NCBI RefSeq assembly: GCF_900100875.1 | Contig: NZ_FNKQ01000001.1 | Location: forward strand, 62,001 to 126,000 | From: Halopelagius longus | GTDB taxonomy: Archaea; Halobacteriota; Halobacteria; Halobacteriales; Haloferacaceae | Direction of reading: 5' to 3' | DNA: 64,000 bases | In this document: positions 1 to 64,000 of the stretch, piece after piece | How the letters are laid out: the number at the start of each line of letters is the position of its first letter | How positions within the stretch are numbered: position 1 is the stretch's first letter | The notes under the pieces: model-generated | Databases searched by the model: none | What the model was told of the DNA's origin: nothing | Seen by the model: the letters and a program-made list of their open reading frames with translations, nothing else | Position numbers and translations under genes: made by a program

Positions 1-2
1 TA

Positions 3-419
3 GCACTTGGTCTGTTAAATAGCATACCGTTCGACTACTTGATGAGACGGAAGATCGAGAGGAACCTCGTGATGTACAAACTAACGGAATCACAGGTGCC
101 GAGGCTTACTGAGGGCGATGATTGGTTCAACTACATCTGGGAGCGTGCTGCTCGTCTCAACTGTTATGGGACTGCTTTTGAGGAGATGAGGAATCGGCTG
201 GGTGGTATTGAGCCAGTTGAGGATAAATCGAAGAGGATGGATGTACGGGCAGAGATAGATGCGGCTTCATTCCATGCGTACGGTCTAACTCACCGTGACA
301 CAGAATTCGTTCTCGATACTTTCCACCGTGTATCCTCACCACGTGTAATGACCGACGAATACTTTGATACGGTCCTTGAGAAATATGACCTTCTTAAGCG
401 GGAAGGTCCATACTCATAG
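3..419 (+). CDS. DNA adenine methyltransferase, PglX/Eco57I-like, C-terminal fragment (5' end outside window)
   Basis: The reading frame is open from the left edge, so this is the last 138 residues of a longer protein rather than a 126-residue gene starting at 39. The visible start, LGLLNSIPFDYLMRRKI, is the type of segment found in the target-recognition part of large Eco57I/PglX-type N6-adenine methyltransferases. The later stretch around FHAYGLTHRDTEFVLDTF is the usual C-terminal helix of that family (known forms read H-LYGL-x(4)-ILDTF). The catalytic NPPY motif would lie upstream and cannot be seen. The gene converges on the TBP-like gene with 23 bases between stops. Codon use is AT-richer than the rest of the window. 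The family is fairly sure; which defence system it belongs to is inference. Confidence 0.72.
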   Translation, partial: ALGLLNSIPFDYLMRRKIERNLVMYKLTESQVPRLTEGDDWFNYIWERAARLNCYGTAFEEMRNRLGGIEPVEDKSKRMDVRAEIDAASFHAYGLTHRDTEFVLDTFHRVSSPRVMTDEYFDTVLEKYDLLKREGPYS

Positions 420-442
420 TTCAACATGTTTTATTAAAGGGA

Positions 443-1042
443 TTATCTCTGTATATTGTCCAATTTGTCTTTCAGCCGGGTGAATTCTTTTTGAAGGGCC
501 TCTTCAGAGCGCGGACCGTTTACTGACACCTTTCCCGTCGAAAATACTGTAATAGTAGTCTCCTTCGAGGGCCGATAAAATAAACCGGGAAACTGTTCTG
601 GTTCATATTCTACTTTATCAGACGGTAATTCCTTAAATATGATAGACAAATCTACTTCATTGCCAAGTTCGCCAATACCGACTAAGTATCTAATCTCGAA
701 TTCAGGTGTACTCTCGAGACTAAAATCAGTTATTTCTGATACTTTATCCCTAAACATTCCATCGACTTCGAACAATTGACTGACTGAATTGCCTCCCGCA
801 ATGCTGTATTTTCCACTTTGGAAAAGAGTGACCGTAGGTAAGTCGCCTGAGATAGTCACATAAGCCATTGAGTCCCCGGATTCGTAACTATACTCGAATG
901 AAGAGTCTGCTAATAGTTTATCCAGTTGGAGTTCAACTCCCAGTTCGCCACCACCAACCGCATTTACTACCTGTACCACGTTACTTGACATAGGGACATA
1001 TTGATGAAATACAACCCGGCTCCACCCGATTTGTGCAGTCAT
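443..1042 (-). CDS. Divergent TATA-binding protein (TBP) paralogue
   Basis: A 199-residue protein made of two TBP half-repeats. Repeat 2 is unmistakable: EYEPEQFPGLFYR followed by TVFSTGKVSVNGPRS matches canonical archaeal TBP, including both phenylalanines (EQF and VFSTGK) that intercalate at the TATA box in TBP structures. Repeat 1 is degenerate: the EPEQFPGL block is replaced by unrelated sequence, while LFQSGKYSIAGG is kept. By eye, three of the four intercalating Phe remain. It lies 16 bases after the PLD-helicase gene on the same strand, so it is probably co-transcribed with it. An internal ATG at 991 (MSSNVVQVVNAV) fits the usual TBP N-terminus better and may be the true start. Housekeeping TBP should be elsewhere. 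The role is unknown: autoregulation, or sensing or diversion of viral transcription, are guesses. Confidence 0.8.
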   Translation of the reverse strand: MTAQIGWSRVVFHQYVPMSSNVVQVVNAVGGGELGVELQLDKLLADSSFEYSYESGDSMAYVTISGDLPTVTLFQSGKYSIAGGNSVSQLFEVDGMFRDKVSEITDFSLESTPEFEIRYLVGIGELGNEVDLSIIFKELPSDKVEYEPEQFPGLFYRPSKETTITVFSTGKVSVNGPRSEEALQKEFTRLKDKLDNIQR

Positions 1043-1058
1043 TCATGGATACATACCA

Positions 1059-4000
1059 TCATTTTCCAATCACTCCCCAACAGACAAGTTGAGCCTTCAC
1101 CTGACTCTCTCTAACGAGTTTAGCCTGATACTCAGTAGACGCCTCAATATTCTCTTCAAGGAATGCCTCTAGTTCTTCGAGGAACTCGGTTGACGGCCAG
1201 TCCGGGAACGACTCGTACTCCACATGATGTCGGAATGTCTCGCGGAGAATCCGGTCTTCGTCGGTGTTCCCTAGTTTAATGCCCTTCAGCCGACCGTGGA
1301 GGTCATCTGCCCACTCACCTATCGTCTCGTATTCTTCACGTGAGCAGGGGTCATCCCCGAAGTTCGTCTGAATATAGTGGGCGATGAAGTCCAGAATTGT
1401 CTCCTGCTCCTTTGAGTAGGAGTCACCCTGTTTGAACGCGCCCTCAACCTGCCCCTCGCGTATCGATTCGAGCCTCTCGTCGAGAACGTCCGTAATCTCC
1501 TCGCGGTTCGCCATCACGTGGTCGGTGTTCCCCGAGACCGGCTCACCTTCGACAGACGGACTGATGGAGAGTGTCTGTACAGACCGCTCCTTCACGTCGT
1601 CGCTGAACGGCTTGTAGTAGAATGCCCGTCGAACACGTCCGAGTGGGGCATTCTCATCTTCACTATCGAACCAGAGGTGCGCAAGCCCAAAAACACCCGG
1701 ACGCGGCCCCCTGTCGTGGTTGATAGCATTCGTATAGAGGAACTCTCTTTCTTCCGGCGGGTCGTCGAAAAAGTCCTCGGCGTACTCGAAGTCGTCAGCC
1801 GTGAGCCCGTACTCCTCGTTCAACTCGCGTTTGAGCAGGAAGCGATCGTATGCGGCTTCCTCGTTACTTCCCGCATTTCGTAGGAGGGGGTTCTTCGAGG
1901 TATCGTCAAGTTCATTCACGTCAGAAACCTCGCGAGACCGCCGTAGCGAGTCCTCGATTTCATCGACCTCCAGTTCCCCGATGGTCTTCTGCGTATCGAC
2001 GCCCGCCTTCTCTAGAATCTGATCCTCGTTCGGGTCGAGGATGTTGTTCTCCTTCCCGACGATGAGCGCGATGTCGTTGATTTTCGCCTGCAGTCGCTTC
2101 AGCAACTTGATGGCCGCCTCGATGTCCCCGTCAGGGTAGAAGTTGTGGACGTGCTTCTCCGCCGTACTCCCGATACGGTCAATGCGTCCGACCCGCTGGA
2201 CGATGCGCATCGGATTCCACGGCAAGTCGTAGTTGACCGCGACCTGAACGTCCTGTAGGTTCACACCCTCGCTGAGCGTGTCGGTCGCGACGACGTACTG
2301 GAGTTCAGTTTCGTCCGACTCTGCGAGCGTACTCTGATACCCGGATGCCTGCGGTGCGAACCGCTGGATGATGTCTTGCTTGTTCTCATCGCCGCCTTTC
2401 ACGACCGCGCTGTTCCCCGCTGTCAACGGTGAGTCCGGGTTATCGCGGAGCGTCCGATACACGTAATCGGCCGTTCCTCGATATTGGGTGAAGATGAGGA
2501 CTTTCTTATCGTGACTCTGGAGGACGCTTGCGAGGCGGTCGATTTTCGGGTCGCGGAACTCACGCAAGGAGAACACGGCCTCGTAGAAGTCCCGAGTCGC
2601 GGAGTCTACTTCCGTCAGGTCGCTCCTCGGGTACAGGATGGGATTCATCTCTTCCTCAGGGACATCAGGGAGCGTGCCTGCGTTATGGTCGTGGAGCCAC
2701 TGTCGAACCGTGACTGCGTGGTCACTCACGTCTCCAGTATCCCGTGCCACATCCCCGATGAACTGCGTGAGGAAGTACGCGATCAGCGTCAGGTCCTCGC
2801 GGATGTAAGTCTTGACCTCCCCAATAGTCGCGTCTACCAGTTCGTCCTGCGTCTCCGATTCACCCCCATCAGCCTGCACGGCGGTCGAGTCGAAGCCGAA
2901 TTCTTCGAGTGTCTGTTCGAGATCTTCGGCGGCGTCCTTCCCTTCAACGAAGTCGTCGATGGTTGCAGGGGCTTCTCCGTCCTGTACCGCACGGAGCAGT
3001 TCGATGTCTTCGTCTTCAGGCAGATCCTCCAGCAGACCGAGCAGTCGCCGCTCACTCTGGTGCAATGTTTCGATGGACTGCACGAACGCGTATGTCGAGG
3101 ACTCCAATCGCTTGAGGAGATTCAATTTGTAGAGGGCTTTGAGTGTACTCCCTGCCTTCGGGTTCTTCACCGTGATGTGCGGGAGATGGAGGGCGTCCAT
3201 TACGTCGGGAAGCATTCGGTAGATAGGCTGGTAGGCGGGCGGCAGCGAGTACTGTTCCTTGTGGAGTTTCGGTGGTTTGAAACTCATCTCGAAGTCCTCG
3301 TCGTCCTGAATCTGGTCCTTGACGTGCTTGCGCGTCCGCAGAACCATGACCTCGTTGAGGATATTCGAGATCTCCTTCGACTGGCGCTGCAACTGCTCGG
3401 TGATTTGCTGCTGCTTCTCGTCGGAGACCTCCTCCTTCCCAGCGGCGATGCGCTTGCGTATCTCCGCGAGTTCGATGTATTCGTCGAAGGCGTCGAAGTC
3501 GAGTGAGGCCTTGTTACGAATCTCCTCTGGGCTTGTGAATAGACTGATGAGGTTCTTTAGATCAGTAGCGCTGTTGTTAATGGGTGTCGCGGTCAGCATA
3601 ATCATCGTCTTCCCACGCAACTGCCGGAGGTTCGCGTGCCGCCGCGTCCCTTTGTAGTCATCGTCATGGTCGGGGCTCGGTCGCCACTTCCCAAAGTTAC
3701 GGAAGCGGTGGGCCTCGTCAATGAGTAGAACGTCGAAGTCGTCGCGGAGGTCCTGAACCTCCTCGTAGGTGAGGTTCTGGAACTTACTGACGCTCATTAC
3801 ATCGAGGTGAGTTCCGTCCATCTCCAGCCCGAAGTAGGGGTTGCCGTCCTCGTCGGTTCCATCTTGGAGGAGGTCTTCCCACTGATCGGTCAGGTTCGCC
3901 GGAACAATGAGGAGACAGCGATCACCGCGCTGTCGATAGTCGTAGAGGAGTTCACCACCGATAAATGACTTCCCGAGCCCAACAGAGTCGGAGATGATAC

Positions 4001-4856
4001 AGCCGTCGTACTGGGAGAGTTTCTCACGTGCGCTCTCATAGCCGAGTTTCTGGAAGTAGTACAACGGACTATCTCGTGCACTAACGTTGCCACTTAGTTC
4101 ATCGTAGGCGAGCAGTTTGTAGAGTTCAAACGGTTCGAGGTACGTTCCAAGGGTTTCTGTTTCTTCCTCCTCTTCCGTCTTCTGTTTCTCCTTCCACTCG
4201 CGATAGCGGTCGCTGTTATCTATGACGTCGATGATCTCCTCAGAGAACTTGTCAGAGTTTGCCCACTGATTGTCATACCACTCCTCAAAGGCTTGAGCAT
4301 CACTCGGTTCTTGGCTTGTAAGATTGAGTTCGACGTTGTGTCGATGACCCGTCTGCGAGAAATTTGATGAACCGATGATGGTGACTGATCCTCGTTTGTC
4401 CTTTTCTCCCTCTCGACGTGAGGAGTCATCAACTGCTTCGCGGAAGCAGGCACCTTTTGCGTGGAAATACCCCTGTTCAGGGTCCCGGACACGGATATCA
4501 ACGATGTCCTGAGCGATGAAGTCTCGAAGCCTATCGAGACGGCCTAACTGAGCGTTGTTCAACTGATTAATGTCATCTTCGAGGTCAGAGATGAACTGCT
4601 CTCGAAGAGACTGCCCTTCGTCGACTTCCTCGACGGTTCGACGGTCTGTCTGTCTCCCCATGAGGATGCGCATCGGAGCAGTATCGAGGACATCTGGATC
4701 GAGAAGGTTTTGCAGGTCATCTTTGACGAGGTCAAAACCGGAGAGATAGAAGTAGCCAGTCGCGATCCGCACTTCCTCTGATTCACGGATTACCTCCTGA
4801 TAGACGTCCTCAAGTTTCGTATCAGCGTTGTCGACGAGCGGTTCGACGTATTGCAT
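1059..4856 (-). CDS. PLD-family nuclease fused to SNF2-type helicase
   Basis: 1265 residues. The N-terminal 200 or so form a phospholipase D-like domain: HxK in FHAKGACF (H132, K134), GSSNFSQTG near 162-170 and HNVELN near 173. An SF2/SNF2 ATPase follows: Walker A SVGLGKS (291-297), DEAH (about 380-383), TATP (about 422-425), a long acidic and coiled insertion (450-750), then the second RecA lobe with ATDTLSEGVNLQ and the arginine-finger motif QRVGRIDRIG (about 887-896). The last 350 residues are unassigned. PLD-helicase fusions occur in restriction, BREX and DISARM-type loci, where they translocate on and possibly cut foreign DNA. The partners here are a PglX-like methyltransferase and a TBP-like protein. 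Start ATG 4856 sits in a 108-base divergent region shared with the BRCT gene. Confidence 0.85.
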   Translation of the reverse strand: MQYVEPLVDNADTKLEDVYQEVIRESEEVRIATGYFYLSGFDLVKDDLQNLLDPDVLDTAPMRILMGRQTDRRTVEEVDEGQSLREQFISDLEDDINQLNNAQLGRLDRLRDFIAQDIVDIRVRDPEQGYFHAKGACFREAVDDSSRREGEKDKRGSVTIIGSSNFSQTGHRHNVELNLTSQEPSDAQAFEEWYDNQWANSDKFSEEIIDVIDNSDRYREWKEKQKTEEEEETETLGTYLEPFELYKLLAYDELSGNVSARDSPLYYFQKLGYESAREKLSQYDGCIISDSVGLGKSFIGGELLYDYRQRGDRCLLIVPANLTDQWEDLLQDGTDEDGNPYFGLEMDGTHLDVMSVSKFQNLTYEEVQDLRDDFDVLLIDEAHRFRNFGKWRPSPDHDDDYKGTRRHANLRQLRGKTMIMLTATPINNSATDLKNLISLFTSPEEIRNKASLDFDAFDEYIELAEIRKRIAAGKEEVSDEKQQQITEQLQRQSKEISNILNEVMVLRTRKHVKDQIQDDEDFEMSFKPPKLHKEQYSLPPAYQPIYRMLPDVMDALHLPHITVKNPKAGSTLKALYKLNLLKRLESSTYAFVQSIETLHQSERRLLGLLEDLPEDEDIELLRAVQDGEAPATIDDFVEGKDAAEDLEQTLEEFGFDSTAVQADGGESETQDELVDATIGEVKTYIREDLTLIAYFLTQFIGDVARDTGDVSDHAVTVRQWLHDHNAGTLPDVPEEEMNPILYPRSDLTEVDSATRDFYEAVFSLREFRDPKIDRLASVLQSHDKKVLIFTQYRGTADYVYRTLRDNPDSPLTAGNSAVVKGGDENKQDIIQRFAPQASGYQSTLAESDETELQYVVATDTLSEGVNLQDVQVAVNYDLPWNPMRIVQRVGRIDRIGSTAEKHVHNFYPDGDIEAAIKLLKRLQAKINDIALIVGKENNILDPNEDQILEKAGVDTQKTIGELEVDEIEDSLRRSREVSDVNELDDTSKNPLLRNAGSNEEAAYDRFLLKRELNEEYGLTADDFEYAEDFFDDPPEEREFLYTNAINHDRGPRPGVFGLAHLWFDSEDENAPLGRVRRAFYYKPFSDDVKERSVQTLSISPSVEGEPVSGNTDHVMANREEITDVLDERLESIREGQVEGAFKQGDSYSKEQETILDFIAHYIQTNFGDDPCSREEYETIGEWADDLHGRLKGIKLGNTDEDRILRETFRHHVEYESFPDWPSTEFLEELEAFLEENIEASTEYQAKLVRESQVKAQLVCWGVIGK

Positions 4857-4927
4857 CTATCACGTCTGTCTCGTCATCGTTGCTTAATGTTTCCCCGGAA
4901 CGCCGAAGGACTAACCGAGGGTGCGAA

Positions 4928-4937
4928 CATATAACTA
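4928..4937 (+). promoter_or_regulatory. TATA box of the BRCT gene
   Basis: An AT-rich catataacta stretch centred about 32 bases before the ATG at 4965, the expected place for an archaeal TATA box giving a very short leader. It lies in the 108-base gap shared with the divergently transcribed helicase gene, whose own promoter is less clear. Confidence 0.5.
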
Positions 4938-4964
4938 ACTCTGAATAAACCATCTCTGCATCCC

Positions 4965-5762
4965 ATGCCCTCAACCGAAATCCCCGACGATGTCGGTGGT
5001 GCAGACTTCCGGAACGCGTCTGACCTCGATGGGTGCAAAGTCGTCTGTACGGGAAGACTAGAGGAGGTAACTCGTGCTGATTTCAAGGAGATCGTTGAAA
5101 GCTACGGCGGTAAGGTGACGAACAACATCTCACAAAAAACCGACGTCCTAGTCGTCGGCGACAACCCCGGAACGGAGAAAATCGAGTTCCTCCAAGAGCA
5201 TGAAACGCCTACCCTCACCGAACACGGATTCTACTCTCTCTTTCCGGAACGGTTCAAGCACGTCGACGGAGTACTTGACGAATCAGGTGGGCAGTCCACA
5301 CTCCCCAAAGGTGCCGAAGAGCGTGTTCAGATCGAACTCAGTCCGTTGGCTCTCCATCTAGCAGAGGCCACTGCCGAGGAACAAGGAGAGGACCTATCGG
5401 GTCTCTGTAATCGTTCAACTCGGAACCTCCTGAAGGGGGTGATTGATGGCGACCACCCATCTATCGAGACTCCAGAGAACGCGGAAGTAGTAGAAGTCAC
5501 CCTCCCAGAGGGTCTCTTTGCGATGGTTGAGACAGCAGTCGAAACTACGCCGGAAGCAGAGACAGTGGAGACGTTTGTCGCGGAGGCAGTAAAGAGAAAG
5601 ATTGGATTCAAATCCGGTGAGACGCAAGAAGTGAAATTGGAACTCCCTCAATCTGCGGTCACCCTACTCCAGAAGGTATCGCAGGACGAGGAGCAAGACA
5701 TGGAAGCGGTCGCCGAGAAGATGCTCTTGAGTGGACTTCGATTACAGTTAGAATCGCCGTAG
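4965..5762 (+). CDS. BRCT-domain protein with three C-terminal ribbon-helix-helix-like repeats
   Basis: 265 residues. Residues 20-95 form a BRCT domain like the one at the end of NAD-dependent DNA ligases: GCKVVCTGRLEEVTR, then ESYGGKVTNNISQKTDVLVVGDNPG in pieces. The C-terminal half carries three diverged copies of one unit, a short amphipathic strand followed by two helices: about 119-157 (VQIELSPLALHLAEA), 174-213 (VVEVTLPEGLFAMVE) and 221-262 (EVKLELPQSAVTLLQ). That unit resembles ribbon-helix-helix (CopG/Arc) DNA-binding folds. BRCT domains bind DNA ends or partner proteins, so this may be a DNA-end or nick sensor or a recruiter for the neighbouring helicase-nuclease. It is divergent from the helicase gene. 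BRCT is confident; the RHH reading is inference. Confidence 0.78.
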   Translation: MPSTEIPDDVGGADFRNASDLDGCKVVCTGRLEEVTRADFKEIVESYGGKVTNNISQKTDVLVVGDNPGTEKIEFLQEHETPTLTEHGFYSLFPERFKHVDGVLDESGGQSTLPKGAEERVQIELSPLALHLAEATAEEQGEDLSGLCNRSTRNLLKGVIDGDHPSIETPENAEVVEVTLPEGLFAMVETAVETTPEAETVETFVAEAVKRKIGFKSGETQEVKLELPQSAVTLLQKVSQDEEQDMEAVAEKMLLSGLRLQLESP

Positions 5763-5834
5763 ACTAGTCACCACCGGAACGAGTCATGACAAGACGGCTC
5801 AAGGATTATCACGAGAGAGCGAGAAAGGCCAACC

Positions 5835-6179
5835 ATGAGCGCAGACGTCACTGAGACTGCCACAAAATCAGATTACGCTAACCTCGTCGCAGATATCGTT
5901 GGTCATCCCACAGGGGCACCGACTGTAGAAGAATTAGAATACATGAGTCCGTCAATTCCGATTGGAGAGCTACAGAGTCATCTTAGGACTTTAGAACAGA
6001 CAGGTGTTATCGAACTGATGGAGACGGACTCACACACCTTTTGTCGACTTACGAACGATGCCTGGAAAGAATTCGACGAGAGAGGGTTGTTTCCGGAACG
6101 ACCATGGAGGCGACAGTATTCTCGGGTTCAGAAGACGACTAAAATCGAGAGACTCGAAGAGATAGATCGACCGTGGTGA
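5835..6179 (+). CDS. Small winged-helix (ArsR-like) transcriptional regulator
   Basis: 114 residues. Residues 14-78 read as a winged helix: a first helix (YANLVADIVGHP), a helix-turn-helix (TVEELEYMSPSIPIGELQSHLRTLEQ in parts) and a wing (GVIELMETDSHTFCRLT). This is the pattern of haloarchaeal ArsR/MarR-like small regulators. No metal-binding Cys/His cluster is visible. It follows the BRCT gene on the same strand after 72 bases and is the last gene before the tRNA, so it may be the island's regulator. The target is unknown. Confidence 0.65.
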   Translation: MSADVTETATKSDYANLVADIVGHPTGAPTVEELEYMSPSIPIGELQSHLRTLEQTGVIELMETDSHTFCRLTNDAWKEFDERGLFPERPWRRQYSRVQKTTKIERLEEIDRPW

Positions 6180-6543
6180 CAGGCTGGTATGGTCGGGCGG
6201 TTAAAAAAGAAGGTTGGGAGAACTGTTCGAGACATAAAGATGAACGAACAACGATTTGTATTGATATCCCGATTACATTCAATCGTGTAGCACCGGTGGA
6301 TTAGTTTTCTGACGTATTTCTAGAATTCACTGTAGACTGTATCCATTCTATCTCCCTCGCTAATAAGCGGTTCATGACAATACAATGGATAGAATTACCT
6401 ATCTTGGTCACGTTTGACTCTAGAGAATCACGTGACGGCGACGACCCGGGATATGTAGCATGACGAACTCACCTTACGGACAAGGACGGGGTACATAAAC
6501 GATCTACCGCCGTCTGTTGAATTCAGACCGTCATGGAGAATGA
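6180..6543. other. Non-coding AT-rich gap between island and tRNA
   Basis: I see no gene in these 364 bases. Composition is much AT-richer than the sequence beyond the tRNA and matches the island. No second copy of the tRNA 3' end is present between 1 and 6540, so if the island was integrated here its other attachment site lies outside the window. Confidence 0.6.
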
Positions 6544-6546
6544 CGG
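6528..6546. repeat. Perfect inverted repeat at the tRNA 3' end
   Basis: CCGTCAT, a 5-base loop (ggaga), then ATGACGG. The hairpin runs into the last bases of tRNA-Arg, so it would form in the 3' trailer of the precursor. It could be a processing or termination element, or part of an integration site. Confidence 0.5.
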
Positions 6547-6616
6547 ACCCGACGGGATTTGAACCCGCGACATCTTGGTCCGGAACCAAGCACTCTGTCC
6601 GCTGAGCTACGGGCCC
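6544..6616 (-). tRNA. tRNA-Arg (anticodon CCG)
   Basis: A complete 73-base cloverleaf reads on the minus strand: acceptor GGGCCCG/CGGGTCC with one G-U pair, D arm GCTC-loop-GAGT, anticodon arm CTTGG-TTCCGGA-CCAAG giving anticodon CCG, five-base variable loop, and T arm GCGGG-TTCAAAT-CCCGT. The discriminator base is G, and CCA is not encoded, as usual in haloarchaea. No intron is seen. It decodes CGG. Its 3' end faces the AT-rich island at 1-6540, the standard orientation for integration into a tRNA gene. Confidence 0.96.
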
Positions 6617-6639
6617 TCGGGCGTTCGTACACCGTCGCG

Positions 6640-6650
6640 CAGTATAACCG
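6640..6650 (-). promoter_or_regulatory. TATA box of tRNA-Arg
   Basis: On the minus strand this reads cggttatact, centred about 28 bases before the first base of the tRNA, the normal archaeal spacing. Confidence 0.6.
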
Positions 6651-6668
6651 TTGTGAAAGGTCGTACCG

Positions 6669-8147
6669 TCAGTCCCCTGTCGCCTGCCCGCGGTCGATGA
6701 CGGACGCTTTCCACGTCCCGCGGGTGAACCACAGGCCGGCGGCGACGGCGCCGAGAATCTGGCCGAAGGCGATTCCGATCCAGATGCCCGTCTCGCCGAA
6801 GTCCCGCACGAACGAGAGGTAGTAGACGACGGGGATGCGACCGAACCAGAGGGCGAAAAGCGAGAACGCAAGCGCCGTCTTCGTGTTGCCCGCGCCGCGG
6901 TACGCGCCGAGGACGACCTGCAGGAGGCCGATGAAGCCGAACTCGAACGCGCGGACGCGGACGTAGTCCGCGCCGTACGCGACGGTTTGGGCGGCGGCGT
7001 CCGTCCCCGTGCCGATGAAGACGCCGACGATGGGTTCCGCGAAGACGTACGCGACGACGCCGATGAGTATCATCACGCTCGACCCGGCTTTCACCGCCAT
7101 CCAGACGGCGCGTTCGGCCCGGTCGGGTTTCCCGGCGCCGAGGTTCTGCCCGACGATGGTGTTCGTCGCCCGCCCCAACCCCAACGCCGGGAGGAATATC
7201 AGAGAGACGAGGCGGTTGCCGAGTCCGTACGCCGCGAGTACCTCCGGGACGAACGTGACGACCATCGCGGTCAGCATGATGAGTCCGAGGGCGCTTGCGG
7301 ACTGTTCGACTGCGCTCGGAACGCCGATTCGGACGATTTTCCGGACGACGTTCGGTCGGGGCCGGAAGTCCGACGGCGAGACGTTCGGCCCGGCGCTGGT
7401 GTAGAAGATGATGTAGACGCCCATGACCGTGGCGACGAGGCGGGAGAGCACCGTCGCCAGCGCCGCACCCTCGATGCCCATCCCTTCGAAACCGGTGGCG
7501 GCGAACAACGCCGCTTCGACGCCGGAGGCGCCGAGCATGCCGAAAAGCGGGTTCGACTCGAAGCCGAAGATGAAGACGGGGTCGATGACGACGTTGACGA
7601 GGACGCTGACGAACATGACGGCCATCGGCGCGCGCGTGTTGCCGTACCCGCGCATCAGCGCCGAGAAGACGAAGAAGCCGAACAGCGCGGGGAGGCCGAG
7701 GAAGAAGATGCGCATGTAATCTGCGGCCATCGGGACGACCTGTTCGGCCGTCGCGGGGGAACTCGGGAGGACCGAGAGCATCGCGTCCGTGGCGAAGAAG
7801 CCGAGGACGCCGACGACGACGGCGATGAGGGTGATGAAGCCGAGCGTCTGGCCGGCGACGGTTCCCGCCGACGCCTCGCTGTCGGCCCCGGTGTACTGCG
7901 CGACGAGGGTGCTCCCGGCGACGGTGAACCCGCCGCCGACGGAGATGAGAAGGAAGATGAGCGGGAACGCGAGGCTGATGGCGGCGACGGCGTCCGTTGA
8001 GAGGCGTCCGAGCCAGACGGTGTCTGCCAGATTGTACGCGACCTGCAGCAGTTCGGTGACGATGATGGGCCACGCGAGCGCGAACATCGGGCGCTTCAGG
8101 CCGCCCTCGGTGAGCGACCCGCCGGCCGTTGCGGGGTTGGAGGGCAC
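6669..8147 (-). CDS. MATE family efflux transporter
   Basis: 492 residues with about twelve hydrophobic helices in two homologous halves, the MATE arrangement. The first half begins MFALAWPIIVTELLQVAYNLADTVWLGRL in pieces, with the family's P-x(6)-Q and D-x-x-WLG positions. The second half begins near KIVRIGVPSAVEQSASALG and includes the G-x-N motif in GLGRATNTIVGQNLG. MATE proteins export cationic drugs or metabolites using Na+ or H+ gradients; Na+ would be natural in a halophile. Length is normal. It stands alone, 50 bases from the tRNA promoter side. Confidence 0.92.
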   Translation of the reverse strand: MPSNPATAGGSLTEGGLKRPMFALAWPIIVTELLQVAYNLADTVWLGRLSTDAVAAISLAFPLIFLLISVGGGFTVAGSTLVAQYTGADSEASAGTVAGQTLGFITLIAVVVGVLGFFATDAMLSVLPSSPATAEQVVPMAADYMRIFFLGLPALFGFFVFSALMRGYGNTRAPMAVMFVSVLVNVVIDPVFIFGFESNPLFGMLGASGVEAALFAATGFEGMGIEGAALATVLSRLVATVMGVYIIFYTSAGPNVSPSDFRPRPNVVRKIVRIGVPSAVEQSASALGLIMLTAMVVTFVPEVLAAYGLGNRLVSLIFLPALGLGRATNTIVGQNLGAGKPDRAERAVWMAVKAGSSVMILIGVVAYVFAEPIVGVFIGTGTDAAAQTVAYGADYVRVRAFEFGFIGLLQVVLGAYRGAGNTKTALAFSLFALWFGRIPVVYYLSFVRDFGETGIWIGIAFGQILGAVAAGLWFTRGTWKASVIDRGQATGD

Positions 8148-8327
8148 TGAGCGGTACGAACGACGCTCTTCCGCTTCAACTTGTGGATTGTCGAATAGGT
8201 TGCCGACTGTTTCGAATCGAAATACGACGCCGAACTCCGGGGACGAACCGCCCGCTGTCGGCGTTCGGACGGCGGCGGAGTCGGAAAAACGAGAACCTCG
8301 GGGTCGTTCGAGACGCGCGTCTCGACG

Positions 8328-8915
8328 TTAGGGCGCCTCGCCCGTCTCGATAGTGAAGTCCGCGCGCGGGTAGGCGACGCAGGTGAGCGTGTACCCTTCG
8401 CCGAGTTCGGAGTCGTCGAGCATCTGCTGGTCGTCGTGGACGACGTAGTCCTCGGAGTTACCGCCCGAGGTGATCTGGCCGGCACAGGAGACGCACTGGC
8501 CCTGCCGGCAGGCGTACGGGAGGTCCCAGCCTTCGTCCTCGCCGGATTCGAGGACGGTCTTGTTGTTGGCGACTTCGACGGTTTCGCCCTGCTTTGCGAA
8601 CTCCACCTCGAAGTACTCGACTTCGTCCTCGGGGATGTCCGCCGGGCTTCCGGCGTCCTCGCCGTCGCTGTCTTCGAGTTCTGCGCCCTCTTCGCCCGCG
8701 CCGACGGCGCCCGCCGCGACGCCGCCGCCGCCGATGGACCGGTTCATCGGTTCGGGGAAGTCCGTCTCCGGGACGGTGCTCGCCCGGCGTTCGAGGACCT
8801 CTTGGGAGATGTCGGCGCTGGGCTGCCACTCGGTGCCCCGCGAGAAGTGCAGGACGACTGCGACGAGCGTCAGGGTCGCGCCGAGACCCAGACCCACGAG
8901 GTTGATTTCGACCAT
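8328..8915 (-). CDS. Membrane-anchored plant-type 2Fe-2S ferredoxin
   Basis: 195 residues. Residues 5-23 form one transmembrane helix, followed by an acidic, glycine-rich linker (about 55-95) and a C-terminal [2Fe-2S] domain (about 100-190). Cluster ligands are visible as C136-x4-C141-x2-C144 (CRQGQCVSC) and C179 (TLTCVAYP). Soluble haloarchaeal ferredoxins lack the N-terminal helix, so this one probably passes electrons at the inner face of the membrane. The partner cannot be told: neighbours are a MATE transporter and gnd, neither a redox partner. Electron carriage is certain in kind; the pathway is unknown. Confidence 0.88.
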   Translation of the reverse strand: MVEINLVGLGLGATLTLVAVVLHFSRGTEWQPSADISQEVLERRASTVPETDFPEPMNRSIGGGGVAAGAVGAGEEGAELEDSDGEDAGSPADIPEDEVEYFEVEFAKQGETVEVANNKTVLESGEDEGWDLPYACRQGQCVSCAGQITSGGNSEDYVVHDDQQMLDDSELGEGYTLTCVAYPRADFTIETGEAP

Positions 8916-9026
8916 GAGGGGCGCTACGGAGTCGGGGGTTAAGGAAATTATGATTATCTCGGCGACGGTGGCTCCCGATTCGACGGGCGTACTACGCCGT
9001 CTCGGACGGGATTCCGGTCCCGTAAC

Positions 9027-9926
9027 TCACTCCTCTTCGCGCACGACTTCGTGGCGGCCGAACCCGTACCGGAGTCGGTTCGCCAGACGGCGGGAGAACC
9101 GCGCCTCGTCGCGACTGCCGAAGCGTTCGGCGAGGGCCTGATAGATGAGCGGAACCGGCACCTCCTGCCGAAGGGCCTCTTGGACGGTCCACGTCCCGGT
9201 GGACCCGCCGGAGACGTGGTCGGCCACGTCGCCGAGGTCCGATCCCTCCTCGCGGAACGCCTCCTCGCAGAGTTCCAACAGCCACGACCGGATGACAGCG
9301 CCGTTGTTCCACGTCTTCGCGACGGATTCGAGGTCGAGGTCGTACCGGCCGTTCGCCAGCAGTTCGAAGCCCTCGCCGTACGCCTGCATGAGTGCGTACT
9401 CGACGCCGTTGTGGACCATCTTCACGTAGTGGCCCGACCCGGCGGGACCCATTCGGTCGTGACCGTCGGGGCCGGTGGCGACGGCGTCGAAGACGGGCGT
9501 CATCTCGTCGTACGCCCACTGCGGGCCGCCGACCATGAGCGAGAAGCCGAGTTCCGCGCCCGCGGGGCCGCCGGAGGTGCCGCAGTCGAGGTACGCCGCC
9601 GTCGTCTCCTCGGCGCGGCGGACCGACTTCTCGAAGTGGGAGTTGCCGCCGTCGACCACCACGTCGTCGGAATCGAGGTGGGGCGCGAGTTCCTCCAACG
9701 TCGCGTCCACCGCCTCGCCCGCGGGGACCATGAGCCAGATGCGCTTGTCGTCGCCGAGGCGGTCCGCGAGGTCGGCGACGCTCTCTGCGGGCGTCGCGCC
9801 CGCGTCGGCGGCCGTCGCCACGGCCTCCGCGCTGAGGTCGAAGGCGACGACTTCGTGGCCCGCCTCTACGACTCTGGTCACGACTATCTGCCCCATGCGG
9901 CCGAGTCCGATGACGCCCAGTTGCAT
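9027..9926 (-). CDS. gnd: 6-phosphogluconate dehydrogenase, decarboxylating
   Basis: 299 residues. Oxidises 6-phosphogluconate to ribulose 5-phosphate and CO2 with NAD(P)+. The Rossmann motif GLGRMG is at 7-12, the substrate-binding GGNSHFEKS near 93-101, and the catalytic segment GHYVKMVHNGVEY near 165-177 carries Lys169 and Asn173. The protein is of the short (about 300-residue) archaeal/bacterial type. I start at ATG 9926 (MQLGVIGLG) because the Rossmann strand begins directly there; the much longer open frame upstream is spurious. In haloarchaea this enzyme serves oxidative pentose production. It is divergent from the CBS-domain gene with a 100-base gap. Confidence 0.93.
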   Translation of the reverse strand: MQLGVIGLGRMGQIVVTRVVEAGHEVVAFDLSAEAVATAADAGATPAESVADLADRLGDDKRIWLMVPAGEAVDATLEELAPHLDSDDVVVDGGNSHFEKSVRRAEETTAAYLDCGTSGGPAGAELGFSLMVGGPQWAYDEMTPVFDAVATGPDGHDRMGPAGSGHYVKMVHNGVEYALMQAYGEGFELLANGRYDLDLESVAKTWNNGAVIRSWLLELCEEAFREEGSDLGDVADHVSGGSTGTWTVQEALRQEVPVPLIYQALAERFGSRDEARFSRRLANRLRYGFGRHEVVREEE

Positions 9927-10026
9927 GCGTGGCCGTCCATCGGCGGGGGAGGTAGTGGTTCCGATTCCGAGGGATGGGCCGGCGTTCGGGCCTCCGTTCT
10001 CGCCTCCGGAAACGCCCGTCGCGCCT

Positions 10027-10452
10027 ATGGACGTTCGCGTCGTAGTCTCGTCCATGCTCGGGGACTTGACACGTACGGATGCGCTGACCGCGGCACCGGA
10101 GACGACAGTCGCCGACGCGGCGGAAGCGATGCGAACGCGCGATGCGGATATCGTCGTCGTCGTGGACGAGAACCGCCCGCTGGGACTCCTCACGCCCGAA
10201 ACCGTCGGCCGCGCCGTCGTCGCCGACGAGGACGTGCGCGAGATGGCGGTGGGGGAGTTGGTCGGAGACGACCCGGTGACAGTACACGAAACGGCCGACC
10301 GGGAGGCCCTCGTGCGCCTGTTCGCCCGGCGGGACGCCCGCGCGGCGATCGTCGTGGACGAGGGAGACGAGTACGCCGGCGTCGTCACGTTCGAGGACCT
10401 GTTGGCGGCGTACGCCCGCGAGTTCGACGCCCTCCTCGAACTCGCCGAGTGA
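10027..10452 (+). CDS. CBS-domain pair protein
   Basis: 141 residues consisting almost entirely of two CBS motifs: the first about 10-60 (LTAAPETTVADAAEAM ... IVVVVDENRPLGLLT) and the second about 75-135 (PVTVHETADREALVRLF ... AAIVVDEGDEYAGVVTFEDL). Such pairs bind adenosine ligands (AMP, ATP, SAM) and regulate a partner. No catalytic domain is fused. An internal ATG at 10054 (MLGDL) is an alternative start. Divergence from gnd hints at a regulatory link with the pentose pathway, but nothing in the sequence proves it. Confidence 0.82.
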   Translation: MDVRVVVSSMLGDLTRTDALTAAPETTVADAAEAMRTRDADIVVVVDENRPLGLLTPETVGRAVVADEDVREMAVGELVGDDPVTVHETADREALVRLFARRDARAAIVVDEGDEYAGVVTFEDLLAAYAREFDALLELAE

Positions 10453-10510
10453 GGGTTCGGCCGGACGGTGAGTAAGGGAGATTTTTCTCCGCCGCGGGCG
10501 ACTCGCGGGT

Positions 10511-11608
10511 ATGGACCTACGCATCCGAGAGCACGCCGAAGTGCTCGTAGACTGGAGTGCGCGCGTCGAACCCGGCGACGACGTGGTCGTAAGCGTCGCC
10601 GAGGGCGCGCACGAACTCGCCGTCGCCGTCGCCGAGAAACTGGGCGAACGCGGCGCGAACGTCGTGACGACGTACGCCTCCGACGAGGTGTCCCGCGCGT
10701 ACCTCCGCGCGCACGACGGCGACTTCGAGACGTCGGACCACGAACTCGCCCTCTACGAGAACGCCGACTCGGTGCTGTTCCTCGGCGGCGGCCGCAACAC
10801 GTTCGCCACCGCGGACGTGCCGGGAGAGACGCGACAGGCCGCCTCGCGCGCGAATCAGGCGGTCCGCGAGGCCCGCATGGACACCGACTGGGTGTCCACC
10901 GTCCACCCCACCCGCTCGCTGGCCCAACAGGCGGGGATGTCCGTCGAACAGTACCGCGAGTTCGTCTACGACGCCGTCCTCCGCGACTGGGAGGCGTTGG
11001 CCGAGGAGATGGCCAAGATGAAGGAGGTACTCGACGAGGGGAGCGAGGTGCGGTTGGTGAAAGGCGACGGCACCGACCTGTCCATGTCCATCGAGGGCCG
11101 CACCGCCGTCAACTCCGCCGCCTCCGTCGCCTACGACTCCCACAACCTCCCCTCCGGCGAGGTGTTCACCGCGCCGTACGACCCGGAGGGCGAGGTGTTC
11201 TTCGACGTGCCGATGACGCTCTCGGGCACGCGCGTGCGAAACGTCCACCTCACGTTCGAGGGCGGCGAGGTGGTCGAGTACGCCGCCGAGACGGGCGAGG
11301 ACGCCCTCGGGGACATCCTCGACACCGACGAGGGCGCGCGCCGCCTCGGCGAACTCGGCATCGGGATGAACCGCGGCATCGACCGCTTTACGGACAACAT
11401 CCTCTTCGACGAGAAGATGGGCGACACCGTCCACCTCGCCGTCGGGCGCGCGTACGACTCCTGTCTCCCCGAGGGCGAGGCGGGGAACGACTCCGCCGTC
11501 CACACGGACATGATAACCGACGTGAGCGACGAGTCCAGACTCGAAGTGGACGGCGACGTCGTCCAACGGAACGGTCGGTTCCGGTGGGAGGACGGGTTCG
11601 AGGAGTGA
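10511..11608 (+). CDS. Aminopeptidase, M29 family
   Basis: 365 residues, typical of M29 (AmpS/AmpT) metallo-aminopeptidases, which remove N-terminal residues from peptides using two metal ions. Family landmarks in order: NLPSGEVFTAP (first Glu ligand), LGELGIGMNRGI (second Glu), DEKMGDTVHLAVG (Glu/His) and SAVHTDMI (His and Asp). These cover the usual ligands. No signal peptide, so cytoplasmic peptide turnover is likely. A T-run and AT stretch 25-30 bases before ATG 10511 would serve as TATA box for a nearly leaderless mRNA. Confidence 0.9.
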   Translation: MDLRIREHAEVLVDWSARVEPGDDVVVSVAEGAHELAVAVAEKLGERGANVVTTYASDEVSRAYLRAHDGDFETSDHELALYENADSVLFLGGGRNTFATADVPGETRQAASRANQAVREARMDTDWVSTVHPTRSLAQQAGMSVEQYREFVYDAVLRDWEALAEEMAKMKEVLDEGSEVRLVKGDGTDLSMSIEGRTAVNSAASVAYDSHNLPSGEVFTAPYDPEGEVFFDVPMTLSGTRVRNVHLTFEGGEVVEYAAETGEDALGDILDTDEGARRLGELGIGMNRGIDRFTDNILFDEKMGDTVHLAVGRAYDSCLPEGEAGNDSAVHTDMITDVSDESRLEVDGDVVQRNGRFRWEDGFEE

Positions 11609-11739
11609 CCGGCGAACGCGAACCGATATAAGCGGCCGTGCGTCGCCTCTAGGCGGATTAAATTCCGTTAATTCGGCATTTTGTCGCACAGTATCGGACA
11701 AGATTTTAGTCCGCGGAGCGGCAATTATCGCCTGTACTC

Positions 11740-11747
11740 GGAGGTGA
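11740..11747 (+). promoter_or_regulatory. Strong Shine-Dalgarno site deciding the Hsp20 start
   Basis: GGAGGTGA, complementary to the conserved 16S rRNA 3' end, lies five bases before ATG 11753. It selects that start over the earlier in-frame codon at 11681. Most genes here are leaderless, so a full SD is notable. Confidence 0.7.
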
Positions 11748-11752
11748 GACTG

Positions 11753-12130
11753 ATGCTCCCGACCACCACGTCCTGGACGCAAGGTCTCGACCTTCCCGGC
11801 CGAATCCTCTCGGACGGACCGTTCGCCAACCGACCCGACGAGGGGTACGAACTGTACGAAGCGGAGGACGAGTTCGTCCTCAGCATCGACGTGCCGGGGT
11901 TCGACCCCGAGGAGATCGATCTGCGGTGGCACGACGGTCGGTTGACCGTCGCCGCCGAACGCGTCGACGAGGAGCGCAACCGCAAGAAGACCTACCACCG
12001 GTCGTTCCGCCTGCCGAAGCGGGTCACCCCCGAAGAGGCCGAAGCCTCCTACCACAACGGCCTCCTCGAAGTCCGCCTGCCCATCGAGGGGCAGATGACC
12101 CGCGGTACCGAGATTCCCATCGAGAGCTGA
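11753..12130 (+). CDS. Hsp20/alpha-crystallin small heat-shock protein
   Basis: 125 residues. The alpha-crystallin domain occupies about 25-115: YELYEAEDEFVLSIDVPGFDPEEIDLRWHDGRLTV in pieces, then FRLPKRVTPEEAEASYHNGLLEVRLP, the A-x-x-x-NGxL-x-V hallmark of the family. A C-terminal IPI follows, the I-x-I motif that links dimers into oligomers. It holds unfolding proteins in the cytoplasm without ATP. Start chosen at 11753 because of the adjacent GGAGGTGA. The upstream region has several AT-rich blocks that could hold a heat-responsive promoter. Confidence 0.93.
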   Translation: MLPTTTSWTQGLDLPGRILSDGPFANRPDEGYELYEAEDEFVLSIDVPGFDPEEIDLRWHDGRLTVAAERVDEERNRKKTYHRSFRLPKRVTPEEAEASYHNGLLEVRLPIEGQMTRGTEIPIES

Positions 12131-12166
12131 TCGACCGGTGACTCCGCCGGCCCGCCCGGACGCCGA

Positions 12167-12172
12167 TTTTTT
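12167..12172 (+). terminator. T-run terminator after Hsp20
   Basis: Six T residues 37 bases after the Hsp20 stop, in an otherwise GC-rich gap before the convergent zinc-ribbon gene. T-runs without a hairpin are the usual archaeal termination signal. Confidence 0.45.
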
Positions 12173-12220
12173 CTCCGCCGACTCCCGGTAGCGGTCCGAC
12201 CCCCGACGCCGAGTCGGCTC

Positions 12221-12343
12221 TCAGTCGAGCGCCTGCATCGTCGCTCCGCACCGCGGGCAGACGGTCGTCGGGTCGCCCGGTTCCGACTGGAAGCCGCACC
12301 GCGCGCACTCGTACCACAGCGACCGATCGAACGAGTCCGTCAT
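12221..12343 (-). CDS. 40-residue zinc-ribbon protein
   Basis: The frame reads from ATG 12343 to TGA 12221 on the minus strand: MTDSFDRSLWYECARCG, then TTVCPRCGATMQALD. Two CxxC knuckles (CARC and CPRC), 15 residues apart, make a rubredoxin/rubrerythrin-like zinc ribbon. Haloarchaea carry many such one-domain zinc micro-proteins, some shown to influence biofilm or stress phenotypes. This one converges on hsp20. The function of this copy is unknown. Confidence 0.75.
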   Translation of the reverse strand: MTDSFDRSLWYECARCGFQSEPGDPTTVCPRCGATMQALD

Positions 12344-12451
12344 GCCGTCGGCTACGAGTTTATCCGCGTTAATCATTATCGTGGACAGCGGTGAGTGTAC
12401 CGAACGCCGACCTGTCGGCTCCGTCGCCGACCGGAGTCGCTTTCGACGTAC

Positions 12452-12459
12452 TTTTTATC
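12452..12459 (+). promoter_or_regulatory. TATA box of rps6e
   Basis: tttttatc centred about 25 bases before ATG 12481, implying an almost leaderless transcript and supporting this start over upstream in-frame codons. Confidence 0.6.
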
Positions 12460-12480
12460 GGCGGTCGTTTCGTTCCACCC

Positions 12481-12891
12481 ATGGCAGACTTCAAGGTTGT
12501 CGTCTCCGACCCCGACACCGGGAACACCTACCAGTTCGAGGTCGACGGACAGGATGCGAACCGATTCCTCGGCCGCGACATCGGCGACGAGGTAGACGGC
12601 GCGCCCGTCGGACTCGACGGCTTCACGCTCGAACTCACCGGCGGTTCCGACCAGGCCGGACGCCCGATGCGAGACAACGTCGCCGGCTCGAACCTCAAGG
12701 AACTCCTCCTCGAGGGTGGCGTCGGCTACAAGCCGAACCGCGAGGGCGAACGCAAGCGCGTCACCGTCCGCGGTCGGCAGGTCTCCGAGGAGACCGCACA
12801 GATAAACGCGAAAGTCGTCGGCGGCGACGGCGACGTCGCCGCCGCCCTCGGCGAGGGCGACGAAGGCGACGACGAAGACGAAGACGAGTAA
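12481..12891 (+). CDS. rps6e: 30S ribosomal protein S6e
   Basis: 136 residues. Start [21 protein letters not shown], then the family core [28 protein letters not shown] and [21 protein letters not shown] (given in parts). This is the archaeal form, lacking the C-terminal phosphorylation tail of eukaryotic S6; it ends instead in a strongly acidic tail typical of halophiles. Component of the small ribosomal subunit. The next gene begins 12 bases after its stop, so they are probably co-transcribed. Confidence 0.96.
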
Positions 12892-12903
12892 CGACGCAGA
12901 CTC

Positions 12904-13335
12904 GTGTCCGAACGCGTCCCCAGCGACCACGCCTCGGTCACGACGTTTCGCGCGAACGTCGCGCGTAGCGGCGGGACTCGACGGCCCTGCCTCCGCCTCC
13001 CCGACGAGGCGGACTTAGAGGAGGGCGACCTGATTCGCCTCCTCGTCGGCGGGGGGCACTACCACGCCCGCGTCGATGCGGACGCGTCCGGGCGACTCGT
13101 TCGCGGCGCGTACGACAACAAGCGACTCGCTCGGAACCCCGGCGAGGGGGAGAACCGCCTCGCCGAGTGGTGTTCGGAGACGGGTCGCGACCCCGGGTCG
13201 GCGGTCGAACTCGACGAACTCGAACCCGGGTTCTGTTACGGCCTGCGCGAACCCGGCAAACGCACCGTCTACTCCGTGCCGAAGCGACCGAACGCCTCTC
13301 TCTCCGACATCGCCGAGAAGTTCGGCGGCGAGTAG
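12904..13335 (+). CDS. Conserved haloarchaeal protein of unknown function (S6e operon)
   Basis: 143 residues from a GTG start 12 bases after rps6e. The N-terminal half (about 5-75) looks like a small beta-barrel or swapped-hairpin domain: PCLRLPDEADLEEGDLIRLLVGG followed by HYHARVDADASGRLVRGAY in pieces. The C-terminal half includes CYGLREPGKRTVYSVP. No catalytic motif is recognised. I know it only as a haloarchaea-specific family. Position behind a ribosomal protein suggests a translation or nucleic-acid role, but this is only context. Confidence 0.75.
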   Translation: MSERVPSDHASVTTFRANVARSGGTRRPCLRLPDEADLEEGDLIRLLVGGGHYHARVDADASGRLVRGAYDNKRLARNPGEGENRLAEWCSETGRDPGSAVELDELEPGFCYGLREPGKRTVYSVPKRPNASLSDIAEKFGGE

Positions 13336-13392
13336 CCGGTCGTTCGTCTCCGAGTTCAGGCGCTTTTTACGCCTCCGCGCGTCAGAGAGGGT

Positions 13393-13869
13393 ATGAGCAA
13401 ACTCGACGAGTTCCTCGCGGGCGAACGCGTAGACGACGTGGCGCTGTTTCTCACCCACGAGTACCTCGACAGTCAGGGGAAACTACCGAACCTCGGCGAG
13501 GAGGTGGAGAACGGCTACGTCCTCGTCGTGGACGGCGACGACGGCCGCCGCGCGTTCGCCGCCGGAACCGGCATGGACGCCATGGAGTTCGCCCAGCAAG
13601 CGACGGGGTCGAAGAGCCACGTCGACCGCGACTTAGGCGGCGGCGAGTGTCCGAACCGCGCGCCCGACGAGAACCACCAGACTCGGTTCATCTTCGCGTT
13701 CGCCGAGGAACAGAACGAGGGCGTCGGCGGCCTGTACGAACAGGGCGACGTGATTCACGCCTACGCGCACTGCGAGTGCGGGACGGACTACTCCGACCGG
13801 TGGGTCGTCGGCGCGGAGGCGGAGACGGGCGTCCAACCCGGCGAGGACGAACCCGCCGAGGCGCAGTAG
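13393..13869 (+). CDS. Conserved haloarchaeal protein (DUF5807-like)
   Basis: 158 residues, acidic, with no signal peptide or membrane segment. Recognisable only as a haloarchaeal lineage protein, which I associate with DUF5807. It contains a late Cys pair, HCECGTDYSDRW (about 129-140), that could bind a metal, plus one earlier Cys (GGGECPNRAP). A TATA-like ctttttac lies about 25-30 bases before ATG 13393, so it has its own promoter despite following the S6e operon closely. Function unknown. Confidence 0.72.
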   Translation: MSKLDEFLAGERVDDVALFLTHEYLDSQGKLPNLGEEVENGYVLVVDGDDGRRAFAAGTGMDAMEFAQQATGSKSHVDRDLGGGECPNRAPDENHQTRFIFAFAEEQNEGVGGLYEQGDVIHAYAHCECGTDYSDRWVVGAEAETGVQPGEDEPAEAQ

Positions 13870-13912
13870 GTTCCGGAAAACGTATTTGTCGCGTCGGGTG
13901 GTACTCCGTCGC

Positions 13913-14353
13913 ATGGACGAACCGACCGTGACGCTCCGAGGGGCGGCGGACTCCCTCTCGTACGTCGAGACGGTACTGGAGGCGAACGGGTTGCCCGCCC
14001 GGGACGTGCGGTCGAAGCCGGACTGCTTCTACGTCGGAGACGATGGGGGAGAGGCCGTCGGCGTCGGCGGCGTCGAGGCGTACGGGTCGTACGGACTCCT
14101 CCGCTCCGTCGCCGTCGAGGAGTCGGCGCGGGGCGAGGGGTACGGAACGGCGCTCTGCGACGCACTCGAAGCGGAGGCCCGCGAGTCGGGCGTCGAAACG
14201 CTGTACCTCCTCACCACCACCGCCGCCGAGTTCTTCGCCGACAGGGGGTACGAGGAGACGAACCGCTCGGATACGCCCGAAGCGATACGCGAGACGACCG
14301 AGTTCGAAGAACTCTGTCCCGCGTCGGCCGTCTGCATGAAGAAGTCGCTGTGA
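13913..14353 (+). CDS. GNAT acetyltransferase, ArsN2-like
   Basis: 146 residues with the GNAT core. The acetyl-CoA loop appears as LLRSVAVEESARGEGYGTALCDAL in pieces (Q/R-G-x-G-Y/L-G). The C-terminus, LYLLTTTAAEFFADRGYE then RSDTPEAIRETTEFEELCPASAVCM, matches the ArsN2 pattern of acetyltransferases found in arsenic-resistance operons, including the Cys pair near the end. ArsN-type enzymes have been linked to detoxifying arsenic-containing antimetabolites. No ars gene is adjacent, so the substrate is uncertain. I use ATG 13913 rather than the upstream in-frame start because an AT-rich box lies 25-30 bases before it. Confidence 0.8.
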   Translation: MDEPTVTLRGAADSLSYVETVLEANGLPARDVRSKPDCFYVGDDGGEAVGVGGVEAYGSYGLLRSVAVEESARGEGYGTALCDALEAEARESGVETLYLLTTTAAEFFADRGYEETNRSDTPEAIRETTEFEELCPASAVCMKKSL

Positions 14354-14368
14354 CTCCGATTCGGTCCC

Positions 14369-15619
14369 TCAGCGGTCGGTTTCGACGCCCTCGTCGTCGT
14401 AGACGCCCTGTTCCGCTCGCTCCGCGACTCGCTCGAACGCCGCGAGGATGACGCGCTTTGCGGCGCTTCCCTGCGTCGTCCAGTGGTTCGCGTAGTCGAG
14501 CATGTCGTCGTAGATGTCGGGCTTACATCCCGCGGCTTTCGGGTGGCCGCCGCCGTTGACCTGCCCGGCGACTTCGTGACACAGCTCGAAGTTCTCCGTG
14601 CCGCGGATGCTGGCGCTTCCGGCGGGTTTGACGACGACGGCGGCGTCGGCGCCCTCCTCGCGGAGCGCTTCCGCCACCTCGTTCTGCGAACACCGGCCGT
14701 AGGTGACGCCGACGGTCCACGGGCCGACGGACTTCAGTTCCGCGCGCGAGACGGCGCGTTCGATGAGTCGCTCCTTCTCGACGCGCCGGAGTTCGACGAA
14801 CTCCGCGGCCACGTCCGGCAGGTCCGCGCCGTACGCGCCGACGACGGTGACGTACTCCTCGGCGTCCGTCCAGTAGGCGTAGTCCGCCAAGTCGTCGCTG
14901 CGGGCGTCCTCGCGTATCCACAGGTCGTGGTCGCGCGTGACCGCCGCGAGTTCGGCGAACCGGTCGTCGAACTCGTAGTCCAGAGAGCGAAGCGTCACGT
15001 CCGTCGAACACTCCTCGTCGGACTCGCCGACGACGAGTCCGACGCCCGCCTCTTCGACGGCGTCGGCCACGTCGTCTTTCCACTGGTGGTGGTCGAACCA
15101 GCGCACCTCCGAGGCCGTCTCGACGAGTCGGTCGAGTTCCTCCTCGACGTACTCGTACTTGTCGGGGCAGAGGTCGCAGACGAACACGTCGACGCCCTCC
15201 GGCGCGTACTCGGCGACGTTGTCGAAGTCGTCTTCGAGCGAGTAGGGGCCGGAGCCGACGAGGGCGACTGCGGACCCCGGCGCGACGTCCTCCTCCTCGG
15301 GCACGTCGACTTCCGCCTCCTCCTCGTCGTCTTCGGGGTCGGTCGTCCCCTCCAGCCGTTCGATTCGCTCCGCAATCTCCTCCTCGAACGGTTCGGGGTC
15401 GAGTGCCGCGCCGTACGCTTCCCGAAGCAGGGCGACGCACCCGAGTCCGTCGGCGTCCGTGTCGGCGACGACGACGACTTCGGCGTCCTCGACGGCCTCT
15501 TTCACCAACTCCTCGGAGCGGTCTTCGTCGAGCGAATCGGGGTAGAAGAATCCCGCGCCCGGAAGCTGGGACTTCCGCGAGAGCGAGAGCCGAGAGCTGT
15601 CGATGAGTTCGTCTTCCAT
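14369..15619 (-). CDS. DHH-family phosphoesterase
   Basis: 416 residues. DHH motifs in order: VVADTDADGLGC (about 50-60), CDLCPD, WFDHHQW (the DHH triad) and, in the C-terminal DHHA1 domain, VNGGGHPKAAGC, which binds substrate phosphate. An acidic linker (about 95-115) interrupts the first domain. Relatives include RecJ-like exonucleases, oligoribonucleases and cyclic-dinucleotide phosphodiesterases. Which activity applies cannot be told, but GGGHPKAAG is shared by the small-substrate types. Start ATG 15619 (MEDELIDSSRLSL) is chosen; the longer upstream frame is GC-rich noise. It converges with the ArsN2-like gene. Confidence 0.85.
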   Translation of the reverse strand: MEDELIDSSRLSLSRKSQLPGAGFFYPDSLDEDRSEELVKEAVEDAEVVVVADTDADGLGCVALLREAYGAALDPEPFEEEIAERIERLEGTTDPEDDEEEAEVDVPEEEDVAPGSAVALVGSGPYSLEDDFDNVAEYAPEGVDVFVCDLCPDKYEYVEEELDRLVETASEVRWFDHHQWKDDVADAVEEAGVGLVVGESDEECSTDVTLRSLDYEFDDRFAELAAVTRDHDLWIREDARSDDLADYAYWTDAEEYVTVVGAYGADLPDVAAEFVELRRVEKERLIERAVSRAELKSVGPWTVGVTYGRCSQNEVAEALREEGADAAVVVKPAGSASIRGTENFELCHEVAGQVNGGGHPKAAGCKPDIYDDMLDYANHWTTQGSAAKRVILAAFERVAERAEQGVYDDEGVETDR

Positions 15620-15690
15620 ACCCGAGGCGAGGGGGCCGGGGATGAAAACGCCGGTGGTCCCTCGCCGTCGGCGGCCTCTCGAAATCGCGC

Positions 15691-16158
15691 TCAGGCCATC
15701 TCGGGCGTCCCGGTCGGTCCGTCCTCCGTCTCGCCGTCGGCCAGTTGGCGGACGGTCAACACCGGGACGGGGCACGTTCGAACGACGCGTTCGGCCACCG
15801 AGCCGATGAGAAAGCGGTTCTCGCCGTGGCGGCCGCGGGTGCCCATCGCCACCATGTCTGCGTCGTTCTCGCGGGCGTAGTCGCCGATGACGCCGGCGGG
15901 TCGTCCCTCCACGACGGCGGTGGTCACCTCGCGCTCCGTCTCCTCTTGGACCTCCGCGAGGGCCTGCTCGCCGCGGTCCGCGAGGGCCTCGCGCATCTCG
16001 TCGCGGAGTCGTTCCGGCGAGGACTCCACCTCGCTCTCGTCGACGACGTAGAGGACGTGGACGCCCGCCTCGAACCGGTCTGCGAGGTCCAACGCGACGT
16101 CGATAGCCCGGCGGACGCTCTCGGACCCGTCCGTCGCGATGACGATGGTGTCGAACAT
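15691..16158 (-). CDS. UspA universal stress protein
   Basis: 155 residues. Start MFDTIVIATDGSESVRRAI is the classic UspA opening. The nucleotide loop near the end is intact (MGTRGRHGENRFLIGSVAERV, fitting G-x2-G-x9-G-S), so it should bind ATP. ATG 16158 chosen because the family begins with this strand; nine more residues would be possible upstream. It is divergent from the next UspA gene, with about 100 bases between starts. Confidence 0.92.
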   Translation of the reverse strand: MFDTIVIATDGSESVRRAIDVALDLADRFEAGVHVLYVVDESEVESSPERLRDEMREALADRGEQALAEVQEETEREVTTAVVEGRPAGVIGDYARENDADMVAMGTRGRHGENRFLIGSVAERVVRTCPVPVLTVRQLADGETEDGPTGTPEMA

Positions 16159-16259
16159 GGGCGCGGTTTCACCGTGGGGCGGCATAAATCCAAGCCGTCG
16201 TTATCGCTTCTGGGACGCGGAGGTGAGGCTTTTTCCCGTCGGCCGTCGCATGGGCGGAT

Positions 16260-16718
16260 ATGACCGACCGCCGTCCGCTGGACGTGGACCTCGTCCTCGT
16301 TCCCGTCGACCGGAGCGACGAATCCGCCGCCGCCGTCGAATGCGCCTGCGCCATCGCCGCCGAGTACGACGCGGGCGTGCACGCCGTTCACGTCCTCGGC
16401 GAGGACGTGGTCCGCGCGATAGAGACGGGTGCCGTGGACGACGACGAGGTGGCGGCCGACGGCGAGGCCATCACGCAGACGACGAAGGACATCGCCGCGG
16501 AGTACGAGGTGGACCTCGCTACCTCCGTCGCCTACGGCTTCTCGACGAAGATGAAGCTCCGGCATCCGGGGAGCGTCGTCCTCGACACCGCCGAGGAACT
16601 CGACGCGGACTTCGTCGTCGTCCCGCGGGAACCCGTCTCGGGCGACCCCGGCGAGGTGTTGGCGAAGGCCGCGGAGTACGTCCTGCTGTACGCGACGCAG
16701 CCGGTGCTGTCGGTCTGA
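16260..16718 (+). CDS. UspA-like protein with degenerate nucleotide loop
   Basis: 152 residues with a UspA fold: VDLVLVPVDRSDESAAAVE at the start and VLLYATQPVLSV at the end. The loop that in ATP-binding members reads G-x2-G-x9-G-S is here VVPREPVSGDPGEVLAKAAEYVL (in parts), so the glycine pattern is lost and ATP binding is doubtful. It is divergent from an intact UspA and close to a third, so a heteromeric regulatory role is possible. Stress function is family inference. Confidence 0.85.
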   Translation: MTDRRPLDVDLVLVPVDRSDESAAAVECACAIAAEYDAGVHAVHVLGEDVVRAIETGAVDDDEVAADGEAITQTTKDIAAEYEVDLATSVAYGFSTKMKLRHPGSVVLDTAEELDADFVVVPREPVSGDPGEVLAKAAEYVLLYATQPVLSV

Positions 16719-16752
16719 GACGCGCCGCCGCGCCGAACGGCCGCGTCCGAAT

Positions 16753-17298
16753 CTACGACTCGCTCTCGTTGAGTCGAAGCGCCATCTCCACCTCGAAGCT
16801 CTCGGAGTCGGTCGTCTCGAAGCCTATCTTCTTGTACAGACTCACCGCCGCGCGGTTCCACCGTTCGACGGTGAGCCACACCTTCTCGACGCCGGACTCG
16901 CACCCGTGACCGAGGAGGGCGCGCATCAGCTTCGTCCCGATGCCTGCCTCTTGGTACTCTTGGAGCACGAAGATGGCGAGTTCGTACGCGTCGCCGTCGG
17001 GAACGAGCGTCGCGTGCCCGGCGGCCTCGTCGCCGTGCCACGCGACGACGTTGAGACACTCCTCGTCGAGGATGTTCTCCAACCAGTCGCGGACCCGACT
17101 CTCCTGTCCCGGCGGGATGCCCTGCGCCCGGTCCGCCGGGTCGAACTCGAGGTACATCGAGACGAGCGCCTCGAACTCCGCTTCGGACCCGTCGTACGCC
17201 CGGAGTTCTATCTTCCTTCCCTCGCGGTCCTCGAACGACTGCGGCGGCCCCTCGAACGGCCCGGCGGGGTCGCCCGGATAGCGTCGCTCCGGTGTCAT
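16753..17298 (-). CDS. GNAT family N-acetyltransferase
   Basis: 181 residues. GNAT core: AAGHATLVPDGDAYELAIFVL, then QEYQEAGIGTKLMRALLGHG (acetyl-CoA loop, Q-x-x-G-I-G) and VWLTVERWNRAAVSLYKKIGF, the usual N-x-x-A-x-x-LY-x-K-x-GF ending. Substrate unknown. ATG 17298 overlaps the stop of the UspA gene upstream by four bases, so the two are translationally coupled. A link between acetylation and a stress protein is suggested only by this overlap. Confidence 0.88.
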   Translation of the reverse strand: MTPERRYPGDPAGPFEGPPQSFEDREGRKIELRAYDGSEAEFEALVSMYLEFDPADRAQGIPPGQESRVRDWLENILDEECLNVVAWHGDEAAGHATLVPDGDAYELAIFVLQEYQEAGIGTKLMRALLGHGCESGVEKVWLTVERWNRAAVSLYKKIGFETTDSESFEVEMALRLNESES

Positions 17299-17663
17299 CG
17301 GACTAGCGAGACGGTGACGTGGGAGTTCAACAGGACGAACTCGGCGATGCCGCCGATGTTTATCTTCCCCATCGGACTCCGCTTCCCCCCGCCGAGAACT
17401 ATCTTCTCGAACTCCTCCTCTTCGGCGAGGCCGACGAGACGACTCCCCGGGTCGCCTTCGACTCGCCGAATCTCCGCGTCGACCCCCTCGTCTTCGAGGA
17501 GTCGGCGGGCCATCTCCTCCAGTTCGTCTTTCGACCGGTCCGAGGCCGGGTTGTCCACTATCGCGACGGTCAGGTCGTCGCCCGCGACTGCGGTGCGCGA
17601 CACCGTCTGCTCTAACGCCCGGACCGAGTCGTCGCTTCCCCCGATTCCCAAGAGAACCTTCAT
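17295..17663 (-). CDS. Short UspA-like protein
   Basis: 122 residues, shorter than usual (about 140-150). Start MKVLLGIGGSDDSVRALE, middle ADLAEEEEFEKIVLGGG-like strand, and a loop GGGKRSPMGKINIGGIAEFV that partly keeps the UspA glycine spacing. First gene of a two-gene unit with the GNAT enzyme (ATGA overlap). Third UspA family member within 2 kb. Confidence 0.82.
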   Translation of the reverse strand: MKVLLGIGGSDDSVRALEQTVSRTAVAGDDLTVAIVDNPASDRSKDELEEMARRLLEDEGVDAEIRRVEGDPGSRLVGLAEEEEFEKIVLGGGKRSPMGKINIGGIAEFVLLNSHVTVSLVR

Positions 17664-17769
17664 GGCAGGCTATGTCGTGTGGCCGGTAGAAAACAGTTGC
17701 CCGTGGGCCCCCGCGACCGGCGGACCCCGCCGACGGAACCCTTTTCCGGTACGCCGGGAAATCCCGCGT

Positions 17770-18612
17770 ATGAGCGACGAGAACCCCACACCCGCCGACG
17801 ACGCGCCGGCGAACGAGGGCGACGACCCCCGCTCGTCGCCCCCGGGGACGGCGGGCGACGAGGAGGCGGGTCCGACCGACGAACCGGACGGAGACGACGG
17901 CCGAACCGAGGCGGACGACGAGCGAATCGAAACCGACGGCGAGTCCGCGAACGACGACGCAGGCGGCCTCGAAACCGGCACCGACGACGAGAGCGTGGAC
18001 GCCGCAAACGACCCCGACGCCGAGAACGCGGCCGACGGGAGCGCGGATTCCGAGAGTTCCGACGCCGCAGAGAGCGACGGTGACGACGACCCCGCCGACG
18101 CGCCGCCGAGCGACGTGCAGAAGTACGCGCGCTTCAAGAAGATGGACGGCGCGGAGTACGACCGGGTCAACGAGTTCCTGCGCGACCGGACGTACGTCAC
18201 CGCCCGCGAGTGGGCCATCGCGCGCCTCTGTGCCGACTTCCGCACGGAGACGGGCGTCGAGATGACGAAGATAGGGAACAACCTCCCGCAACTCGTCCCG
18301 TTCATGACGGACACGTACACGCCGCAGGCGGTCAACCAAGCCCGCTCCTCGTTCGAGGACAAGGTCCGGAAGTCGGGCGCGACGTTCCTATACGGCGCGA
18401 TGTCGGGCTTCTTCACGGCCGAAGAACTCGACGAACTGATGTACGAAGTCTCCGAGATAGCGAAGTTCCTCCTCGAAGTCGAGGGCGTCGACCTCTCCGT
18501 CGAGGACGAACTCGAGGCCGAAGAACGCATCTCAAGCGTGATGCGCGAGGTCAGGGAGGCGAGCGAGGAGTTCCGCGAGGAGGAACTCGCGGACGACGCG
18601 GCCGACGACTGA
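17770..18612 (+). CDS. Conserved haloarchaeal protein with long acidic N-terminus (DUF5806-like)
   Basis: 280 residues. The first 113 are almost only D, E, G, A, S, T and P, a disordered, extremely acidic region. From about 114 (DVQKYARFKKMDGAEYDRV) begins a conserved mostly helical domain with FLRDRTYVTAREWAIARLCADF and TYTPQAVNQARSSFEDKVRKSG in pieces, which I associate with the haloarchaeal family DUF5806. The conserved part ends near 270. It suggests a helix-turn-helix-like nucleic-acid protein, but no activity is known. A T-rich box lies about 30 bases before ATG 17770. Confidence 0.75.
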   Translation: MSDENPTPADDAPANEGDDPRSSPPGTAGDEEAGPTDEPDGDDGRTEADDERIETDGESANDDAGGLETGTDDESVDAANDPDAENAADGSADSESSDAAESDGDDDPADAPPSDVQKYARFKKMDGAEYDRVNEFLRDRTYVTAREWAIARLCADFRTETGVEMTKIGNNLPQLVPFMTDTYTPQAVNQARSSFEDKVRKSGATFLYGAMSGFFTAEELDELMYEVSEIAKFLLEVEGVDLSVEDELEAEERISSVMREVREASEEFREEELADDAADD

Positions 18613-18633
18613 GGGCGACGGGTCGGGGACGCC

Positions 18634-19143
18634 CTACGCGCCGCCTTCGGGGAACAGCGGATTCGGGTCGCGCTGTTCGAAGACGACGCGCTTGTCGTCC
18701 GAGAGGGGCCGGACGATGACTCGCATCTCGTCGGCGTCGGCCGCCCGTTCGAGCATCGGCGCGGCCTCTTTCGTCCGGTAGTACATCGGAACGACGACCG
18801 CTCGCCCCGAATCCTCCGCGAGCATCGCGACGACGAGGAAAACCGTTCCGCCGCGTTCGGCGCGGTACGCGTCGTAGGAGTCGAACTCGGCCGTCTCGAC
18901 GACGTCCTCGACGGTGTCGAACTCCTCTCCCGGGACGAGCACGTTCAACCCGTACTCCGCCGACGGTTCGGTGTCGAGCATCGCGGGGACGGGCGTCACG
19001 TCGCCCGGGTGGAGTTCGACCACGTCCCACCCCGCCTCGCGGTACTCCTCGGCCGTCGCCTCGGCGTCTCCGACGACGTCGTCCCAAAACTGCATCACGC
19101 CGGAGAGCGGATGCGCCCCCTCCTCCGAATTCGGGTCGTCCAT
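18634..19143 (-). CDS. Conserved haloarchaeal protein of unknown function
   Basis: 169 residues, cytoplasmic, acidic. Reads [20 protein letters not shown], then [31 protein letters not shown] and [17 protein letters not shown]. An alpha/beta pattern without recognised catalytic residues. I start at ATG 19143; the 17 extra codons upstream lie in promoter-like sequence facing the ABC transporter. It is convergent with the preceding acidic-tail gene and divergent from the dpp-type operon. I know it only as a haloarchaeal protein. Confidence 0.7.
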
Positions 19144-19236
19144 GCCTTCAGTTGGTCCGCCGCGGCGGAAAAGTGTTCCACTCCCGACTTCCACAATTGC
19201 AAAGGTATTTGCGAATCAGGCAGAGATTGTGTGCCA

Positions 19237-21708
19237 ATGCCTCTCCTCTCCATCTCGGACCTCCGGACGCAGTTCGCGACCGAACGCGGTCGCGTGAAGG
19301 CGGTAGACGGTGTCGACCTCGAAATCGACGAAGGTGAGACGGTCGGTCTCGTCGGCGAATCCGGCTCCGGAAAGAGCGTGACGGCGCTTTCCGCGATGGG
19401 CCTCGTGGACGACCCCGGCGAAGTCGTCGGCGGCGAGGTGACGCTCACGTCGCCCTCCCTCGCGGAGGAGTTCCGCGAGGCGTACCGCGACCCGCAGTTC
19501 GTCGAGGGCGACGAGATAGACATCACCGCCGCGCCCGAATCGGCCCTCCGGTCGATCCGGGGCGGCGAGATGAGCATGATATTCCAAGACCCCATGACCT
19601 CGCTCAACCCTGCACTCACCGTGGGCGAGCAAGTGGCCGAGAGCCTCCGACTCCACCAGTACGGCGGACGGAAGAAGGACTCGTGGCTCAACGCGGTCCG
19701 CGAGATTCTGCCGAAGATCGGCGGCGGCGAACTCGACGAGGCGGTCGTCGAACGAACCGTGGAGGTCCTCTCGGAGGTCGGCATCCCCGAACCCACCGCG
19801 CGCATCGACGAGTACCCCCACGAGTTCTCCGGCGGGATGCGCCAACGCGTCCTCATCGCAATCGCACTCGCGTGCCGCCCGAAACTGCTCGTCGCCGACG
19901 AACCGACGACGGCCCTCGACGTGACCATCCAGGCGCAGATCCTCGATCTCATCAACGACCTGCAGGACGACCTCGGGATGTCCATGCTGATGATAACGCA
20001 CGACCTCGGCGTCGTCGCCGAGACGTGCGACCGCGTCGCGGTGATGTACGCGGGCGAAATCGTCGAGGAGGGACCGGTCGAGGAGATATTCCGGAACCCC
20101 TCGCACCCGTACACCTACGCGCTGTTGGAGTCCATCCCGACCGAGGAGAAAGACAGGCTCACCCCCATCGAGGGGAACGTCCCCGACCTCATCGACATGC
20201 CCGACGGCTGCCACTTCGCGCCCCGGTGTCCGTGGGCCACCGAGGAGTGTACCAGCGGAGAGATACCGTACCTCCAGCACGGGTCCGACGGCGTGGACCA
20301 CCGCGCGAAGTGCATCTTCGAGGACTTCGACGAGAGCGAGTACGGCGACGGCGACTCGTTGGTCGCCACCGAGAGCGACATCGGCGAGGAACTCCTCCGC
20401 GCTGAGGGGTTGAAGAAGCACTTCTCGCGGGCGGACGGCCTCCTCGACGAGTGGCTCGGGTTCGAAGACGAGAGCGTGAAGGCGGTCGACGGCGTCGACC
20501 TCTCCATCTACGAGGGCGAGACGCTGGGCCTCGTCGGCGAATCCGGCTGCGGGAAATCGACGACGGGCCGGACCATCCTCCGACTACTGGACGCCACTGA
20601 GGGCCGCGTTCTCTTCGCGGGCGAGGACCTCACCGACCTCGAAGGGTCGGAACTCCGAGAGCGCCGCCGGGACCTCCAGATGATCTTCCAGGACCCGATG
20701 TCCAGTCTGGACCCCCGCATGACCGTCGGCCAGATAATCGCCGAACCGCTGAAGATACACGACCTCCCGGAGGAGTCGCCCCGGGACGGCGAGAACCGAC
20801 GCGACCAGCGTCGCCGCCGGGTGAACGAACTCCTCGACGCCGTCGGGCTCGATCCGAGTCAGCGGACTCGATACCCCCACGAGATGTCCGGCGGACAGCG
20901 TCAGCGAGTCGGCATCGCCCGCGCACTCGCCGTCGACCCCGACTTCATCGTCTGCGACGAACCCGTCTCCGCACTCGACGTGAGCGTCCAAGCGCAGATC
21001 CTCAACCTGCTGGAAGACCTGCAGGAGGAGTTCGGACTGACGTACCTGTTCATCGCACACGACCTCTCGGTCGTCCGCCACATCTGCGACCGAATCGCCG
21101 TGATGTACCTCGGCGAAGTCGTGGAGACGGCGCCGACGAGCGACCTCTTCGACGACCCGAGGCACCCGTACACGCAGGCGCTCCTGTCGGCCATCCCCGT
21201 CCCCGACCCGACGGCGGACACCGACCGCGTGATCCTCGAAGGCGACGTGCCATCGCCCATCGACCCGCCCTCGGGGTGTCACTTCCGGACGCGGTGTCCG
21301 AAGGTCATCCCGCCCGCGGAGATCGACATCGAACAGGCGGCCTACCGCGAGGTGATGGACCTCCGCCAACGCGTCGAAGACCGGAAGATCGACCTCGAAG
21401 CGGCCCGCGAGGCCGCCGCCGAACGGACGGGAGGGGGGTCGCCGCCCGACCAGACGCCGACCGCCGCCGCGGACGGCGGCGTCTCCGCGGACTCCGTCGC
21501 CGACCTCCTCTACGACCGGTTCTTCACCGAACCGCTCGCGGGCGAGAACCGCGCCGTCGTGGAGTCCGCACTCGACGCCGTCGCCGCCGGCGAGTGGGAG
21601 ACCGCGGCCGACCGACTCCGCGACCGGTTCGAGAGCGTCTGCGAACGGTCGGAACCGCATCTCTCGGAGGACGAGCATCCGGCGGCGTGCCACCTCGTCG
21701 ACCGATAA
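19237..21708 (+). CDS. Dipeptide/oligopeptide ABC importer, fused double ATPase
   Basis: 823 residues carrying two complete nucleotide-binding domains that are separate DppD and DppF proteins in most bacteria. Domain 1: Walker [10 protein letters not shown] (near 45), signature FSGGMRQRV, Walker [13 protein letters not shown]. Domain 2: Walker [10 protein letters not shown] (near 435), signature MSGGQRQRV, Walker [13 protein letters not shown]. Each is followed by the oligopeptide-type C-terminal extension ([12 protein letters not shown] and [12 protein letters not shown], with CHFAPRCP and CHFRTRCP). About 140 further residues follow domain 2, partly alanine-rich. It energises the permeases encoded downstream. 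ATG 19237 precedes the first strand directly. Confidence 0.93.
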
Positions 21709-21763
21709 CGGGCCCGTCCCGCGAACGTATTCGAAACGTCGGTCAACTTCCCTCCGTCCGGAT

Positions 21764-21772
21764 CATATAATA
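21764..21772 (+). promoter_or_regulatory. TATA box of the peptide-binding protein gene
   Basis: catataata about 33 bases before ATG 21801 in an AT-rich 92-base gap. It indicates a separate, probably stronger promoter for the binding protein, as is common for solute receptors. Confidence 0.55.
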
Positions 21773-21800
21773 CATCGACACATTTAGGTAATGACTACGT

Positions 21801-23507
21801 ATGTCTGATAATATGCCCCGTGACATAGATAGACGTACGTTTCTGAAGGCGACCGGAAGCGCCGCGGCGGCCGCGACGATCGCGGGTTGCGCCGCGGACC
21901 CCGACGAGGCCGGAACCGGCTCCCCCGAAGGGACGGCAGACGGCACCGGGACCGGCCAGGAGGGCGACGCGACGACGCTGACGTTCGCCCGCGGGAACGA
22001 CTCCGGTTCGCTCGACCCGCAGAACACGACGAGCGGCGAGGACACGAAGGTCATGAACCAGATGTACGACCAGCTCATCATGTTCGCGCCCGGGAAGAGC
22101 AAGCTCCGGGCCGGGCTGGCGACCGACTGGAACCTCGAAGGGACGACGGCGACGCTCACGCTCCGCGAGGGCGTCACGTTCCACAACGGCGAGGAGTTCA
22201 CCGCCGAGGACTTCGTCGCGACGTTCAACCGCTTTACCAACCCGGACTACGAGCACTACCCCGGCGACACCTACACCTCGGCGTACGGCCCGTTCACGCT
22301 CGGCGACTGGGTGGACGACGTGTCGGCCGACGGCGACTACAAGCTCACGATGGAGCTGTCACAGAAGTACGCTCCGTTCCTCCGAAACCTCGCGATGTTC
22401 GCCTCCTCGGTGCTCTCGAAGAAGGCCATCGAGGAGCACGGAACCGACCTGAAGAACAACCCCGTCGGCACCGGCCCCTTCGTCTTCGAAGATTGGGACA
22501 CGTCCAACCAGCGGATCCGACTCTCCGCGAACGACGACTACTGGGGAGAGGCGCCGAAGGTTGACGAAGTCGTGTTCACCACCGTCGAGAGCAACACGAC
22601 GCGCGCGCAGACGCTCGACAGTGGCGGCGCGGACATCATCGACGGCATCGGCGCGCAGGCCTCCAAGGTCGTCGAGAACTCCTCGAACGCCGAGCTCGTC
22701 GAAAAGGAGGGTATCAACACGGGTTACATGGCGTTCAACATGGAGAAAATCGAGGCCTTCCGCGACAAGAAGGTCCGAAAGGCCATCAGCTACGCCATCG
22801 ACACGGAGTCGCTCGTCAACAACATCTTCCAAGGCATCGCGAAGCAGGCGAGTCAACCCATCCCGAGCAACGTCCTCGGCTACAACGAGGGGATAGACCC
22901 GTACCCGCAGGACCTCGAAAAGGCGCAGTCGCTCCTCGACGAGGCGGGGTACGGCGACGGCTTCAGCTTCGAACTCGCGACGTTCAAAAACCCCCGCGGC
23001 TACAACCCCTCGCCGCTTCAGGCGGCGCAGTTGGTGAAGTCGAACCTCGGGGAGATAGGCCTCGAAGTCAACATCAACCAGCAGTCGTTCAACCCGTTCC
23101 TCGACTACACGAGCTCCGGGAAGCACGACGCGTGTTTCCTCGGCTGGTACACCGACAACGCCGACCCGGACAACTTCTTCTACGCGTTGCTGCACCCGCA
23201 GGTGTCCGAAGACCAACTCACCGAGGGGCAGGACTGGGTCAGCTTCGACGCGGACGGGTACAACACGCTGAACGTCGCCGCGTGGGCCAACCGCGAGTAC
23301 ATGTCGCTCGTCGAAGAGGCGCAGAAGACGTACGACACGAAGGCGCGCGAGGAGAAGTACAAGCAGGCGGCGCAGATAGCCCACGACGAAGCGCCGTGGG
23401 TGTTCCTGAACCACGCGAAGGAACTGCGCGGCGTCTCTAAATCGGTCGAGGGGTTCGTACTCGCTCCCATCAGCGGTCCGTTCCTCAACCTCGTTAGCCT
23501 CAAGTAG
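21801..23507 (+). CDS. Peptide ABC transporter substrate-binding lipoprotein (family 5)
   Basis: 568 residues. The N-terminus has a twin-arginine signal (DRRTFLKATG) and a lipobox IAGC near residue 30, so it is exported folded and anchored by lipid outside the membrane. A short T/G/E-rich tether follows. The body is an SBP family 5 domain: TLTFARGNDSGSLDPQNTTS, LTLREGVTFHNGEEFTAEDF and VGTGPFVFEDWDTSNQ are typical of Dpp/Opp receptors. It delivers peptides (or nickel-like or sugar ligands in some relatives) to the two permeases that follow. Confidence 0.92.
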   Translation: MSDNMPRDIDRRTFLKATGSAAAAATIAGCAADPDEAGTGSPEGTADGTGTGQEGDATTLTFARGNDSGSLDPQNTTSGEDTKVMNQMYDQLIMFAPGKSKLRAGLATDWNLEGTTATLTLREGVTFHNGEEFTAEDFVATFNRFTNPDYEHYPGDTYTSAYGPFTLGDWVDDVSADGDYKLTMELSQKYAPFLRNLAMFASSVLSKKAIEEHGTDLKNNPVGTGPFVFEDWDTSNQRIRLSANDDYWGEAPKVDEVVFTTVESNTTRAQTLDSGGADIIDGIGAQASKVVENSSNAELVEKEGINTGYMAFNMEKIEAFRDKKVRKAISYAIDTESLVNNIFQGIAKQASQPIPSNVLGYNEGIDPYPQDLEKAQSLLDEAGYGDGFSFELATFKNPRGYNPSPLQAAQLVKSNLGEIGLEVNINQQSFNPFLDYTSSGKHDACFLGWYTDNADPDNFFYALLHPQVSEDQLTEGQDWVSFDADGYNTLNVAAWANREYMSLVEEAQKTYDTKAREEKYKQAAQIAHDEAPWVFLNHAKELRGVSKSVEGFVLAPISGPFLNLVSLK

Positions 23508-23530
23508 TGTCGCGATAGCCACTTTTTCAT

Positions 23531-24556
23531 ATGGTCTCGAAGCGCTTTCTCATCAAGCGACTTCTGCTCTTGGTGCCGGTGCTGTTCGGCGTCGCGACGC
23601 TGGTGTTCGCCATCCTGCACCTGAGTCCGGGCGACCCCGCGCGGGTCATCGCCGGACAGCGAGCGACGGCAGAACAGGTCGCACAGGTCCGGGCGGACCT
23701 CGGACTGAACGCCCCGCTGTGGGTCCAGTACGGCGAGTTCCTCCTGAACGTCGTGACGCTGGATCTCGGTAACTCCTACATCATCCAGCGAGGCACGCCC
23801 GTCCTGACGATTCTGCGCGCCCGCCTGCCGGTCACGCTCGAACTGGCGATTTACGGGCAACTCATCGGCGTACTGCTCGGCATCCCGACCGGCGTGATAA
23901 GCGCCGTCAAGCAGGACACCGCGACGGACCACGTCACCCGCATCGGTGCGCTCACCGGAATCAGCGTCCCGATTTACTGGAGCGGACCGCTCGTCATCCT
24001 GCTCTTCGCGCAGTTCCTGAACGTGCTTCCGGCGTCGAACCGCATCGCCTCGCAGTTCGACCCGCCGGTGTACACCGGCCTCATCACCGTCGATTCGCTG
24101 GTGTTCGGCCTGCAGACGGGGAACTTCGCGGCGTTCTTCTCGGCCGCGTCGCACATGTTCCTCCCCGCGGCGGTCATCGGCATCTACGGGATGGCCCTCA
24201 TCTCGCGGATGATGCGGTCGTCCATGCTCGAGGTCATCCGCCAAGACTACATGCGGACCGCTCGCGCGAAGGGGCAGGGCGCGAAGATAACTATCATGAA
24301 GCACGGCTTCCAGAACGCTCTCATCCCGGTCATCACCGTCATCGGCATCCAGTTCGGGACGCTCCTCGGCGGGGCCGTCCTGACCGAGACGGTGTTCGGT
24401 ATCGGCGGTATCGGAACGATGCTCGTCAAAGCCATCGAGGTGGGCGACTACCCGGTCGTGCAGGGAACGGTGCTAGTGTTCGCCTTCCTCTTTACGCTCG
24501 TCAACTTGGGCGTCGACGTGACGTACTCGTATCTCGACCCACGAATCGAACAATGA
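23531..24556 (+). CDS. Peptide ABC transporter permease, DppB type
   Basis: 341 residues, six transmembrane helices. Starts FLIKRLLLLVPVLFGVATLVF, then SPGDPARVIAGQRAT, standard for DppB/OppB. The EAA loop that docks on the ATPase reads YMRTARAKGQGAKITIMKHG followed by FQNALIPVITVIG. It pairs with the next gene, which it overlaps by four bases (ATGA). Inner membrane channel subunit. Confidence 0.94.
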   Translation: MVSKRFLIKRLLLLVPVLFGVATLVFAILHLSPGDPARVIAGQRATAEQVAQVRADLGLNAPLWVQYGEFLLNVVTLDLGNSYIIQRGTPVLTILRARLPVTLELAIYGQLIGVLLGIPTGVISAVKQDTATDHVTRIGALTGISVPIYWSGPLVILLFAQFLNVLPASNRIASQFDPPVYTGLITVDSLVFGLQTGNFAAFFSAASHMFLPAAVIGIYGMALISRMMRSSMLEVIRQDYMRTARAKGQGAKITIMKHGFQNALIPVITVIGIQFGTLLGGAVLTETVFGIGGIGTMLVKAIEVGDYPVVQGTVLVFAFLFTLVNLGVDVTYSYLDPRIEQ

Positions 24557-25497
24557 GCACGCAAACACACGGAGAGAACGCCGAATCGACGCACCGCGGT
24601 CTCGTGAGCCGTCTGCGCGCGTCGCCGTTCCTCTCGGACCTCCTGTCGAACCGCCTCGCTCTCGCTGGAATCCTTCTCATCCTCGCGATGGTCGCAGTCG
24701 CACTGTACGCCCGCCTCGGTGCGATGTTCGGCTTCGCGCCCAGCCTCGCGGAACTGCAACAGTCGCAGTTCGGGACGAACCCGAGTCTCGGGCCGCCGAC
24801 CGCACAGAACCCGTTCGGAACCGACATCCAAGCGCGCGACCTGTTCGGCCGCGTCCTCTACGGGTCGTGGCTGGCGCTGAAGTTCGGGACGGTCACGGTC
24901 GGTATCTCGACCACCGCGGGCGTCGCGCTCGGCGTCATCGCCGCGTACTACGGCGACATCACGGACAACGTCATCATGCGTTCGATGGACGTGTTCCTCG
25001 CGTTCCCGTCGCTGTTGCTCGCGTTGGCGCTCGTGGCGATATTCCCGGACAGCCTCGGCCTGTGGCGCGCCGTGACCGCACTTACGCTCGTCTACACGCC
25101 GCGGTTCGCCCGCGTCGTTCGCGGTGCCGCCCTGAAGGTGCTCGAAGACGAGTACGTGGACGCCACCGTCGCCCTCGGCGCGAAGGACGCCCGCGTCCTC
25201 GTCCGGCACGTGATGCCGAACTGCCTCGCGCCGATTACGGTCCAGAGCACGCTCAACTTCGGCCTCGCAATCATCGACCTCGCGGCCCTGTCGTTCCTCG
25301 GCTTCGGCGCCGAGGCCGGGTCGCCGTCGTGGGGATTGATGTTGGCGAACGGCGTGAACGAGGGACTTCTCACCGGCGAGTGGTGGTGGTCGTTCTTCCC
25401 CGGCCTGTTCCTCGCCGTGACGGTGCTCGGGTTCAACCTCCTCGGCGACGGGATGCGCGACGCGCTCGACCCGCGGATGCGCGAAGCGGTCGACTGA
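24553..25497 (+). CDS. Peptide ABC transporter permease, DppC type
   Basis: 314 residues, six transmembrane helices, with the extra N-terminal segment typical of DppC/OppC. FGTDIQARDLFGRVLYGSW is the family hallmark (GTDxxGRDxxSRxxxG). EAA loop: YVDATVALGAKDARVLVRHV then MPNCLAPITVQS. The start codon overlaps the stop of the DppB-type gene. The two permeases form the channel powered by the fused ATPase. Confidence 0.94.
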   Translation: MSTQTHGENAESTHRGLVSRLRASPFLSDLLSNRLALAGILLILAMVAVALYARLGAMFGFAPSLAELQQSQFGTNPSLGPPTAQNPFGTDIQARDLFGRVLYGSWLALKFGTVTVGISTTAGVALGVIAAYYGDITDNVIMRSMDVFLAFPSLLLALALVAIFPDSLGLWRAVTALTLVYTPRFARVVRGAALKVLEDEYVDATVALGAKDARVLVRHVMPNCLAPITVQSTLNFGLAIIDLAALSFLGFGAEAGSPSWGLMLANGVNEGLLTGEWWWSFFPGLFLAVTVLGFNLLGDGMRDALDPRMREAVD

Positions 25498-25515
25498 CGC
25501 CTCGACCACGCCGCC

Positions 25516-25884
25516 ATGTCCCGCACGGACTCTCTTTCGTCTCGATTACCGCCCTCGCTCCGCCGCCGCGTCCGCATCGTCGGCGGCGCGTTCGTCGTCG
25601 GCTTCGGCGTCGGCGCGGTCGGAACGCTCGCGGGCGGTGTCGCCCGAAACGTCGCGTGGGCCGCGAACTCGGCGTTTCTGCTCGGCGCTCTCGTCTTCGG
25701 GTTCGGCCTCCTCGGCTGGTCGGGGTCGATGCTCGCCGGTCGCGCGTTCGAGGAGATGGCGCGACGACTCGACTCCGGTTCCGACTGGACCGAACGCGAC
25801 TCCCGCCGCGCGATGGCGCGAATCGGCGGCTTCGGCGCCGGTGCGATGGTCGCGGCGGCGACGCTCGGCACGCTCCTGACCTGA
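25516..25884 (+). CDS. Small haloarchaeal membrane protein
   Basis: 122 residues with two clear transmembrane helices (about 22-45 and 50-75) and a glycine-rich hydrophobic C-terminus (about 100-120) that may be a third. The loop WSGSMLAGRAFEEMARRLD, then WTERDSRRAMARI, is charged and probably cytoplasmic. No family function known to me. It follows the DppC-type gene by 18 bases, so it is probably co-transcribed with the importer, but it is not a known transporter subunit. Confidence 0.7.
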   Translation: MSRTDSLSSRLPPSLRRRVRIVGGAFVVGFGVGAVGTLAGGVARNVAWAANSAFLLGALVFGFGLLGWSGSMLAGRAFEEMARRLDSGSDWTERDSRRAMARIGGFGAGAMVAAATLGTLLT

Positions 25885-26001
25885 CGTTCAAGTACGAGGA
25901 CGGGGCCACTCGCGCCGTGACCTGAACGTCGCCCCGAGTCGGTTCGCGATAGTCCGGCATCCGACTCGGGACGCGCCCGCCGGCAGTTCGCCCTCTCCGG
26001 C

Positions 26002-27300
26002 CTACTCGCGGACGTTCCGTCCGACCGCCTCGACGAACGTCCCCTCGTCGTAGACGACGGTCCCGCGGACCATCGTCAGGTCGGGAAAGACGCCCGTCCG
26101 TCCCTCGAACGGCGTCCACCCGCACTTCGAGTGGAGTTCGTCGCCGCGAATCTCGCGGGTCTCCTCGGGGTCGAAGAGAACCAAATCCGCGTCGCGCCCG
26201 ACTTCGACGCGCCCTTTCTTCGGCAGGTCGAATATCTCCGCGGCGTTCGCGGCGGTCACGTCCCTGACGCGTTCGTAGGAGAGGTTCCCCGCCTCCGCTT
26301 CGGCCAACATGAGCGGAAGCATCGTCTCGACGCCCGGAACGCCGCTCGGGGCGTCCCAGAGACCCGTCTCCTTCTCCTCGACGGTGTGGGGCGCGTGGTC
26401 GGTGGCGACGATGTCGATGTCGCCCTCGACCAGTCGCTCCCACATCCCCGCGCGACGCTCCTCGCTCCGGAGGGGCGGGTTCATCCGCCCGAACGTCCCG
26501 AGTTCCGTCGCGTCCTCGCGGGAGAGAAAGAGGTGGTGCGGCGTCACCTCGCACGTCGCGCCGCCCGCCCTCGCGGCGTCGACGCCCTCGGGCGTGCTCG
26601 TGTGCGCGACGTGTATCGCCGCCTCGGAGTCCGAACCCACCTCCACCGCGCGTTCGACGGCGGCGGCCTCCGCCTCCGCGGCGCGGTACTGGCTCCACGG
26701 GTCGGCGTCCGCGTCCCGCCCCGTCCCGCCGGCGTCGCGTTCCCGCGCCGCCTCGTCGAACAGGTCCGCGTCCTCGGCGTGGACGGTGACCGTCACGTCC
26801 GCGTCGGCCGCCGCCGCGACGGCGTCGGAAAAGAGGTCCGCCTCGATACCCATGTCGCCCGTCGAGTCGGCGAGGAACACCTCGCCGAGTGCGAACAGCG
26901 GTCGGTCGAACAGCGACTCGGGGTCCCACTCGGCGGTGACGCCGCCGTTGATGCCGTAGTCCACGAGCGACTCCGCCGCGAGTTCCGCCTTCTCGTCGAA
27001 CGCCGCCCCCGTCGTCGTCGGCGGCGTCGTGTTCGGTTGGTCGACGACGGTCGTGACGCCGCCCGCGGCGGCGCTCTGCGAACCGGTCTCCCACGTCTCC
27101 TTGTGGGCGTAGCCCGGTTCGCGGAAGTGGACGTGGGCGTCTATCGCGCCCGGGAAAAGTCGCCGCCCGTCGGCCGCTATCACTCGTTCGTCCGGCGTCG
27201 GGTCGAGCGACGGTTCGACCGCCGCTATCTCCTCGCCTTCGACCCGCACGTCGCGGACGCGTCCGTCTGCGAGCGTCGCATCGACGATGAGCGTAGACAT
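26002..27300 (-). CDS. pyrC: Dihydroorotase
   Basis: 432 residues. Amidohydrolase motifs: DAHVHFREPGY (metal-binding HxH plus substrate Arg), TVHAED, VAHTST, CEVTPHHLFLSRED and ATDHAPHT (catalytic Asp). This set and the length fit the long dihydroorotase/allantoinase branch; the REPG motif supports dihydroorotase, which closes carbamoyl-aspartate to dihydroorotate in pyrimidine synthesis. The segment that in many relatives bears a carboxylated lysine reads GEVFLADSTG here, without Lys. Monocistronic; downstream on the same strand nothing pyrimidine-related is seen. Confidence 0.9.
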   Translation of the reverse strand: MSTLIVDATLADGRVRDVRVEGEEIAAVEPSLDPTPDERVIAADGRRLFPGAIDAHVHFREPGYAHKETWETGSQSAAAGGVTTVVDQPNTTPPTTTGAAFDEKAELAAESLVDYGINGGVTAEWDPESLFDRPLFALGEVFLADSTGDMGIEADLFSDAVAAAADADVTVTVHAEDADLFDEAARERDAGGTGRDADADPWSQYRAAEAEAAAVERAVEVGSDSEAAIHVAHTSTPEGVDAARAGGATCEVTPHHLFLSREDATELGTFGRMNPPLRSEERRAGMWERLVEGDIDIVATDHAPHTVEEKETGLWDAPSGVPGVETMLPLMLAEAEAGNLSYERVRDVTAANAAEIFDLPKKGRVEVGRDADLVLFDPEETREIRGDELHSKCGWTPFEGRTGVFPDLTMVRGTVVYDEGTFVEAVGRNVRE

Positions 27301-27341
27301 ACCCGTGTGTCCGAGGGCGGTGACCTAAGCCCCGCGGTTCG

Positions 27342-28067
27342 CTACTCCTCGTCGGAGACGAACGCCGCGGCGTCCGTCACGTCCCACTCGGCGTCGCCGA
27401 CGAACGAGGCTTCCAGCGCTCGACGCGTCTCCTCGGGGTCGGACGGCCCGCCGCTTTCGGCGACGCTGCCGACCGTCTCGGGGTCGAACGGCACGTCGAG
27501 CGCCTCGTACACCGGCGCTAACACCGCCGCGAGTTCCTCGCGTTCGCCCGCGACGACGACGCCGGAGACGAGTGCGGCGTCGCTCCGGACGCGTTGGGCG
27601 ATACCGCATAGCTTCCCGTCGGCCTGCACCGAGTGCGCGCCGGGGCAGAAGGAGTTGGGCGGTTCGCCCGGCGTCGCGGCGACGCCGAGGGACGCCAACG
27701 CGTCCACGACCGATTCGGTCGCCGCGTCGTACCGGTCGTCGAGGCCGGTACGGATGTCCTCCGTCGGAACGACGTGGGCGAACGCCAGCGTCGTCGCTCC
27801 GGTGTAGGCGACGGCCCGCCCGCCGACGCTCCGTTCGACCGGCGGGAAGCCGCGTTCGTCGGCCGCGCGGCGGGCCGCCTCGTACCCGTCGGCGTGACTG
27901 TCCCGGCGGCCGAACGCGACCTGTCTGTGCGGCGTCCACGCGCGGAAGGCGGGGACGCCGTCTCGCCCCGTCTCCGCCAGCATCGCCGCCGTCACCGTCC
28001 GGTCCGCCTCTCGCGTCGGCGCGCGCCCGCGAACGACTCGAACTCGGTCGCCTTCGAAGGCGTCCAT
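27342..28067 (-). CDS. Lipoate-protein ligase family protein
   Basis: 241 residues of the BPL/LplA fold. Key segments: VERSVGGRAVAYTGATTLAF, corresponding to the R-x-x-GGGxVxHD lipoyl-AMP loop (here R-S-V-GGRAV-x-Y), and VQADGKLCGIAQRV, holding the conserved lysine of the K-x-x-G-x-A-Q motif. Attaches lipoate or octanoate to 2-oxoacid dehydrogenase or glycine-cleavage proteins. No lipoyl substrate gene is nearby. Start ATG 28067 is placed where conserved sequence begins. Exact acyl substrate unproven. Confidence 0.85.
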   Translation of the reverse strand: MDAFEGDRVRVVRGRAPTREADRTVTAAMLAETGRDGVPAFRAWTPHRQVAFGRRDSHADGYEAARRAADERGFPPVERSVGGRAVAYTGATTLAFAHVVPTEDIRTGLDDRYDAATESVVDALASLGVAATPGEPPNSFCPGAHSVQADGKLCGIAQRVRSDAALVSGVVVAGEREELAAVLAPVYEALDVPFDPETVGSVAESGGPSDPEETRRALEASFVGDAEWDVTDAAAFVSDEE

Positions 28068-28119
28068 ACGGGGCGGTGGCGCCGACGCGTCTAAGCCCTC
28101 CCGGTCCCCCCGTTTCGGC

Positions 28120-29088
28120 ATGGACGGCGACGCCGAGTCCGGACGCGCCCGCGCGGAGAGCGACCCGAATCGGGACGGACCGGGACGCCCGCCCGCCCGC
28201 CCCGCCGACGCGGAGTTCGTGACGGTGCCCGCGGACGTACTCGACCTGTACCGTCGCTTCTCGCTGTACAACTCGCCGTACCCGGCGCACGACGACGCCT
28301 CCGCGATAGACCTCTACCCGACGTCGAACGACGGCCTCTCGCCCGTCGCCGGCGAGGTGGTGGAGACGCGGACCGTCAGTGCGCCGCCGAAACCCTACGC
28401 CCACGAGGAGGAGTACCTCATCCTCGTGGACGCGGGCGAGTACGTCGCCCGCATCCTCCACGTCGAACCCGAAGTCGAGGCGGGCGACTCGGTGGCCGTC
28501 GGCGACCGACTCGGGCCGATGATTCGCTCGGGTTTCTTCGCGCCGTGGGTCGGCAACCACGTCCACCTCGGCTTCCGCCGCCGCGACCAGAACCCCCACC
28601 GCGCGGCAGGGTCGCTTCCGGTCGTCGCCGACGCGCCGGTCGAACCCGTCCGGTGGGACGGCACCGGAACCGTCGTCGAGACGGGCGAGACCTACGCGAT
28701 TCTCGACGAACCGGTCCACCCCGCGCCCGGCGACCGGTGGGCCGCCGTCGCGGCGGAAGCGCGCTCCGACGGCGACGCAGAGCCTTTCGCGGTCGCTCTC
28801 GACGGCGGGTTGGCGCACTACGCCGCGGGCGGCGTCCTCTCGGACGGCGCGGACGGCCGCACGCTGTCGTTCCTCGGCCACCCCGTCGGGGCCGTCGAGG
28901 GCCGGAACGTCGCGTGGGACGCGTTCGACGTGGTGGTCGACGGCGACAGAATCACCGGCGTCTCCCTCTTTGCGGGGTCGACTCGCGACTTCGGCGCGAA
29001 ACTCGTCTGCCCGGACCACGGGTTCGAGGTGGGCGAGGCGGTCCGAGTCGAGATTCGGGAGAGCGACGACCCGATTCGACTGGGTTGA
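28120..29088 (+). CDS. M23/LytM-like domain protein, haloarchaeal
   Basis: 322 residues, no signal peptide. After a proline-rich start, residues about 55-155 follow the M23 (LytM) layout: HDDASAIDLYP, GLSPVAGEVVET, ARILHVEPEVEAGDSVAVG and NHVHLGFRR. The H-x(n)-D and HxH elements that bind zinc in M23 peptidases are at equivalent places. The C-terminal 150 residues look like a separate beta-rich domain with a late Cys-His pair (LVCPDHGFEVGE). Haloarchaea have no peptidoglycan, so the target would differ or the fold is used for binding only. Fold assignment is by eye. Confidence 0.65.
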   Translation: MDGDAESGRARAESDPNRDGPGRPPARPADAEFVTVPADVLDLYRRFSLYNSPYPAHDDASAIDLYPTSNDGLSPVAGEVVETRTVSAPPKPYAHEEEYLILVDAGEYVARILHVEPEVEAGDSVAVGDRLGPMIRSGFFAPWVGNHVHLGFRRRDQNPHRAAGSLPVVADAPVEPVRWDGTGTVVETGETYAILDEPVHPAPGDRWAAVAAEARSDGDAEPFAVALDGGLAHYAAGGVLSDGADGRTLSFLGHPVGAVEGRNVAWDAFDVVVDGDRITGVSLFAGSTRDFGAKLVCPDHGFEVGEAVRVEIRESDDPIRLG

Positions 29089-29154
29089 CCCGCGAACCCT
29101 CGCCGGAGTGCCGGAACCGCCGACTACATAGGGTTCGCGTGCGCCGTGGCACCA

Positions 29155-29676
29155 ATGGCCGACGGTGACGAGAACCGCGACGGCGACGGACGGGACGACG
29201 TCGAGTTCCCGAGCGAAGCCGCGGCGTTCGTCCAGCAGTACATCGAACAGGAACACGGCTACCTCTCGTGGTTGAACACGCGCGTCGAGGAGATAGAACG
29301 CGGGCGCGTCGTGATGACGATACCGTACGACGAGAAACTCACGAACACGACGGACCCACCGACGGTCCACGGCGGCATCGCGGCGACGCTTATCGACACC
29401 GCGGGCGGCATCGCCCAGCGGACGACGTTCGACGACCCGATGGCCCACGGCGTTGCGACGGTGAACCTGAACGTGAACTACCTCCGCCGGGCGTCCGGAA
29501 CGCTCCGCGCGACGGCCGAAGTCGTCCGCGCGGGCGGTACCATCGGCGTCAGCACCGTCACCGTCGTCAGTCAGATTCCCGACGAGGCGTCCGACGACGC
29601 CGCCGACCGGTGGGAGGGGACGCCCGACTCTCAAGCCGTCGCCACCGGACAGGCCGCTTACAGGCTGTTCCGCTGA
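29155..29676 (+). CDS. PaaI-type hotdog-fold thioesterase
   Basis: 173 residues. The hotdog hallmark HGGIAATLIDTAGGIAQ (H-G-G-x(4)-D) starts near 74, and VNLNVNYLRRASGTLRATAEV is the central strand pair. Hydrolyses an acyl- or aryl-CoA thioester in the cytoplasm; the substrate cannot be predicted. I use ATG 29155, three codons inside the longest frame, since the extra codons begin at a GTG. Confidence 0.88.
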   Translation: MADGDENRDGDGRDDVEFPSEAAAFVQQYIEQEHGYLSWLNTRVEEIERGRVVMTIPYDEKLTNTTDPPTVHGGIAATLIDTAGGIAQRTTFDDPMAHGVATVNLNVNYLRRASGTLRATAEVVRAGGTIGVSTVTVVSQIPDEASDDAADRWEGTPDSQAVATGQAAYRLFR

Positions 29677-29813
29677 GGACTCCTTCGTCCGCCGTCGCTT
29701 CGCCTTCGTGGCACCGGGAGACGCGGCGACTGACCGTCCGACACGAGTGCCTTCGTCCGGACCCGAACGGTCCGCTCGTATCTCTCCCCTCCGCTTCATA
29801 CTTGTCAATATTA

Positions 29814-29824
29814 CTATTATAAAT
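29814..29824 (+). promoter_or_regulatory. TATA box of the PhoD-like gene
   Basis: ctattataaat in a strongly AT-rich patch, about 40 bases before ATG 29861; the transcript would carry a leader of some 15 bases. Confidence 0.55.
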
Positions 29825-29860
29825 GGCTACTACGGAATCGAACAACTGCCTCTGTGTCTC

Positions 29861-31654
29861 ATGACGGACAATACAGACGGCGAGAATGTGACAAAGAGGA
29901 GGGACGTTCTCCGAACGGCGGGTGCGGCGGCGGCCGGCGGCGTCGCCACTGCGCTCCTCGACGCGGACATCGTTCGCGGTGCGAGCGCGGAGTCCGTTCG
30001 GGAGGGTGCGGCCGACTGGACGACCGACGCCGACGCCGGCGCGTTTCCGCTGTCGGTGGCGAGCGGCGGACCGACGGAGGCGGGCGCGATTCTGTGGACG
30101 AAACTGGCCGAAGGCGCGCACTCGGAGTCGGACCCGACGTACGTTCGGGTCGGGACCGACGAGTCGTTCTCGGAGACGGTGTACGAGGGGAAAGTCGCCG
30201 CGGACGCGGTGACGCCCGACCACGACCACGTGGTGAAGGTGGACGTAGACGGCGAACTCCCCGCAGACTGCCACCTGTACTTCCAGTTCCACCACGCGGG
30301 CGCGAACAGTCCGGTCGGTCGCTGTCGCACGCTCCCCGCGCCGGACGCGAGTCCGGAGCGCCTCCGCTTGGCCGTCGTCTCCTGTCAGTCGTATCAGGAC
30401 GGGTACTACCCCTCGTACGGCTACGTCGCCGAGGAGGACGTCGACTACCTCGTCCACCTCGGCGACCAGATTTACGAGTACGCCGGCGACTCGCGGTTCG
30501 AGGGCCGGTCGGTCACGCTCCCCAGCGGAAACGACGTCGCGTGGACGCTGGAGGACTACCGGCACCTCTGGCGGACGTACCGCGGCGACGAGTTCTTCCA
30601 GCGGGCGCTGGCCAACCACACGTTCATCCCGACGTGGGACGACCACGAGTACGTCAACAACCCGTTCTGGGACTACGAGAACGACCGCCCGTGGTCGGAC
30701 GACCACCCGCGGAACGACGACGACGAGTTCATGACCCGGCTGTACCGGGACTCGATTCGGGCGTGGTGGGAGTACAACCCCGCCCGCGTCCAGTACGACG
30801 CCGACGCCGACCACCTCCACGACCGGTTCCGGATGTGGCGAAGCGTGCGCTTCGGCGACTTGGTCGAACTCCTGATGACCGACGAACGCCTCTTCCGGTC
30901 GATGCCGCCGGGCGGCGACGACGCCGGGCGGCGGGAGGGCGGCGTCCCGCCGAACGCGCCCGAGGCCGACGACGGCGACCGGACGATGCTCGGCTTCGAA
31001 CAGCGCGAGTGGTTCCTCGATACCGCTCTCGGAAGCGACGCGACGTGGCTGACGTGGGGGAACGAGGTGCCGTTCTCGCCCATCTGGCGGTCGAGCAACG
31101 ACGACGGGCAGTTCTACCGCGACTACGACAACTGGGACGGGTACGAACACGAACGGCGCGAAATCGTCGGCCGATTGGCCCACGAAGGCGTCGAGAACTA
31201 CGTCGCGCTCACCGGCGACATGCACAACTACATGGTGTCGTACGTGCTGAACGACTGGGAGAGCGTCGAGAACCGGTCGCCGATTCCTCCGGCGGATGAG
31301 CGCGTCGGCGTCGAACTGATGGCGCCGGCGATATCGAGCGAGTCCGACGCCTCGAACTTCTGGGGGGCGGAGGACTCCACCGACGTCGAGTCCGAGTCGC
31401 CGGCCCTGACGGCCGACAAACACCGCGAAGTCGTCTTAGAAGAGAACCCCCACATCGAGTGGTTCGACTCGCAGTACAACGGCTACGCCGTCGCCGAGTT
31501 CGCGCCGGACGGCTGCACGTGGCGGGCGTACGCCGTCGACGACACCGTCGACGAACCGGACGCACACCGCACGTTGCTCCGCGAGTACCACGTCCCGGAG
31601 GGCGGCGTCGAACTCGAAGAACGCGCGGCGAACGACCCGGACTGGGAGGGCTGA
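29861..31654 (+). CDS. PhoD-like alkaline phosphatase/phosphodiesterase, Tat-exported
   Basis: 597 residues. Twin-arginine signal KRRDVLRTAGAAAAGG near 12-27, so it is exported folded. A beta domain follows (FPLSVASGGPTEAGAILWTK, the usual PhoD opening). The metallophosphoesterase core has RLAVVSCQSYQDGYY, YLVHLGDQIYEY, TWDDHEYVNNPF, TWGNEVPFSP and LTGDMHNYMVSY, supplying the Asp/Asn/His ligands. It probably releases phosphate from esters or phospholipid head groups outside the cell, a common haloarchaeal response to phosphate limitation. No Pho-specific operator was identified. Start ATG 29861 keeps a normal-length signal peptide. Confidence 0.9.
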   Translation: MTDNTDGENVTKRRDVLRTAGAAAAGGVATALLDADIVRGASAESVREGAADWTTDADAGAFPLSVASGGPTEAGAILWTKLAEGAHSESDPTYVRVGTDESFSETVYEGKVAADAVTPDHDHVVKVDVDGELPADCHLYFQFHHAGANSPVGRCRTLPAPDASPERLRLAVVSCQSYQDGYYPSYGYVAEEDVDYLVHLGDQIYEYAGDSRFEGRSVTLPSGNDVAWTLEDYRHLWRTYRGDEFFQRALANHTFIPTWDDHEYVNNPFWDYENDRPWSDDHPRNDDDEFMTRLYRDSIRAWWEYNPARVQYDADADHLHDRFRMWRSVRFGDLVELLMTDERLFRSMPPGGDDAGRREGGVPPNAPEADDGDRTMLGFEQREWFLDTALGSDATWLTWGNEVPFSPIWRSSNDDGQFYRDYDNWDGYEHERREIVGRLAHEGVENYVALTGDMHNYMVSYVLNDWESVENRSPIPPADERVGVELMAPAISSESDASNFWGAEDSTDVESESPALTADKHREVVLEENPHIEWFDSQYNGYAVAEFAPDGCTWRAYAVDDTVDEPDAHRTLLREYHVPEGGVELEERAANDPDWEG

Positions 31655-31681
31655 CCTCCGTCTCCGTCCGGGACCGCTCCG

Positions 31682-31686
31682 TTTTT
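31682..31686 (+). terminator. T-run after the PhoD-like gene
   Basis: Five T residues 27 bases after the stop, in a GC-rich spacer before the convergent nicotinamidase gene; a likely archaeal terminator. Confidence 0.4.
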
Positions 31687-31739
31687 CTCGACGCCCTCGC
31701 GGGCCAACCGACCCGCCGAGGCCGGCTTCCCGTCGCCGA

Positions 31740-32321
31740 CTACGCGAAGCGAATCTCGTCGCTCGTCGTCACCTCGCCGAACAACCACCCCGCGTGGTCG
31801 ACGGCGTACTCCTTGTGCTCGTCCTCTATCGCGCCGATGGCGTCCTCGGCGAGGACGGGGCGGAAGTCGCGCAGGCCCGCGCTTCCCGCGGTGTGGAGGA
31901 CGCAGACGTTCGCCAGCGTCCCGCAGATGACCAAATCCTCGATGCCGTGGGCGTTTAGCCACCCCTCTAACTCGGTTCGGTGGAACGCGTCGTACGTGTG
32001 CTTGACGACGACGTGGTCCTCCTGGCGCACGTCGAGTTCCTCGACGAGTTCCGTCTCCCACGTCCCCTCGACGACGTGTTCGCCCCAGCGTTCGAACTCG
32101 TCGTAGTAGTGGGCGTCGTCGAACTGTTCCGGCGGGTGCACGTCGCGGGTGTAGACGACTTGCGCGCCCGCCTCTCGCGCGTCGTCCACGAGGGCGGCCA
32201 CGTCGTCTATCACCGCCTCGCTCCCGGGCGCGTACAGGCTCCCGTCCGGGTGACAGAAGCCGTTCTGCATGTCGACGGCTATCACGGCGGTTCGCTCGGG
32301 GTCGAACGAGTACTCGCTCAT
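31740..32321 (-). CDS. pncA: Nicotinamidase/isochorismatase-family amidase
   Basis: 193 residues. Catalytic triad visible as D17 (VIAVDMQNGF), K107 (VVVKHTYDAF) and C140 (GTLANVCVLHTA). Metal ligands D60 and H62 (TRDVHPP) and H71 match the nicotinamidase rather than the metal-free isochorismatase pattern. It deamidates nicotinamide to nicotinate, which the phosphoribosyltransferase at 35957 can use, completing NAD salvage. Stands alone between convergent phoD-like and divergent lipoprotein genes. Confidence 0.88.
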   Translation of the reverse strand: MSEYSFDPERTAVIAVDMQNGFCHPDGSLYAPGSEAVIDDVAALVDDAREAGAQVVYTRDVHPPEQFDDAHYYDEFERWGEHVVEGTWETELVEELDVRQEDHVVVKHTYDAFHRTELEGWLNAHGIEDLVICGTLANVCVLHTAGSAGLRDFRPVLAEDAIGAIEDEHKEYAVDHAGWLFGEVTTSDEIRFA

Positions 32322-32464
32322 ACGACTAGGTTATCTACCGGTCCACAAAACTGTACGCCGCCTCCTCCTCGGGCCGTCTTCCGTGCGATACCGCCTCGCG
32401 GCGGCCCCGGCGTCGCCGGCCGATGCGGAAAGGTACTTCTGCCCCCGGGCCATCAGGCCGGACA

Positions 32465-33934
32465 ATGCCACCGCGCCACGGACTCGTCGCCGCGTCCCTC
32501 GCTTTCCTTCTGGTTTTCGCGGGGTGTTCCGCGCCCGCGTTGAACCCGAACGCCGACGCCGGCGGGTCTGACTCGGACGCACCGACGCCCGCGACGCCGG
32601 ACGAGAACTTCTCGGACCCCGAGGAGGACGCCCTCGGGTGGGAGGACGGCTACTGGTACGGCGAACCCATCGAGGTGGACCAGTCCGACGGCCTCTCGGA
32701 CGCGGAACTGCGGGCGTTCGTCGGGCGGTCGATGGCGCGCGTCGAGTACGTCCGCCACAAGGAGTTCCAAAAGCGGGTGTCGGTCGACGTGCTCTCGCGG
32801 GCCGAGTACCGGAACCGCTCTACGGGCACGCCCTCCGCGACCGGACCGAGCGAGTTCGACCAGTGGAACAACCAAGTGTGGGAGGCACTGTTCATCACCG
32901 GCGAGGCGCAGGACAGCCAATCGAGCATCAGCGGAACGCGCGAGTCCGCCGTCGCGGGCTTTTACTCCCCCCGCGACGACGCGATAAAGATCATCACCGA
33001 CTCGCCGGACTCGCCGACCATCGACAACGCGACGCTCGTCCACGAACTCACGCACGCCCTTCAGGACCAACACTACGACCTGACGAAGCGGAAGTACTCC
33101 GGGCAGACCCAAGACGGCGACTTGGCCATCGACGGCGCCGTCGAGGGCGACGCGAAGTACGTCGAACTCCGCTACGCCGACCTCTGTGAGGGCGAGTGGA
33201 GTTGCGTCGCCGCACCGCGAGGGAGCGGTTCGTCCGAGTCCTCCGGGAACGCTTCGGGCGGCGGTCCGAACCTCGGCATCTTCCTCACCATCTTCCAACC
33301 GTACTCCGACGGCCCGGTGTTCATCTCAGAGCACCACCGACGCGGCGGGTGGGACGCGGTGGACCGGCAGCTAAAGAACCCGCCCGAGTCCTCGGAGCAG
33401 GTCATCCACCGGACCGACGAGAAGCCCGTCCGAATCGAGTTCAGAGACCGGGGCCGAAACGGCTGGTCGACGTTCCGGAATCAGGGTCAAAGCGGCTCCG
33501 ACACCGTCGGCGAGGCGTCCATCTTCGCCATGTTCTGGTATCAGGCGCGGACGACGGGCGCCGACACGCTCAACCCGCGGACCATCCTCCAGATAGACAG
33601 CCGCTACGACTCGTACAACTACGACGCGAAGCCCTCGAACGGGTGGGGTAACGACCGCCTGTTCCCGTACAAGAAGGGGTCCGGCAACGACAGCGAGTAC
33701 GGCTACGTCTGGGTGACCGAGTGGGACTCCGAGTCCGACGCCCGGCAGTTCCAGAACGCGTATCGGAACATCCTCTCGGCGCACGACGCGACGAAACGCG
33801 GCGAGAACACGTACGTCGTCCCGAACGGCGAGTTCGAGGACGCGTTCCGCGTCACCCGCGACGGCACCCGCGTCGTCATCGTCAACGGGCCGACGCCCGA
33901 TGACCTCGACGACATCCGCCCGCCGCAGTCCTGA
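32465..33934 (+). CDS. Hvo_1808-type surface lipoprotein with HExxH motif (copy 1)
   Basis: 489 residues. Lipoprotein signal with lipobox FAGC (Cys21), then a D/S/T/P-rich tether to about 50. The conserved body starts WEDGYWYGEPIEVDQSDGLS. HELTHALQ at 193-200 is a zinc-metallopeptidase motif (HExxH), followed about 25 residues later by DGAVEGDAKYVE, where the Glu could be a third ligand as in gluzincins. C-terminal part: TVGEASIFAMFWY and YVVPNGEFEDAFRVTRDGTR. The family is haloarchaeal and named after Hvo_1808; peptidase activity is inferred. Tandem with a second copy. Confidence 0.85.
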   Translation: MPPRHGLVAASLAFLLVFAGCSAPALNPNADAGGSDSDAPTPATPDENFSDPEEDALGWEDGYWYGEPIEVDQSDGLSDAELRAFVGRSMARVEYVRHKEFQKRVSVDVLSRAEYRNRSTGTPSATGPSEFDQWNNQVWEALFITGEAQDSQSSISGTRESAVAGFYSPRDDAIKIITDSPDSPTIDNATLVHELTHALQDQHYDLTKRKYSGQTQDGDLAIDGAVEGDAKYVELRYADLCEGEWSCVAAPRGSGSSESSGNASGGGPNLGIFLTIFQPYSDGPVFISEHHRRGGWDAVDRQLKNPPESSEQVIHRTDEKPVRIEFRDRGRNGWSTFRNQGQSGSDTVGEASIFAMFWYQARTTGADTLNPRTILQIDSRYDSYNYDAKPSNGWGNDRLFPYKKGSGNDSEYGYVWVTEWDSESDARQFQNAYRNILSAHDATKRGENTYVVPNGEFEDAFRVTRDGTRVVIVNGPTPDDLDDIRPPQS

Positions 33935-33987
33935 CGGCGCGTCCGCCGCCGCGAATTCTTTTGTCCGGTCGCACCGTGTTTCGACGC

Positions 33988-35349
33988 GTGAACGACGCGC
34001 GCGTCCGGTTCGTCGCCGTTCTCGCGGTAGCGACGCTCGTGCTCTCGGGCTGTGCCGCCCCCGTCGCGGACCCGACGCCGAACGAGTGGCGCTGGCCCGA
34101 GGACCCCCAGAGCGACAGAATCGGCTGGGAGGCGGGCTACTGGTACAACGAGTCCGTCGCGGTGAACCAGTCGGACGGGCTGAACGCCTCCGAACGCGAG
34201 GCGTTCGTCGCTCGGACGGCGGCCCGCGTCGAACGCATCCGGGGGCTGGAGTTCGAGGAGTCCGTGGAGGTGGACGTGATGTCGCGCGCCGAGTACCGCG
34301 ACCAATCGAGCGGAGACGGCGGCGCCGGGCCGGGGTGGAACGACCAAGTGTGGGAGGCGCTCCTTCTGATCGGCGAGGACAGGACCGTCGAGGCGGCGTT
34401 CGACGACCTGTACGGCGACGCGGTTCTCGGCTACTACTCGCCGTCCGAGGAGCGCATCGTCGTCGTCAGCGACGCCGAAAATCCGGTGATAGACCGGGCG
34501 ACGCTGTCGCACGAACTGATGCACGCCCTCCAGTACCAGCGGTTCGACATCGGGGGCGTGCCGCAGACGCTCGACGGCAGACTCGCCGAGGACGGACTGG
34601 TCGAGGGCGACGCGCGGTACGTCGAGCAGTTGTACGAAGAACGGTGCGGCGACGAGTGGGACTGCGTCCGGCGGCCCGAGACGAATCCGAACCGCGAGAA
34701 CTTCGACGCCGGTGTGTACCTGACCGTCTACGCGCCGTACAGCGACGGACCGACGTTCGTCCACTCGCTCCGCGAACGCGGCGGGTGGACGGCCGTAAAC
34801 GAGGCGTACGCCAGACCGCCCGCCTCCACGGAGCAACTCGTCCACCCCGAGGCGTACCCCGAGGACCGACCGCGGACCGTCGCGGTGCCGAACCGGTCGA
34901 ACGGCGCGTGGTCGCGGTTCGACCGCCACCCGGTCGGAAACACCGTCGGCGAAGCGCCCATCTTCGTGATGCTCTACCGGCACGGGGCGATACCCTCGTC
35001 GGCGCTCGAACGGAACGCGGAGCCGTACTCGCGGTACAACTACTCCTCGAACGCGAGCGACGGGTGGGCGGGCGACACCGTCGTCCCGTACCGGAGCGAC
35101 GACGGCGAGTTCGGCTACGTCTGGGCGATAGAGTGGGAGACGGCGGCGGACGCCGAAGAGTTCGTGTCCGCCTACGAGACGGCGCTTCGGGAGGGGCTGA
35201 ACGCCACGCGGACGGCTCCGAACACGTACGTCGTCGCGGACGGTCCGTACGCCGACGCGTTCCGCGTCACGCGGAACGGGACGCGCGTCACCGTCGTCAA
35301 CGCGCCGACGACCGACCGGTTGGACGGCGTCCACGCGCCGGGTCGGTAG
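33988..35349 (+). CDS. Hvo_1808-type surface lipoprotein with HExxH motif (copy 2)
   Basis: 453 residues from GTG 33988. That start gives a proper lipoprotein signal (MNDARVRFVAVLAVATLVLS, then GC with Cys22) and lies about 25-30 bases after a TATA-like aattctttt; a TTG at 33961 would lengthen the signal unusually. HELMHALQ is at 175-182 and the downstream acidic motif DGLVEGDARYVEQLYEE matches copy 1. Overall alignable with copy 1 along its whole length, but shorter in the mid-region, so the pair arose by tandem duplication. Secreted, lipid-anchored, probable zinc peptidase. Confidence 0.84.
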   Translation: MNDARVRFVAVLAVATLVLSGCAAPVADPTPNEWRWPEDPQSDRIGWEAGYWYNESVAVNQSDGLNASEREAFVARTAARVERIRGLEFEESVEVDVMSRAEYRDQSSGDGGAGPGWNDQVWEALLLIGEDRTVEAAFDDLYGDAVLGYYSPSEERIVVVSDAENPVIDRATLSHELMHALQYQRFDIGGVPQTLDGRLAEDGLVEGDARYVEQLYEERCGDEWDCVRRPETNPNRENFDAGVYLTVYAPYSDGPTFVHSLRERGGWTAVNEAYARPPASTEQLVHPEAYPEDRPRTVAVPNRSNGAWSRFDRHPVGNTVGEAPIFVMLYRHGAIPSSALERNAEPYSRYNYSSNASDGWAGDTVVPYRSDDGEFGYVWAIEWETAADAEEFVSAYETALREGLNATRTAPNTYVVADGPYADAFRVTRNGTRVTVVNAPTTDRLDGVHAPGR

Positions 35350-35385
35350 AGAAGACACTTACCTGCGAACGGCCTCGGGCCGAGT

Positions 35386-35880
35386 ATGCACCCCCGCACA
35401 CCACTTCTCGTCTCCATCGCGGTCCTCGTCGTTCTCGCCGGTTGTTCGGCCGCGCCGGGTTCGCCCGCGCCGGGTTCGCCCGCGCCGGACGGACAGGCGG
35501 AGACTGACGCGACGGCGGCAGTGGAGACGGAGACGGCGACAGACGGAGCGATAGCGAGATACTCGACGAACAAGGCGGAGACGAACGACGCGGAGGCGAC
35601 GACGCCGACGAAGGTGACGAACGGGACGAAGGCGGCCGCGGCGTCGTCGTCGACGCACGACTGCCCCCCGGTTCTCTACCTCGAAGCCGTCGAACGCCCG
35701 TCGGACGAGACGGTCGTCGCGTACGGTAACCTCTCCGCCGAGCGAAAAGCCGAGTTCGACACGGCGCTCGTCGAAGGGAACGCCGAAATCGAAGGCGGCG
35801 ACGGCTACGAGTTCTGGGTGGACCGCCCGTACGTGGAACACGACGGCAACGTCTACCGCGCCGTCGTCGCGGTGTGCTGA
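35386..35880 (+). CDS. Small haloarchaeal lipoprotein
   Basis: 164 residues. Signal with lipobox LAGC (Cys20), then about 70 residues of low-complexity A/T/E/S/P tether containing an APGSP repeat, then a compact domain (about 92-164) starting HDCPPVLYLEAVERPSDETV and ending GNVYRAVVAVC. The Cys near 94 and the C-terminal Cys could form a disulfide. The domain pattern (strand, AERKAEFDTAL helix, strand) is one I know only from haloarchaeal surface proteins. Third of three consecutive lipoproteins; function unknown. Confidence 0.72.
   Translation: MHPRTPLLVSIAVLVVLAGCSAAPGSPAPGSPAPDGQAETDATAAVETETATDGAIARYSTNKAETNDAEATTPTKVTNGTKAAAASSSTHDCPPVLYLEAVERPSDETVVAYGNLSAERKAEFDTALVEGNAEIEGGDGYEFWVDRPYVEHDGNVYRAVVAVC
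35452..35488 (+). repeat. In-frame 15-base tandem repeat
   Basis: gcgccgggttcgccc occurs twice and then partially (7 bases), coding APGSP units in the lipoprotein's tether just after the lipobox. Such repeats can change copy number by slippage and alter tether length. Confidence 0.8.
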
Positions 35881-35956
35881 CCGCCGAAGACGACTCGCCT
35901 TCGGTCGCTCGTACCGAACACGTGACCTTTTCGTGGTTCCGCGAATAGCCACCCCT

Positions 35957-37120
35957 ATGACGACGTTCGACATCGTCGGCGAGGACGCGATTCTCGATGG
36001 GTCGGCGACCGACGCCTACTTCGAGCGAACGGAGACGACGCTCCGGCACGCGGGGAAGAACCCGCACGTCGTCGCCGAGGTGACCGCCGACCAGTTTCCG
36101 ACCGGCGAGTACGAACTGCTCTCCGGCGTGAAAGACGCCGCCGCCCTCCTCGAAGGCCGGAACGTCGACGTGGACGCCGTCCCCGAGGGCCGCCTGTTCG
36201 ACGGCGGGCCGGTGATGCGAATCGAGGGACCGTATCTGGAGTTCGCTCGGTTCGAAACCTCGCTTCTCGGCTTTCTCTCGCACGCCTCCGGCGTCGCCAC
36301 GGCGGCGCTGGACGTGCGCCGCGCCGCACCCGATAGCACCGTCCTCTCGTTCGGGGCGCGGCACGTCCACCCCTCCATCGCCGCGATGATAGAGCGAAGC
36401 GCGCTCGTCGGCGGGTTGGACGGCATCTCCCACGTCGCGGCGGGCGAGATTCTCGGCCACGAGGCGTCGGGGACGATGCCGCACGCCCTGCTGATATGCT
36501 TCGGCCGCGGGAACCAAGAGGAGGCGTGGACGGCGTTCGACGAGGCGGTCGACGAGTCCGTCCCGCGCGTCGCCCTCTGTGACACCTACAGCGACGAGAC
36601 GGACGAGGTGCTCCGTGCGGTGGAGACGCTCGGCGACGGACTCGACAGCGTCCGCCTCGACACCACTTCCTCGCGCCGCGGCGACTTCCGGCACATCGTC
36701 CGCGAGGTGCAGTGGACGCTCGACGCCTACGAGGAGGAGGACGTGGAGGTGTTCGTCTCCGGCGGCCTCGGCCCCGAGGAGTTGCGGCACCTCCGCGACG
36801 CCGCAGACGGGTTCGGCGTCGGCGGCTACGTCTCGAACGCCGACCCGGTGGACTTCGCGCTCGACATCGTGGAGGTAGACGGCGAACCGACGGCCAAGCG
36901 GGGCAAACTCACCGGCGCGAAGGAGGTGTACCGAACGGCCGACGGCGGCCACCACGTCGGACTCCGCGGGCGCGAGGGCCCCGAAGACGGCGAAGCGCTC
37001 CTGGAACCGCTCGTCCGCGACGGCGAACTCGTCGAAGACGCCTCCTTCGACGTCGAAGCGGCGGCCGAACGCGCCGCGCGAGACGCCGAACTGACCGGCT
37101 ACGGCGACGCGGACGACTGA
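35957..37120 (+). CDS. pncB: Nicotinate phosphoribosyltransferase, archaeal type
   Basis: 387 residues. Opens with ILDGSATDAYFERTETTL and KNPHVVAEVTADQFP, then GPVMRIEGPYLEFARFETSLLGFL in pieces, the type II phosphoribosyltransferase core; later SFGARHVHPS (with the catalytic His region), VALCDTYSDET, SVRLDTTSSRRGD and FVSGGLGPEEL. Converts nicotinate and PRPP to nicotinate mononucleotide for NAD salvage, using the product of the nicotinamidase at 31740-32321. ATG 35957 chosen; a ccttttcg box lies about 30 bases upstream. Confidence 0.92.
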   Translation: MTTFDIVGEDAILDGSATDAYFERTETTLRHAGKNPHVVAEVTADQFPTGEYELLSGVKDAAALLEGRNVDVDAVPEGRLFDGGPVMRIEGPYLEFARFETSLLGFLSHASGVATAALDVRRAAPDSTVLSFGARHVHPSIAAMIERSALVGGLDGISHVAAGEILGHEASGTMPHALLICFGRGNQEEAWTAFDEAVDESVPRVALCDTYSDETDEVLRAVETLGDGLDSVRLDTTSSRRGDFRHIVREVQWTLDAYEEEDVEVFVSGGLGPEELRHLRDAADGFGVGGYVSNADPVDFALDIVEVDGEPTAKRGKLTGAKEVYRTADGGHHVGLRGREGPEDGEALLEPLVRDGELVEDASFDVEAAAERAARDAELTGYGDADD

Positions 37121-37236
37121 CGGCGCAGTCGCTCCGACGACAGTCCGCGAAAAAATCGAAAACCGCAAACGAGAGGCGCAGAGCCGCCGGCGGCCGAAGG
37201 CGCGCCGACTCCTCTTTCCCCCCGTCCCCCTTCTTC

Positions 37237-37839
37237 TTACAGCTGTTCGACGCTGCCGCCGTCGGCGCGTTCGCGGAACACCTGTCCCTCGAACAGCGTC
37301 ACCATGGCGTCTTCGTCCTGCCACGCGAGCGGCGACAGCCCCGCCTTCCGGCAGGCGTGGGTGAGGAACTGCTCCTCGTTCCAGCCGTTCTCGACCGGTA
37401 TCGTCGGGTAGAGCCAGCCGTGCTTTCCGTCCTTGTCGATGGCGACGCCGTGGGTGCCGAGTTCGATGTCGGCCACGGGGTCGTTCGTTAAGACGTGGTT
37501 ACAGACGATACAGACCGAGATGTTCAGGTTCGGAAGTTCCGGTTGTTCTATCTCGGATCCGCAGGAATCGCCGGATGCGGCCTGAATGGCGGCGTCTACG
37601 ATGGCGTGACCCAGTTGGTCTTTCCCCCGGTAGGCGCCGGCGCACCCCCGTAGCCGGCCCCGTCCCCGGGTGGATTGGATGCGTACGAACGCGCCGGTTC
37701 GAGCGTAAAATGCATCGCGCATGCTACCCGGCTGTTCACGTTGACCGTGAAGAACGTACGATTCGACCGATTCCCGCGCTAACTCGACCGCCCTCGCCCC
37801 ATCCTCGTAGGTGAGGTGTACGGTCTGCGCCTCGGACAT
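37237..37839 (-). CDS. AMMECR1-domain protein
   Basis: 200 residues. The family signature LRGCAG is present (GRGRLRGCAGAYRGKDQLG), followed by VDAAIQAASGDSC and, in the C-terminal half, ISVCIVCNHV, THGVAIDKDGKHGWLYPTIPVENGW in parts, and FLTHACRKAGL. Found across archaea and eukaryotes; the biochemical role is unsettled, with suggestions of RNA or phosphatase-related function. I start at MSEAQT (37839); the 16 upstream codons overlap a TATA-like ttaaac. It is divergent from RNase P RNA. Confidence 0.9.
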   Translation of the reverse strand: MSEAQTVHLTYEDGARAVELARESVESYVLHGQREQPGSMRDAFYARTGAFVRIQSTRGRGRLRGCAGAYRGKDQLGHAIVDAAIQAASGDSCGSEIEQPELPNLNISVCIVCNHVLTNDPVADIELGTHGVAIDKDGKHGWLYPTIPVENGWNEEQFLTHACRKAGLSPLAWQDEDAMVTLFEGQVFRERADGGSVEQL

Positions 37840-37981
37840 ATCTATTCTTATGCATTCGTTTAACTTGAACGCTTCCCTTGTCACCACCGGTTTTGGGGCT
37901 TGATTCCCGGCCTCGAAGCAGAGAAACGGAGCGGTGTCGGCCGATCGAACGTCTTATGCGGGGAAACCGAGTAGTTTCGAA

Positions 37982-38402
37982 CGGCAGAGAGAGCCCGGTT
38001 CCCGTGCGTCGCACCCGCGACGCATGAGGAAAGTCCCCCCACCGTCCGGACGGGTGACCGGGCGCAAGCCCGGAGTCGGAGACGGCTGGCTCTGGAACAG
38101 AAACGAGACCCCTCGACCCGACCGATGATGCGTGCGAACCGACCCGTAAGGGGAGGGAGTTAACCCGCGGAGGGTGCGAGGCGGCGTTAGCCGCCTCGAA
38201 GCGAACGGGCGCACCGCGCCCGCGAGCAGACGGTCGAGAAGGGATGGAACGGCGAATCCTCACCGGTGCAAGTCCGCGCCGCTAAGGTAGTCCGGACAGC
38301 ACCCTCGGGACATCCGGGGTGCCCCCGGAGTCTCTCCGGGGAGGACGCGGACGCTCAGCCGAATGCCGGGACGAACAGAAGGGGGCTTACTCCTCTCAGC
38401 CG
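37982..38402 (+). ncRNA. rnpB: RNase P RNA
   Basis: Catalytic RNA that trims tRNA 5' leaders. The ends pair as P1: CGGCAGAGAG at 37982 with CTCTCAGCCG at 38393-38402, one A-A mismatch. Universally conserved blocks in order: GAGGAAAGTCC (38026-38036), ACAGAAACGAGACC near 38098, GGTGCAAGTCCG near 38265 and ACAGAAGGGGGCTTAC near 38375. Length about 421 bases and GC-rich helices fit archaeal type A. A cttatgcg box about 25-30 bases before the 5' end may be its promoter. Confidence 0.95.
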
Positions 38403-38530
38403 ATTCCGACCGAAGAGCGACGAGTTCGCGCGTTGTTATTACTATGGTTCGATTAAGTTATTAAGAATACCCACTAAACGGGCCGTATTTGGTAGTTGGA
38501 TTAATAACCTCCTGTCGCCTAGGCACGCGT

Positions 38531-41197
38531 ATGACTAGAGACGACGAGCACCGCGGTCACGACCACGGCCCGTCCGGGGGCGGGTGCGGGTCGGGTGGGG
38601 ACTGCGGGTGCGAACCGGGGGCCGACGCGCCGCGGGAGACGCCGACCGACGGGGCAGTGACCCTCGGCGGTCCCGACGACGGGACGGCAGAGAGTCTCAG
38701 CCTCTCGGTTCCGGAGATGGACTGCGCCTCCTGCGCGGAGAAAGTCGAAAAGAGCGTCCGCGCCGACCCCGGGGTCGAGGACGTGGACCCGCAACCGACG
38801 ACGGGGACGCTTTACGTGAGTTACGACCCCGCCGAGACGACGAGCGACGCCGTCCACGAACGCGTCGAGGCCGCCGGCTACTCGGTCCTCGGCGAGGAGA
38901 CGGCGACGTTCGACGTGCCCGAGATGGACTGCGCCTCCTGCGCCGGGAAGGTGGAGTCTGCGCTCCGGTCCGTCGAGGGCGTCGGCGACGTCGACACCCA
39001 ACCCACCCTCGGGGAAGTCGGCGTCTCCTTCGACCCCGACGCGACATCCCGCGGGCGACTCGTCGCCGCCATCGAGGGTGCGGGGTACGACGTGGTGGAC
39101 GACGACGCCGACGCCGGCGAGTCCCGCGACGTGTGGACGAGTCCGCGCGCGTTGAAGACGTGGGTCGGCGCGGCGTTCCTCGTCGTCGGCCTCGCCTTGG
39201 AGTTCCTGCTCACCGGCTTCGACGCCCTGCTGGCGGCCCCCTTCGGCTACGAGATATCGACCGCGTGGGTCGCCTACGCCGTCGCCATCGCCGCCGCGGG
39301 CGTGCCGGTTCTGCGGAACGGCTACTACTCGGCGAAGAACCGCAACCTCGACATCGACCTGCTGATGTCCGCCGGCATCGTCGGCGCCATCGCGGTGAAC
39401 CTGCCGTTCGAGGCGGCGACGCTCGCGGTCCTCTTCAGCGTCGCCGAGTTGCTCGAACGCTTCTCGATGGACCGCGCGCGCAACTCCCTGCGGGAACTGA
39501 TGGAACTGTCGCCCGACACGGCGACGGTCCGACGCGAGGGGGAGGAAGTCGTCGTCGCCGCCGAGGACGTAGTCGTCGGCGAGACGGTTCTCGTCCGCCC
39601 GGGCGAACGCGTCCCGTTGGACGGCGTCGTCACGGAGGGCGAGTCCGCCGTGGACGAGTCGCCCATCACCGGCGAGTCCGTCCCCGTGGACCTCTCGCCC
39701 GGCGACGAGGCGTACGCCGGCAGCATCGTCGAGGACGGCTACCTCGAAATCGAGGCGACGGCGACGGCCGACGACTCGACGCTCTCGCAGGTCGTCGAGA
39801 TGGTCGAGGAGGCCAACCGCGAGAAGACCGAATCCGAGCAGTTCATCGACCGCTTCGCGCGGTACTACACGCCCGTCATCGTCGTCGGCGCACTCCTGAC
39901 CGCGGCGGTGCCGCCCCTCCTCATCGCGGACCCCGTCTCGGTCGGCGCGGCGGGGTACGCGTTCACCTTCGCCGGCGACTGGCAGACGTGGTTCGTCCGC
40001 GCGTTGACGCTCCTCGTCGTCGCCTGCCCCTGCGCGTTCGTCATCTCGACGCCCGTCTCCGTCGTCTCGGGCATCACCTCGGCGGCGCGCAACGGCGTCC
40101 TCGTGAAGGGCGGGACGTACCTCGAAGCGATGAACGAGGTGGACACTATCGCCGTGGACAAGACCGGGACGCTCACGACGGGCGAACTCGGCGTCACCGA
40201 CGTGGTGCCCGTCAACGGCACCTCCGAGTCCGAACTCCTCGGCTGTGCCGCCGCCCTCGAAGCGCGGAGCGAACACCCCATCGCGAAGGCCATCGTCGCC
40301 CGCGCCGACGGCGAGTCGGTGCCGAACCGCGACGTCGAGGGGTTCGAGGCCCTCACGGGCAAGGGCGTCCGCGCGGAGTTGGACGGCGAGACGCACTACG
40401 CCGGGAAACCGTCGCTGTTCGCCGAACTCGGATTCGACCTCGAACACACCCACGTTCGTACGGACGGCGGTCCCGCCGCAGGCGGCGTCACGCCCGAGGC
40501 GTCGGCCCGCGAGTGCGAACACGGGTCGTACGTCGATCTGGCGAACGAGGTCATCCCGCGCCTCCAGTCGGAGGGGAAGTCGGTCGTCCTCGTCGGCACC
40601 GAGGAGAAACTGGAGGGCGTCGTCGCCGTCGCCGACACCGTCCGCCCGGAGGCGGCGTGGACCGTCTCGCGCCTCCGCGAACTCGGCGTCGAACGCGTCG
40701 TGATGCTCACCGGCGACAACGAACGGACCGCCGAGGTCATCGGCGAACGCCTCGGCGTCGACGACGTGCGCGCGGACCTCCTCCCCGAGGAGAAGGTGGA
40801 GGCGGTGCGCGCACTCGAAGCCGAGGGGAACGTCGCCATGGTCGGCGACGGCGTCAACGACGCGCCCGCCCTCGCGGCCGCCAGCGTCGGCATCGCCATG
40901 GGCGCGGCCGGGACCGACACCGCGTTGGAGACGGCTGACGTGGCCCTCCTCTCGGACGACCTGACGCGCCTACCGTATCTGGTGACGCTCTCGCGGAAGA
41001 CGACGAGCATCATCGAGCAGAACGTCTGGTCGTCGCTCGCGGTGAAGGCCGTCCTCGCCGTCGCCGCGCCCCTCGGTCTCATCTCCGTCGCCTTCGCCAT
41101 CGTCGTCGGCGACATGGGCATGAGTCTCGGCGTGACGACGAACGCCCTGCGACTGGCGGGCGTCGAACCCGACGCCGAGGCGGCCGACTACCGGTAA
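38531..41197 (+). CDS. P1B-type ATPase exporting Zn2+/Cd2+ (ZntA-like)
   Basis: 888 residues. The N-terminus is His/Cys-rich (HRGHDHGPSGGGCG then GDCGC), followed by two HMA metal-binding domains, both with MDCASC (63-68 and 132-137). Core: TGES loop (ITGESVPVD), CPC in TM6 (ACPCAFV, about 500), DKTGTLT (about 543), SEHPIAKAI and GDGVNDAP. The last helices carry N-x7-K (QNVWSSLAVK) and DMG (VGDMGMS), the published P1B-2 signature for Zn/Cd/Pb. It exports divalent metals using ATP. ATG 38531 is preferred to 38489: the latter would add codons out of an AT-rich promoter stretch. Confidence 0.93.
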   Translation: MTRDDEHRGHDHGPSGGGCGSGGDCGCEPGADAPRETPTDGAVTLGGPDDGTAESLSLSVPEMDCASCAEKVEKSVRADPGVEDVDPQPTTGTLYVSYDPAETTSDAVHERVEAAGYSVLGEETATFDVPEMDCASCAGKVESALRSVEGVGDVDTQPTLGEVGVSFDPDATSRGRLVAAIEGAGYDVVDDDADAGESRDVWTSPRALKTWVGAAFLVVGLALEFLLTGFDALLAAPFGYEISTAWVAYAVAIAAAGVPVLRNGYYSAKNRNLDIDLLMSAGIVGAIAVNLPFEAATLAVLFSVAELLERFSMDRARNSLRELMELSPDTATVRREGEEVVVAAEDVVVGETVLVRPGERVPLDGVVTEGESAVDESPITGESVPVDLSPGDEAYAGSIVEDGYLEIEATATADDSTLSQVVEMVEEANREKTESEQFIDRFARYYTPVIVVGALLTAAVPPLLIADPVSVGAAGYAFTFAGDWQTWFVRALTLLVVACPCAFVISTPVSVVSGITSAARNGVLVKGGTYLEAMNEVDTIAVDKTGTLTTGELGVTDVVPVNGTSESELLGCAAALEARSEHPIAKAIVARADGESVPNRDVEGFEALTGKGVRAELDGETHYAGKPSLFAELGFDLEHTHVRTDGGPAAGGVTPEASARECEHGSYVDLANEVIPRLQSEGKSVVLVGTEEKLEGVVAVADTVRPEAAWTVSRLRELGVERVVMLTGDNERTAEVIGERLGVDDVRADLLPEEKVEAVRALEAEGNVAMVGDGVNDAPALAAASVGIAMGAAGTDTALETADVALLSDDLTRLPYLVTLSRKTTSIIEQNVWSSLAVKAVLAVAAPLGLISVAFAIVVGDMGMSLGVTTNALRLAGVEPDAEAADYR

Positions 41198-41251
41198 GTT
41201 TCCCCCGGGCGAACGCTCTTTTATCCCGCCAATTCATCTCCGACCGAACGA

Positions 41252-42343
41252 ATGTCTCGCGCCTCGCTCCGGGCCGTCGCTCTGGCGGTACTCGTCGTCC
41301 TCGCCGGGTGCGCCGTCCCCGTCGATATCCCGACGGACGACCCCTCGGTCGGTCCCTCGACGCCGACGGACGCGCCCACCGACGGAACCGCGGACTCTCC
41401 GACGCCCGACGGAACCGCGACGGACGCCGACCCGACGGCGACGGCGCACCCCGACCGTGAGAGTCCGTGGGGCGACGACCCGATAGTCGTCGGAGTCCGC
41501 GATACGGCCGACACCGATCGGAACTGGGCTCCGTTGGTCCGGGAGGCGACGGCTTACTGGGAGGAACGCGCCGAACACTACGCCGGCTATCCCGTCGAGT
41601 ACGCCGTTCGGCCGGACGCCGAGAACCCCGACATCGTCGTTCGGTTCGTCGAGAACATCGAGGACTGCGAGAACGCCGCCGAGGCGGCGGGATGCGCGCC
41701 CCTCGTCGAAGACAGCCGCCAGATTCGCCGTCCGGCGAGGGTGTCGATTCGCACCGGCTTCTCGAACTCCTCGACGGTGTTGGTCCTGAAACACGAGTTC
41801 GGGCACACCCTCGGCCTGCGACACGACGACGCCCCCGCCGACGTGATGGCGAGTCGGTCCATCCTCTACACGGAGTCGCAACCGAACGCGACCGAACGCG
41901 AGTTCCCGTGGGAGGACGAGGAGTTCACCGTCCACGTGAACACGTCGGGCGCGAGAGAACCCGAGGCGGCGCGCGAACAGGTCGAACACGCCTTCGGCTA
42001 CTACGAGGGTGCCCCGCCGGGCGTCCCCGACAACGTCTCCGTCGAGTACGTCTCCGACCCCGCGGACGCGGAGGTAACCGTCAGATTCGCCGAGACGCCG
42101 CCCTGTTCGGCGGAGGCGGCGTCCTGCGCCGGGACGACCGGGTGGGACCCCGACGGCGACGGGGCCGTCGAGACGTACTCCGGCCTCGAAATCGTCGTCG
42201 CGGCCGACACGGACGCCGATGCGGTCGGGTGGCACGTCGGCTACTGGTTCGCGTACGCCCTCGGCATGGAGGACGACTCGGAGAAACCGCCGCCGTTCCG
42301 CGACGCCACCTACGAGGAACGCCGGAGCGAGTGGTGGCGGTGA
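41252..42343 (+). CDS. Metzincin-like lipoprotein peptidase
   Basis: 363 residues. Lipobox LAGC (Cys20), then a T/D/P-rich tether (about 25-70). The catalytic motif HEFGHTLGLRH (181-191) is the full metzincin HExxHxxGxxH, with a Met-turn candidate in PADVMAS (about 196-202). A second domain (about 235-350) lacks the motif but repeats the style of the first (AEVTVRFAETPPCS, as in PDIVVRFVENIEDC), so the protein looks like a duplicated pair with one active half. Secreted and lipid-anchored outside the cell. TATA-like cttttatcc about 30 bases before the ATG. Confidence 0.83.
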   Translation: MSRASLRAVALAVLVVLAGCAVPVDIPTDDPSVGPSTPTDAPTDGTADSPTPDGTATDADPTATAHPDRESPWGDDPIVVGVRDTADTDRNWAPLVREATAYWEERAEHYAGYPVEYAVRPDAENPDIVVRFVENIEDCENAAEAAGCAPLVEDSRQIRRPARVSIRTGFSNSSTVLVLKHEFGHTLGLRHDDAPADVMASRSILYTESQPNATEREFPWEDEEFTVHVNTSGAREPEAAREQVEHAFGYYEGAPPGVPDNVSVEYVSDPADAEVTVRFAETPPCSAEAASCAGTTGWDPDGDGAVETYSGLEIVVAADTDADAVGWHVGYWFAYALGMEDDSEKPPPFRDATYEERRSEWWR

Positions 42344-42396
42344 GTTCGAAACGGTCGGGGACAAATAATTAACTCCGACCGTGGGAAACGGGAGGT

Positions 42397-43266
42397 ATGG
42401 TCCCCTCCACCACGGAACCGGCAGACGCCGCCGTGCCGACCGTCTCGTGGGAGCGGTCCTCCTCGGGCCGCCTCCGCGACGCCCTCGTCCACCTCGGTGC
42501 GGGATTCTTCGTCGGGATTCTCGTCGTCGCCGTCGTCGCCGTCGCCTTCCTCGCGTTCAGTGCCGCCACCGACGGAGCGTCCGACCTCCTCGTCGTCGCC
42601 GTGACGTTGCTCTTGGTCGGCGGTCCGTTCTCGCTCCTGTATCTCGTCACGGCGCACGGGGCCGGCGACCTGCGCACCCTGTTTCCGTACGTCCCCGACC
42701 TGCGCCCGACGTACGTCCTCCTCGCGGCCCCGTTCTCGATTGCCCTCCTCGTCGGTGTGCTCTCTCTCCCGTACGGCAAATTCCTCTTCGTCGGCGTCGT
42801 CATCGCCCTGCAGACGGCCGTCGCCGTCCGCAACGCGACGGGCGAACTCGACGTCGAAGACGGGACGCTCCGCATCCTCACGGGACCGAAACCACGGTCG
42901 CGCGACGTTCGAACGCTCCGCTCGCATCGGTCGTGGAGGGTCGGGTCGACGCACGTCGTCCGCCTCCGGTACGCCGGGTCTCCCTCCTTCTCGCGGGCTC
43001 CAGTGCTGGTGGTGCCGGAGTCGGAGTTTCCGGCCGTCGATGAGGCCCTCTCGGAGATCGAGTCGCGCGACTACGGTCCGGACCCGAGCGAAACCTCCCG
43101 CGCGGCGAAGGCCGCCCTCGTCGCGTTCGCCCTCCTCTTTTTCGGCCTCGTCGGACTCGTCGCGGCCGTCGCCGGCGGCGGAGACGAAGCCCCGGTTATG
43201 ACATCCTCCGTCGCCATCGTCGGGGCGTTCGGCGTCCTCTTCCTGGTGGCGGCGTGGGCGTCGTGA
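42397..43266 (+). CDS. Multi-pass membrane protein of unknown function
   Basis: 289 residues. Hydrophobic segments at about 32-55, 63-85, 105-122, 124-140, 232-253 and 267-287 suggest six helices, with a soluble, Arg-rich stretch (about 140-225) between the fourth and fifth that resembles a PH-like domain (TLRILTGPKPRSRDVRTLR, VLVVPESEFPAVDE). No family recognised. Convergent neighbours and transporters nearby give no clue. An aaataatta box about 33 bases before ATG 42397 indicates a leaderless transcript. Confidence 0.7.
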   Translation: MVPSTTEPADAAVPTVSWERSSSGRLRDALVHLGAGFFVGILVVAVVAVAFLAFSAATDGASDLLVVAVTLLLVGGPFSLLYLVTAHGAGDLRTLFPYVPDLRPTYVLLAAPFSIALLVGVLSLPYGKFLFVGVVIALQTAVAVRNATGELDVEDGTLRILTGPKPRSRDVRTLRSHRSWRVGSTHVVRLRYAGSPSFSRAPVLVVPESEFPAVDEALSEIESRDYGPDPSETSRAAKAALVAFALLFFGLVGLVAAVAGGGDEAPVMTSSVAIVGAFGVLFLVAAWAS

Positions 43267-43314
43267 CCGCCGACGCGGCGACCATTCTTGTCTTTCGGTC
43301 CCCAAGCGCCGGCC

Positions 43315-43605
43315 GTGTCCGACTCTCCGCCCCCTCTGGACCCCGAGGAACTGGCGACGGAACTCGAACGGGCGTTCGGCGGCAGCGAACGCGAACGGAG
43401 CGTCGTCGCTCGGCAGGCGCGGGACCTCGCGGAGTCGGGAAAACCGGAAGCCGATAGGGGCGAACCCCTCACCGTCGAGGAGGTGGTCCGCCAGATGGGC
43501 GACGCGCCGGAGGGGTCCGGCGTCGCAGACCGGTGGAACTGGTGGCTCGGGTCGCTCGAAGTCGCGTACGGCGGGTACCGCGAGTTTCAGGTGACGCGCT
43601 TCTAA
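43315..43605 (+). CDS. Small haloarchaeal protein of unknown function
   Basis: 96 residues from GTG 43315, placed because a ttcttgtctttc stretch lies about 25-30 bases before it, fitting a leaderless start; an earlier TTG at 43288 is less likely. Reads MSDSPPPLDPEELATELERAFGG, then VARQARDLAESGK, VEEVVRQMGDAP and DRWNWWLGSLEVAYGGY (in parts). Helical, acidic, with a Trp-rich C-terminus. I do not recognise a function. Its stop overlaps the stop of the convergent gene by four bases. Confidence 0.65.
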   Translation: MSDSPPPLDPEELATELERAFGGSERERSVVARQARDLAESGKPEADRGEPLTVEEVVRQMGDAPEGSGVADRWNWWLGSLEVAYGGYREFQVTRF

Positions 43606-43946
43606 TCCGAGCGGTCGTCGAGGCGGGCGAGGATCTCCTCGGTCAACTCCTTGGCCGCCGCGACGTGCTCGTTCGCCGCGTCGCTCTCCGTCGATTCGAC
43701 GCTCGACAGCAGCTCCTCGACGTGTTCGATGCGCGACCGGACGACGGTCAGAGAGACGTCGGCGTCGCCCGCCCGCGAGGGGTGGCCCGCCAGCCACAAC
43801 GAGGCGACGTCGGAGGCGACGGCCTCCGCCTCGCCGAGGTACGCGCTCTCGGGTCGTTCGACCGGCAGTTCCGCCGTCGATTCGAGGTGGTCCGACAGGT
43901 CGGCCACGAGCTCGCGAATCGGGGCGCGGTTCCTGTCTGCGGTCAT
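43602..43946 (-). CDS. Small helical haloarchaeal protein
   Basis: 114 residues, acidic and almost wholly helical: IRELVADLSDHLESTAELPV, then AEAVASDVASLWLAGHPSRA and two further helices ending EEILARLDDRSD. No domain recognised; it resembles lineage-specific haloarchaeal proteins that carry no annotation. It lies 86 bases downstream of the ABC exporter on the same strand and may be read from the same transcript. Stops of this and the convergent gene overlap. Confidence 0.65.
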   Translation of the reverse strand: MTADRNRAPIRELVADLSDHLESTAELPVERPESAYLGEAEAVASDVASLWLAGHPSRAGDADVSLTVVRSRIEHVEELLSSVESTESDAANEHVAAAKELTEEILARLDDRSD

Positions 43947-44032
43947 ACCCCTCCGTCCGGGGCGGAGACGGATGAGTCCTCCGCGTGTCTCGCAGCGCGC
44001 GCCGCGCCCGCAGAAACTGTGCACTCGGCTCC

Positions 44033-45922
44033 TTACCGTCCGTTCGTCTGCGCGCGCCACAGCGACGCGTACCGCCCCCCGCGCGCCAACAGGTCGTCGT
44101 GGGTCCCCCGTTCGACGACGCGGCCGTCTTCGAGGACGAGTATCTCGTCTGCGTCCACCACCGTCGAGAGTCGGTGCGCGATGACGAGCGTCGTCCGGTC
44201 TTCGGCCAACCGGTCGAGCGAGCGCTGAATCGCCCGTTCGGTCTCCGTGTCGACGGCGCTCGTCGCCTCGTCCAACACGAGTACCGGCGGGTCGTGGAGG
44301 ACGGCCCGCGCGAGGGCGATACGCTGTCGTTGCCCGCCGGAGAGCTTCACGCCGCGTTCGCCGACGCGCGTCTCGTACCCCTCCGGCATGTCGGCGATGA
44401 ACTCGTGGGCCTCGGCGGCCTCCGCGGCCTCCCGAACCGCCTCGTCGCTCGCGTCGAACCGGCCGTACCGGACGTTCTCGGCGATGGTGCCGTCGAACAG
44501 GTGGGTGTCTTGGGAGACGTAGCCCACGGCGTTCCGGAGCGAATCGAGCGTCACCGCCCGCACGTCCTCGCCGTCGAGACGGACGCTCCCCGCAGTCGGG
44601 TCGTACAGGCGGAGGAGCAGTTTCGCGAGCGTCGACTTCCCCGCGCCGGTCGGACCGACGAACGCCACCGTCTCGCCCGGCGCGGCGTCGAACGACACGT
44701 CTTCGAGCACCGGCGGGTCGTCGCCGCCGTCCGCGGAGTCGCCGCCGTCGCTCAGTACGGGGTCCGAGTACGCGAAGGAGACGCTCTCGTACTCGACGCG
44801 GCCCTCGGGATCCGACAGGGCGACGGCGTCCGGTCGGTCTTCGATGTGGACGGGGATGTCGGCGAGTCCGAAGACGCGCTCCGCGGACGCGCGGGCGTTC
44901 TGCACTTGGTCGACGATGTTCGACACCTCGGCCAACGGCGCGACGAACCGCTGGGTCATGAAGATGAACGTGACGAACGTCCCGACGCTCAACTCGCCCG
45001 CGAGGGGGCCCGGCGCGCCGACGAGGAGCCAGTACCCCCCGACGACGAACGTCGCCGCGAAGGAGAGGCCGGCGAGCAGTTCCATCCCCGGCCGGTAGAG
45101 GTAGCTCAGCTTCAGCACCGACATCGTCGTCTCGTAGACGTCCGCCGAGGAGTCGCGGACGCGCCCGCTCTCGAACGACTCGCTGTTGGTCGTCTTCACG
45201 AGTTCGACGCCGCCGATGCCGTTCTCGATGCGCGTGTTGAACGACGCGACGGCCGACTGGCGGGCGCGGTACCGCGGCGCGACGGCGCGCATGAACCAGA
45301 GCGTGAAACCGACGAGTCCCGGGACGACGACGAGCGTCACCAGCGCCAACTGCGGGTTCAGCGAAAAGAGGATGAACGCGATGCCGCCGACCATCACGAG
45401 GAGGCGCAGGGAGTTCATCAGGGCGTTGTCGAGGAACACCTCCAGATTGCCCGCGTCGTTGTTCAGGATGGCCATCACCTCGCCGGTCTGCTTGTCGTCG
45501 AAGAACTGCATGTCGAGGCGGAGGAGTTTCTCGAAACTGTCCGTCCTGACCGCGTGCATCACGTCGTGCGCGAAGAAGTTCGCCGTGACGCCGTACACCC
45601 ACGTACAGACGGCCGCGGTGGCGAACGCGCCGACGATGAGCCACGCCGAGAACCAGAACTGCGCCTCAGGCGTCGTCGGAATCCACGCCGCGGGGACGAG
45701 CGGAAGCGCGTAGGGCGTCGTCTGCGACCCGAACACCGCGTCGATGGCCGTCCCGAGGACGACCGGCGGGACGAGCGACGCCGTCTGCGCGAGGAGGTTC
45801 GCCGCCAGACCGAGCGCGAGCCACCGCTTCCGCGACGCCCCGTACTCCCGAAACAGTCGCGTCAGCGGCCGGTCTACCTCCGCACGGAGGCGGTCGAACG
45901 CGCTCTCGTCGTCTGCGGTCAT
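44033..45922 (-). CDS. ABC-type multidrug/lipid exporter (half-transporter)
   Basis: 629 residues: an N-terminal six-helix exporter domain (about 30-340) followed by a nucleotide-binding domain. Walker A GPTGAGKST, Q-loop YVSQDTHLFDGTI, signature LSGGQRQRI, Walker B VLVLDEATSAVD and switch His in VIAHRLSTV are all intact, so it should be active as a homodimer or with another half. Family members export lipids or drugs. About 30 residues of Asp/Gly/Ser-rich insertion (SDGGDSADGGDD) precede the Walker A. Start ATG 45922; ten more residues would be possible. Confidence 0.9.
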   Translation of the reverse strand: MTADDESAFDRLRAEVDRPLTRLFREYGASRKRWLALGLAANLLAQTASLVPPVVLGTAIDAVFGSQTTPYALPLVPAAWIPTTPEAQFWFSAWLIVGAFATAAVCTWVYGVTANFFAHDVMHAVRTDSFEKLLRLDMQFFDDKQTGEVMAILNNDAGNLEVFLDNALMNSLRLLVMVGGIAFILFSLNPQLALVTLVVVPGLVGFTLWFMRAVAPRYRARQSAVASFNTRIENGIGGVELVKTTNSESFESGRVRDSSADVYETTMSVLKLSYLYRPGMELLAGLSFAATFVVGGYWLLVGAPGPLAGELSVGTFVTFIFMTQRFVAPLAEVSNIVDQVQNARASAERVFGLADIPVHIEDRPDAVALSDPEGRVEYESVSFAYSDPVLSDGGDSADGGDDPPVLEDVSFDAAPGETVAFVGPTGAGKSTLAKLLLRLYDPTAGSVRLDGEDVRAVTLDSLRNAVGYVSQDTHLFDGTIAENVRYGRFDASDEAVREAAEAAEAHEFIADMPEGYETRVGERGVKLSGGQRQRIALARAVLHDPPVLVLDEATSAVDTETERAIQRSLDRLAEDRTTLVIAHRLSTVVDADEILVLEDGRVVERGTHDDLLARGGRYASLWRAQTNGR

Positions 45923-45998
45923 CGTTACTCGGTGACTCTGACGGAGCCGCATGAATCCGCCGTTCGCGCGCTGCGGCGGCGCTCGAACGCCGGGCGGA

Positions 45999-48900
45999 CT
46001 ACTCTCTGGCGTCCGGGAACCGACACGAGAACGTCGCTCCCTCGCCGGGTTCCGACTCGACCCGGATGTCGCCGCCGTGTCGCTCGACGATGCGCCGACA
46101 GAGCGCGAGTCCGATACCGGTGCCGGGCAGTTCGTCGTTCGTGTGCAGGCGTCGGAACACCTCGAAGATACGGTCTTGACTGTCCGGGTCGATGCCGATA
46201 CCCTCGTCGCGCACCGAGACGACCCAGCTCTCGCCGTCGCGCTCTGCGGTGACTTCGACCTGCGGCGGTTCGTCGCCGCTGTACTGGATCGCGTTACCCA
46301 GCAGGTTCTGGAAGAGTTGGCGGAGCTGGCTGGCGTCGCCCTCGACGGTCGGGAGTCGCTCGACGGCGACGTCGGCGTCGCTCTCGGCTATCCGCATCTG
46401 AAGGTCCGCGCGGACGTGCCCGAGAACGTCGTTCAGATCGACCGGATCGAACGGATCTCCCTGCGTTTCGATTCGCGAGTACGTGAGCAGTCCGTCTATC
46501 ATCTCGCGCATCCGCTCTGCGCCGTCGACGGCGAACCCGAGGAACTCCTCGCCGTCTTCGTCCAATCGGTCGCCGTACCGCCGTTCTATCAACTTGAGGT
46601 AGCTCGTGACCATCCGGAGCGGTTCCTGCAGGTCGTGGGAGGCGACGTACGCGAACTGCTCTAAGCGCTCGTTCGACTCCTCGAGTTTCCGGCGGTACTC
46701 CCGCCGTTCGGTCACGTCCTGCAGCATCAGCATCCCCGCGTACACCTCGTCGTCGGCGTTCCGGACGGGGAGCGTGTGCGCCAACAGCGACTTCCCGTGG
46801 TACTCCACCTCGAACGTCCGGGACTCGCCGTCGAAGACGGCGCGGAAGTGGGGTCGTATCTCCTCGACTAACTCCTCGGAGTAGCGCTCGGCGATGTTCG
46901 TTCCGACCACCTCCTCGGGGGAGATTCCGAGTTCGGTCAGCATCTCGCCGCCGGCGACGGTGTAGGTCAGACTCTCGTCGAACAGCCCGACCGCTCCGTT
47001 CGGGAAGTGCTCGACGAGCGTCCGGTACCGCCGTTCGCTCTCCTCTAAGGCGCGCTCTCTGGCCCTCCGTTCGGTGATGTCGCGCGCGACGCCGATGCGC
47101 TCGCGGCTGTCGCCCGGAAGCAGCGCGAACGTCGCCTCCGCGGGAACGCGGCGTCCGTCGGCCGTTCGTATCTCCCCTTCCATCACCGGTTCGTCGACGC
47201 CCCCCTCCTTCAACGCCGTCTCCATCTCCGCCGCGCGTTCGGCGGTGTCGTCCGCGACGACCAACGAGACGGGGGAGCCGAGCAGTTCGTCCCGAGCGTA
47301 GCCGGTCAGCTTCGTGTACGCCTCGTTGACCATCGTGAACCGGCCGTCGGCGTCCACCGCGTAGATGCCGTCCTCGACGGTTTCGACTATCGTCTCGTAC
47401 TTCTCCAACTCTCGCTCGCGTTCGGCGCGTTCGGAGACGTCTCGAACCACTCCGCACCGGCCGTACGTGTCGCCGTCCGGGAAGGGGGAGATGCGACTCT
47501 CGACGGGGGCCGTCCCGCCCGAACTCGTCCGCAGGTCGAATTCGACCTTCGGGAGCGTTCGCTCGCCGTCCAGTACGTCCTCGATTAACTCCTCCGCCCG
47601 GGCCGTCACCGACTCGTCGTGGACTATCGCCGCGGGCTCTCCGAGCAGTTCCTCGCGGTCGTAGCCGACCATCTCGCAGAACGCGTCGTTGACCATGATG
47701 AACCGCGAGTCGGCGTCCACCGCGTAGATGCCGTCGCCGACGGTTTCCACGATGGCCTCGTACTGCTCCAGCGTCCGTTCGCGCTTCTTCCGCTCCGTCA
47801 CGTCGCGGAAGTACACGGAGATGCCGGTCTCGGAGGGGTAGAGGTTCGCCTCGACCCAGAAGTCGAGCGTGTCGTAGTACAGCTCGTAACTGGTCGCCTC
47901 TTGGGAACGCCTCGCCGTCTGGAAGGCGTCCCAGACGTCGTCGATTTCGGCGGCTGAGGGGAACACGTCCCACAGCGTCTCGCCGAGCAGTTCCGACTCG
48001 GAGCGCTGGAGCAGTTCCTCGGCGCGTTCGTTGACGTGCGTGAGGCGGAACTCTTCGTCGACGGCGTAGAACGCGTCGGAGATTCGGCTGAGGATGCGCT
48101 GGAGTTCGCTCTGCAGTTCCTGTTCGCGTTCGCGCTGTTCGGTCGCATCGCGCGTCACCTTCAGGTATCCGCGGTGAGTCCCGTCGTCGCCGCGAACGGC
48201 GGTGAGGGTCACGTTCGCCCAGAACCGGCTCCCGTCCGCCCTGACGCGCCACCCCTCGTCCTCGATCACTCCCTCCTCCGTCGCCCGTTCGAGGTTCCGT
48301 TCGGGGACGCCGGCCGCCCTATCCTCCTCGGTGTAGAACGTCGAGACGTGCTCGCCGACTATCTCCGCGCGGTCGTAGCCTTTGATCCTCTCTGCGCCCT
48401 CGTTCCAACTTGCGACGCGGCCCTCGGCGTCCAGACGGACGATGGCGTACTCCTCGACGGCGCAGACCAGCGACCGAAACTGCGCTTCGGTCTCCTTGCG
48501 GGCGTCCTCGGACTCCGCTCTGTCCGTGATGTCGTAGTAGAGCTCGATTCGTCCCCCCGCGTACTGCCCCGACGCTATCGGCTTGCTGTAGTGTTCGAGC
48601 CACCGACCCTCGCGTCCCTCGCCTTCGGTGACCCGGAACTCGAACTGCTCGATGTAGCTGTTGTCCGCGTACGCCGCGCGGATGTTCTCCTCGAACCGTT
48701 CGGAGTCTACGACCCTCTCTTTGACCGTCTCCCGGATGACCTCCCGTTTGTCCCGCCCGACGACGTCGTCCCGGTCGAGGCCGAAGTACTCCTCTGCGGT
48801 CTCGTCGGCCCACGCGACGCGGAACTCGTCGTCGAGGACGAACACGCCGATGTCCGCCTCGTCGAGGACGGTGCTGACCGACTCGGGGGACGCGGGCGAC

Positions 48901-49337
48901 GAATCGAGCGCATCCGGGCGGTCCGTCTCCGAACGGTCGCGGACGACCCCGACGCTCCCCCGGAACTCGCCGTCCTCCAGTAGCGGGTTGACCCGGAGTT
49001 CGCAGGGGACCGTGCCGCCGTCGGCGGTTCGGACGCCGAGTTCGAGGGGGACGGCTTCGCGGCTCTCCGACTCGGCTCGGCGCGCGACCGCCCGCTTCAC
49101 CCGGTCTGCGTCGTCGTCCGTCAGGAGGACGGTGACGCGTTCGCCGAGGAGTTCCTCCCGAGCGAACCCGGTCGTCTCGACGAGTTCGTCGCTCACCGCG
49201 ACGAACCGCCCCTCGGCGTCGAGGTGGTAGATGCCGTCGCCGAGCGTATCGAGGAGCGTCTGATACCGCCGGCGTGCTACGTCGTCGTCGGCATCCGCCC
49301 AGAATGCCCCCTCGGTAGCGTCCGATTTGGTACTCAT
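45999..49337 (-). CDS. Sensor histidine kinase with seven PAS domains
   Basis: 1112 residues, no membrane helix, so a cytoplasmic sensor. Seven PAS units begin roughly at 24, 150, 290, 415, 525, 650 and 775; each has the G-I-Y-x-x-D-or-related core and PAC-like ends (DVTERKKRE, DITERRARE). The histidine-containing helix is YVASHDLQEPLRMVTSYLKL, and the ATPase has NLLGNAIQYSG (N box), DEGIGID (G1) and GTGIGLAL (G2). No receiver domain or response regulator is adjacent. PAS 5 and 6 are near-copies. Signals (redox, light, small molecules) are unknown. ATG 49337 follows a ttaagata TATA-like box. Confidence 0.92.
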   Translation of the reverse strand: MSTKSDATEGAFWADADDDVARRRYQTLLDTLGDGIYHLDAEGRFVAVSDELVETTGFAREELLGERVTVLLTDDDADRVKRAVARRAESESREAVPLELGVRTADGGTVPCELRVNPLLEDGEFRGSVGVVRDRSETDRPDALDSSPASPESVSTVLDEADIGVFVLDDEFRVAWADETAEEYFGLDRDDVVGRDKREVIRETVKERVVDSERFEENIRAAYADNSYIEQFEFRVTEGEGREGRWLEHYSKPIASGQYAGGRIELYYDITDRAESEDARKETEAQFRSLVCAVEEYAIVRLDAEGRVASWNEGAERIKGYDRAEIVGEHVSTFYTEEDRAAGVPERNLERATEEGVIEDEGWRVRADGSRFWANVTLTAVRGDDGTHRGYLKVTRDATEQREREQELQSELQRILSRISDAFYAVDEEFRLTHVNERAEELLQRSESELLGETLWDVFPSAAEIDDVWDAFQTARRSQEATSYELYYDTLDFWVEANLYPSETGISVYFRDVTERKKRERTLEQYEAIVETVGDGIYAVDADSRFIMVNDAFCEMVGYDREELLGEPAAIVHDESVTARAEELIEDVLDGERTLPKVEFDLRTSSGGTAPVESRISPFPDGDTYGRCGVVRDVSERAERERELEKYETIVETVEDGIYAVDADGRFTMVNEAYTKLTGYARDELLGSPVSLVVADDTAERAAEMETALKEGGVDEPVMEGEIRTADGRRVPAEATFALLPGDSRERIGVARDITERRARERALEESERRYRTLVEHFPNGAVGLFDESLTYTVAGGEMLTELGISPEEVVGTNIAERYSEELVEEIRPHFRAVFDGESRTFEVEYHGKSLLAHTLPVRNADDEVYAGMLMLQDVTERREYRRKLEESNERLEQFAYVASHDLQEPLRMVTSYLKLIERRYGDRLDEDGEEFLGFAVDGAERMREMIDGLLTYSRIETQGDPFDPVDLNDVLGHVRADLQMRIAESDADVAVERLPTVEGDASQLRQLFQNLLGNAIQYSGDEPPQVEVTAERDGESWVVSVRDEGIGIDPDSQDRIFEVFRRLHTNDELPGTGIGLALCRRIVERHGGDIRVESEPGEGATFSCRFPDARE

Positions 49338-49486
49338 TGCACTGTAGAGTATCTTAACCGAGTTAAACTGCGCGTCGCCCCGGAGCGCTCTCCGTTCGGT
49401 TCGCACTCGAACGTGCCCCGCCTACCGACGGCAGACGGTCGAGGCGGATACCACTCCTTTTTCCGTCGGAAGCGTCTCCTCTCGGT

Positions 49487-51358
49487 ATGCCTTTTTCCTC
49501 GGCGTTCTCGCCGATTCAGAGCGTGGCTTCGACGCCGGTGACGGCCGAGATGCTCGTCGTCTTCGCGCTCATCCTTCTGGCGCTCGTTCTGTTCGCCACC
49601 GAGTGGTTTCCTATCGACGTCACGGCCATCCTCGTGATGGTCCTCTTGATGGTCCTCGAACCGTGGACGCAGATATCGCCTCAAGAGGGCATCTCCGGGT
49701 TCGCCAACCCGGCCACGATAACCGTGCTCGCGATGCTCATCCTGAGCACCGGGATCAACCGGACCGGCATCGTCCAGTTGATCGGCCGGAAGATGGCCGC
49801 GTTCGCCGGGACCAGCCGGACCAAGCAGCTCGCCGCCACCGTCGGCGTCACCGGCCCCGTCTCGGGGTTCATCAACAACACGCCCGTCGTCGCCATCCTC
49901 GTGCCGGTCATCTCCGACCTCGCACACGAGGGGAAGACGTCGCCGTCGAAGCTGCTCATGCCGCTTTCGTTCGCGTCGATGCTCGGCGGGACGCTGACGC
50001 TCATCGGCACCTCGACGAACATCCTCGCGAGCGACATCGCGGCGCAGCTCGGCGCGGAGTCGCCCGAGCTCGGTCTCTCGGCGTTCGGGATGTTCGAGTT
50101 CACGAAGCTCGGCGTCGTCGTCTTCGCCGTCGGCGCACTCTACCTCATGACGGTCGGCGTCCGGCTGATTCCCGAGCGGATTCCGGCCGACGAGGACTTA
50201 GTCGAGGAGTACGCCCTGCAGGCGTACCTCGCGGACGTTGTCGTCCCCGCGAACTCGTCGTTCACCGGCCAGACCGTCGAGGAGGCGTTCGGCGACGACG
50301 AACTCGACATCGACGCCCTCCAGTTGGTCCGCTACGGGGAGCGCTTCGACGAACCGCTCGCCCGCAAGGAGATTCACGAGAACGACACGCTCCGCCTCAG
50401 AACGAACCGGGACACGCTCGAACGCATCATCGACGCGGAGGGTCTCACGTTCGCGGGCGGGCCGCAGAGCGAAGACGACCTGCACTCCGAGGACGAGGAC
50501 CCCGTCCTCGTGGAAGTCGTCGTCCCGTCGGGGTCGTTCCTCGTCGGCGAGACGCTCTCCAGTTCGACCTTCCGGCAACGGTACGACGCGAACGTCCTCG
50601 CCTTCCGCTCCCGCGGCGAAGTCGTCCGCGACCGGTTCGAGGACATCCGCATCCGGGTCGGCGACACGCTGTTGGTGCAGGCCCCGTCGGACAGCCTCTC
50701 CCGTCTCGTCCAGAACGAGGACTTCATCGTCGCCCACGAGTTCGACGAGACGACGTACCGGACGGAGAAGATTCCGTTCGCAGTCGCCATCATCGCCGGC
50801 GTCGTCGCGCTTCCGGCGTTGAACGTCCTCCCGATAGTCGTCTCGGCGCTCGCGGGGGTGGTCGCGATGGTGTTCACCGGCGTCTTGGAACCGACCGAAC
50901 TGTACTCCTCCGTCGAGTGGAACGTCATCTTCCTGCTCGCGGGCGTCATCCCCCTCGGCATCGCCCTCCAGCAGACGGGGGCCGCCGCGCTTCTCGGCAG
51001 CGCCGTCGCCTCGACGGCGACGTTCCTGCCGGCAATCGGGGTCCTCTGGGTGTTCTACCTCGCGACGGGCCTGCTGACGAGCGTTATCAGCAACAACGCC
51101 AGCGTCGTGCTGATGATTCCCGTCGCCGCCAACGCCGCCCAGTCCATCGGCGCGAACGCCTTCGCGTTCGTCCTCGCGGTGACGTTCGCCGCCTCGACGG
51201 CGTTCATGACGCCCGTCGGCTACCAGACGAACCTCTTCGTCTACGGCCCCGGCGGCTACACGTTCTCGGACTTCCTCCGCGTCGGCGCGCCGTTACAGTT
51301 TCTCCTGTCGGTCGTCACGGTGCTCGGCATCGCGTTCTTCTGGGGTCTCGGCGCGTAG
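49487..51358 (+). CDS. SLC13-family transporter with two RCK_C (TrkA-C) domains
   Basis: 623 residues. Two membrane halves (about 20-230 and 440-623) with the DASS/SLC13 motif pairs FINNTPVVAILVPV and SLTLIGTSTN-like LTLIGTSTNIL in the first, and VISNNASVVLMIPV and FMTPVGYQTNLFVYGPGGY in the second. Between them lie two regulatory RCK_C domains (about 235-320 and 340-425: VVVPANSSFTGQTVEEAF and VVVPSGSFLVGETLSSSTF). Substrates of this group include sulfate and dicarboxylates, driven by Na+ or H+. Divergent from the PAS kinase by 149 bases. Substrate unproven. Confidence 0.9.
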   Translation: MPFSSAFSPIQSVASTPVTAEMLVVFALILLALVLFATEWFPIDVTAILVMVLLMVLEPWTQISPQEGISGFANPATITVLAMLILSTGINRTGIVQLIGRKMAAFAGTSRTKQLAATVGVTGPVSGFINNTPVVAILVPVISDLAHEGKTSPSKLLMPLSFASMLGGTLTLIGTSTNILASDIAAQLGAESPELGLSAFGMFEFTKLGVVVFAVGALYLMTVGVRLIPERIPADEDLVEEYALQAYLADVVVPANSSFTGQTVEEAFGDDELDIDALQLVRYGERFDEPLARKEIHENDTLRLRTNRDTLERIIDAEGLTFAGGPQSEDDLHSEDEDPVLVEVVVPSGSFLVGETLSSSTFRQRYDANVLAFRSRGEVVRDRFEDIRIRVGDTLLVQAPSDSLSRLVQNEDFIVAHEFDETTYRTEKIPFAVAIIAGVVALPALNVLPIVVSALAGVVAMVFTGVLEPTELYSSVEWNVIFLLAGVIPLGIALQQTGAAALLGSAVASTATFLPAIGVLWVFYLATGLLTSVISNNASVVLMIPVAANAAQSIGANAFAFVLAVTFAASTAFMTPVGYQTNLFVYGPGGYTFSDFLRVGAPLQFLLSVVTVLGIAFFWGLGA

Positions 51359-51428
51359 GTCGCGGCCCAGTCGTTTCGTCGGCGGCCGCGAGCCGAACAC
51401 TTAACCGGTCTTGAGCGATCTTTGACAC

Positions 51429-52199
51429 GTGAGCGATCTTCTAGACGGACGAACGAGCGTCGTAACGGGTGCCGCGAGCGGTATCGGCCGCGCCATCGCG
51501 CTTTCGTTCGCAGAGCACGGTGCGGACGTCGTCGTCGCGGACATCCGCGAGGAACCGCGCGAGGGGGGAGCGCCGACCCACGAACGCATCGCGGAGGAGA
51601 CGGACGCGTCGGCCGTCTACGTCGACTGCGACGTGAGCGAGCGTACCCAACTCGAGGAGGCCGTCGAGGCCGCCGAGGAGTTCGGCGGTATCGACGTGAT
51701 GGTCAACAACGCCGGGTTCGCCTTGGGGACGCCGTTCCTCGAGGTGACCGAGGAAGAGTACGACCGGTTGATGGACGTCAACCTCAAGGGCGCGTTCTTC
51801 GGGGCGCAGGTGGCGGCCGAGCGGATGGTAGAGAACGGCGGCGGCACCATCATCAACATCTCCAGCGTCGAGGGACTGCAGGGGGCCGGCGGCACCACAC
51901 CGTACAGCACCTCCAAGGGAGGGGTTCGGCTCCTGACGTACTCGCTGGCCGACGAACTCGGCGGCGAGGGGATTCGCGTGAACGCCATCCACCCCGGACT
52001 CATCCGAACGACCCTCACCGAGCAGTCCGGACTCGTCGGCGGAGACGCCGAAGAGGCGCTCCTTCGGCAGATTCCGCAGGGGCGCGTCGGCGAACCCGAA
52101 GACGTGGCCGGCGGCGCGGTGTTCCTCGCGAGCGACCTCTCCGACTACGCCAACGGGGAGTCGCTCGTCCTCGACGGCGGCCTCACGAGTACGCTCTGA
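51429..52199 (+). CDS. Short-chain dehydrogenase/reductase (SDR)
   Basis: 256 residues from GTG 51429. Classical SDR: TGAASGIG (13-20) for NAD(P), NNAG (93-96), Asn118, Ser146 (ISSVEG), Tyr159 and Lys163 (YSTSK) complete the catalytic set. An acidic residue after the second strand (VVVADIR) favours NAD+. A FabG/glucose dehydrogenase-like oxidoreductase of unknown alcohol substrate. A short direct repeat (gagcgatctt) flanks the start, one copy inside the gene. Confidence 0.9.
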   Translation: MSDLLDGRTSVVTGAASGIGRAIALSFAEHGADVVVADIREEPREGGAPTHERIAEETDASAVYVDCDVSERTQLEEAVEAAEEFGGIDVMVNNAGFALGTPFLEVTEEEYDRLMDVNLKGAFFGAQVAAERMVENGGGTIINISSVEGLQGAGGTTPYSTSKGGVRLLTYSLADELGGEGIRVNAIHPGLIRTTLTEQSGLVGGDAEEALLRQIPQGRVGEPEDVAGGAVFLASDLSDYANGESLVLDGGLTSTL

Positions 52200-52287
52200 G
52201 GAGAGCGACCGCTCCGGCGGCGTACATATATCGAAGCGGGCCGGAGGTGACGTAAGTCGCGGGCGGACGCGTCCCGCCGGACGACAC

Positions 52288-53520
52288 CTACACCGTGACG
52301 GCGTCGCCGATGTCCGGCGCGGCAGCGTCGAACCCGTCCGCTCTTAGTTCCTCGGCGAACGCCGCACAGCGGTCGCCGTGGTTGACGAGGACGCGACTGT
52401 CGCGGTAGGAGTCGAGCAGGCTCAACAGGCCCTCTCGGTCTGCGTGCGCCGAGAAGTCGTACCACTCCACCTGCGCGCTGACGGGCATCACGCGCCCGTC
52501 GAGTTCCGCCCGCCCCGACTCCAGCAGTTCGCGCCCGGGCGTCCCCTCGACCTGATACCCCGTGAGTGCGACTTTGTTCGTCGGACTCGACCGTATCGCC
52601 GGCACGTAGGTCATCGCCGGTCCGCCCGAGAGCATCCCGCTGGTCGTCACGATGACCGTGTTCTGCGCGGCGATGCGTTTCCGCTGTCCGTCCCGGCCGG
52701 TGACGAAGCGAGCGTTCGACTTCGCGCGACGGAGCGCTTCGGGGTCCCTGACGTACTCGGGGTGTTGGCGGAGCATCCGCGTGATTCGCTTGCCCATGCC
52801 GTCGACGTAGCAGTCGATGTCGTTGGCCTCGCAGACCAGAAGCATCTCCTGGGTCCGACCGATGGCGAACGCGGGCACGACGACGGTGCCGCCGTCCCAC
52901 ACCGTCGTCTCGACGCTCTCGACGAACTGCTCCTCGATTCGTCGGCGCGGGTCGTGGTCCACGTCCGAATAGGTGCTCTCGCAGATGACCGCGTCGGCGT
53001 CGGGGCGCGCGGTTGAGGCCGACACCAACCGCTGGTCGTCGGTGTGGAAGTCGGCGGTGTAGAACAGGCGCGTCTCGCCGTCGTCCACGAGGACGTGGGC
53101 GCTTCCGGGGATGTGGCCGGCGTCGAAGAAGGTCACCTCGTGGCCCGCCGCCTCGAACGTCTCGCGGTAGCCGTGCGTCTCCGACACCTGCGTGACGCGC
53201 TTTACCTCCGCCTCCGTGAACGGGCAGTTGTAACTCCCGCCGTGAAGTTTGAGCGTGTCGCGGGCGAGCGTCAGCGCCAGTTCGCGCGTCGGCGGCGTCC
53301 AGTGTATCGGCGGCCGCCGGTCGCCCGACAGGAGCGAGGGAATCGACCCGACGTGGTCGAGGTGGCCGTGACTGACGACGACGGCCTCCGGGTCGGGCGC
53401 GTCCACCGGAAACTGCGGCGGATTCCCGGTGAGTATCCCGTAATCGAGGAGGAGACGGTCGTTGACGAGGATGGCGCTCCGCCCAACCTCGCGCGCGCCG
53501 CCCAGAAACCGAATGTCCAT
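52288..53520 (-). CDS. Metallo-beta-lactamase/beta-CASP ribonuclease
   Basis: 410 residues. Motif 2 HGHLDHVG (51-58), then GHIPGSAHVL, YTADFHTDDQRL, an STYSD acidic motif and, in the beta-CASP part, AFAIGRTQEMLL, TSGMLSGGP, SAQVEWYDFSAHADREGL and VNHGD. This is the CPSF73-related archaeal RNase fold without N-terminal KH domains, like RNase J/aCPSF2. It cuts or trims RNA in the cytoplasm. Start ATG 53520 chosen over GTG 53523. Confidence 0.9.
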   Translation of the reverse strand: MDIRFLGGAREVGRSAILVNDRLLLDYGILTGNPPQFPVDAPDPEAVVVSHGHLDHVGSIPSLLSGDRRPPIHWTPPTRELALTLARDTLKLHGGSYNCPFTEAEVKRVTQVSETHGYRETFEAAGHEVTFFDAGHIPGSAHVLVDDGETRLFYTADFHTDDQRLVSASTARPDADAVICESTYSDVDHDPRRRIEEQFVESVETTVWDGGTVVVPAFAIGRTQEMLLVCEANDIDCYVDGMGKRITRMLRQHPEYVRDPEALRRAKSNARFVTGRDGQRKRIAAQNTVIVTTSGMLSGGPAMTYVPAIRSSPTNKVALTGYQVEGTPGRELLESGRAELDGRVMPVSAQVEWYDFSAHADREGLLSLLDSYRDSRVLVNHGDRCAAFAEELRADGFDAAAPDIGDAVTV

Positions 53521-53586
53521 CACCGGACGGTAGCCGGCCGAGCCGTTTGGATTCGTCGCTTCCGCTCGGGCGTCCTCGACGGAGGG

Positions 53587-53898
53587 CTACTCGCGCCGAC
53601 CGGCGCGTTCCGCTTCGACGACGTCGATGTCTCCGCGACTGGTGACCGTGACCCGCGCGCCGCCGTAGCGGAAGGTGACGCTCCCGCCGTCGATGGTCCC
53701 GTCGCCGACGGGCGAGAACAGGGCGTTCAACGCGTCGGCGTCGATGCGTTCGGCCAACGGTTCCAGTTCGAGGGGGTCCACGCCGCGGAACGCCGCGACG
53801 GCTTCCACGACGCGGAGGCAGACCGGGTCGTCCCGCGAGAAGTACCGGCCCGAATCTTCGTCGGACGACCGCCCGCCGGATGGTGAGTGTGACGACAT
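53587..53898 (-). CDS. HalOD1 output-domain protein
   Basis: 103 residues. The core, VCLRVVEAVAAFRGVDPLELEPLAERIDADALNALF in pieces, then GSVTFRYGGARVTVTSRGDIDV, fits the haloarchaeal HalOD1 domain, a stand-alone output module often found near signalling genes. Biochemical role unknown. It lies upstream of the beta-CASP nuclease on the same strand with 66 bases between. Confidence 0.8.
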   Translation of the reverse strand: MSSHSPSGGRSSDEDSGRYFSRDDPVCLRVVEAVAAFRGVDPLELEPLAERIDADALNALFSPVGDGTIDGGSVTFRYGGARVTVTSRGDIDVVEAERAGRRE

Positions 53899-54021
53899 GA
53901 GTGTGCTCGAACGGGACGCTCCGCCCGTTCGGCGGGCGTGTTCGACCGTTCTATTCGGACGGCTCGGAGGCTAACGGTATAACCATTTTCGTCAATACGT
54001 TATCCACTCGGCGCGTAGTGG

Positions 54022-55197
54022 TTAGTTCGCCGTCCGCGTCTCGACGGCCGTCAGACGCTCGAACGCACGCGTGGGGAAGCGCGGTTCGACCCTGCTCGGG
54101 GGCCGTCCCGCCCCGTTCGACTCGTCGGCTTGGACGCGCGCGACCACGTCCTGTTCCGCGAGTTCGTACAGGTAGCGCCGGATGGTGCTCGCCGACAGCG
54201 ACGACCGGGAGGCGAGTGCGTCCGCCGTCTTCTGCACCGAGGAGCGCTCGGACTCGTCGAGTTCCAGCAGGTAGCGCAGCACCTCCTGTCTGTTCTCCGC
54301 GAGGGCGAGGACGCGCCCGAGGGAGACGCAGGGCCGGGGCACCGAGTCCATCCCCGCCCGGAGGTGGTCCTCCTCGACGACGGTGGCCCCGTCGTCTAAC
54401 GCGGCGTCGACGGTGCCGAGAAGCGCCGCGAGGGAGTCGTGGGCGTCGCCCTCCGCCCACGTCGCCAGCGTGCGAATCTGGTCGTGCGTCACCGCGTCGC
54501 GCGCCAACCCCGCGGTGGTCCGACTGGTGAGGATGTCCGTCACCTCCGCGCGGTGGTAGCGCGGCACTTCGACCGTCGGTGCGTCGGACACCGCCTCCGG
54601 CGCGCCCCCGGGACTCGCCCGCCCGACGGCCACCACCGACACGTCGCGGGACCACTCGTCGCGTTCGCGCGCCAACCACTCCAGAAGCGAGGGGTCCACC
54701 TCGTCTACGTGGTCGAGTGCGACGACGAGCGACTGCGTTCGGAGGGACTTCCGAATCCGCCCGCGCAGTTCGTCGGTGGAGAGTCCCCGCCGGGGGACGG
54801 ACTCGTCGGTCGATTCGTCGAGCAGTCGGTGGTAGAACTCGAACTCGCTGGTCGCCGTCCGGACGTCCACGTACGCGAACGTGGTGCCGGATTCGCTTCC
54901 GCTTCGCGTCGTCGTCTGGATGGTGTTCGTCGGCGAGGAGAGATGTCGAGAGAGGTGGCGGAACAGCGCCGTCACGACGGCGGACTTCCCGCACCCCGAG
55001 GGGCCGTGGACGTACACGTCCTCGGGCGTCTCCCCGTCGAAGACGGGGTCGAGTCGGTCCAGCAGTCGCTCGATGGTCGCCCCGCGTCCCACCGGGCTCT
55101 CCGGGTGCCACACGGGACTCAACGCGCTCTCGTCGACGAGTAATCGCCGTCGTTCCCCCCGACGTTTCCGCTGGAGGATTCGGTCTTCGATGTTCAT
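54022..55197 (-). CDS. Orc1/Cdc6-like AAA+ ATPase with C-terminal winged helix
   Basis: 391 residues. Walker A GPSGCGKS (65-72), Walker B LVVALDHVDEVD (157-168), sensor-2-like RTTAGLARDAV, and a C-terminal winged helix (about 290-365: LASRSSLSASTIRRYLYELAEQD in parts). Related to Cdc6/Orc1 initiators but divergent: the usual initiator-specific motif after Walker A is not obvious. No origin-recognition-box repeat is seen in the flanking gaps. It may be an origin-linked paralogue that has lost its origin or a regulator of other DNA events. Confidence 0.8.
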   Translation of the reverse strand: MNIEDRILQRKRRGERRRLLVDESALSPVWHPESPVGRGATIERLLDRLDPVFDGETPEDVYVHGPSGCGKSAVVTALFRHLSRHLSSPTNTIQTTTRSGSESGTTFAYVDVRTATSEFEFYHRLLDESTDESVPRRGLSTDELRGRIRKSLRTQSLVVALDHVDEVDPSLLEWLARERDEWSRDVSVVAVGRASPGGAPEAVSDAPTVEVPRYHRAEVTDILTSRTTAGLARDAVTHDQIRTLATWAEGDAHDSLAALLGTVDAALDDGATVVEEDHLRAGMDSVPRPCVSLGRVLALAENRQEVLRYLLELDESERSSVQKTADALASRSSLSASTIRRYLYELAEQDVVARVQADESNGAGRPPSRVEPRFPTRAFERLTAVETRTAN

Positions 55198-55279
55198 TCA
55201 GTCGAATCGTATTCCGACTAACCGCCGCTTACGTTGGCTGTGCTACGGTATCGCCGCTAATAAATTTGCGAGGGACCGG

Positions 55280-56329
55280 CTACATTCCGAGCGTCGCGAC
55301 CCACGAACTGTCGGGGAAGACGCCGACGGCGTACAGCACGAACACGAGGAACGTCCCGAAGACGATGGCCGCCGCGGGCGGGTCCCAGTGGGTGTCGCCG
55401 TGCGCGTAGAAGACGCGCTGGAACAGTTCGCCGAACAGCGCGCAGGCGAGGCCGAAGACGCCGGCCACGATGAGTGCCGCCGCGACCGACCCCTCGCTCC
55501 CGCCCGCGGTGAACGCGAGCGCCGCCGTCGCGGCGGGCAGCGTGATGTGGTGGGTGACGGGGAACCGCTCGACGCCGAGGTTCAAGAAGAGGAGCGACGC
55601 CGCGCTGATACCGAACACGAGGAACGCGCTTCCCGTCGCCACGCCGATGTACCCGCCGAAGATGCCGCCGACGACACCGATAGCCGCGACGTTCGGCCAC
55701 TGGTACTGCTGGGGGAGCCACGGTTCGACCGCCAGACGGTTCGTCTCGTGGCCGCCGTCGGCCACCGCACCGCCCGAGGGCGCGCTGTCGGTGGTTCGGA
55801 GCTCTTCCCGCTCGAAGGGGCTCATGTCGAGGATGTTCTTCCCGCGGACTTTCCCGATGACGTCGTAGCCGAGGATGAGCCGGTGGAACAGCGCCGAGAG
55901 GACGACGCCCATCGCGATGTGGTCGTACGGCATGTTGAACGAGGCCGAAATCACCGTCAGCCAGTGGCCGAGGATGCCGAACACGCCGCCGACCGCGAGC
56001 ACGTCGGGTTTCGTCCCGAGTGCGAAGGAGATGTCCTTGGCGTTGTGGTAGTCGAAGCCCGACTGCATGTAGCCGCGCTTGGCGGCGTACGCCGCGGCGG
56101 CCGCGCCGCCCGCGAAACTGATGGCGGGCGAGAACGGCGCACCGAACGCGACGGAGTCCGTGATAGCGGCCGCGTCCGCGTTGGCTATCTTCGCCGCCTC
56201 GCCGGCGATGACCATGAAGCCGGTGAAGACGAAGGCCGGAAGCGCACCGACCGCGGCCCCGAACGCCCCGCCCGCGAAGGCGGCGATGAGCATCTCTATC
56301 GACCAGAGTTCGGCGAGCGCCACGTTCAC
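55280..56329 (-). CDS. Multi-pass membrane protein coupled to glpK
   Basis: 349 residues with about eight to ten hydrophobic helices and glycine/alanine-rich packing (AAFAGGAFGAAVGALPAFVF, ISFAGGAAAAAYAAKRGYM in parts). The cytoplasmic loop about 160-200 is charged. Start ATG 56329 overlaps the glpK stop by four bases, so the two are translationally coupled. I recall similar genes directly behind glpK in other haloarchaea, proposed as glycerol facilitators. It has no aquaporin NPA motif. Glycerol uptake is inferred from context only. Confidence 0.75.
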   Translation of the reverse strand: MNVALAELWSIEMLIAAFAGGAFGAAVGALPAFVFTGFMVIAGEAAKIANADAAAITDSVAFGAPFSPAISFAGGAAAAAYAAKRGYMQSGFDYHNAKDISFALGTKPDVLAVGGVFGILGHWLTVISASFNMPYDHIAMGVVLSALFHRLILGYDVIGKVRGKNILDMSPFEREELRTTDSAPSGGAVADGGHETNRLAVEPWLPQQYQWPNVAAIGVVGGIFGGYIGVATGSAFLVFGISAASLLFLNLGVERFPVTHHITLPAATAALAFTAGGSEGSVAAALIVAGVFGLACALFGELFQRVFYAHGDTHWDPPAAAIVFGTFLVFVLYAVGVFPDSSWVATLGM

Positions 56330-57864
56330 TCACCTCCGTCGCGGGCCCAGTCGAGCGACCGTTCGACGGCGTCCGTCCAGCGACCGTAGCGCTGTTCGAC
56401 GTCGCCGGGACTCTCCGGTTGGAACTCGCTGTCGACGTGCCAGTTGTCGCGGAGTTCGTCCACCGTCTCCCAGTAGCCGACGGCCAGTCCGGCGGCGTAG
56501 GCGGCACCGAGCGCAGTCGTCTCGTCGACGACCGGACGAGCGATGTCGGTGCCGACGATGTTGGCCTGCAGTTGACAGAGGAAGTTGTTCTTCACCGCGC
56601 CGCCGTCCACGCGGAGTGTCGTCAGGTCGATACCCGAGTCCGACTCCATCGCCTCCGCGACGTCGCGCGTCTGGAACGCGATGGATTCGAGCACCGCGCG
56701 GACGACGTGTTCGCGGCGGGTGCCGCGCGTCATGCCGACGATGGTGCCGCGGGCGCGTTGGTCCCAGTGGGGTGCACCGAGACCGGCGAACGCGGGCACG
56801 AAGTAGACGCCGTCCGTCGAATCGACCGACCGAGCGAGCTCTTCGGTCTCGGCGGCGTCGTCGATGAGCGTCATGTCTTCGAGCCACTCGATCGCCGCGC
56901 CCGTGATGAAGATGGAGCCTTCGAGGGCGTACTTCACGGGTTCGCCGGAGCGCTGGAAGCCGACGGTCGTCAGCAGACCGTGTTCGCTCTCGACGGCCTC
57001 GTCGCCGGTGTTCATCAGCATGAACGACCCCGTCCCGTAGGTGTTCTTCGCGTCGCCCTCGTCGAAGCAAGTCTGGCCGAACAGCGCCGCCTGCTGGTCG
57101 CCGAGTGCGCCGGCGACCGGAACTTCAGCGCCGAGGAAGCCGTCGGCGTCGGTGTAGCCGTAATGGTTCTCGTCGGAGGAGGGACGAACCTCGGGCAGAA
57201 TCGCCTCGGGGACGCCGAACTCTTCGAGGAGTTCTTCGTCCCAGTCCATCTCGTGGATGTTGAAAAGCATCGTCCGCGAGGCGTTCGTCACGTCCGTGAT
57301 GTGCTCGCCGGTGAGCTTGTAGATGAGCCACGAGTCGATGGTGCCGAACAGCAACTCGCCCTGCTCGGCCCTGTCGCGGACGTCGTCGGGCCGCATCCGC
57401 TGGAGCTTTATCTGGTCCGTGTTGTCGAGCAGCCACTCGGCTTTCGTCGCCGAGAAGTACGCGTCCGGTTCGAGACCGGTCTTCTCTCGAATCCACCCCT
57501 CTTTGCCTTCGTCTTGGAGCTGTTCGACGCGGTCCGTGGTGCGTCGGTCCTGCCAGACGATGGCGTTGTGGATGGGCTTGCCCGACTCGCGGTCCCAGAT
57601 GAGCGTCGTCTCGCGTTGGTTCGTGATGCCGATGGCGTCCAACTGCTCGGAGCCGATTCCCGCCTCGGTGAGCGCCGCGTCGATGACCTCCTTCGTGTTC
57701 TCCCAGATCTCCTGCGGCTTGTGCTCCACCCAGCCGGGCTCCGGATACACCTGTTCGTGTTTCTGGTACGCGTTCGCTACTACCTGTCCGTCGTGGTCGA
57801 ACACCATGAACCGGGTTCCGGTCGTCCCCTGGTCGATGGCACCGATGTATCGTTCTTCACTCAT
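56326..57864 (-). CDS. glpK: Glycerol kinase
   Basis: 512 residues, full length for the family. GAIDQGTTGTRFMVFDHDG (N-terminal phosphate loop) and, in the second half, FVPAFAGLGAPHWDQRARG and RVDGGAVKNNFLCQLQANIVG (in parts) are glycerol-kinase signatures. Phosphorylates glycerol to glycerol 3-phosphate; haloarchaea take up glycerol from algae such as Dunaliella, so this is a major carbon route. A TATA box ggtttataattatc lies about 65-75 bases upstream. First gene of a two-gene operon. Confidence 0.96.
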   Translation of the reverse strand: MSEERYIGAIDQGTTGTRFMVFDHDGQVVANAYQKHEQVYPEPGWVEHKPQEIWENTKEVIDAALTEAGIGSEQLDAIGITNQRETTLIWDRESGKPIHNAIVWQDRRTTDRVEQLQDEGKEGWIREKTGLEPDAYFSATKAEWLLDNTDQIKLQRMRPDDVRDRAEQGELLFGTIDSWLIYKLTGEHITDVTNASRTMLFNIHEMDWDEELLEEFGVPEAILPEVRPSSDENHYGYTDADGFLGAEVPVAGALGDQQAALFGQTCFDEGDAKNTYGTGSFMLMNTGDEAVESEHGLLTTVGFQRSGEPVKYALEGSIFITGAAIEWLEDMTLIDDAAETEELARSVDSTDGVYFVPAFAGLGAPHWDQRARGTIVGMTRGTRREHVVRAVLESIAFQTRDVAEAMESDSGIDLTTLRVDGGAVKNNFLCQLQANIVGTDIARPVVDETTALGAAYAAGLAVGYWETVDELRDNWHVDSEFQPESPGDVEQRYGRWTDAVERSLDWARDGGE

Positions 57865-57927
57865 CGTTCTCAGTCCCGCGACGCAACTTTACCGATAGCG
57901 CCGCACTACCAATAACAATACAGTAAG

Positions 57928-57940
57928 ATAATTATAAACC
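57928..57940 (-). promoter_or_regulatory. TATA box of glpK
   Basis: Reads gtttataattatc on the minus strand, an extended AT-rich box about 70 bases before the glpK ATG, leaving a leader of some 40 bases, long for this genome and large enough for regulation. Confidence 0.6.
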
Positions 57941-58444
57941 TTACCATCAGTTCACGGTTCATCCGCGATTCGAGGTGGTCACAATGCGGTAATATCGGCT
58001 CTCTCGCGGGCGTACTAGCGAATTGGTGCACGATGGCCGTCATGTCGAATCGCCCCGACGGTCGGCGCCTCTCTTGCCTATAGCTAATCGTTCGCTCGTT
58101 AGCCTATTCTTTACTCGCACGCTCCAGTACAGGTTCACAACATCTGCGACTCGAACGACGCCGATCGAAGCGGGTGTGGGGGCTGGACACCGAATCGAGC
58201 GCCGACGGCGCGTCCCACGCGAGGGCGCGCAGGCTCCGCCGAACGAATTATGTGTCAAGGGACCCATCCGACGAACGACCGCACGTCGCCGGGCGGAAGA
58301 CGGGGTTCGGTGCGCGCACGCGTTCGAGCTTCCTCCCCCGTTCGGTCGGTGCGAACGCACCGATTCGTCCGAGATACCGGATGCGACGGCTCGTATCTCC
58401 TCTTTTCGTCTTCTCGGGTCGAAGGGTAACGCATATACGTTTGG

Positions 58445-58460
58445 TTTAGGTAAACCTAAA
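58445..58460. promoter_or_regulatory. DtxR-type iron operator 1 (TTTAGG-N4-CCTAAA)
   Basis: A 6+6 inverted repeat with a four-base spacer, just downstream of a gcatatacg TATA box and ending ten bases before the permease ATG at 58470. The TTAGG...CCTAA arms match the classical DtxR/IdeR iron box. A repressor bound here would block transcription initiation. Confidence 0.75.
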
Positions 58461-58469
58461 CAACGTCTG

Positions 58470-59579
58470 ATGAGTGAATCTATGCGGTTGGGTATCTGGT
58501 CGAGGATTCGTCGGGGCGTTGGATGGATCGACGGGTCGCTCGTCGGCCTCTGCGTCGCCAGCGTCGCCGTCGTCGTTCTCGGCGGTCTCGTCCAGGTGAG
58601 CTTCGGCACGTACACGATGTCGCTCGCCCAAGCGTGGCGGGCCGTGCTGAACCCGACTGTCCTCTTCAACGCGGACGCGTGGTCGGCGTTCCTCTTCGGA
58701 ACGGACCTCCCGGAGATGGGGCGAGAGACCCTCATCGTCTGGAACATCCGACTGCCGCGCGTCCTCGTGGCTATCCTCGTCGGCGCGAACCTCTCCGTCT
58801 CGGGTGCCATCTTCCAAGCGGTCACCCGGAACGAACTGGCGAGTCCGTACATCCTCGGCGTCTCGTCGGGTGCCGGGCTCGCGATTCTCCTGACGCTCGT
58901 CGTCTTCAGCGGTCTCGCGCCGTTTCTCCCGCTCATCGCGGCGGGCGGCGGCGCGCTGGCGTTCCTCCTCGTCTACACCATCGCGTGGAAGGGAGGGACG
59001 AGTCCGGTTCGCCTCGTCCTCGCCGGCGTCATCGTCAGCACGCTGTTTCAGTCGATGCAGACGGCGATGTTCTTCTTCGCGGACGACCTCGCCATCGTCC
59101 AGAGCGCCATCGCGTGGACCACCGGTTCGCTGACCGGCGTCGATTGGGAGCAGGTGCGTCTGGCGCTCCCCTCGACGGCAGTCGCGCTCTCGCTTTCGGT
59201 AATCGCCGCCCGACAGCTGAACGTCCTCCTTCTCGGCGAGCAGACGGCGCAGTCGCTCGGCATGTCCGTCGAACGGACGCGCTTTCTCCTCTCGGGCGTC
59301 GCCATCCTCGCGGCGAGCGCCGCCATCGCCGTCGCGGGCATCGTCGGCTTCGTCGGCCTCATCGTGCCGCACCTCGTGCGGAACATCGTCGGGAGCGACT
59401 ACAAGCGCCTGATGGTCGGGTGCGTCTTCGCCGGCCCGGCGCTGATGGTGGTCGCGGACGTCGGCGCGCGACTGGCGTTGGACCCGGTTCAGTTGCCCGT
59501 GGGCGTCGTCACGGGCCTCGTCGGCGGGCCGTACTTCCTCTATCTGATGCGGAGACAGCAGAATCTGGGTGACATCTGA
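58470..59579 (+). CDS. FecCD-family ABC permease (iron-siderophore type)
   Basis: 369 residues, about ten transmembrane helices. Opens after the operator with MSESMRLGIWSRIRRG. FecCD hallmarks: NIRLPRVLVAILVGANLSVSG, GAIFQAVTRNELASPYILGVSSGAGL in pieces, LLGEQTAQSLGMSVERTRFL and GFVGLIVPHLVRNIVGSDY. The G-x-x-Q-x-x-x-RN-x-L-x-x-P pattern is that of Fe3+-siderophore/B12 importers. Pairs as a homodimer. Codons overlap with the ATPase gene by one base. The iron operator supports iron chelate rather than cobalamin as substrate. Confidence 0.9.
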   Translation: MSESMRLGIWSRIRRGVGWIDGSLVGLCVASVAVVVLGGLVQVSFGTYTMSLAQAWRAVLNPTVLFNADAWSAFLFGTDLPEMGRETLIVWNIRLPRVLVAILVGANLSVSGAIFQAVTRNELASPYILGVSSGAGLAILLTLVVFSGLAPFLPLIAAGGGALAFLLVYTIAWKGGTSPVRLVLAGVIVSTLFQSMQTAMFFFADDLAIVQSAIAWTTGSLTGVDWEQVRLALPSTAVALSLSVIAARQLNVLLLGEQTAQSLGMSVERTRFLLSGVAILAASAAIAVAGIVGFVGLIVPHLVRNIVGSDYKRLMVGCVFAGPALMVVADVGARLALDPVQLPVGVVTGLVGGPYFLYLMRRQQNLGDI

Positions 59580-60451
59580 TGAGCAAGGTAAACGACACGA
59601 CCGAACCGACGCGGCCGGCAGAACAGACAGACTCCATGCAACGACCCGCTCAGAACGGACGCGAGGAGGCGGACAGTGTGCTCGTCGGAGAGAACCTCTC
59701 GCTGTCGTATCCGACGAGCGACGGTCCGGTCGTCGAGTGCGACCGAATCGACGTGCCGCGCGGCGAGATAACCGCGCTCGTCGGGCCGAACGGGAGCGGG
59801 AAGAGTACGCTCCTGAAGGCGCTCTCGAACCACTTAGAGCCCGACGCCGGCGCCGTCACCCTCGACGGGAAGCGACTCCACGAGTACGGCGACAAGGAGT
59901 TCGCCCGCGAACTCGGCATGCTCTCACAGGAGAACGAGTCGCCGGGGTCGCTCACCGTGGAGGACCTCGTCTACCACGGCCGTTACCCCCACCGCAACTT
60001 CTTCGAGCAGGTGTCCGACGAGGACGAACGCGCCGTCGAACGCGCACTCGACCTGGCGGGCGTCGACCACCTCCGCGACAAGCAGGTGGGGAACCTCAGC
60101 GGCGGGCAGAAGCAGTTGGCGTGGATAGCGATGGTCCTCGCGCAGGATACGGACGTGCTCCTGTTGGACGAACCGACGACGTTCCTCGATTTACACCACC
60201 AGCTCCGCGTGATGGAGACGGTCCGACAACTGAACGAGGAACGAAACGTCACCGTCGCCGTCGTCCTCCACGACATCGCGCAGGCGGCCCGGTTCGCCGA
60301 CTACCTCGTCGCCATGTGCGACGGCGAGGTGTACGACTGGGGACCGCCGCGGGAAGTGGTGACCGAGGAACTCCTCGCGGACGTGTTCAACGTCGACGCC
60401 GCCGTCACCTACACGCCCGACCCCGAAATCGTCCCGAAACGGTCGCTCTGA
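59579..60451 (+). CDS. ABC ATPase, FecE/FepC type
   Basis: 290 residues. After about 35 variable residues: Walker A GPNGSGKST, Q-loop MLSQENESPG, signature LSGGQKQLAW, Walker B VLLLDEPTTFLD and switch LHDIAQAAR, the FepC pattern with D-x-A-x-A-x-R-x-x-D. Powers the FecCD-type permease. The ATG shares its A with the permease stop (tgATGa). Confidence 0.92.
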   Translation: MSKVNDTTEPTRPAEQTDSMQRPAQNGREEADSVLVGENLSLSYPTSDGPVVECDRIDVPRGEITALVGPNGSGKSTLLKALSNHLEPDAGAVTLDGKRLHEYGDKEFARELGMLSQENESPGSLTVEDLVYHGRYPHRNFFEQVSDEDERAVERALDLAGVDHLRDKQVGNLSGGQKQLAWIAMVLAQDTDVLLLDEPTTFLDLHHQLRVMETVRQLNEERNVTVAVVLHDIAQAARFADYLVAMCDGEVYDWGPPREVVTEELLADVFNVDAAVTYTPDPEIVPKRSL

Positions 60452-60488
60452 ACCGATTCTCCCGGCCACTTCGAAACACTCTTGTGCT

Positions 60489-60504
60489 TTTAGGTTAGCC
60501 TAAA
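60489..60504. promoter_or_regulatory. DtxR-type iron operator 2 (TTTAGG-N4-CCTAAA)
   Basis: The same 6+6 arms with spacer TTAG, giving TTAGGTTAGCCTAAA, very close to the DtxR consensus. It overlaps the likely TATA element (gctttta) of the binding-protein gene, whose ATG is six bases downstream at 60510. Indicates a second, separately controlled promoter inside the locus. Confidence 0.78.
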
Positions 60505-60509
60505 CCGTA

Positions 60510-61703
60510 ATGGCAAACGACGGCGCACCGCGTCGGACGCGACGTAACGTGTTGAAGGCGAGCGGAGTACTGGCTGCGAGTGGCCTCCTCGCCGGTTGTA
60601 CCGGCGGAAGCGGATCCGAGTCGACCGAGACGGAAGCGTCCGCGACCGAGTCGGCCACGGCGACAGAGACGGAGACGGGAACCGAGTCGGAGACGACGGA
60701 GTCGGGGTCCTCCTACAGCGTCTCGATAGAGCCGATGGGCGAAGTCGAGTTCGCCCAACCCCCGGAGACGTGGGTGGCGAACAACGGTAGCTGGGCCGAC
60801 ATGGGCGTCGCCCTCGGCGTCGAACCGCCGAAGGGCGTCTGGATGACGTCGCGGTACCACACTCAGTACTACGACGAGATACCCGACGTCTCCGTCGACA
60901 AGAGCGATATGGTGTCGCTGTACTCCGACGGCGTCAGCAAGGAGGTGTTCTACGAACTCGACGGCGACGTGCACGTCATGGACCCGAACTTCCTGCTCAA
61001 CCGGTACAAGGGGTGGAAGCAGGCCGACGTGGACGAAATCGAGGAGAAAATCGCGCCGTTCTTCGGCAACAGCATCTTCTCGCGAGGGTACGCGTGGCAC
61101 GAGGACTACAAGTACTACACGCTGTACGAGGCGTTCGAGAAACTCGCGCAGGTGTTCCAGCGCACCGACCGCTACGAGGCGTTCGCCTCCCTCCACGATG
61201 AGTTCCAGTCGGGTCTCTCCGACGTCGTCCCGTCCTCGGAGTCCGAACGACCGCAGGTGGCCATCCTCTGGGCTTCCGGCGACGAACCCGAGTCGTTCCT
61301 CCCGTACGTCATCAGCGAGGGGACGAGCTTCAAGCAGTGGCGCGACCTGAACGTCCGCGACGCCCTCGCGGAGACGGACGTGAAGGACTTCCACTCCTCC
61401 CGCGGCGAAATCGACTACGAGACGCTTCTCGAAGTCGACCCCGACGTTCTCCTCTTCCGCGGGCAGGAGGCCAAGACGGCCGAGGAGTTCCAGAACACCG
61501 TCGTCTCGTTCATGGAGAACCACGACACGGCGAGTGCGCTCACGGCCGTCCAGAACGGCGACGTCTACCGCGGCGGCCCCCTCTATCAGGGTCCCATCAC
61601 GAACCTCGTGCTCACGGAACGCGCCGCCAAACAACTGTACGACGTGGAAGGCGAACTGTTCGACCGCGAACGGGTCGCCTCCATCGTCAACGGGGACATC
61701 TGA
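60510..61703 (+). CDS. Iron-siderophore-type substrate-binding lipoprotein
   Basis: 397 residues. Tat signal TRRNVLKASG and lipobox LAGC (Cys29), then a T/E/S-rich tether to about 68. Body of the BtuF/FepB/TroA-like periplasmic-binding-protein-2 class: YSVSIEPMGEVEFAQPPETWVA in pieces, the linking helix IEEKIAPFFGNSIFS, and YETLLEVDPDVLLFRGQEA. It would hand ferric siderophore to the permease encoded 0.9 kb upstream. The separate iron operator means receptor level can be set independently. Confidence 0.88.
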   Translation: MANDGAPRRTRRNVLKASGVLAASGLLAGCTGGSGSESTETEASATESATATETETGTESETTESGSSYSVSIEPMGEVEFAQPPETWVANNGSWADMGVALGVEPPKGVWMTSRYHTQYYDEIPDVSVDKSDMVSLYSDGVSKEVFYELDGDVHVMDPNFLLNRYKGWKQADVDEIEEKIAPFFGNSIFSRGYAWHEDYKYYTLYEAFEKLAQVFQRTDRYEAFASLHDEFQSGLSDVVPSSESERPQVAILWASGDEPESFLPYVISEGTSFKQWRDLNVRDALAETDVKDFHSSRGEIDYETLLEVDPDVLLFRGQEAKTAEEFQNTVVSFMENHDTASALTAVQNGDVYRGGPLYQGPITNLVLTERAAKQLYDVEGELFDRERVASIVNGDI

Positions 61704-61752
61704 CGCCGCACCCGTGGCCGTCCGCCCCGAATCCGGGAGCGACTGACCGCCC

Positions 61753-62544
61753 ATGTCGGACGCACTCGAACCTCCGCTCACCGCGCGACGCGACGCCCGC
61801 GACGAACACCGTGCGGTCTCGAAACAGCGAGACGCGTTCCGGCGGTTCAAGGACTGCGTCGAAACCACGCCCGCGGCGACGATGGACGACGTCGGGTCCG
61901 CCGGCGGCCCCGCCGGGTGGACGGCCGCCAGTTCGACGTCGGGCGACGACGCCTGCCGAACCGTCCGCCGGGCGTTCGCCGAGTTAGTGCAACCGCACGT
62001 CACGGAGAGCGACGACGGCGACCCGTCGGTCCACGAGACCATCGCCGCCGAGTTGACCGAGGAAGTCGCCGTGGCCCTCGCCGCGGAGGGCGGCGGCAAC
62101 CGGTTCACGCCGCAGTTGAAGCGCGCAGTCCTCGAACACACCGAGCAACGCCTCGCGGAGAACACGGTGATGGTCCGCGTCCTCGAACGCGAACGCGACT
62201 CGCTCGATTCGGCCATCGACGACCTCAAGGCGGCGAGAGAAAGACTCCCGCCCACGGACGAGGCGACGCTCATCCTCGCAGACACCGAGGAACTGCTCTC
62301 GATGCGCGACCGAATCGACGCCGTCGAATCCGACCTCGACGCCGTCGCCGACCGGAGACAGGAGACGCTCCGGCACGTCTCCGCGACGGGGTTGAAGGCG
62401 GGCATCCGCCACGACGCCGTCGTCGAGTACCTCTCCTCGGACCGCGAGGTGACGTACCCGGTGCTGTCCGCCGTCGGCGAACTGACGACGCGGTGCCGGA
62501 AGAAGCGAGACGCGGTTCACGAAGCGCTGAGAGAAGAGTACTGA
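61753..62544 (+). CDS. Helical haloarchaeal protein of unknown function
   Basis: 263 residues, no signal or membrane segment. Opens with helices MSDALEPPLTARRDARDEHRA and KQRDAFRRFKDCVETTP (in parts), and has a long coiled-coil-like middle (about 115-205: RVLERERDSLDSAIDDL, ELLSMRDRIDAVESDLDAVADR) and ends TRCRKKRDAVHEALREEY. I know such proteins only from haloarchaea. It follows the binding-protein gene by 49 bases; no operator precedes it, so it may be read through from the iron locus. Confidence 0.7.
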   Translation: MSDALEPPLTARRDARDEHRAVSKQRDAFRRFKDCVETTPAATMDDVGSAGGPAGWTAASSTSGDDACRTVRRAFAELVQPHVTESDDGDPSVHETIAAELTEEVAVALAAEGGGNRFTPQLKRAVLEHTEQRLAENTVMVRVLERERDSLDSAIDDLKAARERLPPTDEATLILADTEELLSMRDRIDAVESDLDAVADRRQETLRHVSATGLKAGIRHDAVVEYLSSDREVTYPVLSAVGELTTRCRKKRDAVHEALREEY

Positions 62545-62582
62545 GAGCGAGGGAGTTCTCTTTCCCGCCGTCTCGCCGCCGG

Positions 62583-62768
62583 TCAGTCGAGTTCGACCCG
62601 ACAGGTCGTCCCGGCGGCGAGTCCCGCTTCTTCGACGTGCGCCGCGAGACAGCCGTAGTTGCAGAACCGCCCCGCGGGGAGTCGGCTCCCGTCCCCGTCC
62701 GTCTCCTCGACGTAGACGGGGTCGTGGGCGGTCACGTCGCACCCGCAGTAGGTGCAGTCGTCGCCCAC
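62583..62768 (-). CDS. Small Cys-rich metal-binding protein linked to CopA
   Basis: 61 residues from GTG 62768, one base beyond the ATPase stop, so translation is coupled. CTYCGC near the start and FCNYGC in the middle make a CxxC...CxxxC set like TRASH-type metal-binding knuckles. His residues (TAHDP, AAHVEE) may add ligands. Probably binds Cu or Zn and serves the neighbouring exporter as sensor or chaperone; this is inferred from position. Confidence 0.75.
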   Translation of the reverse strand: MGDDCTYCGCDVTAHDPVYVEETDGDGSRLPAGRFCNYGCLAAHVEEAGLAAGTTCRVELD

Positions 62769-62769
62769 G

Positions 62770-64000
62770 TCAGTTCCCTCCGCGCAGGAAGCCGAGCAGT
62801 CGGTAGTCGTGGTCCGGCGCGTACCGCCGGAACAGCATGCTGTTGGTCAGCACCGACACCGACGAGAACGCCATCGCGGCGGCCGCCAACACGGGCTGAA
62901 GCAGGCCGAGGGAGGCCAGCGGAATCATCGCCGCGTTGTACCCCAGCGCCCAGAAGAGGTTCTGCCGAATCTTCGACAGCGTCCCCTCCGAGACGCGGAT
63001 GGCCTTCACCACGTCGCGCGGGTCGTCGCGCATCAGCGTCACGTCGGCCGCCTCGATGGCCACGTCGGTGCCGGACCCGATGGCGACGCCGACGAACGCC
63101 GTCGCGAGGGCCGGGGCGTCGTTGACGCCGTCGCCGACCATCATCGCGCGACTGCCGTCGGACTGTATCTCCTCCACCGCGTCGGCCTTGTCCTCCGGGA
63201 GGACGCCCGCGCGGACGCTCTCGGGGTCGATGCCGACTCGTTCCGCGACGGCGCGGGCGGTTCGCTCGTTGTCGCCGGTTATCATCCGCACGTCGATGCC
63301 GCGTTCGCGGAGGGCGGCGACGGCGTCCGCCGAGGACTCCTTGAGGGTGTCCGCGTCGGCGACGACGCCGAGGAGTTCGCCGTCGGCGGCCACCAGCATC
63401 GCCGTCTTCCCCTCGCCTTCGAGTCTGCGGAGTTCGTCCTCCGCGGGCGCGGGGTCGATTCCCTCCTCGGAGAGCAGTTTGCGGTTGCCGACGAGAACCT
63501 CCCGGCCCTCGACGGCGGCGCGGACGCCGTGTCCGGGGACGTTCTCGAACGACTCGGGGTCCGAGACGTCGATGCCGCGTTCGCGCGCGCCCTCGACGAT
63601 GGCCTCGGCGAGGGGGTGTTCGCTTCCGCTCTCGGCGGCGGCGGCGAGGCGCAGGACCGACTCCTCGGTGCGTTCGGGGCGTTCGCTCGTCTTCACCGCC
63701 CCGCCGTCGGACCGCGGGTCCGACGTGCTCCCGACTGCGTCGGGACCGCCGTCGGCGGCCGCCTCACCGCCGTCCGCGGCGGGTTCGATAACGACCACGT
63801 CGGTCAGCGACATCTCGCCCTTCGTGAGGGTGCCCGTCTTGTCGAAGACGACGGTGTCCACGTCGCGGACGCGTTCGAGGATGTCGCCGCCCTTGAACAG
63901 GACGCCGTTCTGCGCGCCGATGGACGTGCCGACCATCGTCGCCGCGGGCGTCGCCAGTCCGAGGGCGCAGGGGCAGGCGATGAGCACCGACGACGCGAAC
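62770..64000 (-). CDS. copA: Cu+-exporting P1B ATPase, CopA type (N-terminus outside window)
   Basis: 410 codons of the C-terminal part are visible; the frame stays open to the right edge. CPC motif at the very start (LIACPCALGLATPAATM), DKTGTLT, SEHPLAEAI, then GDGVNDAP. The last two helices carry YN (ALGYNAAMIPLA) and M-x-x-SS (MAFSSVSVLTNS), the published P1B-1 signature for Cu+/Ag+. An Asp/Gly/Pro-rich insertion lies between DKTGTLT and the HP motif. Exports copper. The N-terminal HMA domain(s) and TGE loop are not visible. A small Cys-rich protein follows immediately. Confidence 0.92.
   Translation of the reverse strand, partial: FASSVLIACPCALGLATPAATMVGTSIGAQNGVLFKGGDILERVRDVDTVVFDKTGTLTKGEMSLTDVVVIEPAADGGEAAADGGPDAVGSTSDPRSDGGAVKTSERPERTEESVLRLAAAAESGSEHPLAEAIVEGARERGIDVSDPESFENVPGHGVRAAVEGREVLVGNRKLLSEEGIDPAPAEDELRRLEGEGKTAMLVAADGELLGVVADADTLKESSADAVAALRERGIDVRMITGDNERTARAVAERVGIDPESVRAGVLPEDKADAVEEIQSDGSRAMMVGDGVNDAPALATAFVGVAIGSGTDVAIEAADVTLMRDDPRDVVKAIRVSEGTLSKIRQNLFWALGYNAAMIPLASLGLLQPVLAAAAMAFSSVSVLTNSMLFRRYAPDHDYRLLGFLRGGN

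What the first reader, a model, noticed from the sequence alone, without database searches (positions are those of the whole stretch)
1..6540. Candidate undescribed defence-like locus with a TBP paralogue and a BRCT-RHH protein
A PglX/Eco57I-type methyltransferase end and a PLD-SNF2 fusion are parts of known BREX/DISARM/restriction-like systems. In this locus they sit with two genes I do not know from those systems: a degenerate TATA-binding protein in one operon with the helicase, and a divergent BRCT protein with three RHH-like repeats. A winged-helix regulator completes the set. The grouping, the AT-rich composition and the tRNA edge argue for a mobile module rather than random neighbours.
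Basis: partly seen in the sequence, partly recalled or inferred. Interest (0 to 1): 0.85.

Follow-up and report, generated by a model that had tools for sequence, protein, structure and literature searches.

The report
Restriction systems carrying their own TATA-binding protein
In salt-loving archaea a divergent copy of the basic transcription factor TBP sits, again and again, inside restriction-modification and other anti-virus gene clusters; the flagged locus is one example, and this gives a testable role to a TBP subfamily ('TbpC') whose function has been an open question since 2014.

Summary
The five genes lie in a 28-kb low-GC integrative element bounded by 23-bp repeats of a tRNA-Arg 3' end. 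The cut-off methyltransferase is a complete 1208-aa type IIG-like protein; no BREX or DISARM core lies to the left. The enzymatic core is not new: the same convergent pair, IIG methyltransferase plus PLD-SNF2 helicase, occurs at 34 of 35 helicase loci in 292 haloarchaeal genomes (the 35th is cut by a contig end). The TBP is the surprise. Divergent TBPs (N-repeat intercalating Phe mostly lost, C-repeat TFB/DNA stirrup kept) are a restriction/defence-linked subfamily: of 71, 49 lie within 150 bp and 65 within 3 kb of a restriction/defence gene, against 0 of 28 canonical TBPs. Partners include type I, IIG, NotI-like, BREX, ARMADA-like, DUF1156 and SNF2-methyltransferase systems. The likely tbpC of Halobacterium NRC-1 is the overlapping third gene of a methyltransferase-helicase operon. 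I read these TBPs as dedicated regulators that still pair with TFB, comparable to bacterial C proteins or BrxR. The association is shown; regulation is inferred, and one promoter comparison argues against strict dependence. The BRCT-RHH gene is rare but lies near a methyltransferase/PLD-helicase system in all 3 full-length cases.

The parts
1..419 (+). C-terminal end of type IIG-like Eco57I restriction-methyltransferase (whole gene G000:C1:58793-62419, 1208 aa, NPPW motif)
443..1042 (-). Divergent (TbpC-like) TBP, 199 aa, 16 bp downstream of the helicase gene; Met18 is an alternative start. C-repeat stirrup YEPEQFPGLFYR intact; first N-repeat intercalating Phe lost
1059..4856 (-). PLD (HKD)-SNF2 helicase, 1265 aa; PADLOC candidate family C3a139 'HKD+Snf2'
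4882..4888 (-). Promoter-like element (ATTAAGC) upstream of the helicase, in the place where relatives carry ACTAAGT
   Evidence: position read from sequence
4930..4935 (+). TATA-like element (TATAAC) about 30 bp upstream of the BRCT gene
   Evidence: read from sequence
4965..5762 (+). BRCT protein with ribbon-helix-helix-like repeats, 265 aa, divergent from the helicase
5835..6179 (+). Small winged-helix-like protein, 114 aa (weak profile support)
6543..6565 (.). Right attachment repeat ACGGACCCGACGGGATTTGAACC (3' end of tRNA-Arg plus 1 bp); left copy at G000:C1:40606-40628
6544..6616 (-). tRNA-Arg (CCG), right border of the element

Best explanation
The locus is the cargo of an integrative element: a type IIG methyltransferase plus PLD-SNF2 helicase restriction-type system that has picked up its own TBP and a rare BRCT-RHH protein. 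The TBP belongs to a haloarchaeal subfamily (TbpC-like) that travels with restriction-modification, BREX, ARMADA-like and SNF2-methyltransferase systems. Proposed mechanism: the TBP is made together with the system, often translationally coupled. It uses its intact C-terminal repeat to hold TFB and the upstream half of a TATA element, while its altered N-terminal repeat changes promoter choice or bending. It thereby tunes transcription of its own system, by an alternative pre-initiation complex or by occupying the promoter unproductively, so that restriction activity stays in balance on entry into a new host or during infection. Shown: linkage, breadth of systems, loss in the N-repeat, conservation in the C-repeat, gene order, partial tracking of system type. 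Inferred: TFB and DNA binding, target promoters, sign of regulation.
For: Linkage: 49/71 divergent TBPs within 150 bp of a restriction/defence gene, 58 within 1 kb, 65 within 3 kb; canonical TBPs 0/28. After collapsing at 80% identity: 39, 47 and 52 of 58. The signal peaks at the TBP: 50% of first-neighbour genes are restriction/defence genes against 0-7% at gene rank 4 and beyond. Separate test with Pfam HsdM_N: 26/94 divergent TBPs within 10 kb of hsdM, 0.39 expected; canonical-type 1/40. Breadth: type I, Eco57I/IIG, SNF2+MTase, PLD-SNF2, BREX, ARMADA-like, DUF1156, NotI-like. NCBI-annotated 'TATA-box-binding protein C' lies inside BREX-5 loci. Halobacterium NRC-1 TBP VNG_RS12735 is the third gene, with 4-bp overlaps, of a MTase-helicase-TBP operon and lacks the N-repeat Phe pair. 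Gene order: RM->TBP codirectional 34, TBP->RM 14, divergent 9, convergent 7, many with 1-8 bp overlap. Residues: the C-repeat stirrup YEPEQFPG is among the most conserved stretches (entropy 0-0.54 bits) while the same N-repeat stirrup is not (1.5-3.2 bits); Phe kept in 65/71 at both C-repeat sites, 5/71 and 13/71 at the N-repeat sites. TBP lineage tracks system type: 26 changes against 37.8 +/- 2.1 shuffled.
Against: No expression or binding data exist here. In the window's own helicase subfamily the promoter element is the same with an adjacent TBP (G134, G141) and without one (G046, G078), so this TBP is not obligatory for that promoter. Deletion of tbpC in Halobacterium NRC-1 gave no apparent phenotype (PMC2121645), and PMC4230888 reports no tbpC transcript detected in strain PHH1, which fits silence or dispensability as well. 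A TBP can be part of a conflict system without a known promoter role, as named for bacterial TOTE/TALON systems.
Confidence: 0.6

Rival explanations
1. The TBP is a DNA-binding or DNA-bending subunit of the restriction/defence complex (loading platform for SNF2/SF2 translocases, or a sensor of distorted or hybrid nucleic acid), not a transcription regulator.
For: Many partners are SNF2/SF2 ATPases, and the SNF2 enzyme Mot1 binds TBP in eukaryotes (a Mot1-TBP complex is among the structural matches). Bacterial TOTE and TALON conflict systems contain TBPs. Helicase promoters are unchanged with or without TBP.
Against: Partners share no subunit architecture: type I, IIG, NotI-like, BREX, ARMADA-like. 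The same PLD-SNF2/IIG pair usually stands without an adjacent TBP. The most conserved surface includes the C-repeat stirrup, whose acidic residues contact TFIIB/TFB in known complexes (established knowledge; entropies).
Confidence: 0.2
2. TbpC-like proteins act globally: mobile elements use them to redirect or compete with the host pre-initiation complex, for instance against viral promoters, and they sit next to restriction genes because both are island cargo.
For: Many are on plasmids or islands; several systems carry two TBPs of different subclades.
Against: The signal peaks at the immediate neighbour gene and falls to background within a few genes; 1-8 bp overlaps; TBP lineage tracks system type. 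Canonical-type paralogues in the same analysis, some of them on plasmids or small contigs, are not near restriction genes.
Confidence: 0.12
3. They are decaying paralogues without function, carried along by hitchhiking.
For: N-repeat degenerate; some copies have in-frame stops; knockout without apparent phenotype.
Against: The C-repeat stirrup is under strong constraint at 25-40% overall identity; an intact motif is present in 60/71; open frames dominate; recurrence in at least seven families.
Confidence: 0.05

Closest known systems
TbpC-like TBPs of Halobacteria (PMC4230888, 2014; knockout in PMC2121645)
   Same: N-repeat Phe pair lost and C-repeat pair kept, as described there; NRC-1 VNG_RS12735 fits that description and aligns well with these proteins
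   Different: That paper left function open and does not contain the words restriction or defense. Linkage to restriction/defence operons is not mentioned in any paper found here.
Bacterial C proteins, BrxR/CapW WYL repressors, RptR (PMC12255303)
   Same: Small DNA-binding regulators encoded beside, and often within, many kinds of restriction/defence systems
   Different: HTH or WYL proteins acting on bacterial promoters; here the candidate is a paralogue of a general transcription factor that should work through TFB. Regulation not shown.
TOTE and TALON conflict systems (named in PMC12458937)
   Same: A TBP encoded within a predicted conflict/defence operon
   Different: TALON is described from Bacillati (mostly Chloroflexota) with TPR-CSD, NERD nuclease and YprA genes; none of these was seen in the window's element
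PADLOC C3a139 'HKD+Snf2' with type IIG REase-MTase; DISARM DrmMI/DrmD; HmaABC; ARMADA
   Same: Methyltransferase plus PLD-SNF2 helicase enzymology; the helicase scores best with C3a139 (265 bits)
   Different: No DrmA/B/C, HmaC or YprA seen in this element; NCBIfam DrmD score 130.7 against a cut-off of 610
BREX-5 of Halobacteria
   Same: BREX-5 loci can also contain a TbpC-like gene
   Different: No PglZ, BrxB or BrxC was seen in the window's element

Membership tests
TATA-binding protein (PF00352) | Two-repeat TBP saddle | tested here: met
   Pfam E 4.7e-24; model Z 18-20 to TBPs over about 177 residues
TbpC-like subfamily | N-repeat intercalating Phe pair lost | tested here: inconclusive
   Window TBP lacks the FPG Phe but keeps the second (TLFQSGK); family-wide kept in 5/71 and 13/71. 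PMC4230888 itself allowed one member with a single loss.
TbpC-like subfamily | C-repeat Phe pair kept | tested here: met
   YEPEQFPGLFYR and ITVFSTGK in the window protein
TbpC-like subfamily | Groups with divergent, not canonical, TBPs in a tree | tested here: met
   support of single branches not examined
Transcription initiation factor that recruits TFB | TFB binding | not testable with these tools
   Only conservation of the TFB-contact stirrup is known
Type IIG restriction-methyltransferase | Eco57I/N6 MTase domain with NPPY/F/W motif | tested here: met
Type IIG restriction-methyltransferase | N-terminal nuclease domain | tested here: inconclusive
   No Pfam nuclease domain found; only weak PD-D/E-x-K-like strings
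PLD-SNF2 (HKD+Snf2) helicase | PLD HxK and GSxN motifs fused to a SNF2 helicase | tested here: met
   Present in 35/35 homologues
BREX | pglZ and brxC/pglY | tested here: not met
   Larger genes of the whole element scanned with Pfam; none found
DISARM | drmA and drmB | tested here: not met
   No other large helicase or DrmB-like gene in the element
tRNA-targeted integrative element | Integrase plus direct repeats of a tRNA end | tested here: met
   relative G122 joins 90 bp of left flank directly to the tRNA side
Ribbon-helix-helix protein | Tandem beta-alpha-alpha units resembling solved RHH proteins | tested here: inconclusive
   Two clear units and a third without a confident strand, pLDDT 50-84; best Foldseek hits are F relaxosome tandem-RHH chains, E 0.03

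The most novel reading that the evidence does not exclude
Haloarchaea control a large share of their mobile restriction and defence systems with system-specific TBPs: half-altered TBPs that form alternative pre-initiation complexes with TFB. A paralogue of a basal transcription factor would thus be a dedicated, horizontally mobile defence regulator, with some systems using two different ones at once.
Probability: 0.45. Interest if true: 0.9.

Novelty: new variant of a known kind. Interest (0 to 1): 0.8.

Why it matters
Why haloarchaea keep many TBPs is a long-standing question, and TbpC-like members were left as 'either nonfunctional' or with 'a very specialized role' (PMC4230888). Tight linkage to restriction and defence operons gives a concrete, testable role and would explain why laboratory growth shows no phenotype. 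It would also show a general transcription factor recruited as a mobile regulator of immunity, and it offers a simple marker (a divergent TBP) for finding new archaeal defence systems.

Tried and rejected
Dedicated five-gene system: rejected, because most PLD-SNF2/IIG loci lack TBP and BRCT. Complete BREX or DISARM to the left: rejected. TBP-specific promoters: upstream regions of helicase, IIG and hsdM genes with and without TBP were compared. The helicase and IIG elements do not depend on the TBP; the hsdM sets differ, but they are different hsdM subfamilies, so no conclusion. BRCT-RHH in viral contigs: none; in plasmids only BRCT-domain hits. Divergent TBPs in viral contigs: 10 hits, one beside an Eco57I MTase (L157) and at least two of canonical type. 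The circularity risk of a restriction query set drawn from TBP neighbours was met with a separate curated HMM, HsdM_N. Literature: searches pairing TBP with restriction, BREX, DISARM or defence in haloarchaea found no description, but the library lacks most subscription papers. Distribution outside Halobacteria was not tested.

Full report
What was checked. The window is G000:C1:62001-126000. I read 54 kb to the left, called genes and scanned the element with Pfam. The left 6.5 kb is the end of an element of about 28 kb, C1:40606-68566. Its GC is 44-59% against about 60-70% outside. A 23-bp copy of the tRNA-Arg 3' end lies at the far left, 180 bp from a tyrosine-recombinase gene. A relative of the same genus (G122) joins 90 bp of left flank directly to the tRNA side, consistent with an empty site. 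Besides the five genes the element holds a second integrase, ParA, a ParB-like protein, a DUF7342 protein and a CoiA-like protein. No pglZ, brxC, drmA or drmB was found.

The enzymatic core. The methyltransferase cut by the window edge is complete outside it: 1208 aa, Eco57I-type, best PADLOC match type IIG. Full-length PLD-SNF2 homologues occur in 32 of 292 haloarchaeal genomes, 35 loci, 59-89% identical outside the window's own. In 34 of the 35 the IIG gene or a fragment of it lies within 8 kb, usually convergent and tens of bases away; the exception, L020, sits on a 7.5-kb contig. The pair is therefore a conserved unit and resembles PADLOC's candidate 'HKD+Snf2'.

TBP in that unit. A TBP sits between the two convergent genes in four loci (G000, G072, G134, G141). 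In G072 it reads with the methyltransferase, in the other three with the helicase. A more distant TBP relative lies next to the pair in G075 and G037. The helicases of G134 and G141 are 84-86% identical to the window's while their TBPs are only about 30% identical to the window's, which suggests repeated acquisition or very fast change.

The general pattern. TBPs related to the window's were collected from a 292-genome sample by TBP similarity alone, with about 6-kb flanks where contigs allowed; a few more came with the helicase and BRCT loci. Of 105 TBPs, 71 form a divergent group, 28 are canonical and 6 form a deeper group. Their neighbours are restriction and defence genes of many kinds (Pfam). 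Distances, controls and rank profile are; the separate HsdM_N test is. Plasmid records annotated by NCBI show the same: a MTase-helicase-TBP operon on pNRC100, a DNA methyltransferase beside the TBP in Haloferax lucentense, and TBP-C inside BREX-5. System types counted on labelled TBPs are type I 18, Eco57I 18, SNF2+MTase 15, PLD-SNF2 6, BREX 6, and one each of ARMADA-like, DUF1156 and NotI-like; these labels come from best BLAST match and are approximate. TBP lineage tracks system type better than chance, but with many switches.

What the protein keeps. In canonical haloarchaeal TBPs all four intercalating Phe are present (28/28). In the divergent group the N-repeat Phe are kept in only 5 and 13 of 71, mostly replaced by Tyr at the second site, and the C-repeat pair is kept in 65 of 71. 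The C-repeat stirrup YEPEQFPG has entropies of 0-0.54 bits against 1.5-3.2 bits for the paralogous N-repeat stirrup. In known TBP-TFIIB/TFB complexes this stirrup carries the TFB contacts as well as a DNA-intercalating Phe (established knowledge, not tested here). The window protein is modelled as a full saddle. The simplest reading is a TBP still selected to hold TFB and half a TATA box.

Mechanism. Attachment to unrelated enzymes, frequent end-of-operon position with 1-8 bp overlaps, optional presence and TFB-stirrup conservation favour a regulator over a subunit. I put 0.6 on regulator of the adjacent system. Against strict dependence: helicase promoters in the window's subfamily look the same with and without the TBP. 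The sign of regulation is open; some systems carry two TBPs from different subclades, which would suit opposing roles, but this is speculation.

BRCT-RHH gene. Full-length relatives were found only in Halorussus litoreus and Haloferax prahovense. In Halorussus the order is IIG-like MTase, PLD-SNF2, two small genes, BRCT, TBP, with the helicase only about 27% identical to the window's. In Haloferax it lies about 1.6 kb from an HmaC/HmaB/PbeA-like system. So all three known cases neighbour a methyltransferase plus PLD-domain system, a small but consistent sample. Function unknown; the structure (BRCT plus tandem RHH-like units) suggests a DNA-binding protein that may also hold a partner. The winged-helix gene has too little support for more than a guess.

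Prior knowledge. PMC4230888 described the tbpC-like group and left its role open. PMC2121645 found no apparent phenotype for a tbpC deletion. PMC12458937 names TBPs in TOTE/TALON conflict systems, in Bacillati for TALON. No paper found here links haloarchaeal TBPs to restriction or defence operons. The identity of VNG_RS12735 with tbpC is inferred from its residues and from the statement that tbpC lost the N-terminal pair.

Limits. Gene calls are from a simple ORF script. Restriction labels outside Pfam-scanned representatives rest on BLAST. Branch supports of the TBP tree were not inspected. The split into divergent and canonical TBPs used a sequence pattern checked against the tree order. 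The canonical control is smaller and, after collapsing, only 6 sequences; the rank profile and the HsdM test do not depend on it. The chance expectation in the HsdM test assumes uniform placement on the genome, so it does not correct for island clustering; the rank profile addresses that.

Noticed in passing
L087, L089, L076, L078 (type I loci); L056, L068 (SNF2-MTase loci); L062, L059: Systems carrying two divergent TBPs, typically from different subclades, for example one at each end of a type I operon
   Followed up: partly
L039:8614-8838, L007:11921-12136, L038:3448-3672, L078:5750-5977, L095:5561-5788, L108:6786-7013: A small (71-75 aa) protein of the type 'VRIDIPDETDPDxxxHGxxGxV' recurs near defence-linked TBPs
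   Followed up: no
upstream of helicase and IIG genes in 35 loci: Unusual conserved promoter-like elements: ACTAAGT before the helicase and TTGATA before the methyltransferase, at near-constant distance from the start codon
   Followed up: partly
L086:7533-9260 (G324): A 575-aa protein with a match to the RHH part of the BRCT-RHH protein but without the BRCT match
   Followed up: no
L135 around 3107-3275 (G122): The tRNA-Arg copy at the empty site has about 50 extra bases inside it and is not recognised by ARAGORN; an intron or a damaged copy
   Followed up: no
L159, L164 (IMG/VR contigs): Viral contigs carrying TBPs with canonical-looking stirrups in both repeats
   Followed up: no
L055 (G195): ARMADA-like operon (Eco57I MTase, DEAD/MrfA-type helicase, SNF2) with a TBP between methyltransferase and helicase
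   Followed up: no
L102 (G108), L158: Divergent TBPs next to small N4/N6-type methyltransferase-like genes, probably further restriction systems missed by the BLAST labels
   Followed up: no

Follow-up and report, generated by a model that had tools for sequence, protein, structure and literature searches.

Near-exclusive linkage of a divergent haloarchaeal TBP clade to restriction-modification genes

The TBP gene studied here, which lies in a 64,000-nucleotide stretch of the Halopelagius longus genome (the window), belongs to a clade of divergent TBPs that is near-exclusively linked to restriction systems which are methylation-based but draw on unrelated types of enzyme. Restriction-modification (R-M) genes lie no more than four genes away from 109 of 112 divergent TBPs (104/112 before the manual reclassification of five exceptions) and from none of 20 ordinary TBPs (Fisher 8e-21), figures which describe this sample only, its first locus set having been picked by similarity to the window protein and all genes called with a simple program. 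The first of the two TBP repeats is remodelled under selection in this clade, and not decayed. On balance, we lean towards the reading that the divergent TBP is a promoter-selective, TFB-recruiting TBP that would control R-M genes.

The window TBP and its flanking genes

The reading frame encoding the window TBP matches the Pfam TBP family (4.7e-24) in two stretches, both of which exceed the family-model cut-off of 22.9 bits (PF00352; Table 1). Alignment to 35 ordinary TBPs reveals the asymmetry which the first-pass annotation had read by eye: repeat 2 retains EYEPEQFPGL and both of its Phe positions, whereas repeat 1 (FEYSYESGDSMAYV...TLFQSGKYSIAG) keeps the Phe of LFQSGK and has lost the EQFPGL block and the other Phe. 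With three of the four intercalating Phe of an ordinary TBP, the protein is therefore not an ordinary TBP, but is still a TBP-fold paralogue. Modelling with 28 relatives (AlphaFold) yielded the anticipated TBP saddle with confidence (mean pLDDT 89.4), and all 44 strong PDB matches in Foldseek were TBPs, at TM 0.7-0.8 to the solved structures and with no other fold at low E-value. Given the retained YEPEQF stirrup, the protein would still bind TFB. As residues 1-20 are modelled with low confidence (pLDDT 51-59) and the first 17 are missing in relatives, which begin thereafter, the true start is probably Met18 (window 991; gene 443-991). Two ordinary TBPs are encoded in the same genome besides the window copy.

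Table 1. Features of the window at the divergent TBP locus
Feature	Position	Strand	Remarks
Type IIG restriction-methyltransferase, 3' end	1..419	+	Convergent with TBP; 1208 aa in full
Divergent TBP (TbpC-like)	443..1042	-	199 aa as called; Pfam TBP; AlphaFold saddle
TBP repeat 2, canonical	455..700	-	58.4 bits; both intercalating Phe and YEPEQF stirrup present
TBP repeat 1, remodelled	764..976	-	29.4 bits; EQFPGL block and one intercalating Phe gone
PLD-nuclease and SNF2 helicase	1059..4856	-	1265 aa; Pfam PLDc_2, SNF2-rel_dom, Helicase_C

The PLD-SNF2 gene, whose product matches the PADLOC model C3a139 HKD+Snf2 (3.4e-79), lies upstream of the TBP gene, at a distance of 16 nt, or of 67 nt if measured to Met18. 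Co-orientation with this nuclease-helicase, as first described, stands, with the refinement that the TBP gene is flanked on its other side by the converging gene of a type IIG methylase (PADLOC REase_MTase_IIG, 7.1e-68; Pfam Eco57I, 8.8e-26), with 23 nt between the end of that gene and the TBP stop. The methylase gene starts outside the window, at position 58793 of contig C1 of the same genome, and its frame is continuous from L176:6793 to window 419. The same trio is present in one genome of the window's family (L119), with 76% identity for the PLD-SNF2 protein and 62% for the IIG enzyme. In five plasmid records the same PLD-SNF2 gene (78-80%) is found close to the same IIG methylase, with no TBP in any of the five, and the TBP is thus an optional extra to the PLD-SNF2/IIG pair. 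At the window locus itself the PLD-SNF2 protein and the IIG methylase are the only such enzymes, and the full core gene set of BREX or DISARM is absent. No TFB gene occurs on the contig of the TBP; eight to nine TFBs are encoded elsewhere in the genome. Beyond the PLD-SNF2 gene, and divergent from it, lies window 4965-5762, whose 265-aa product begins with a BRCT domain nearest to that of NAD-dependent DNA ligase.

A divergent clade with restriction-modification neighbours

A search of 170 genomes of the window's family uncovered dozens of TBPs nearer to the window protein than to ordinary TBPs. Scores with an ordinary-TBP model are bimodal, with ordinary TBPs at 261 bits or more, divergent ones at 175 bits or less, and none between. 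Ordinary and divergent TBPs also part company in a maximum-likelihood tree (support 83/96), where the window protein falls in an inner clade of 66 (support 97/98); one sequence labelled 'canonical' in the tree run (L196) is positioned within the divergent group. Both results agree with the earlier expectation of a clade apart from ordinary haloarchaeal TBPs. The class is spread across the haloarchaeal order, and among some 200 genomes from elsewhere in the phylum none exceeded a score of 180 bits. A contig scan with the TBP returned mostly marine archaeal TBPs of the ordinary type, and a single-protein search found no close relatives of the window TBP in viral contigs. For the TBPs of viral contigs L289, L292, L293, L294, and L295, the ordinary-TBP model gives higher scores than the divergent model does.

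The YEPEQF stirrup of repeat 2 is present in 65 of 74 divergent TBPs. Most clade members have Tyr in place of Phe at one or both intercalating positions of repeat 1, and the typical pattern is a pair that is mostly Tyr-Tyr in repeat 1, with Phe-Phe retained in repeat 2; repeat 1 also carries its own conserved signature, Y-R-[TS]-G-K-[YF]-I-I. Two members (L118:11121-11954 and L228:8377-9201) have an N-terminal extension of about 90 residues, which by eye resembles small winged-helix-type neighbours and has no Pfam name. Over 77 pairs of divergent TBPs, dN/dS has a median of 0.125 (range 0.06-0.22), a sign of strong purifying selection, and repeat 1 evolves no faster than repeat 2 (medians 0.073 and 0.095), with dN no higher in repeat 1. 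Because dN/dS is about 0.12 and repeat 1 is as constrained as repeat 2, we consider repeat 1 to be remodelled, and the description of this repeat as worn does not survive.

The association with R-M genes, and hence the view that the defence-like neighbours of the window TBP are not random, holds under de-duplication (71 of 73 divergent TBPs and 0 of 6 ordinary ones; 1e-7) and outside the window's family (46/47), and none of 149 genes at random loci qualified as R-M. The first locus set comprised 10 kb around about 60 loci, in which genes were called and clustered; when models built on this set were used to label 40 further loci, taken from other families, the same picture emerged. Recurring partners identified with PADLOC are HsdM, HsdS, HsdR, the DrmMI/type IIG methylase, the BrxHII/DrmD-type SNF2 protein, PglX, PglZ, and BrxL, and the systems represented are type I (searches for type I nucleases covered few loci), IIG with SNF2 helicase, BREX, and type II. 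The common partner is therefore R-M of many kinds, and not, as had been envisaged, PLD-helicases exclusively. Fifty TBP genes lie directly downstream of, and co-directional with, their neighbour (17 with an overlap of about 4 nt), and 16 are divergent. At three type II loci, the TBP gene directly precedes the nuclease gene, which is the C-R layout; the order is TBP, MjaI-like nuclease, methylase at L147 and L159, and TBP followed by a NotI-like nuclease, with a methylase, at L146. An Eco57I-type methylase is found near the TBP at L138, and a methylase together with a UvrD-PD-(D/E)XK protein at L263. These five loci had at first seemed to lack R-M neighbours, and turned out to hold R-M systems of other kinds. 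Partner labels require 18 changes on the TBP tree; R-M partners have been swapped repeatedly within the clade. Conversely, TBP-bearing loci are the minority in the window's family: about 10 among 76 of DrmMI-like type, and 5 among some 40 with PglZ.

Annotated records add detail to this picture. On plasmid pNRC100 of Halobacterium NRC-1, a TBP which scores 262 bits (divergent-family model) and 159 bits (ordinary model) overlaps by 4 nt a helicase gene, itself preceded by two methylase genes that ISH27-2 keeps apart; the TBP's lack of the N-terminal Phe pair fits the published description of TbpC. The ordinary TBPs borne on NRC-1 plasmids lie away from R-M genes. The same plasmid encodes a 100-aa TBP (L348:10045-10347), near IS elements and a helicase fragment, in which the first part of repeat 1 is fused to the end of repeat 2, probably through an internal deletion. 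A Haloarcula BREX operon has the order BrxE-A-B, BrxC, PglX-type methylase, TBP, PglZ, BrxL, and divergent TBPs are also found inside the BREX-5 loci of Halococcus and Halorarius. In the haloviruses HRTV-9 (L346) and HJTV-2 (L352), divergent TBPs occupy a common slot, flanked by class II ribonucleotide reductase on one side and by tRNA-Thr/integrase on the other; the accompanying R-M cassettes differ, one comprising a type IIG enzyme and the other an N4-methylase with an Eco29kI nuclease.

Proposed promoter control and alternative roles

In TBP-TFB-TATA structures, repeat 2 faces the BRE side of the promoter and its stirrup touches TFB. An intact repeat 2 with the YEPEQF stirrup would thus still engage TFB and, in a promoter, the half next to the BRE, and the changes in repeat 1 (Phe lost or replaced by Tyr, Thr12 to Gly) may alter which downstream half-sites are tolerated. 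A TBP of this kind would activate or repress a limited set of promoters, probably those of the R-M genes beside it, and such control could time or limit restriction when a system enters a new cell. Retention of the TFB-side repeat 2, alteration of the DNA face of repeat 1, siting at R-M genes, exchange of partners, and the gene order at type II loci favour a promoter-selective controller. As partner labels change so often on the tree, a role indifferent to the enzyme, that is, regulation, is indicated, and the near-exclusive siting together with strong selection renders a dedicated controller probable. Locus-specific transcription control, one of the two roles offered in the first-pass annotation, would accordingly be the best reading of the window locus; the other, sensing of viral takeover of transcription, is unsupported, and haloviruses themselves carry the module. 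More broadly, mobile restriction systems may have recruited a general transcription factor, TBP, as a controller that travels with them; every such system would bring a promoter-selective TBP of its own to time restriction in a new archaeal host, and viruses would have acquired the same module, a proposal which we hold to be plausible, if slightly short of an even chance.

Several observations speak against control by the TBP: no promoter box common to the linked operons was found, the TBP is optional in DrmMI-like, PglZ, and PLD-SNF2/IIG loci, and deletion of tbpC in NRC-1 had no apparent phenotype (PMC2121645), although this last result is uninformative because ISH27-2 interrupts the methylase region of the tbpC-type operon there (L343:484-9540). 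An EM motif search of 110 upstream regions found no box common to TBP-linked operons that was convincing over controls. A near-invariant inverted repeat, AGTCTAAGTAAAGACTATAT, heads IIG-methylase/BrxHII operons across families in which its flanks have diverged; it lies 35-60 nt upstream of a first gene of 63 aa (at L122, L123, L124, L125, L131, L137, L154, L232, L246, and others), and 13 of its 14 order-wide matches precede an IIG/BrxHII operon. As a target of the TBP this repeat was rejected. Operons of one type carry it equally whether or not they include the TBP, and so it belongs to another factor; it is probably the operator of the 63-aa first-gene protein.

Other roles for the divergent TBP were weighed against the same evidence. 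It could be a DNA-bending or loading subunit of a restriction complex, acting with the methylase or with an SF2/SNF2 motor, much as the SNF2 ATPase Mot1 acts on TBP. The TBP gene often closes its operon, overlapping the preceding gene by 4 nt, many of its partners are motors of the SNF2 type or HsdR, and Mot1-TBP complexes are among the Foldseek matches, as they would be for any TBP. Nevertheless, we regard a subunit role as unlikely, for a single clade keeps company with unrelated enzymes, including motorless type II nuclease/methylase pairs and lone IIG enzymes, its partner labels change 18 times on the tree, and the majority of systems of the same types do without it. Alternatively, the TBP would act in trans on viral or host transcription, as a decoy or a blocker, by sequestering TFB or the promoters of invading elements. 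A TFB-type stirrup retained beside an altered DNA face could be dominant-negative, and siting in defence loci would suit such a protein. Against this, the two haloviruses, HRTV-9 and HJTV-2, carry the TBP with R-M cassettes of their own, and the TBP tracks methylation-based systems specifically, and not defence genes generally; we judge this role distinctly improbable.

It is very doubtful that the clade represents ordinary extra TBPs for stress- or environment-specific promoters, which reside by chance on R-M-rich plasmids. Many clade members are indeed plasmid-borne, and expansion of TBPs and TFBs is known (PMC2121645); however, none of the 20 ordinary TBPs, those on NRC-1 plasmids included, lies near R-M genes, whereas the divergent one is usually directly adjacent. 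Least credible of all is a decaying, non-functional TBP copy carried as a chance passenger, a suggestion made in PMC4230888. Phe residues have been lost, knockout is easy, and transcripts were not detected in one strain (PMC4230888), but a dN/dS of about 0.12, a dN in repeat 1 that does not exceed that of repeat 2, 97% linkage to R-M genes, and the conserved repeat-1 signature are at odds with decay. Control of R-M promoters by the TBP could be tested directly in the tractable Halorubrum lacusprofundi, Halobacterium, and Haloferax, and in the viruses that carry the module.

Relation to known systems

The C proteins of bacterial R-M systems are helix-turn-helix dimers with a defined C-box, and the divergent TBP may do in archaea what these proteins do with a helix-turn-helix. 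As with C proteins of type II systems, a small transcription factor is encoded within the R-M locus, and before the nuclease at L146, L147, and L159; the window departs from the C-protein layout in that its TBP follows the PLD-SNF2 gene. Unlike C proteins, this factor is a TBP by fold and accompanies BREX as well as systems of types I, IIG, and II, and no box was found for it. BrxR (PMC9122589) is likewise a regulator within a methylation-based defence locus, but is a bacterial WYL-type protein of unrelated fold.

The clade shares its signature with TbpC of NRC-1 and the tbpC-like TBPs, in which the N-terminal Phe pair is lost or changed and the C-terminal pair kept (Becker et al. 2014, PMC4230888; Coker and DasSarma 2007, PMC2121645). 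The window protein has lost only one of the two repeat-1 Phe, a case that also occurs in the published set. In PMC4230888, absence of the N-terminal pair was taken to suggest that these proteins had either become non-functional or acquired a highly specialised task. The portions of these two papers that were available treat TbpC as possibly non-functional and make no mention of restriction-modification; TBP is also absent from the main text of surveys of archaeal R-M systems and of a halovirus genome paper. With respect to the literature examined, what is new is the near-exclusive association with R-M genes, the evidence of selection, and the proposed role as a controller. The multiplicity of haloarchaeal TBPs has been an open question since the NRC-1 genome, and one large class of them would be R-M cargo, as opposed to spare basal machinery; if this is true, it is, as far as we found, the first TBP tied to restriction control in archaea. 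What was already known is the protein class and the asymmetry of its repeats. The nearest concept is the TBP gene of the TOTE/TALON conflict systems, of which TALON has been described from bacteria, where its TBP gene is accompanied by a TPR-CSD protein and a helicase of YprA type (PMC12458937); a TBP-type gene in a conflict operon is common to both, and the difference is that the recurring partners named here are R-M enzymes.

Follow-up and report, generated by a model that had tools for sequence, protein, structure and literature searches.

Ribbon-helix-helix (RHH) proteins have been described chiefly as regulators that bind DNA, with base contacts made by the side chains on the outer face of the strand. 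Single chains with two RHH units have already been found, among them TraY and AvtR. TraY of the F plasmid, a DNA-binding protein of the relaxosome, has been described as a monomer with the entire RHH dimer fold within one polypeptide, and binding of its strand in the major groove has been reported (PMC12117103). For the BRCT domain of RFC1 in isolation, a preference for 5'-phosphate ends has been reported, with a Kd of ~10 nM on DNA with a recessed 5' phosphate (PMC9293009, PMC9293004). Here we describe a haloarchaeal protein, BRCT-RHH3, in which a BRCT head is joined to a tail of three RHH-like units (the RHH3 tail). A literature search found no paper on this tail and none that combines BRCT and RHH.

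The gene lies in the 64,000 nucleotide stretch of the Halopelagius longus genome that was analysed, referred to here as the window (Table 1). It is divergent from the gene for an HKD-Snf2 helicase, with which it has a short upstream region in common. The first-pass annotation had read the product as a ligase-type BRCT domain followed by three RHH-like units in one chain. This reading agrees with the open reading frame, with the Pfam match of the BRCT domain and with the positions of the unit motifs, which begin at residues 121, 175 and 222 and are thus spaced by 54 and then 47 residues.

Table 1. Features of the BRCT-RHH3 gene and its neighbourhood (positions in the window)
Feature	Position	Strand	Size or residues	Remarks
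Eco57I / type IIG restriction-methylase, 3' end	1..419	+	1211-aa product	gene begins upstream of the window
TATA-binding-protein (TBP) paralogue	443..1042	-	199 aa	homologue adjoins the Halorussus copy too
HKD(PLD)-Snf2 helicase	1059..4856	-	1265 aa	divergent neighbour; homologue adjoins the Halorussus copy too
TATA-like tataac	~4930			upstream of the BRCT-RHH3 gene
BRCT-RHH3 gene	4965..5762	+	265 aa	ATG start
BRCT domain	5016..5258	+	residues 18-98	Pfam, PDB, conservation
RHH unit 1	5316..5444	+	residues 118-160	AF2 E118-125, H127-139, H144-160; TraY fold match; 8u12 profile match
RHH unit 2	5484..5603	+	residues 174-213	AF2 E174-181, H182-194, H201-213
RHH-like unit 3	5625..5753	+	residues 221-263	helices only in monomer model, H229-238, H246-263
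Small ORF	5835..6179	+	114 aa	weak helix-turn-helix matches, E ~0.06-0.13
tRNA-Arg(ccg) 3' end, inferred attachment site	6544..6566	-		exact 23-bp copy at contig 40606-40628

Residues 21-92 match the BRCT family PF00533 in Pfam (E 3.7e-13, 50 bits against a cut-off of 21.3), and in a PDB sequence search the nearest solved chains are the BRCT domains of human RFC1 and bacterial LigA (E 4e-10 and 9e-10). By sequence, the domain is of the ligase/RFC1 type. The full-length AF2 model, built from an alignment of three sequences only, is mostly below pLDDT 50 in this region, and the fold assignment therefore rests on sequence. The 265-aa protein lacks clamp-loader and ligase domains, unlike RFC1 and NAD-dependent DNA ligase; no Pfam match was found in it to the adenylation, OB or HhH domains of the latter. 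An ANTAR match (E 0.03-0.08) was judged to be chance. The other BRCT match of the host genome sits in a separate 876-aa frame.

Could this head sense a DNA end or nick, as the first-pass annotation supposed? The 5'-phosphate site of RFC1, which we take to be T415, G416, R423 and K458, aligns with T29, G30, R37 and K72, and these four residues are invariant in all three BRCT-RHH3 proteins. They are also present in RFC1 and, with one or two exceptions, in the haloarchaeal LigA rows, a comparison that rests on the in-frame rows of an alignment in which three others were in the wrong frame or off register. K50 is common to BRCT-RHH3 and RFC1 but absent from the haloarchaeal LigA copies. The supposition is made plausible by the retention of every residue aligned with the RFC1 site, and we infer that the BRCT head may bind ends or nicks.

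The evidence for RHH units in the tail comes largely through its relatives. In a single-sequence repeat test the result was near chance, with only the pair of units 1 and 3 scoring above shuffled sequences (p 0.006) and the other pairs at ~0.43. When profiles were made from 24 homologous tails, the units matched one another in pairwise hhalign tests at E 1.6e-7, 9.8e-7 and 9.5e-10, and with these relatives included the repeat is convincing at the sequence level. At E<1 the tail profile matched eight PDB chains, and judging from their names and what is established about them, seven are RHH proteins; the E values were weak (0.009-0.7). Different chains were matched by different units, the Rv0298 antitoxin and one CopG chain by unit 1, NikR and a CopG chain by unit 2, and EndoAI and ParD by unit 3. 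Members of the tail family, including unit 3 of relatives, reach Pfam RHH_1 at 7.7e-6, above the cut-off. The profile searches thus favour the RHH assignment through the relatives, while the window protein itself matches no Pfam RHH family at E<1.

Fold prediction supports the annotation for the first two units. Units 1 and 2 are modelled by AF2 as strand-helix-helix at pLDDT ~72-94 (E5-12, H14-26, H31-47 and E61-68, H69-81, H88-100 in the numbering of the tail model). Unit 3 of the window protein is poorly modelled, as two helices without a strand or strand partner (pLDDT ~47-64). The tail model matches F-plasmid TraY (Z 12.3; rmsd 2.6 across 96 residues, 10% identity), single-chain Arc (8.3), AvtR (6.8), DndE (6.3) and VirC2 (4.6), and the full-length model agrees on these fold matches. 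The assignment of unit 2 draws on the matches to TraY and single-chain Arc as well as on the NikR profile. Matches of the tail model in BFVD were to RHH proteins of archaeal viruses. In TraY, the best structural match, two RHH units on one polypeptide make the whole dimer fold, as in units 1 and 2, but there is neither a third unit nor a BRCT domain. Both are also missing from AvtR of an archaeal lipothrixvirus and from VirC2 of pTi, single-chain RHH-type folds of which the second is a weak match.

Units 1 and 2 are RHH units, and the models give good confidence that they would close into one complete RHH pair in cis. Because such single-chain pairs are known from TraY and AvtR, these two units can do without a partner, which leaves unit 3 as the only one unpaired. 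Unit 3 would be an unpaired half, the odd one out, which may pair in trans with another chain.

Full-length BRCT-RHH3 homologues were found in two distant haloarchaea, Halorussus litoreus and Haloferax prahovense, at 46-52% identity and with the layout conserved. The first search of the genomes of relatives returned LigA-type BRCT domains and one tail-only match in a 587-aa frame; with the tail as query, the two full-length homologues surfaced, along with tails on other proteins. A search of genome contigs with the single protein found no homologue, whereas one with the three-protein alignment found both. No homologue was found in viral contigs, and plasmid records gave only BRCT matches that covered at most 34% of the query.

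The tail is far more widespread than this. At E 1e-8, using profiles of 8 and then 24 tails, it is present in at least 38 of 391 haloarchaeal genomes and at least 23 of 86 genera, counts that are lower bounds, with ten candidates scored per genome. Among 294 genomes across the phylum, just two weak, short matches were found outside the order (E 1e-4 and 9e-4, in frames of 89 and 77 aa), and these resemble single CopG-type proteins. Three matches at the weak end of the haloarchaeal set (L062, L064 and L065) were also single CopG-type proteins and were left out of the count. The tail forms the C-terminus of SF2 helicases, TFB-repeat, HNH-repeat and metallo-beta-lactamase proteins, and others, and no Pfam family spanning the whole of it was found. 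It is a previously unnamed haloarchaeal module carried by varied DNA-handling proteins. The architecture that had seemed unfamiliar to the first-pass annotation is thus complete in two further haloarchaea, but its tail, as a recurrent module on many other proteins, had been overlooked.

The closest tails to those of BRCT-RHH3 belong to ~580-aa haloarchaeal proteins (L071, L072 and L021), with which they group in a tree (local support 0.955). In these proteins another N-terminal part replaces the BRCT domain, with a weak cold-shock-like match in one member. One locus of this class includes genes for TBP, an Eco57I methylase and a SNF2 helicase, as are found near BRCT-RHH3.

Does the tail read DNA? 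The first-pass annotation took it for a DNA-binding arm, and the TraY, Arc and AvtR folds that it matches are all DNA binders. Such an arm, in which a dimer would read a DNA site through two or three RHH pairs, might anchor the BRCT head at particular sites on DNA, or might repress the promoter of the divergent helicase gene across the short region that the two genes share. That region was searched, however, and no inverted repeat was found. The strand also differs from those of standalone RHH proteins. Across 24 tails the inward strand positions are 85-94% hydrophobic, so that the pattern of the strand is preserved. The outward positions, of which each unit has three, have a mean net charge of -0.76 (72 units) compared with +1.24 in 21 standalone haloarchaeal RHH proteins, a contrast with a nominal p of 3e-10 in which the controls are non-independent and represent about four RHH families. 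Lysine or arginine is present at outward positions in 19% of the 72 units and in 67% of the standalone proteins. In the window protein the outward triplets of units 1, 2 and 3 are RQE, VET and EKE, and the net charges of whole tails range from -14 to -29. One control family, of the VSVSMP type, has a neutral outward face and is probably functional despite it. As judged from these residues, the acidic or neutral face argues against an arm that reads sequence, and we consider the DNA-binding arm unlikely.

The alternative that we favour is that the tail would be a device for assembly, not a domain that reads sequence. The acidic or neutral outward strand points this way, as does the presence of the same tail on unrelated proteins that are often encoded in clusters. 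Of the six genomes with more than one strong RHH3 match, five have them together, within ~2-21 kb (G028, G215, G263, G282 and G379), and tail-bearing genes at times form clusters of 2-4. In the sixth, G212, one contig carries two identical copies, close to its opposite ends, and one more lies elsewhere.

How specific might this assembly be? The odd units could act as a heterotypic docking tag, pairing with those of other RHH3 tails so that helicase, nuclease-like, TFB and BRCT proteins share one code. Adjacent genes for different RHH3 proteins are in keeping with this: G215 has three inside 2.3 kb, G282 and G379 have helicase/HNH pairs, and in G028 and G263 a TFB gene and a helicase gene form a divergent pair. 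The genomes that bear BRCT-RHH3, the host included, nevertheless contain no second strong RHH3 protein, and so any pairing by the window protein must be with itself. A docking tag is decidedly unlikely in our estimation. A broader version, in which RHH3 tails serve haloarchaea as an assembly code whose odd half-folds force pairing between chains and so bolt interchangeable heads (BRCT, helicase, HNH-repeat, metallo-beta-lactamase or TFB) together in mobile defence clusters, is possible but still on the doubtful side.

Two arrangements of RHH3 genes were observed in their own right. At L068:8183-13481, on the minus strand, three neighbours (a helicase, a standalone 179-aa tail and an HNH-repeat protein) end in or consist of RHH3 tails. 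At L021:8518-12001 and L085:3173-7941 there is a conserved divergent pair in which a TFB-repeat-RHH3 gene faces one for a PbeA-like helicase-RHH3 protein.

The BRCT-RHH3 gene of the window is part of a defence-like cluster on an integrative element, a setting that the first-pass annotation had also missed. The element, of ~28 kb, is inserted at tRNA-Arg(ccg) and spans contig 40606-68566 (window 1-6566); the 114-aa ORF sits between the BRCT-RHH3 gene and the tRNA, and the second copy of the 23-bp repeat adjoins an integrase gene. GC is ~0.49-0.52 in interior blocks of the element compared with ~0.64-0.70 outside it. Two integrases, ParA, a CoiA-like protein and the restriction-methylase/helicase/TBP cluster were recognised among its genes.

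At the Halorussus locus the same four kinds of gene (BRCT-RHH3, HKD-Snf2 helicase, TBP and restriction-methylase) are found together, and at the Haloferax locus an HmaB-like methylase, an HmaC-like ATPase and a SNF2 helicase adjoin BRCT-RHH3. Methylase and SNF2-helicase genes are thus found beside BRCT-RHH3 in all three loci, and BRCT-RHH3 genes adjoin both the Hma system and modules of type IIG restriction-methylase and HKD-Snf2 helicase. Since the window and Halorussus clusters are alike and that of Haloferax belongs to a different defence system, Hma, no single system is defined. BRCT-RHH3 is not a listed component of the PADLOC models that were scanned; its BRCT domain alone matches a candidate model, PDC-S48.

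The presence of TBP genes raises the question of whether the protein is instead a transcription regulator of the element, its tail recruiting or remodelling a promoter complex in concert with the adjacent TBP. Two of the three BRCT-RHH3 genes have a TBP paralogue beside them, one gene of the ~580-aa class has one nearby, and TFB repeats occur elsewhere in fusions with a tail of this type. It is not obvious what a BRCT domain would do at a promoter, however, and the neighbours recognised at the Haloferax locus include no TBP gene; we regard this explanation as improbable. As a separate observation, restriction-methylase and SNF2-helicase genes are accompanied by TBP paralogues in three haloarchaea (window 443-1042, minus strand; L066:8802-9413; L072:595-1140).

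Taken as a whole, our preferred reading is of an adaptor, which we advance tentatively and at somewhat less than an even chance, in which end or nick binding by the BRCT head is combined with a trans-dimerising odd tail in the service of a restriction/helicase defence module. The head would act as the BRCT domains of RFC1 and LigA do, binding DNA at a 5'-phosphorylated end, nick or gap, as the conserved residues suggest. Units 1 and 2 would pair in cis, as modelled, and the odd unit 3 may pair with unit 3 of a second chain. In such a dimer, the two BRCT heads could grip a pair of ends, or both sides of a gap, or could bring a partner there. Because genes for a type IIG restriction-methylase, an HKD-Snf2 helicase and TBP share the integrative element, the genetic setting suggests that the most likely job of BRCT-RHH3 is an accessory one within a mobile restriction/helicase defence module.

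An adaptor of this kind would link end recognition by BRCT domains to archaeal restriction/helicase modules. The recurrence of the acidic-faced tail suggests that mobile and defence clusters of haloarchaea have adopted the RHH fold for coupling proteins to one another. Two predictions can be tested, namely dimerisation through unit 3 and a preference of the BRCT head for ends or nicks.

Helicase-nuclease genes of the PD-(D/E)XK and UvrD types and a gene for a VWA protein were also observed in the surroundings of other RHH3 genes, at L094:1069-14701 and L095:5697-17001, where they adjoin metallo-beta-lactamase-RHH3.
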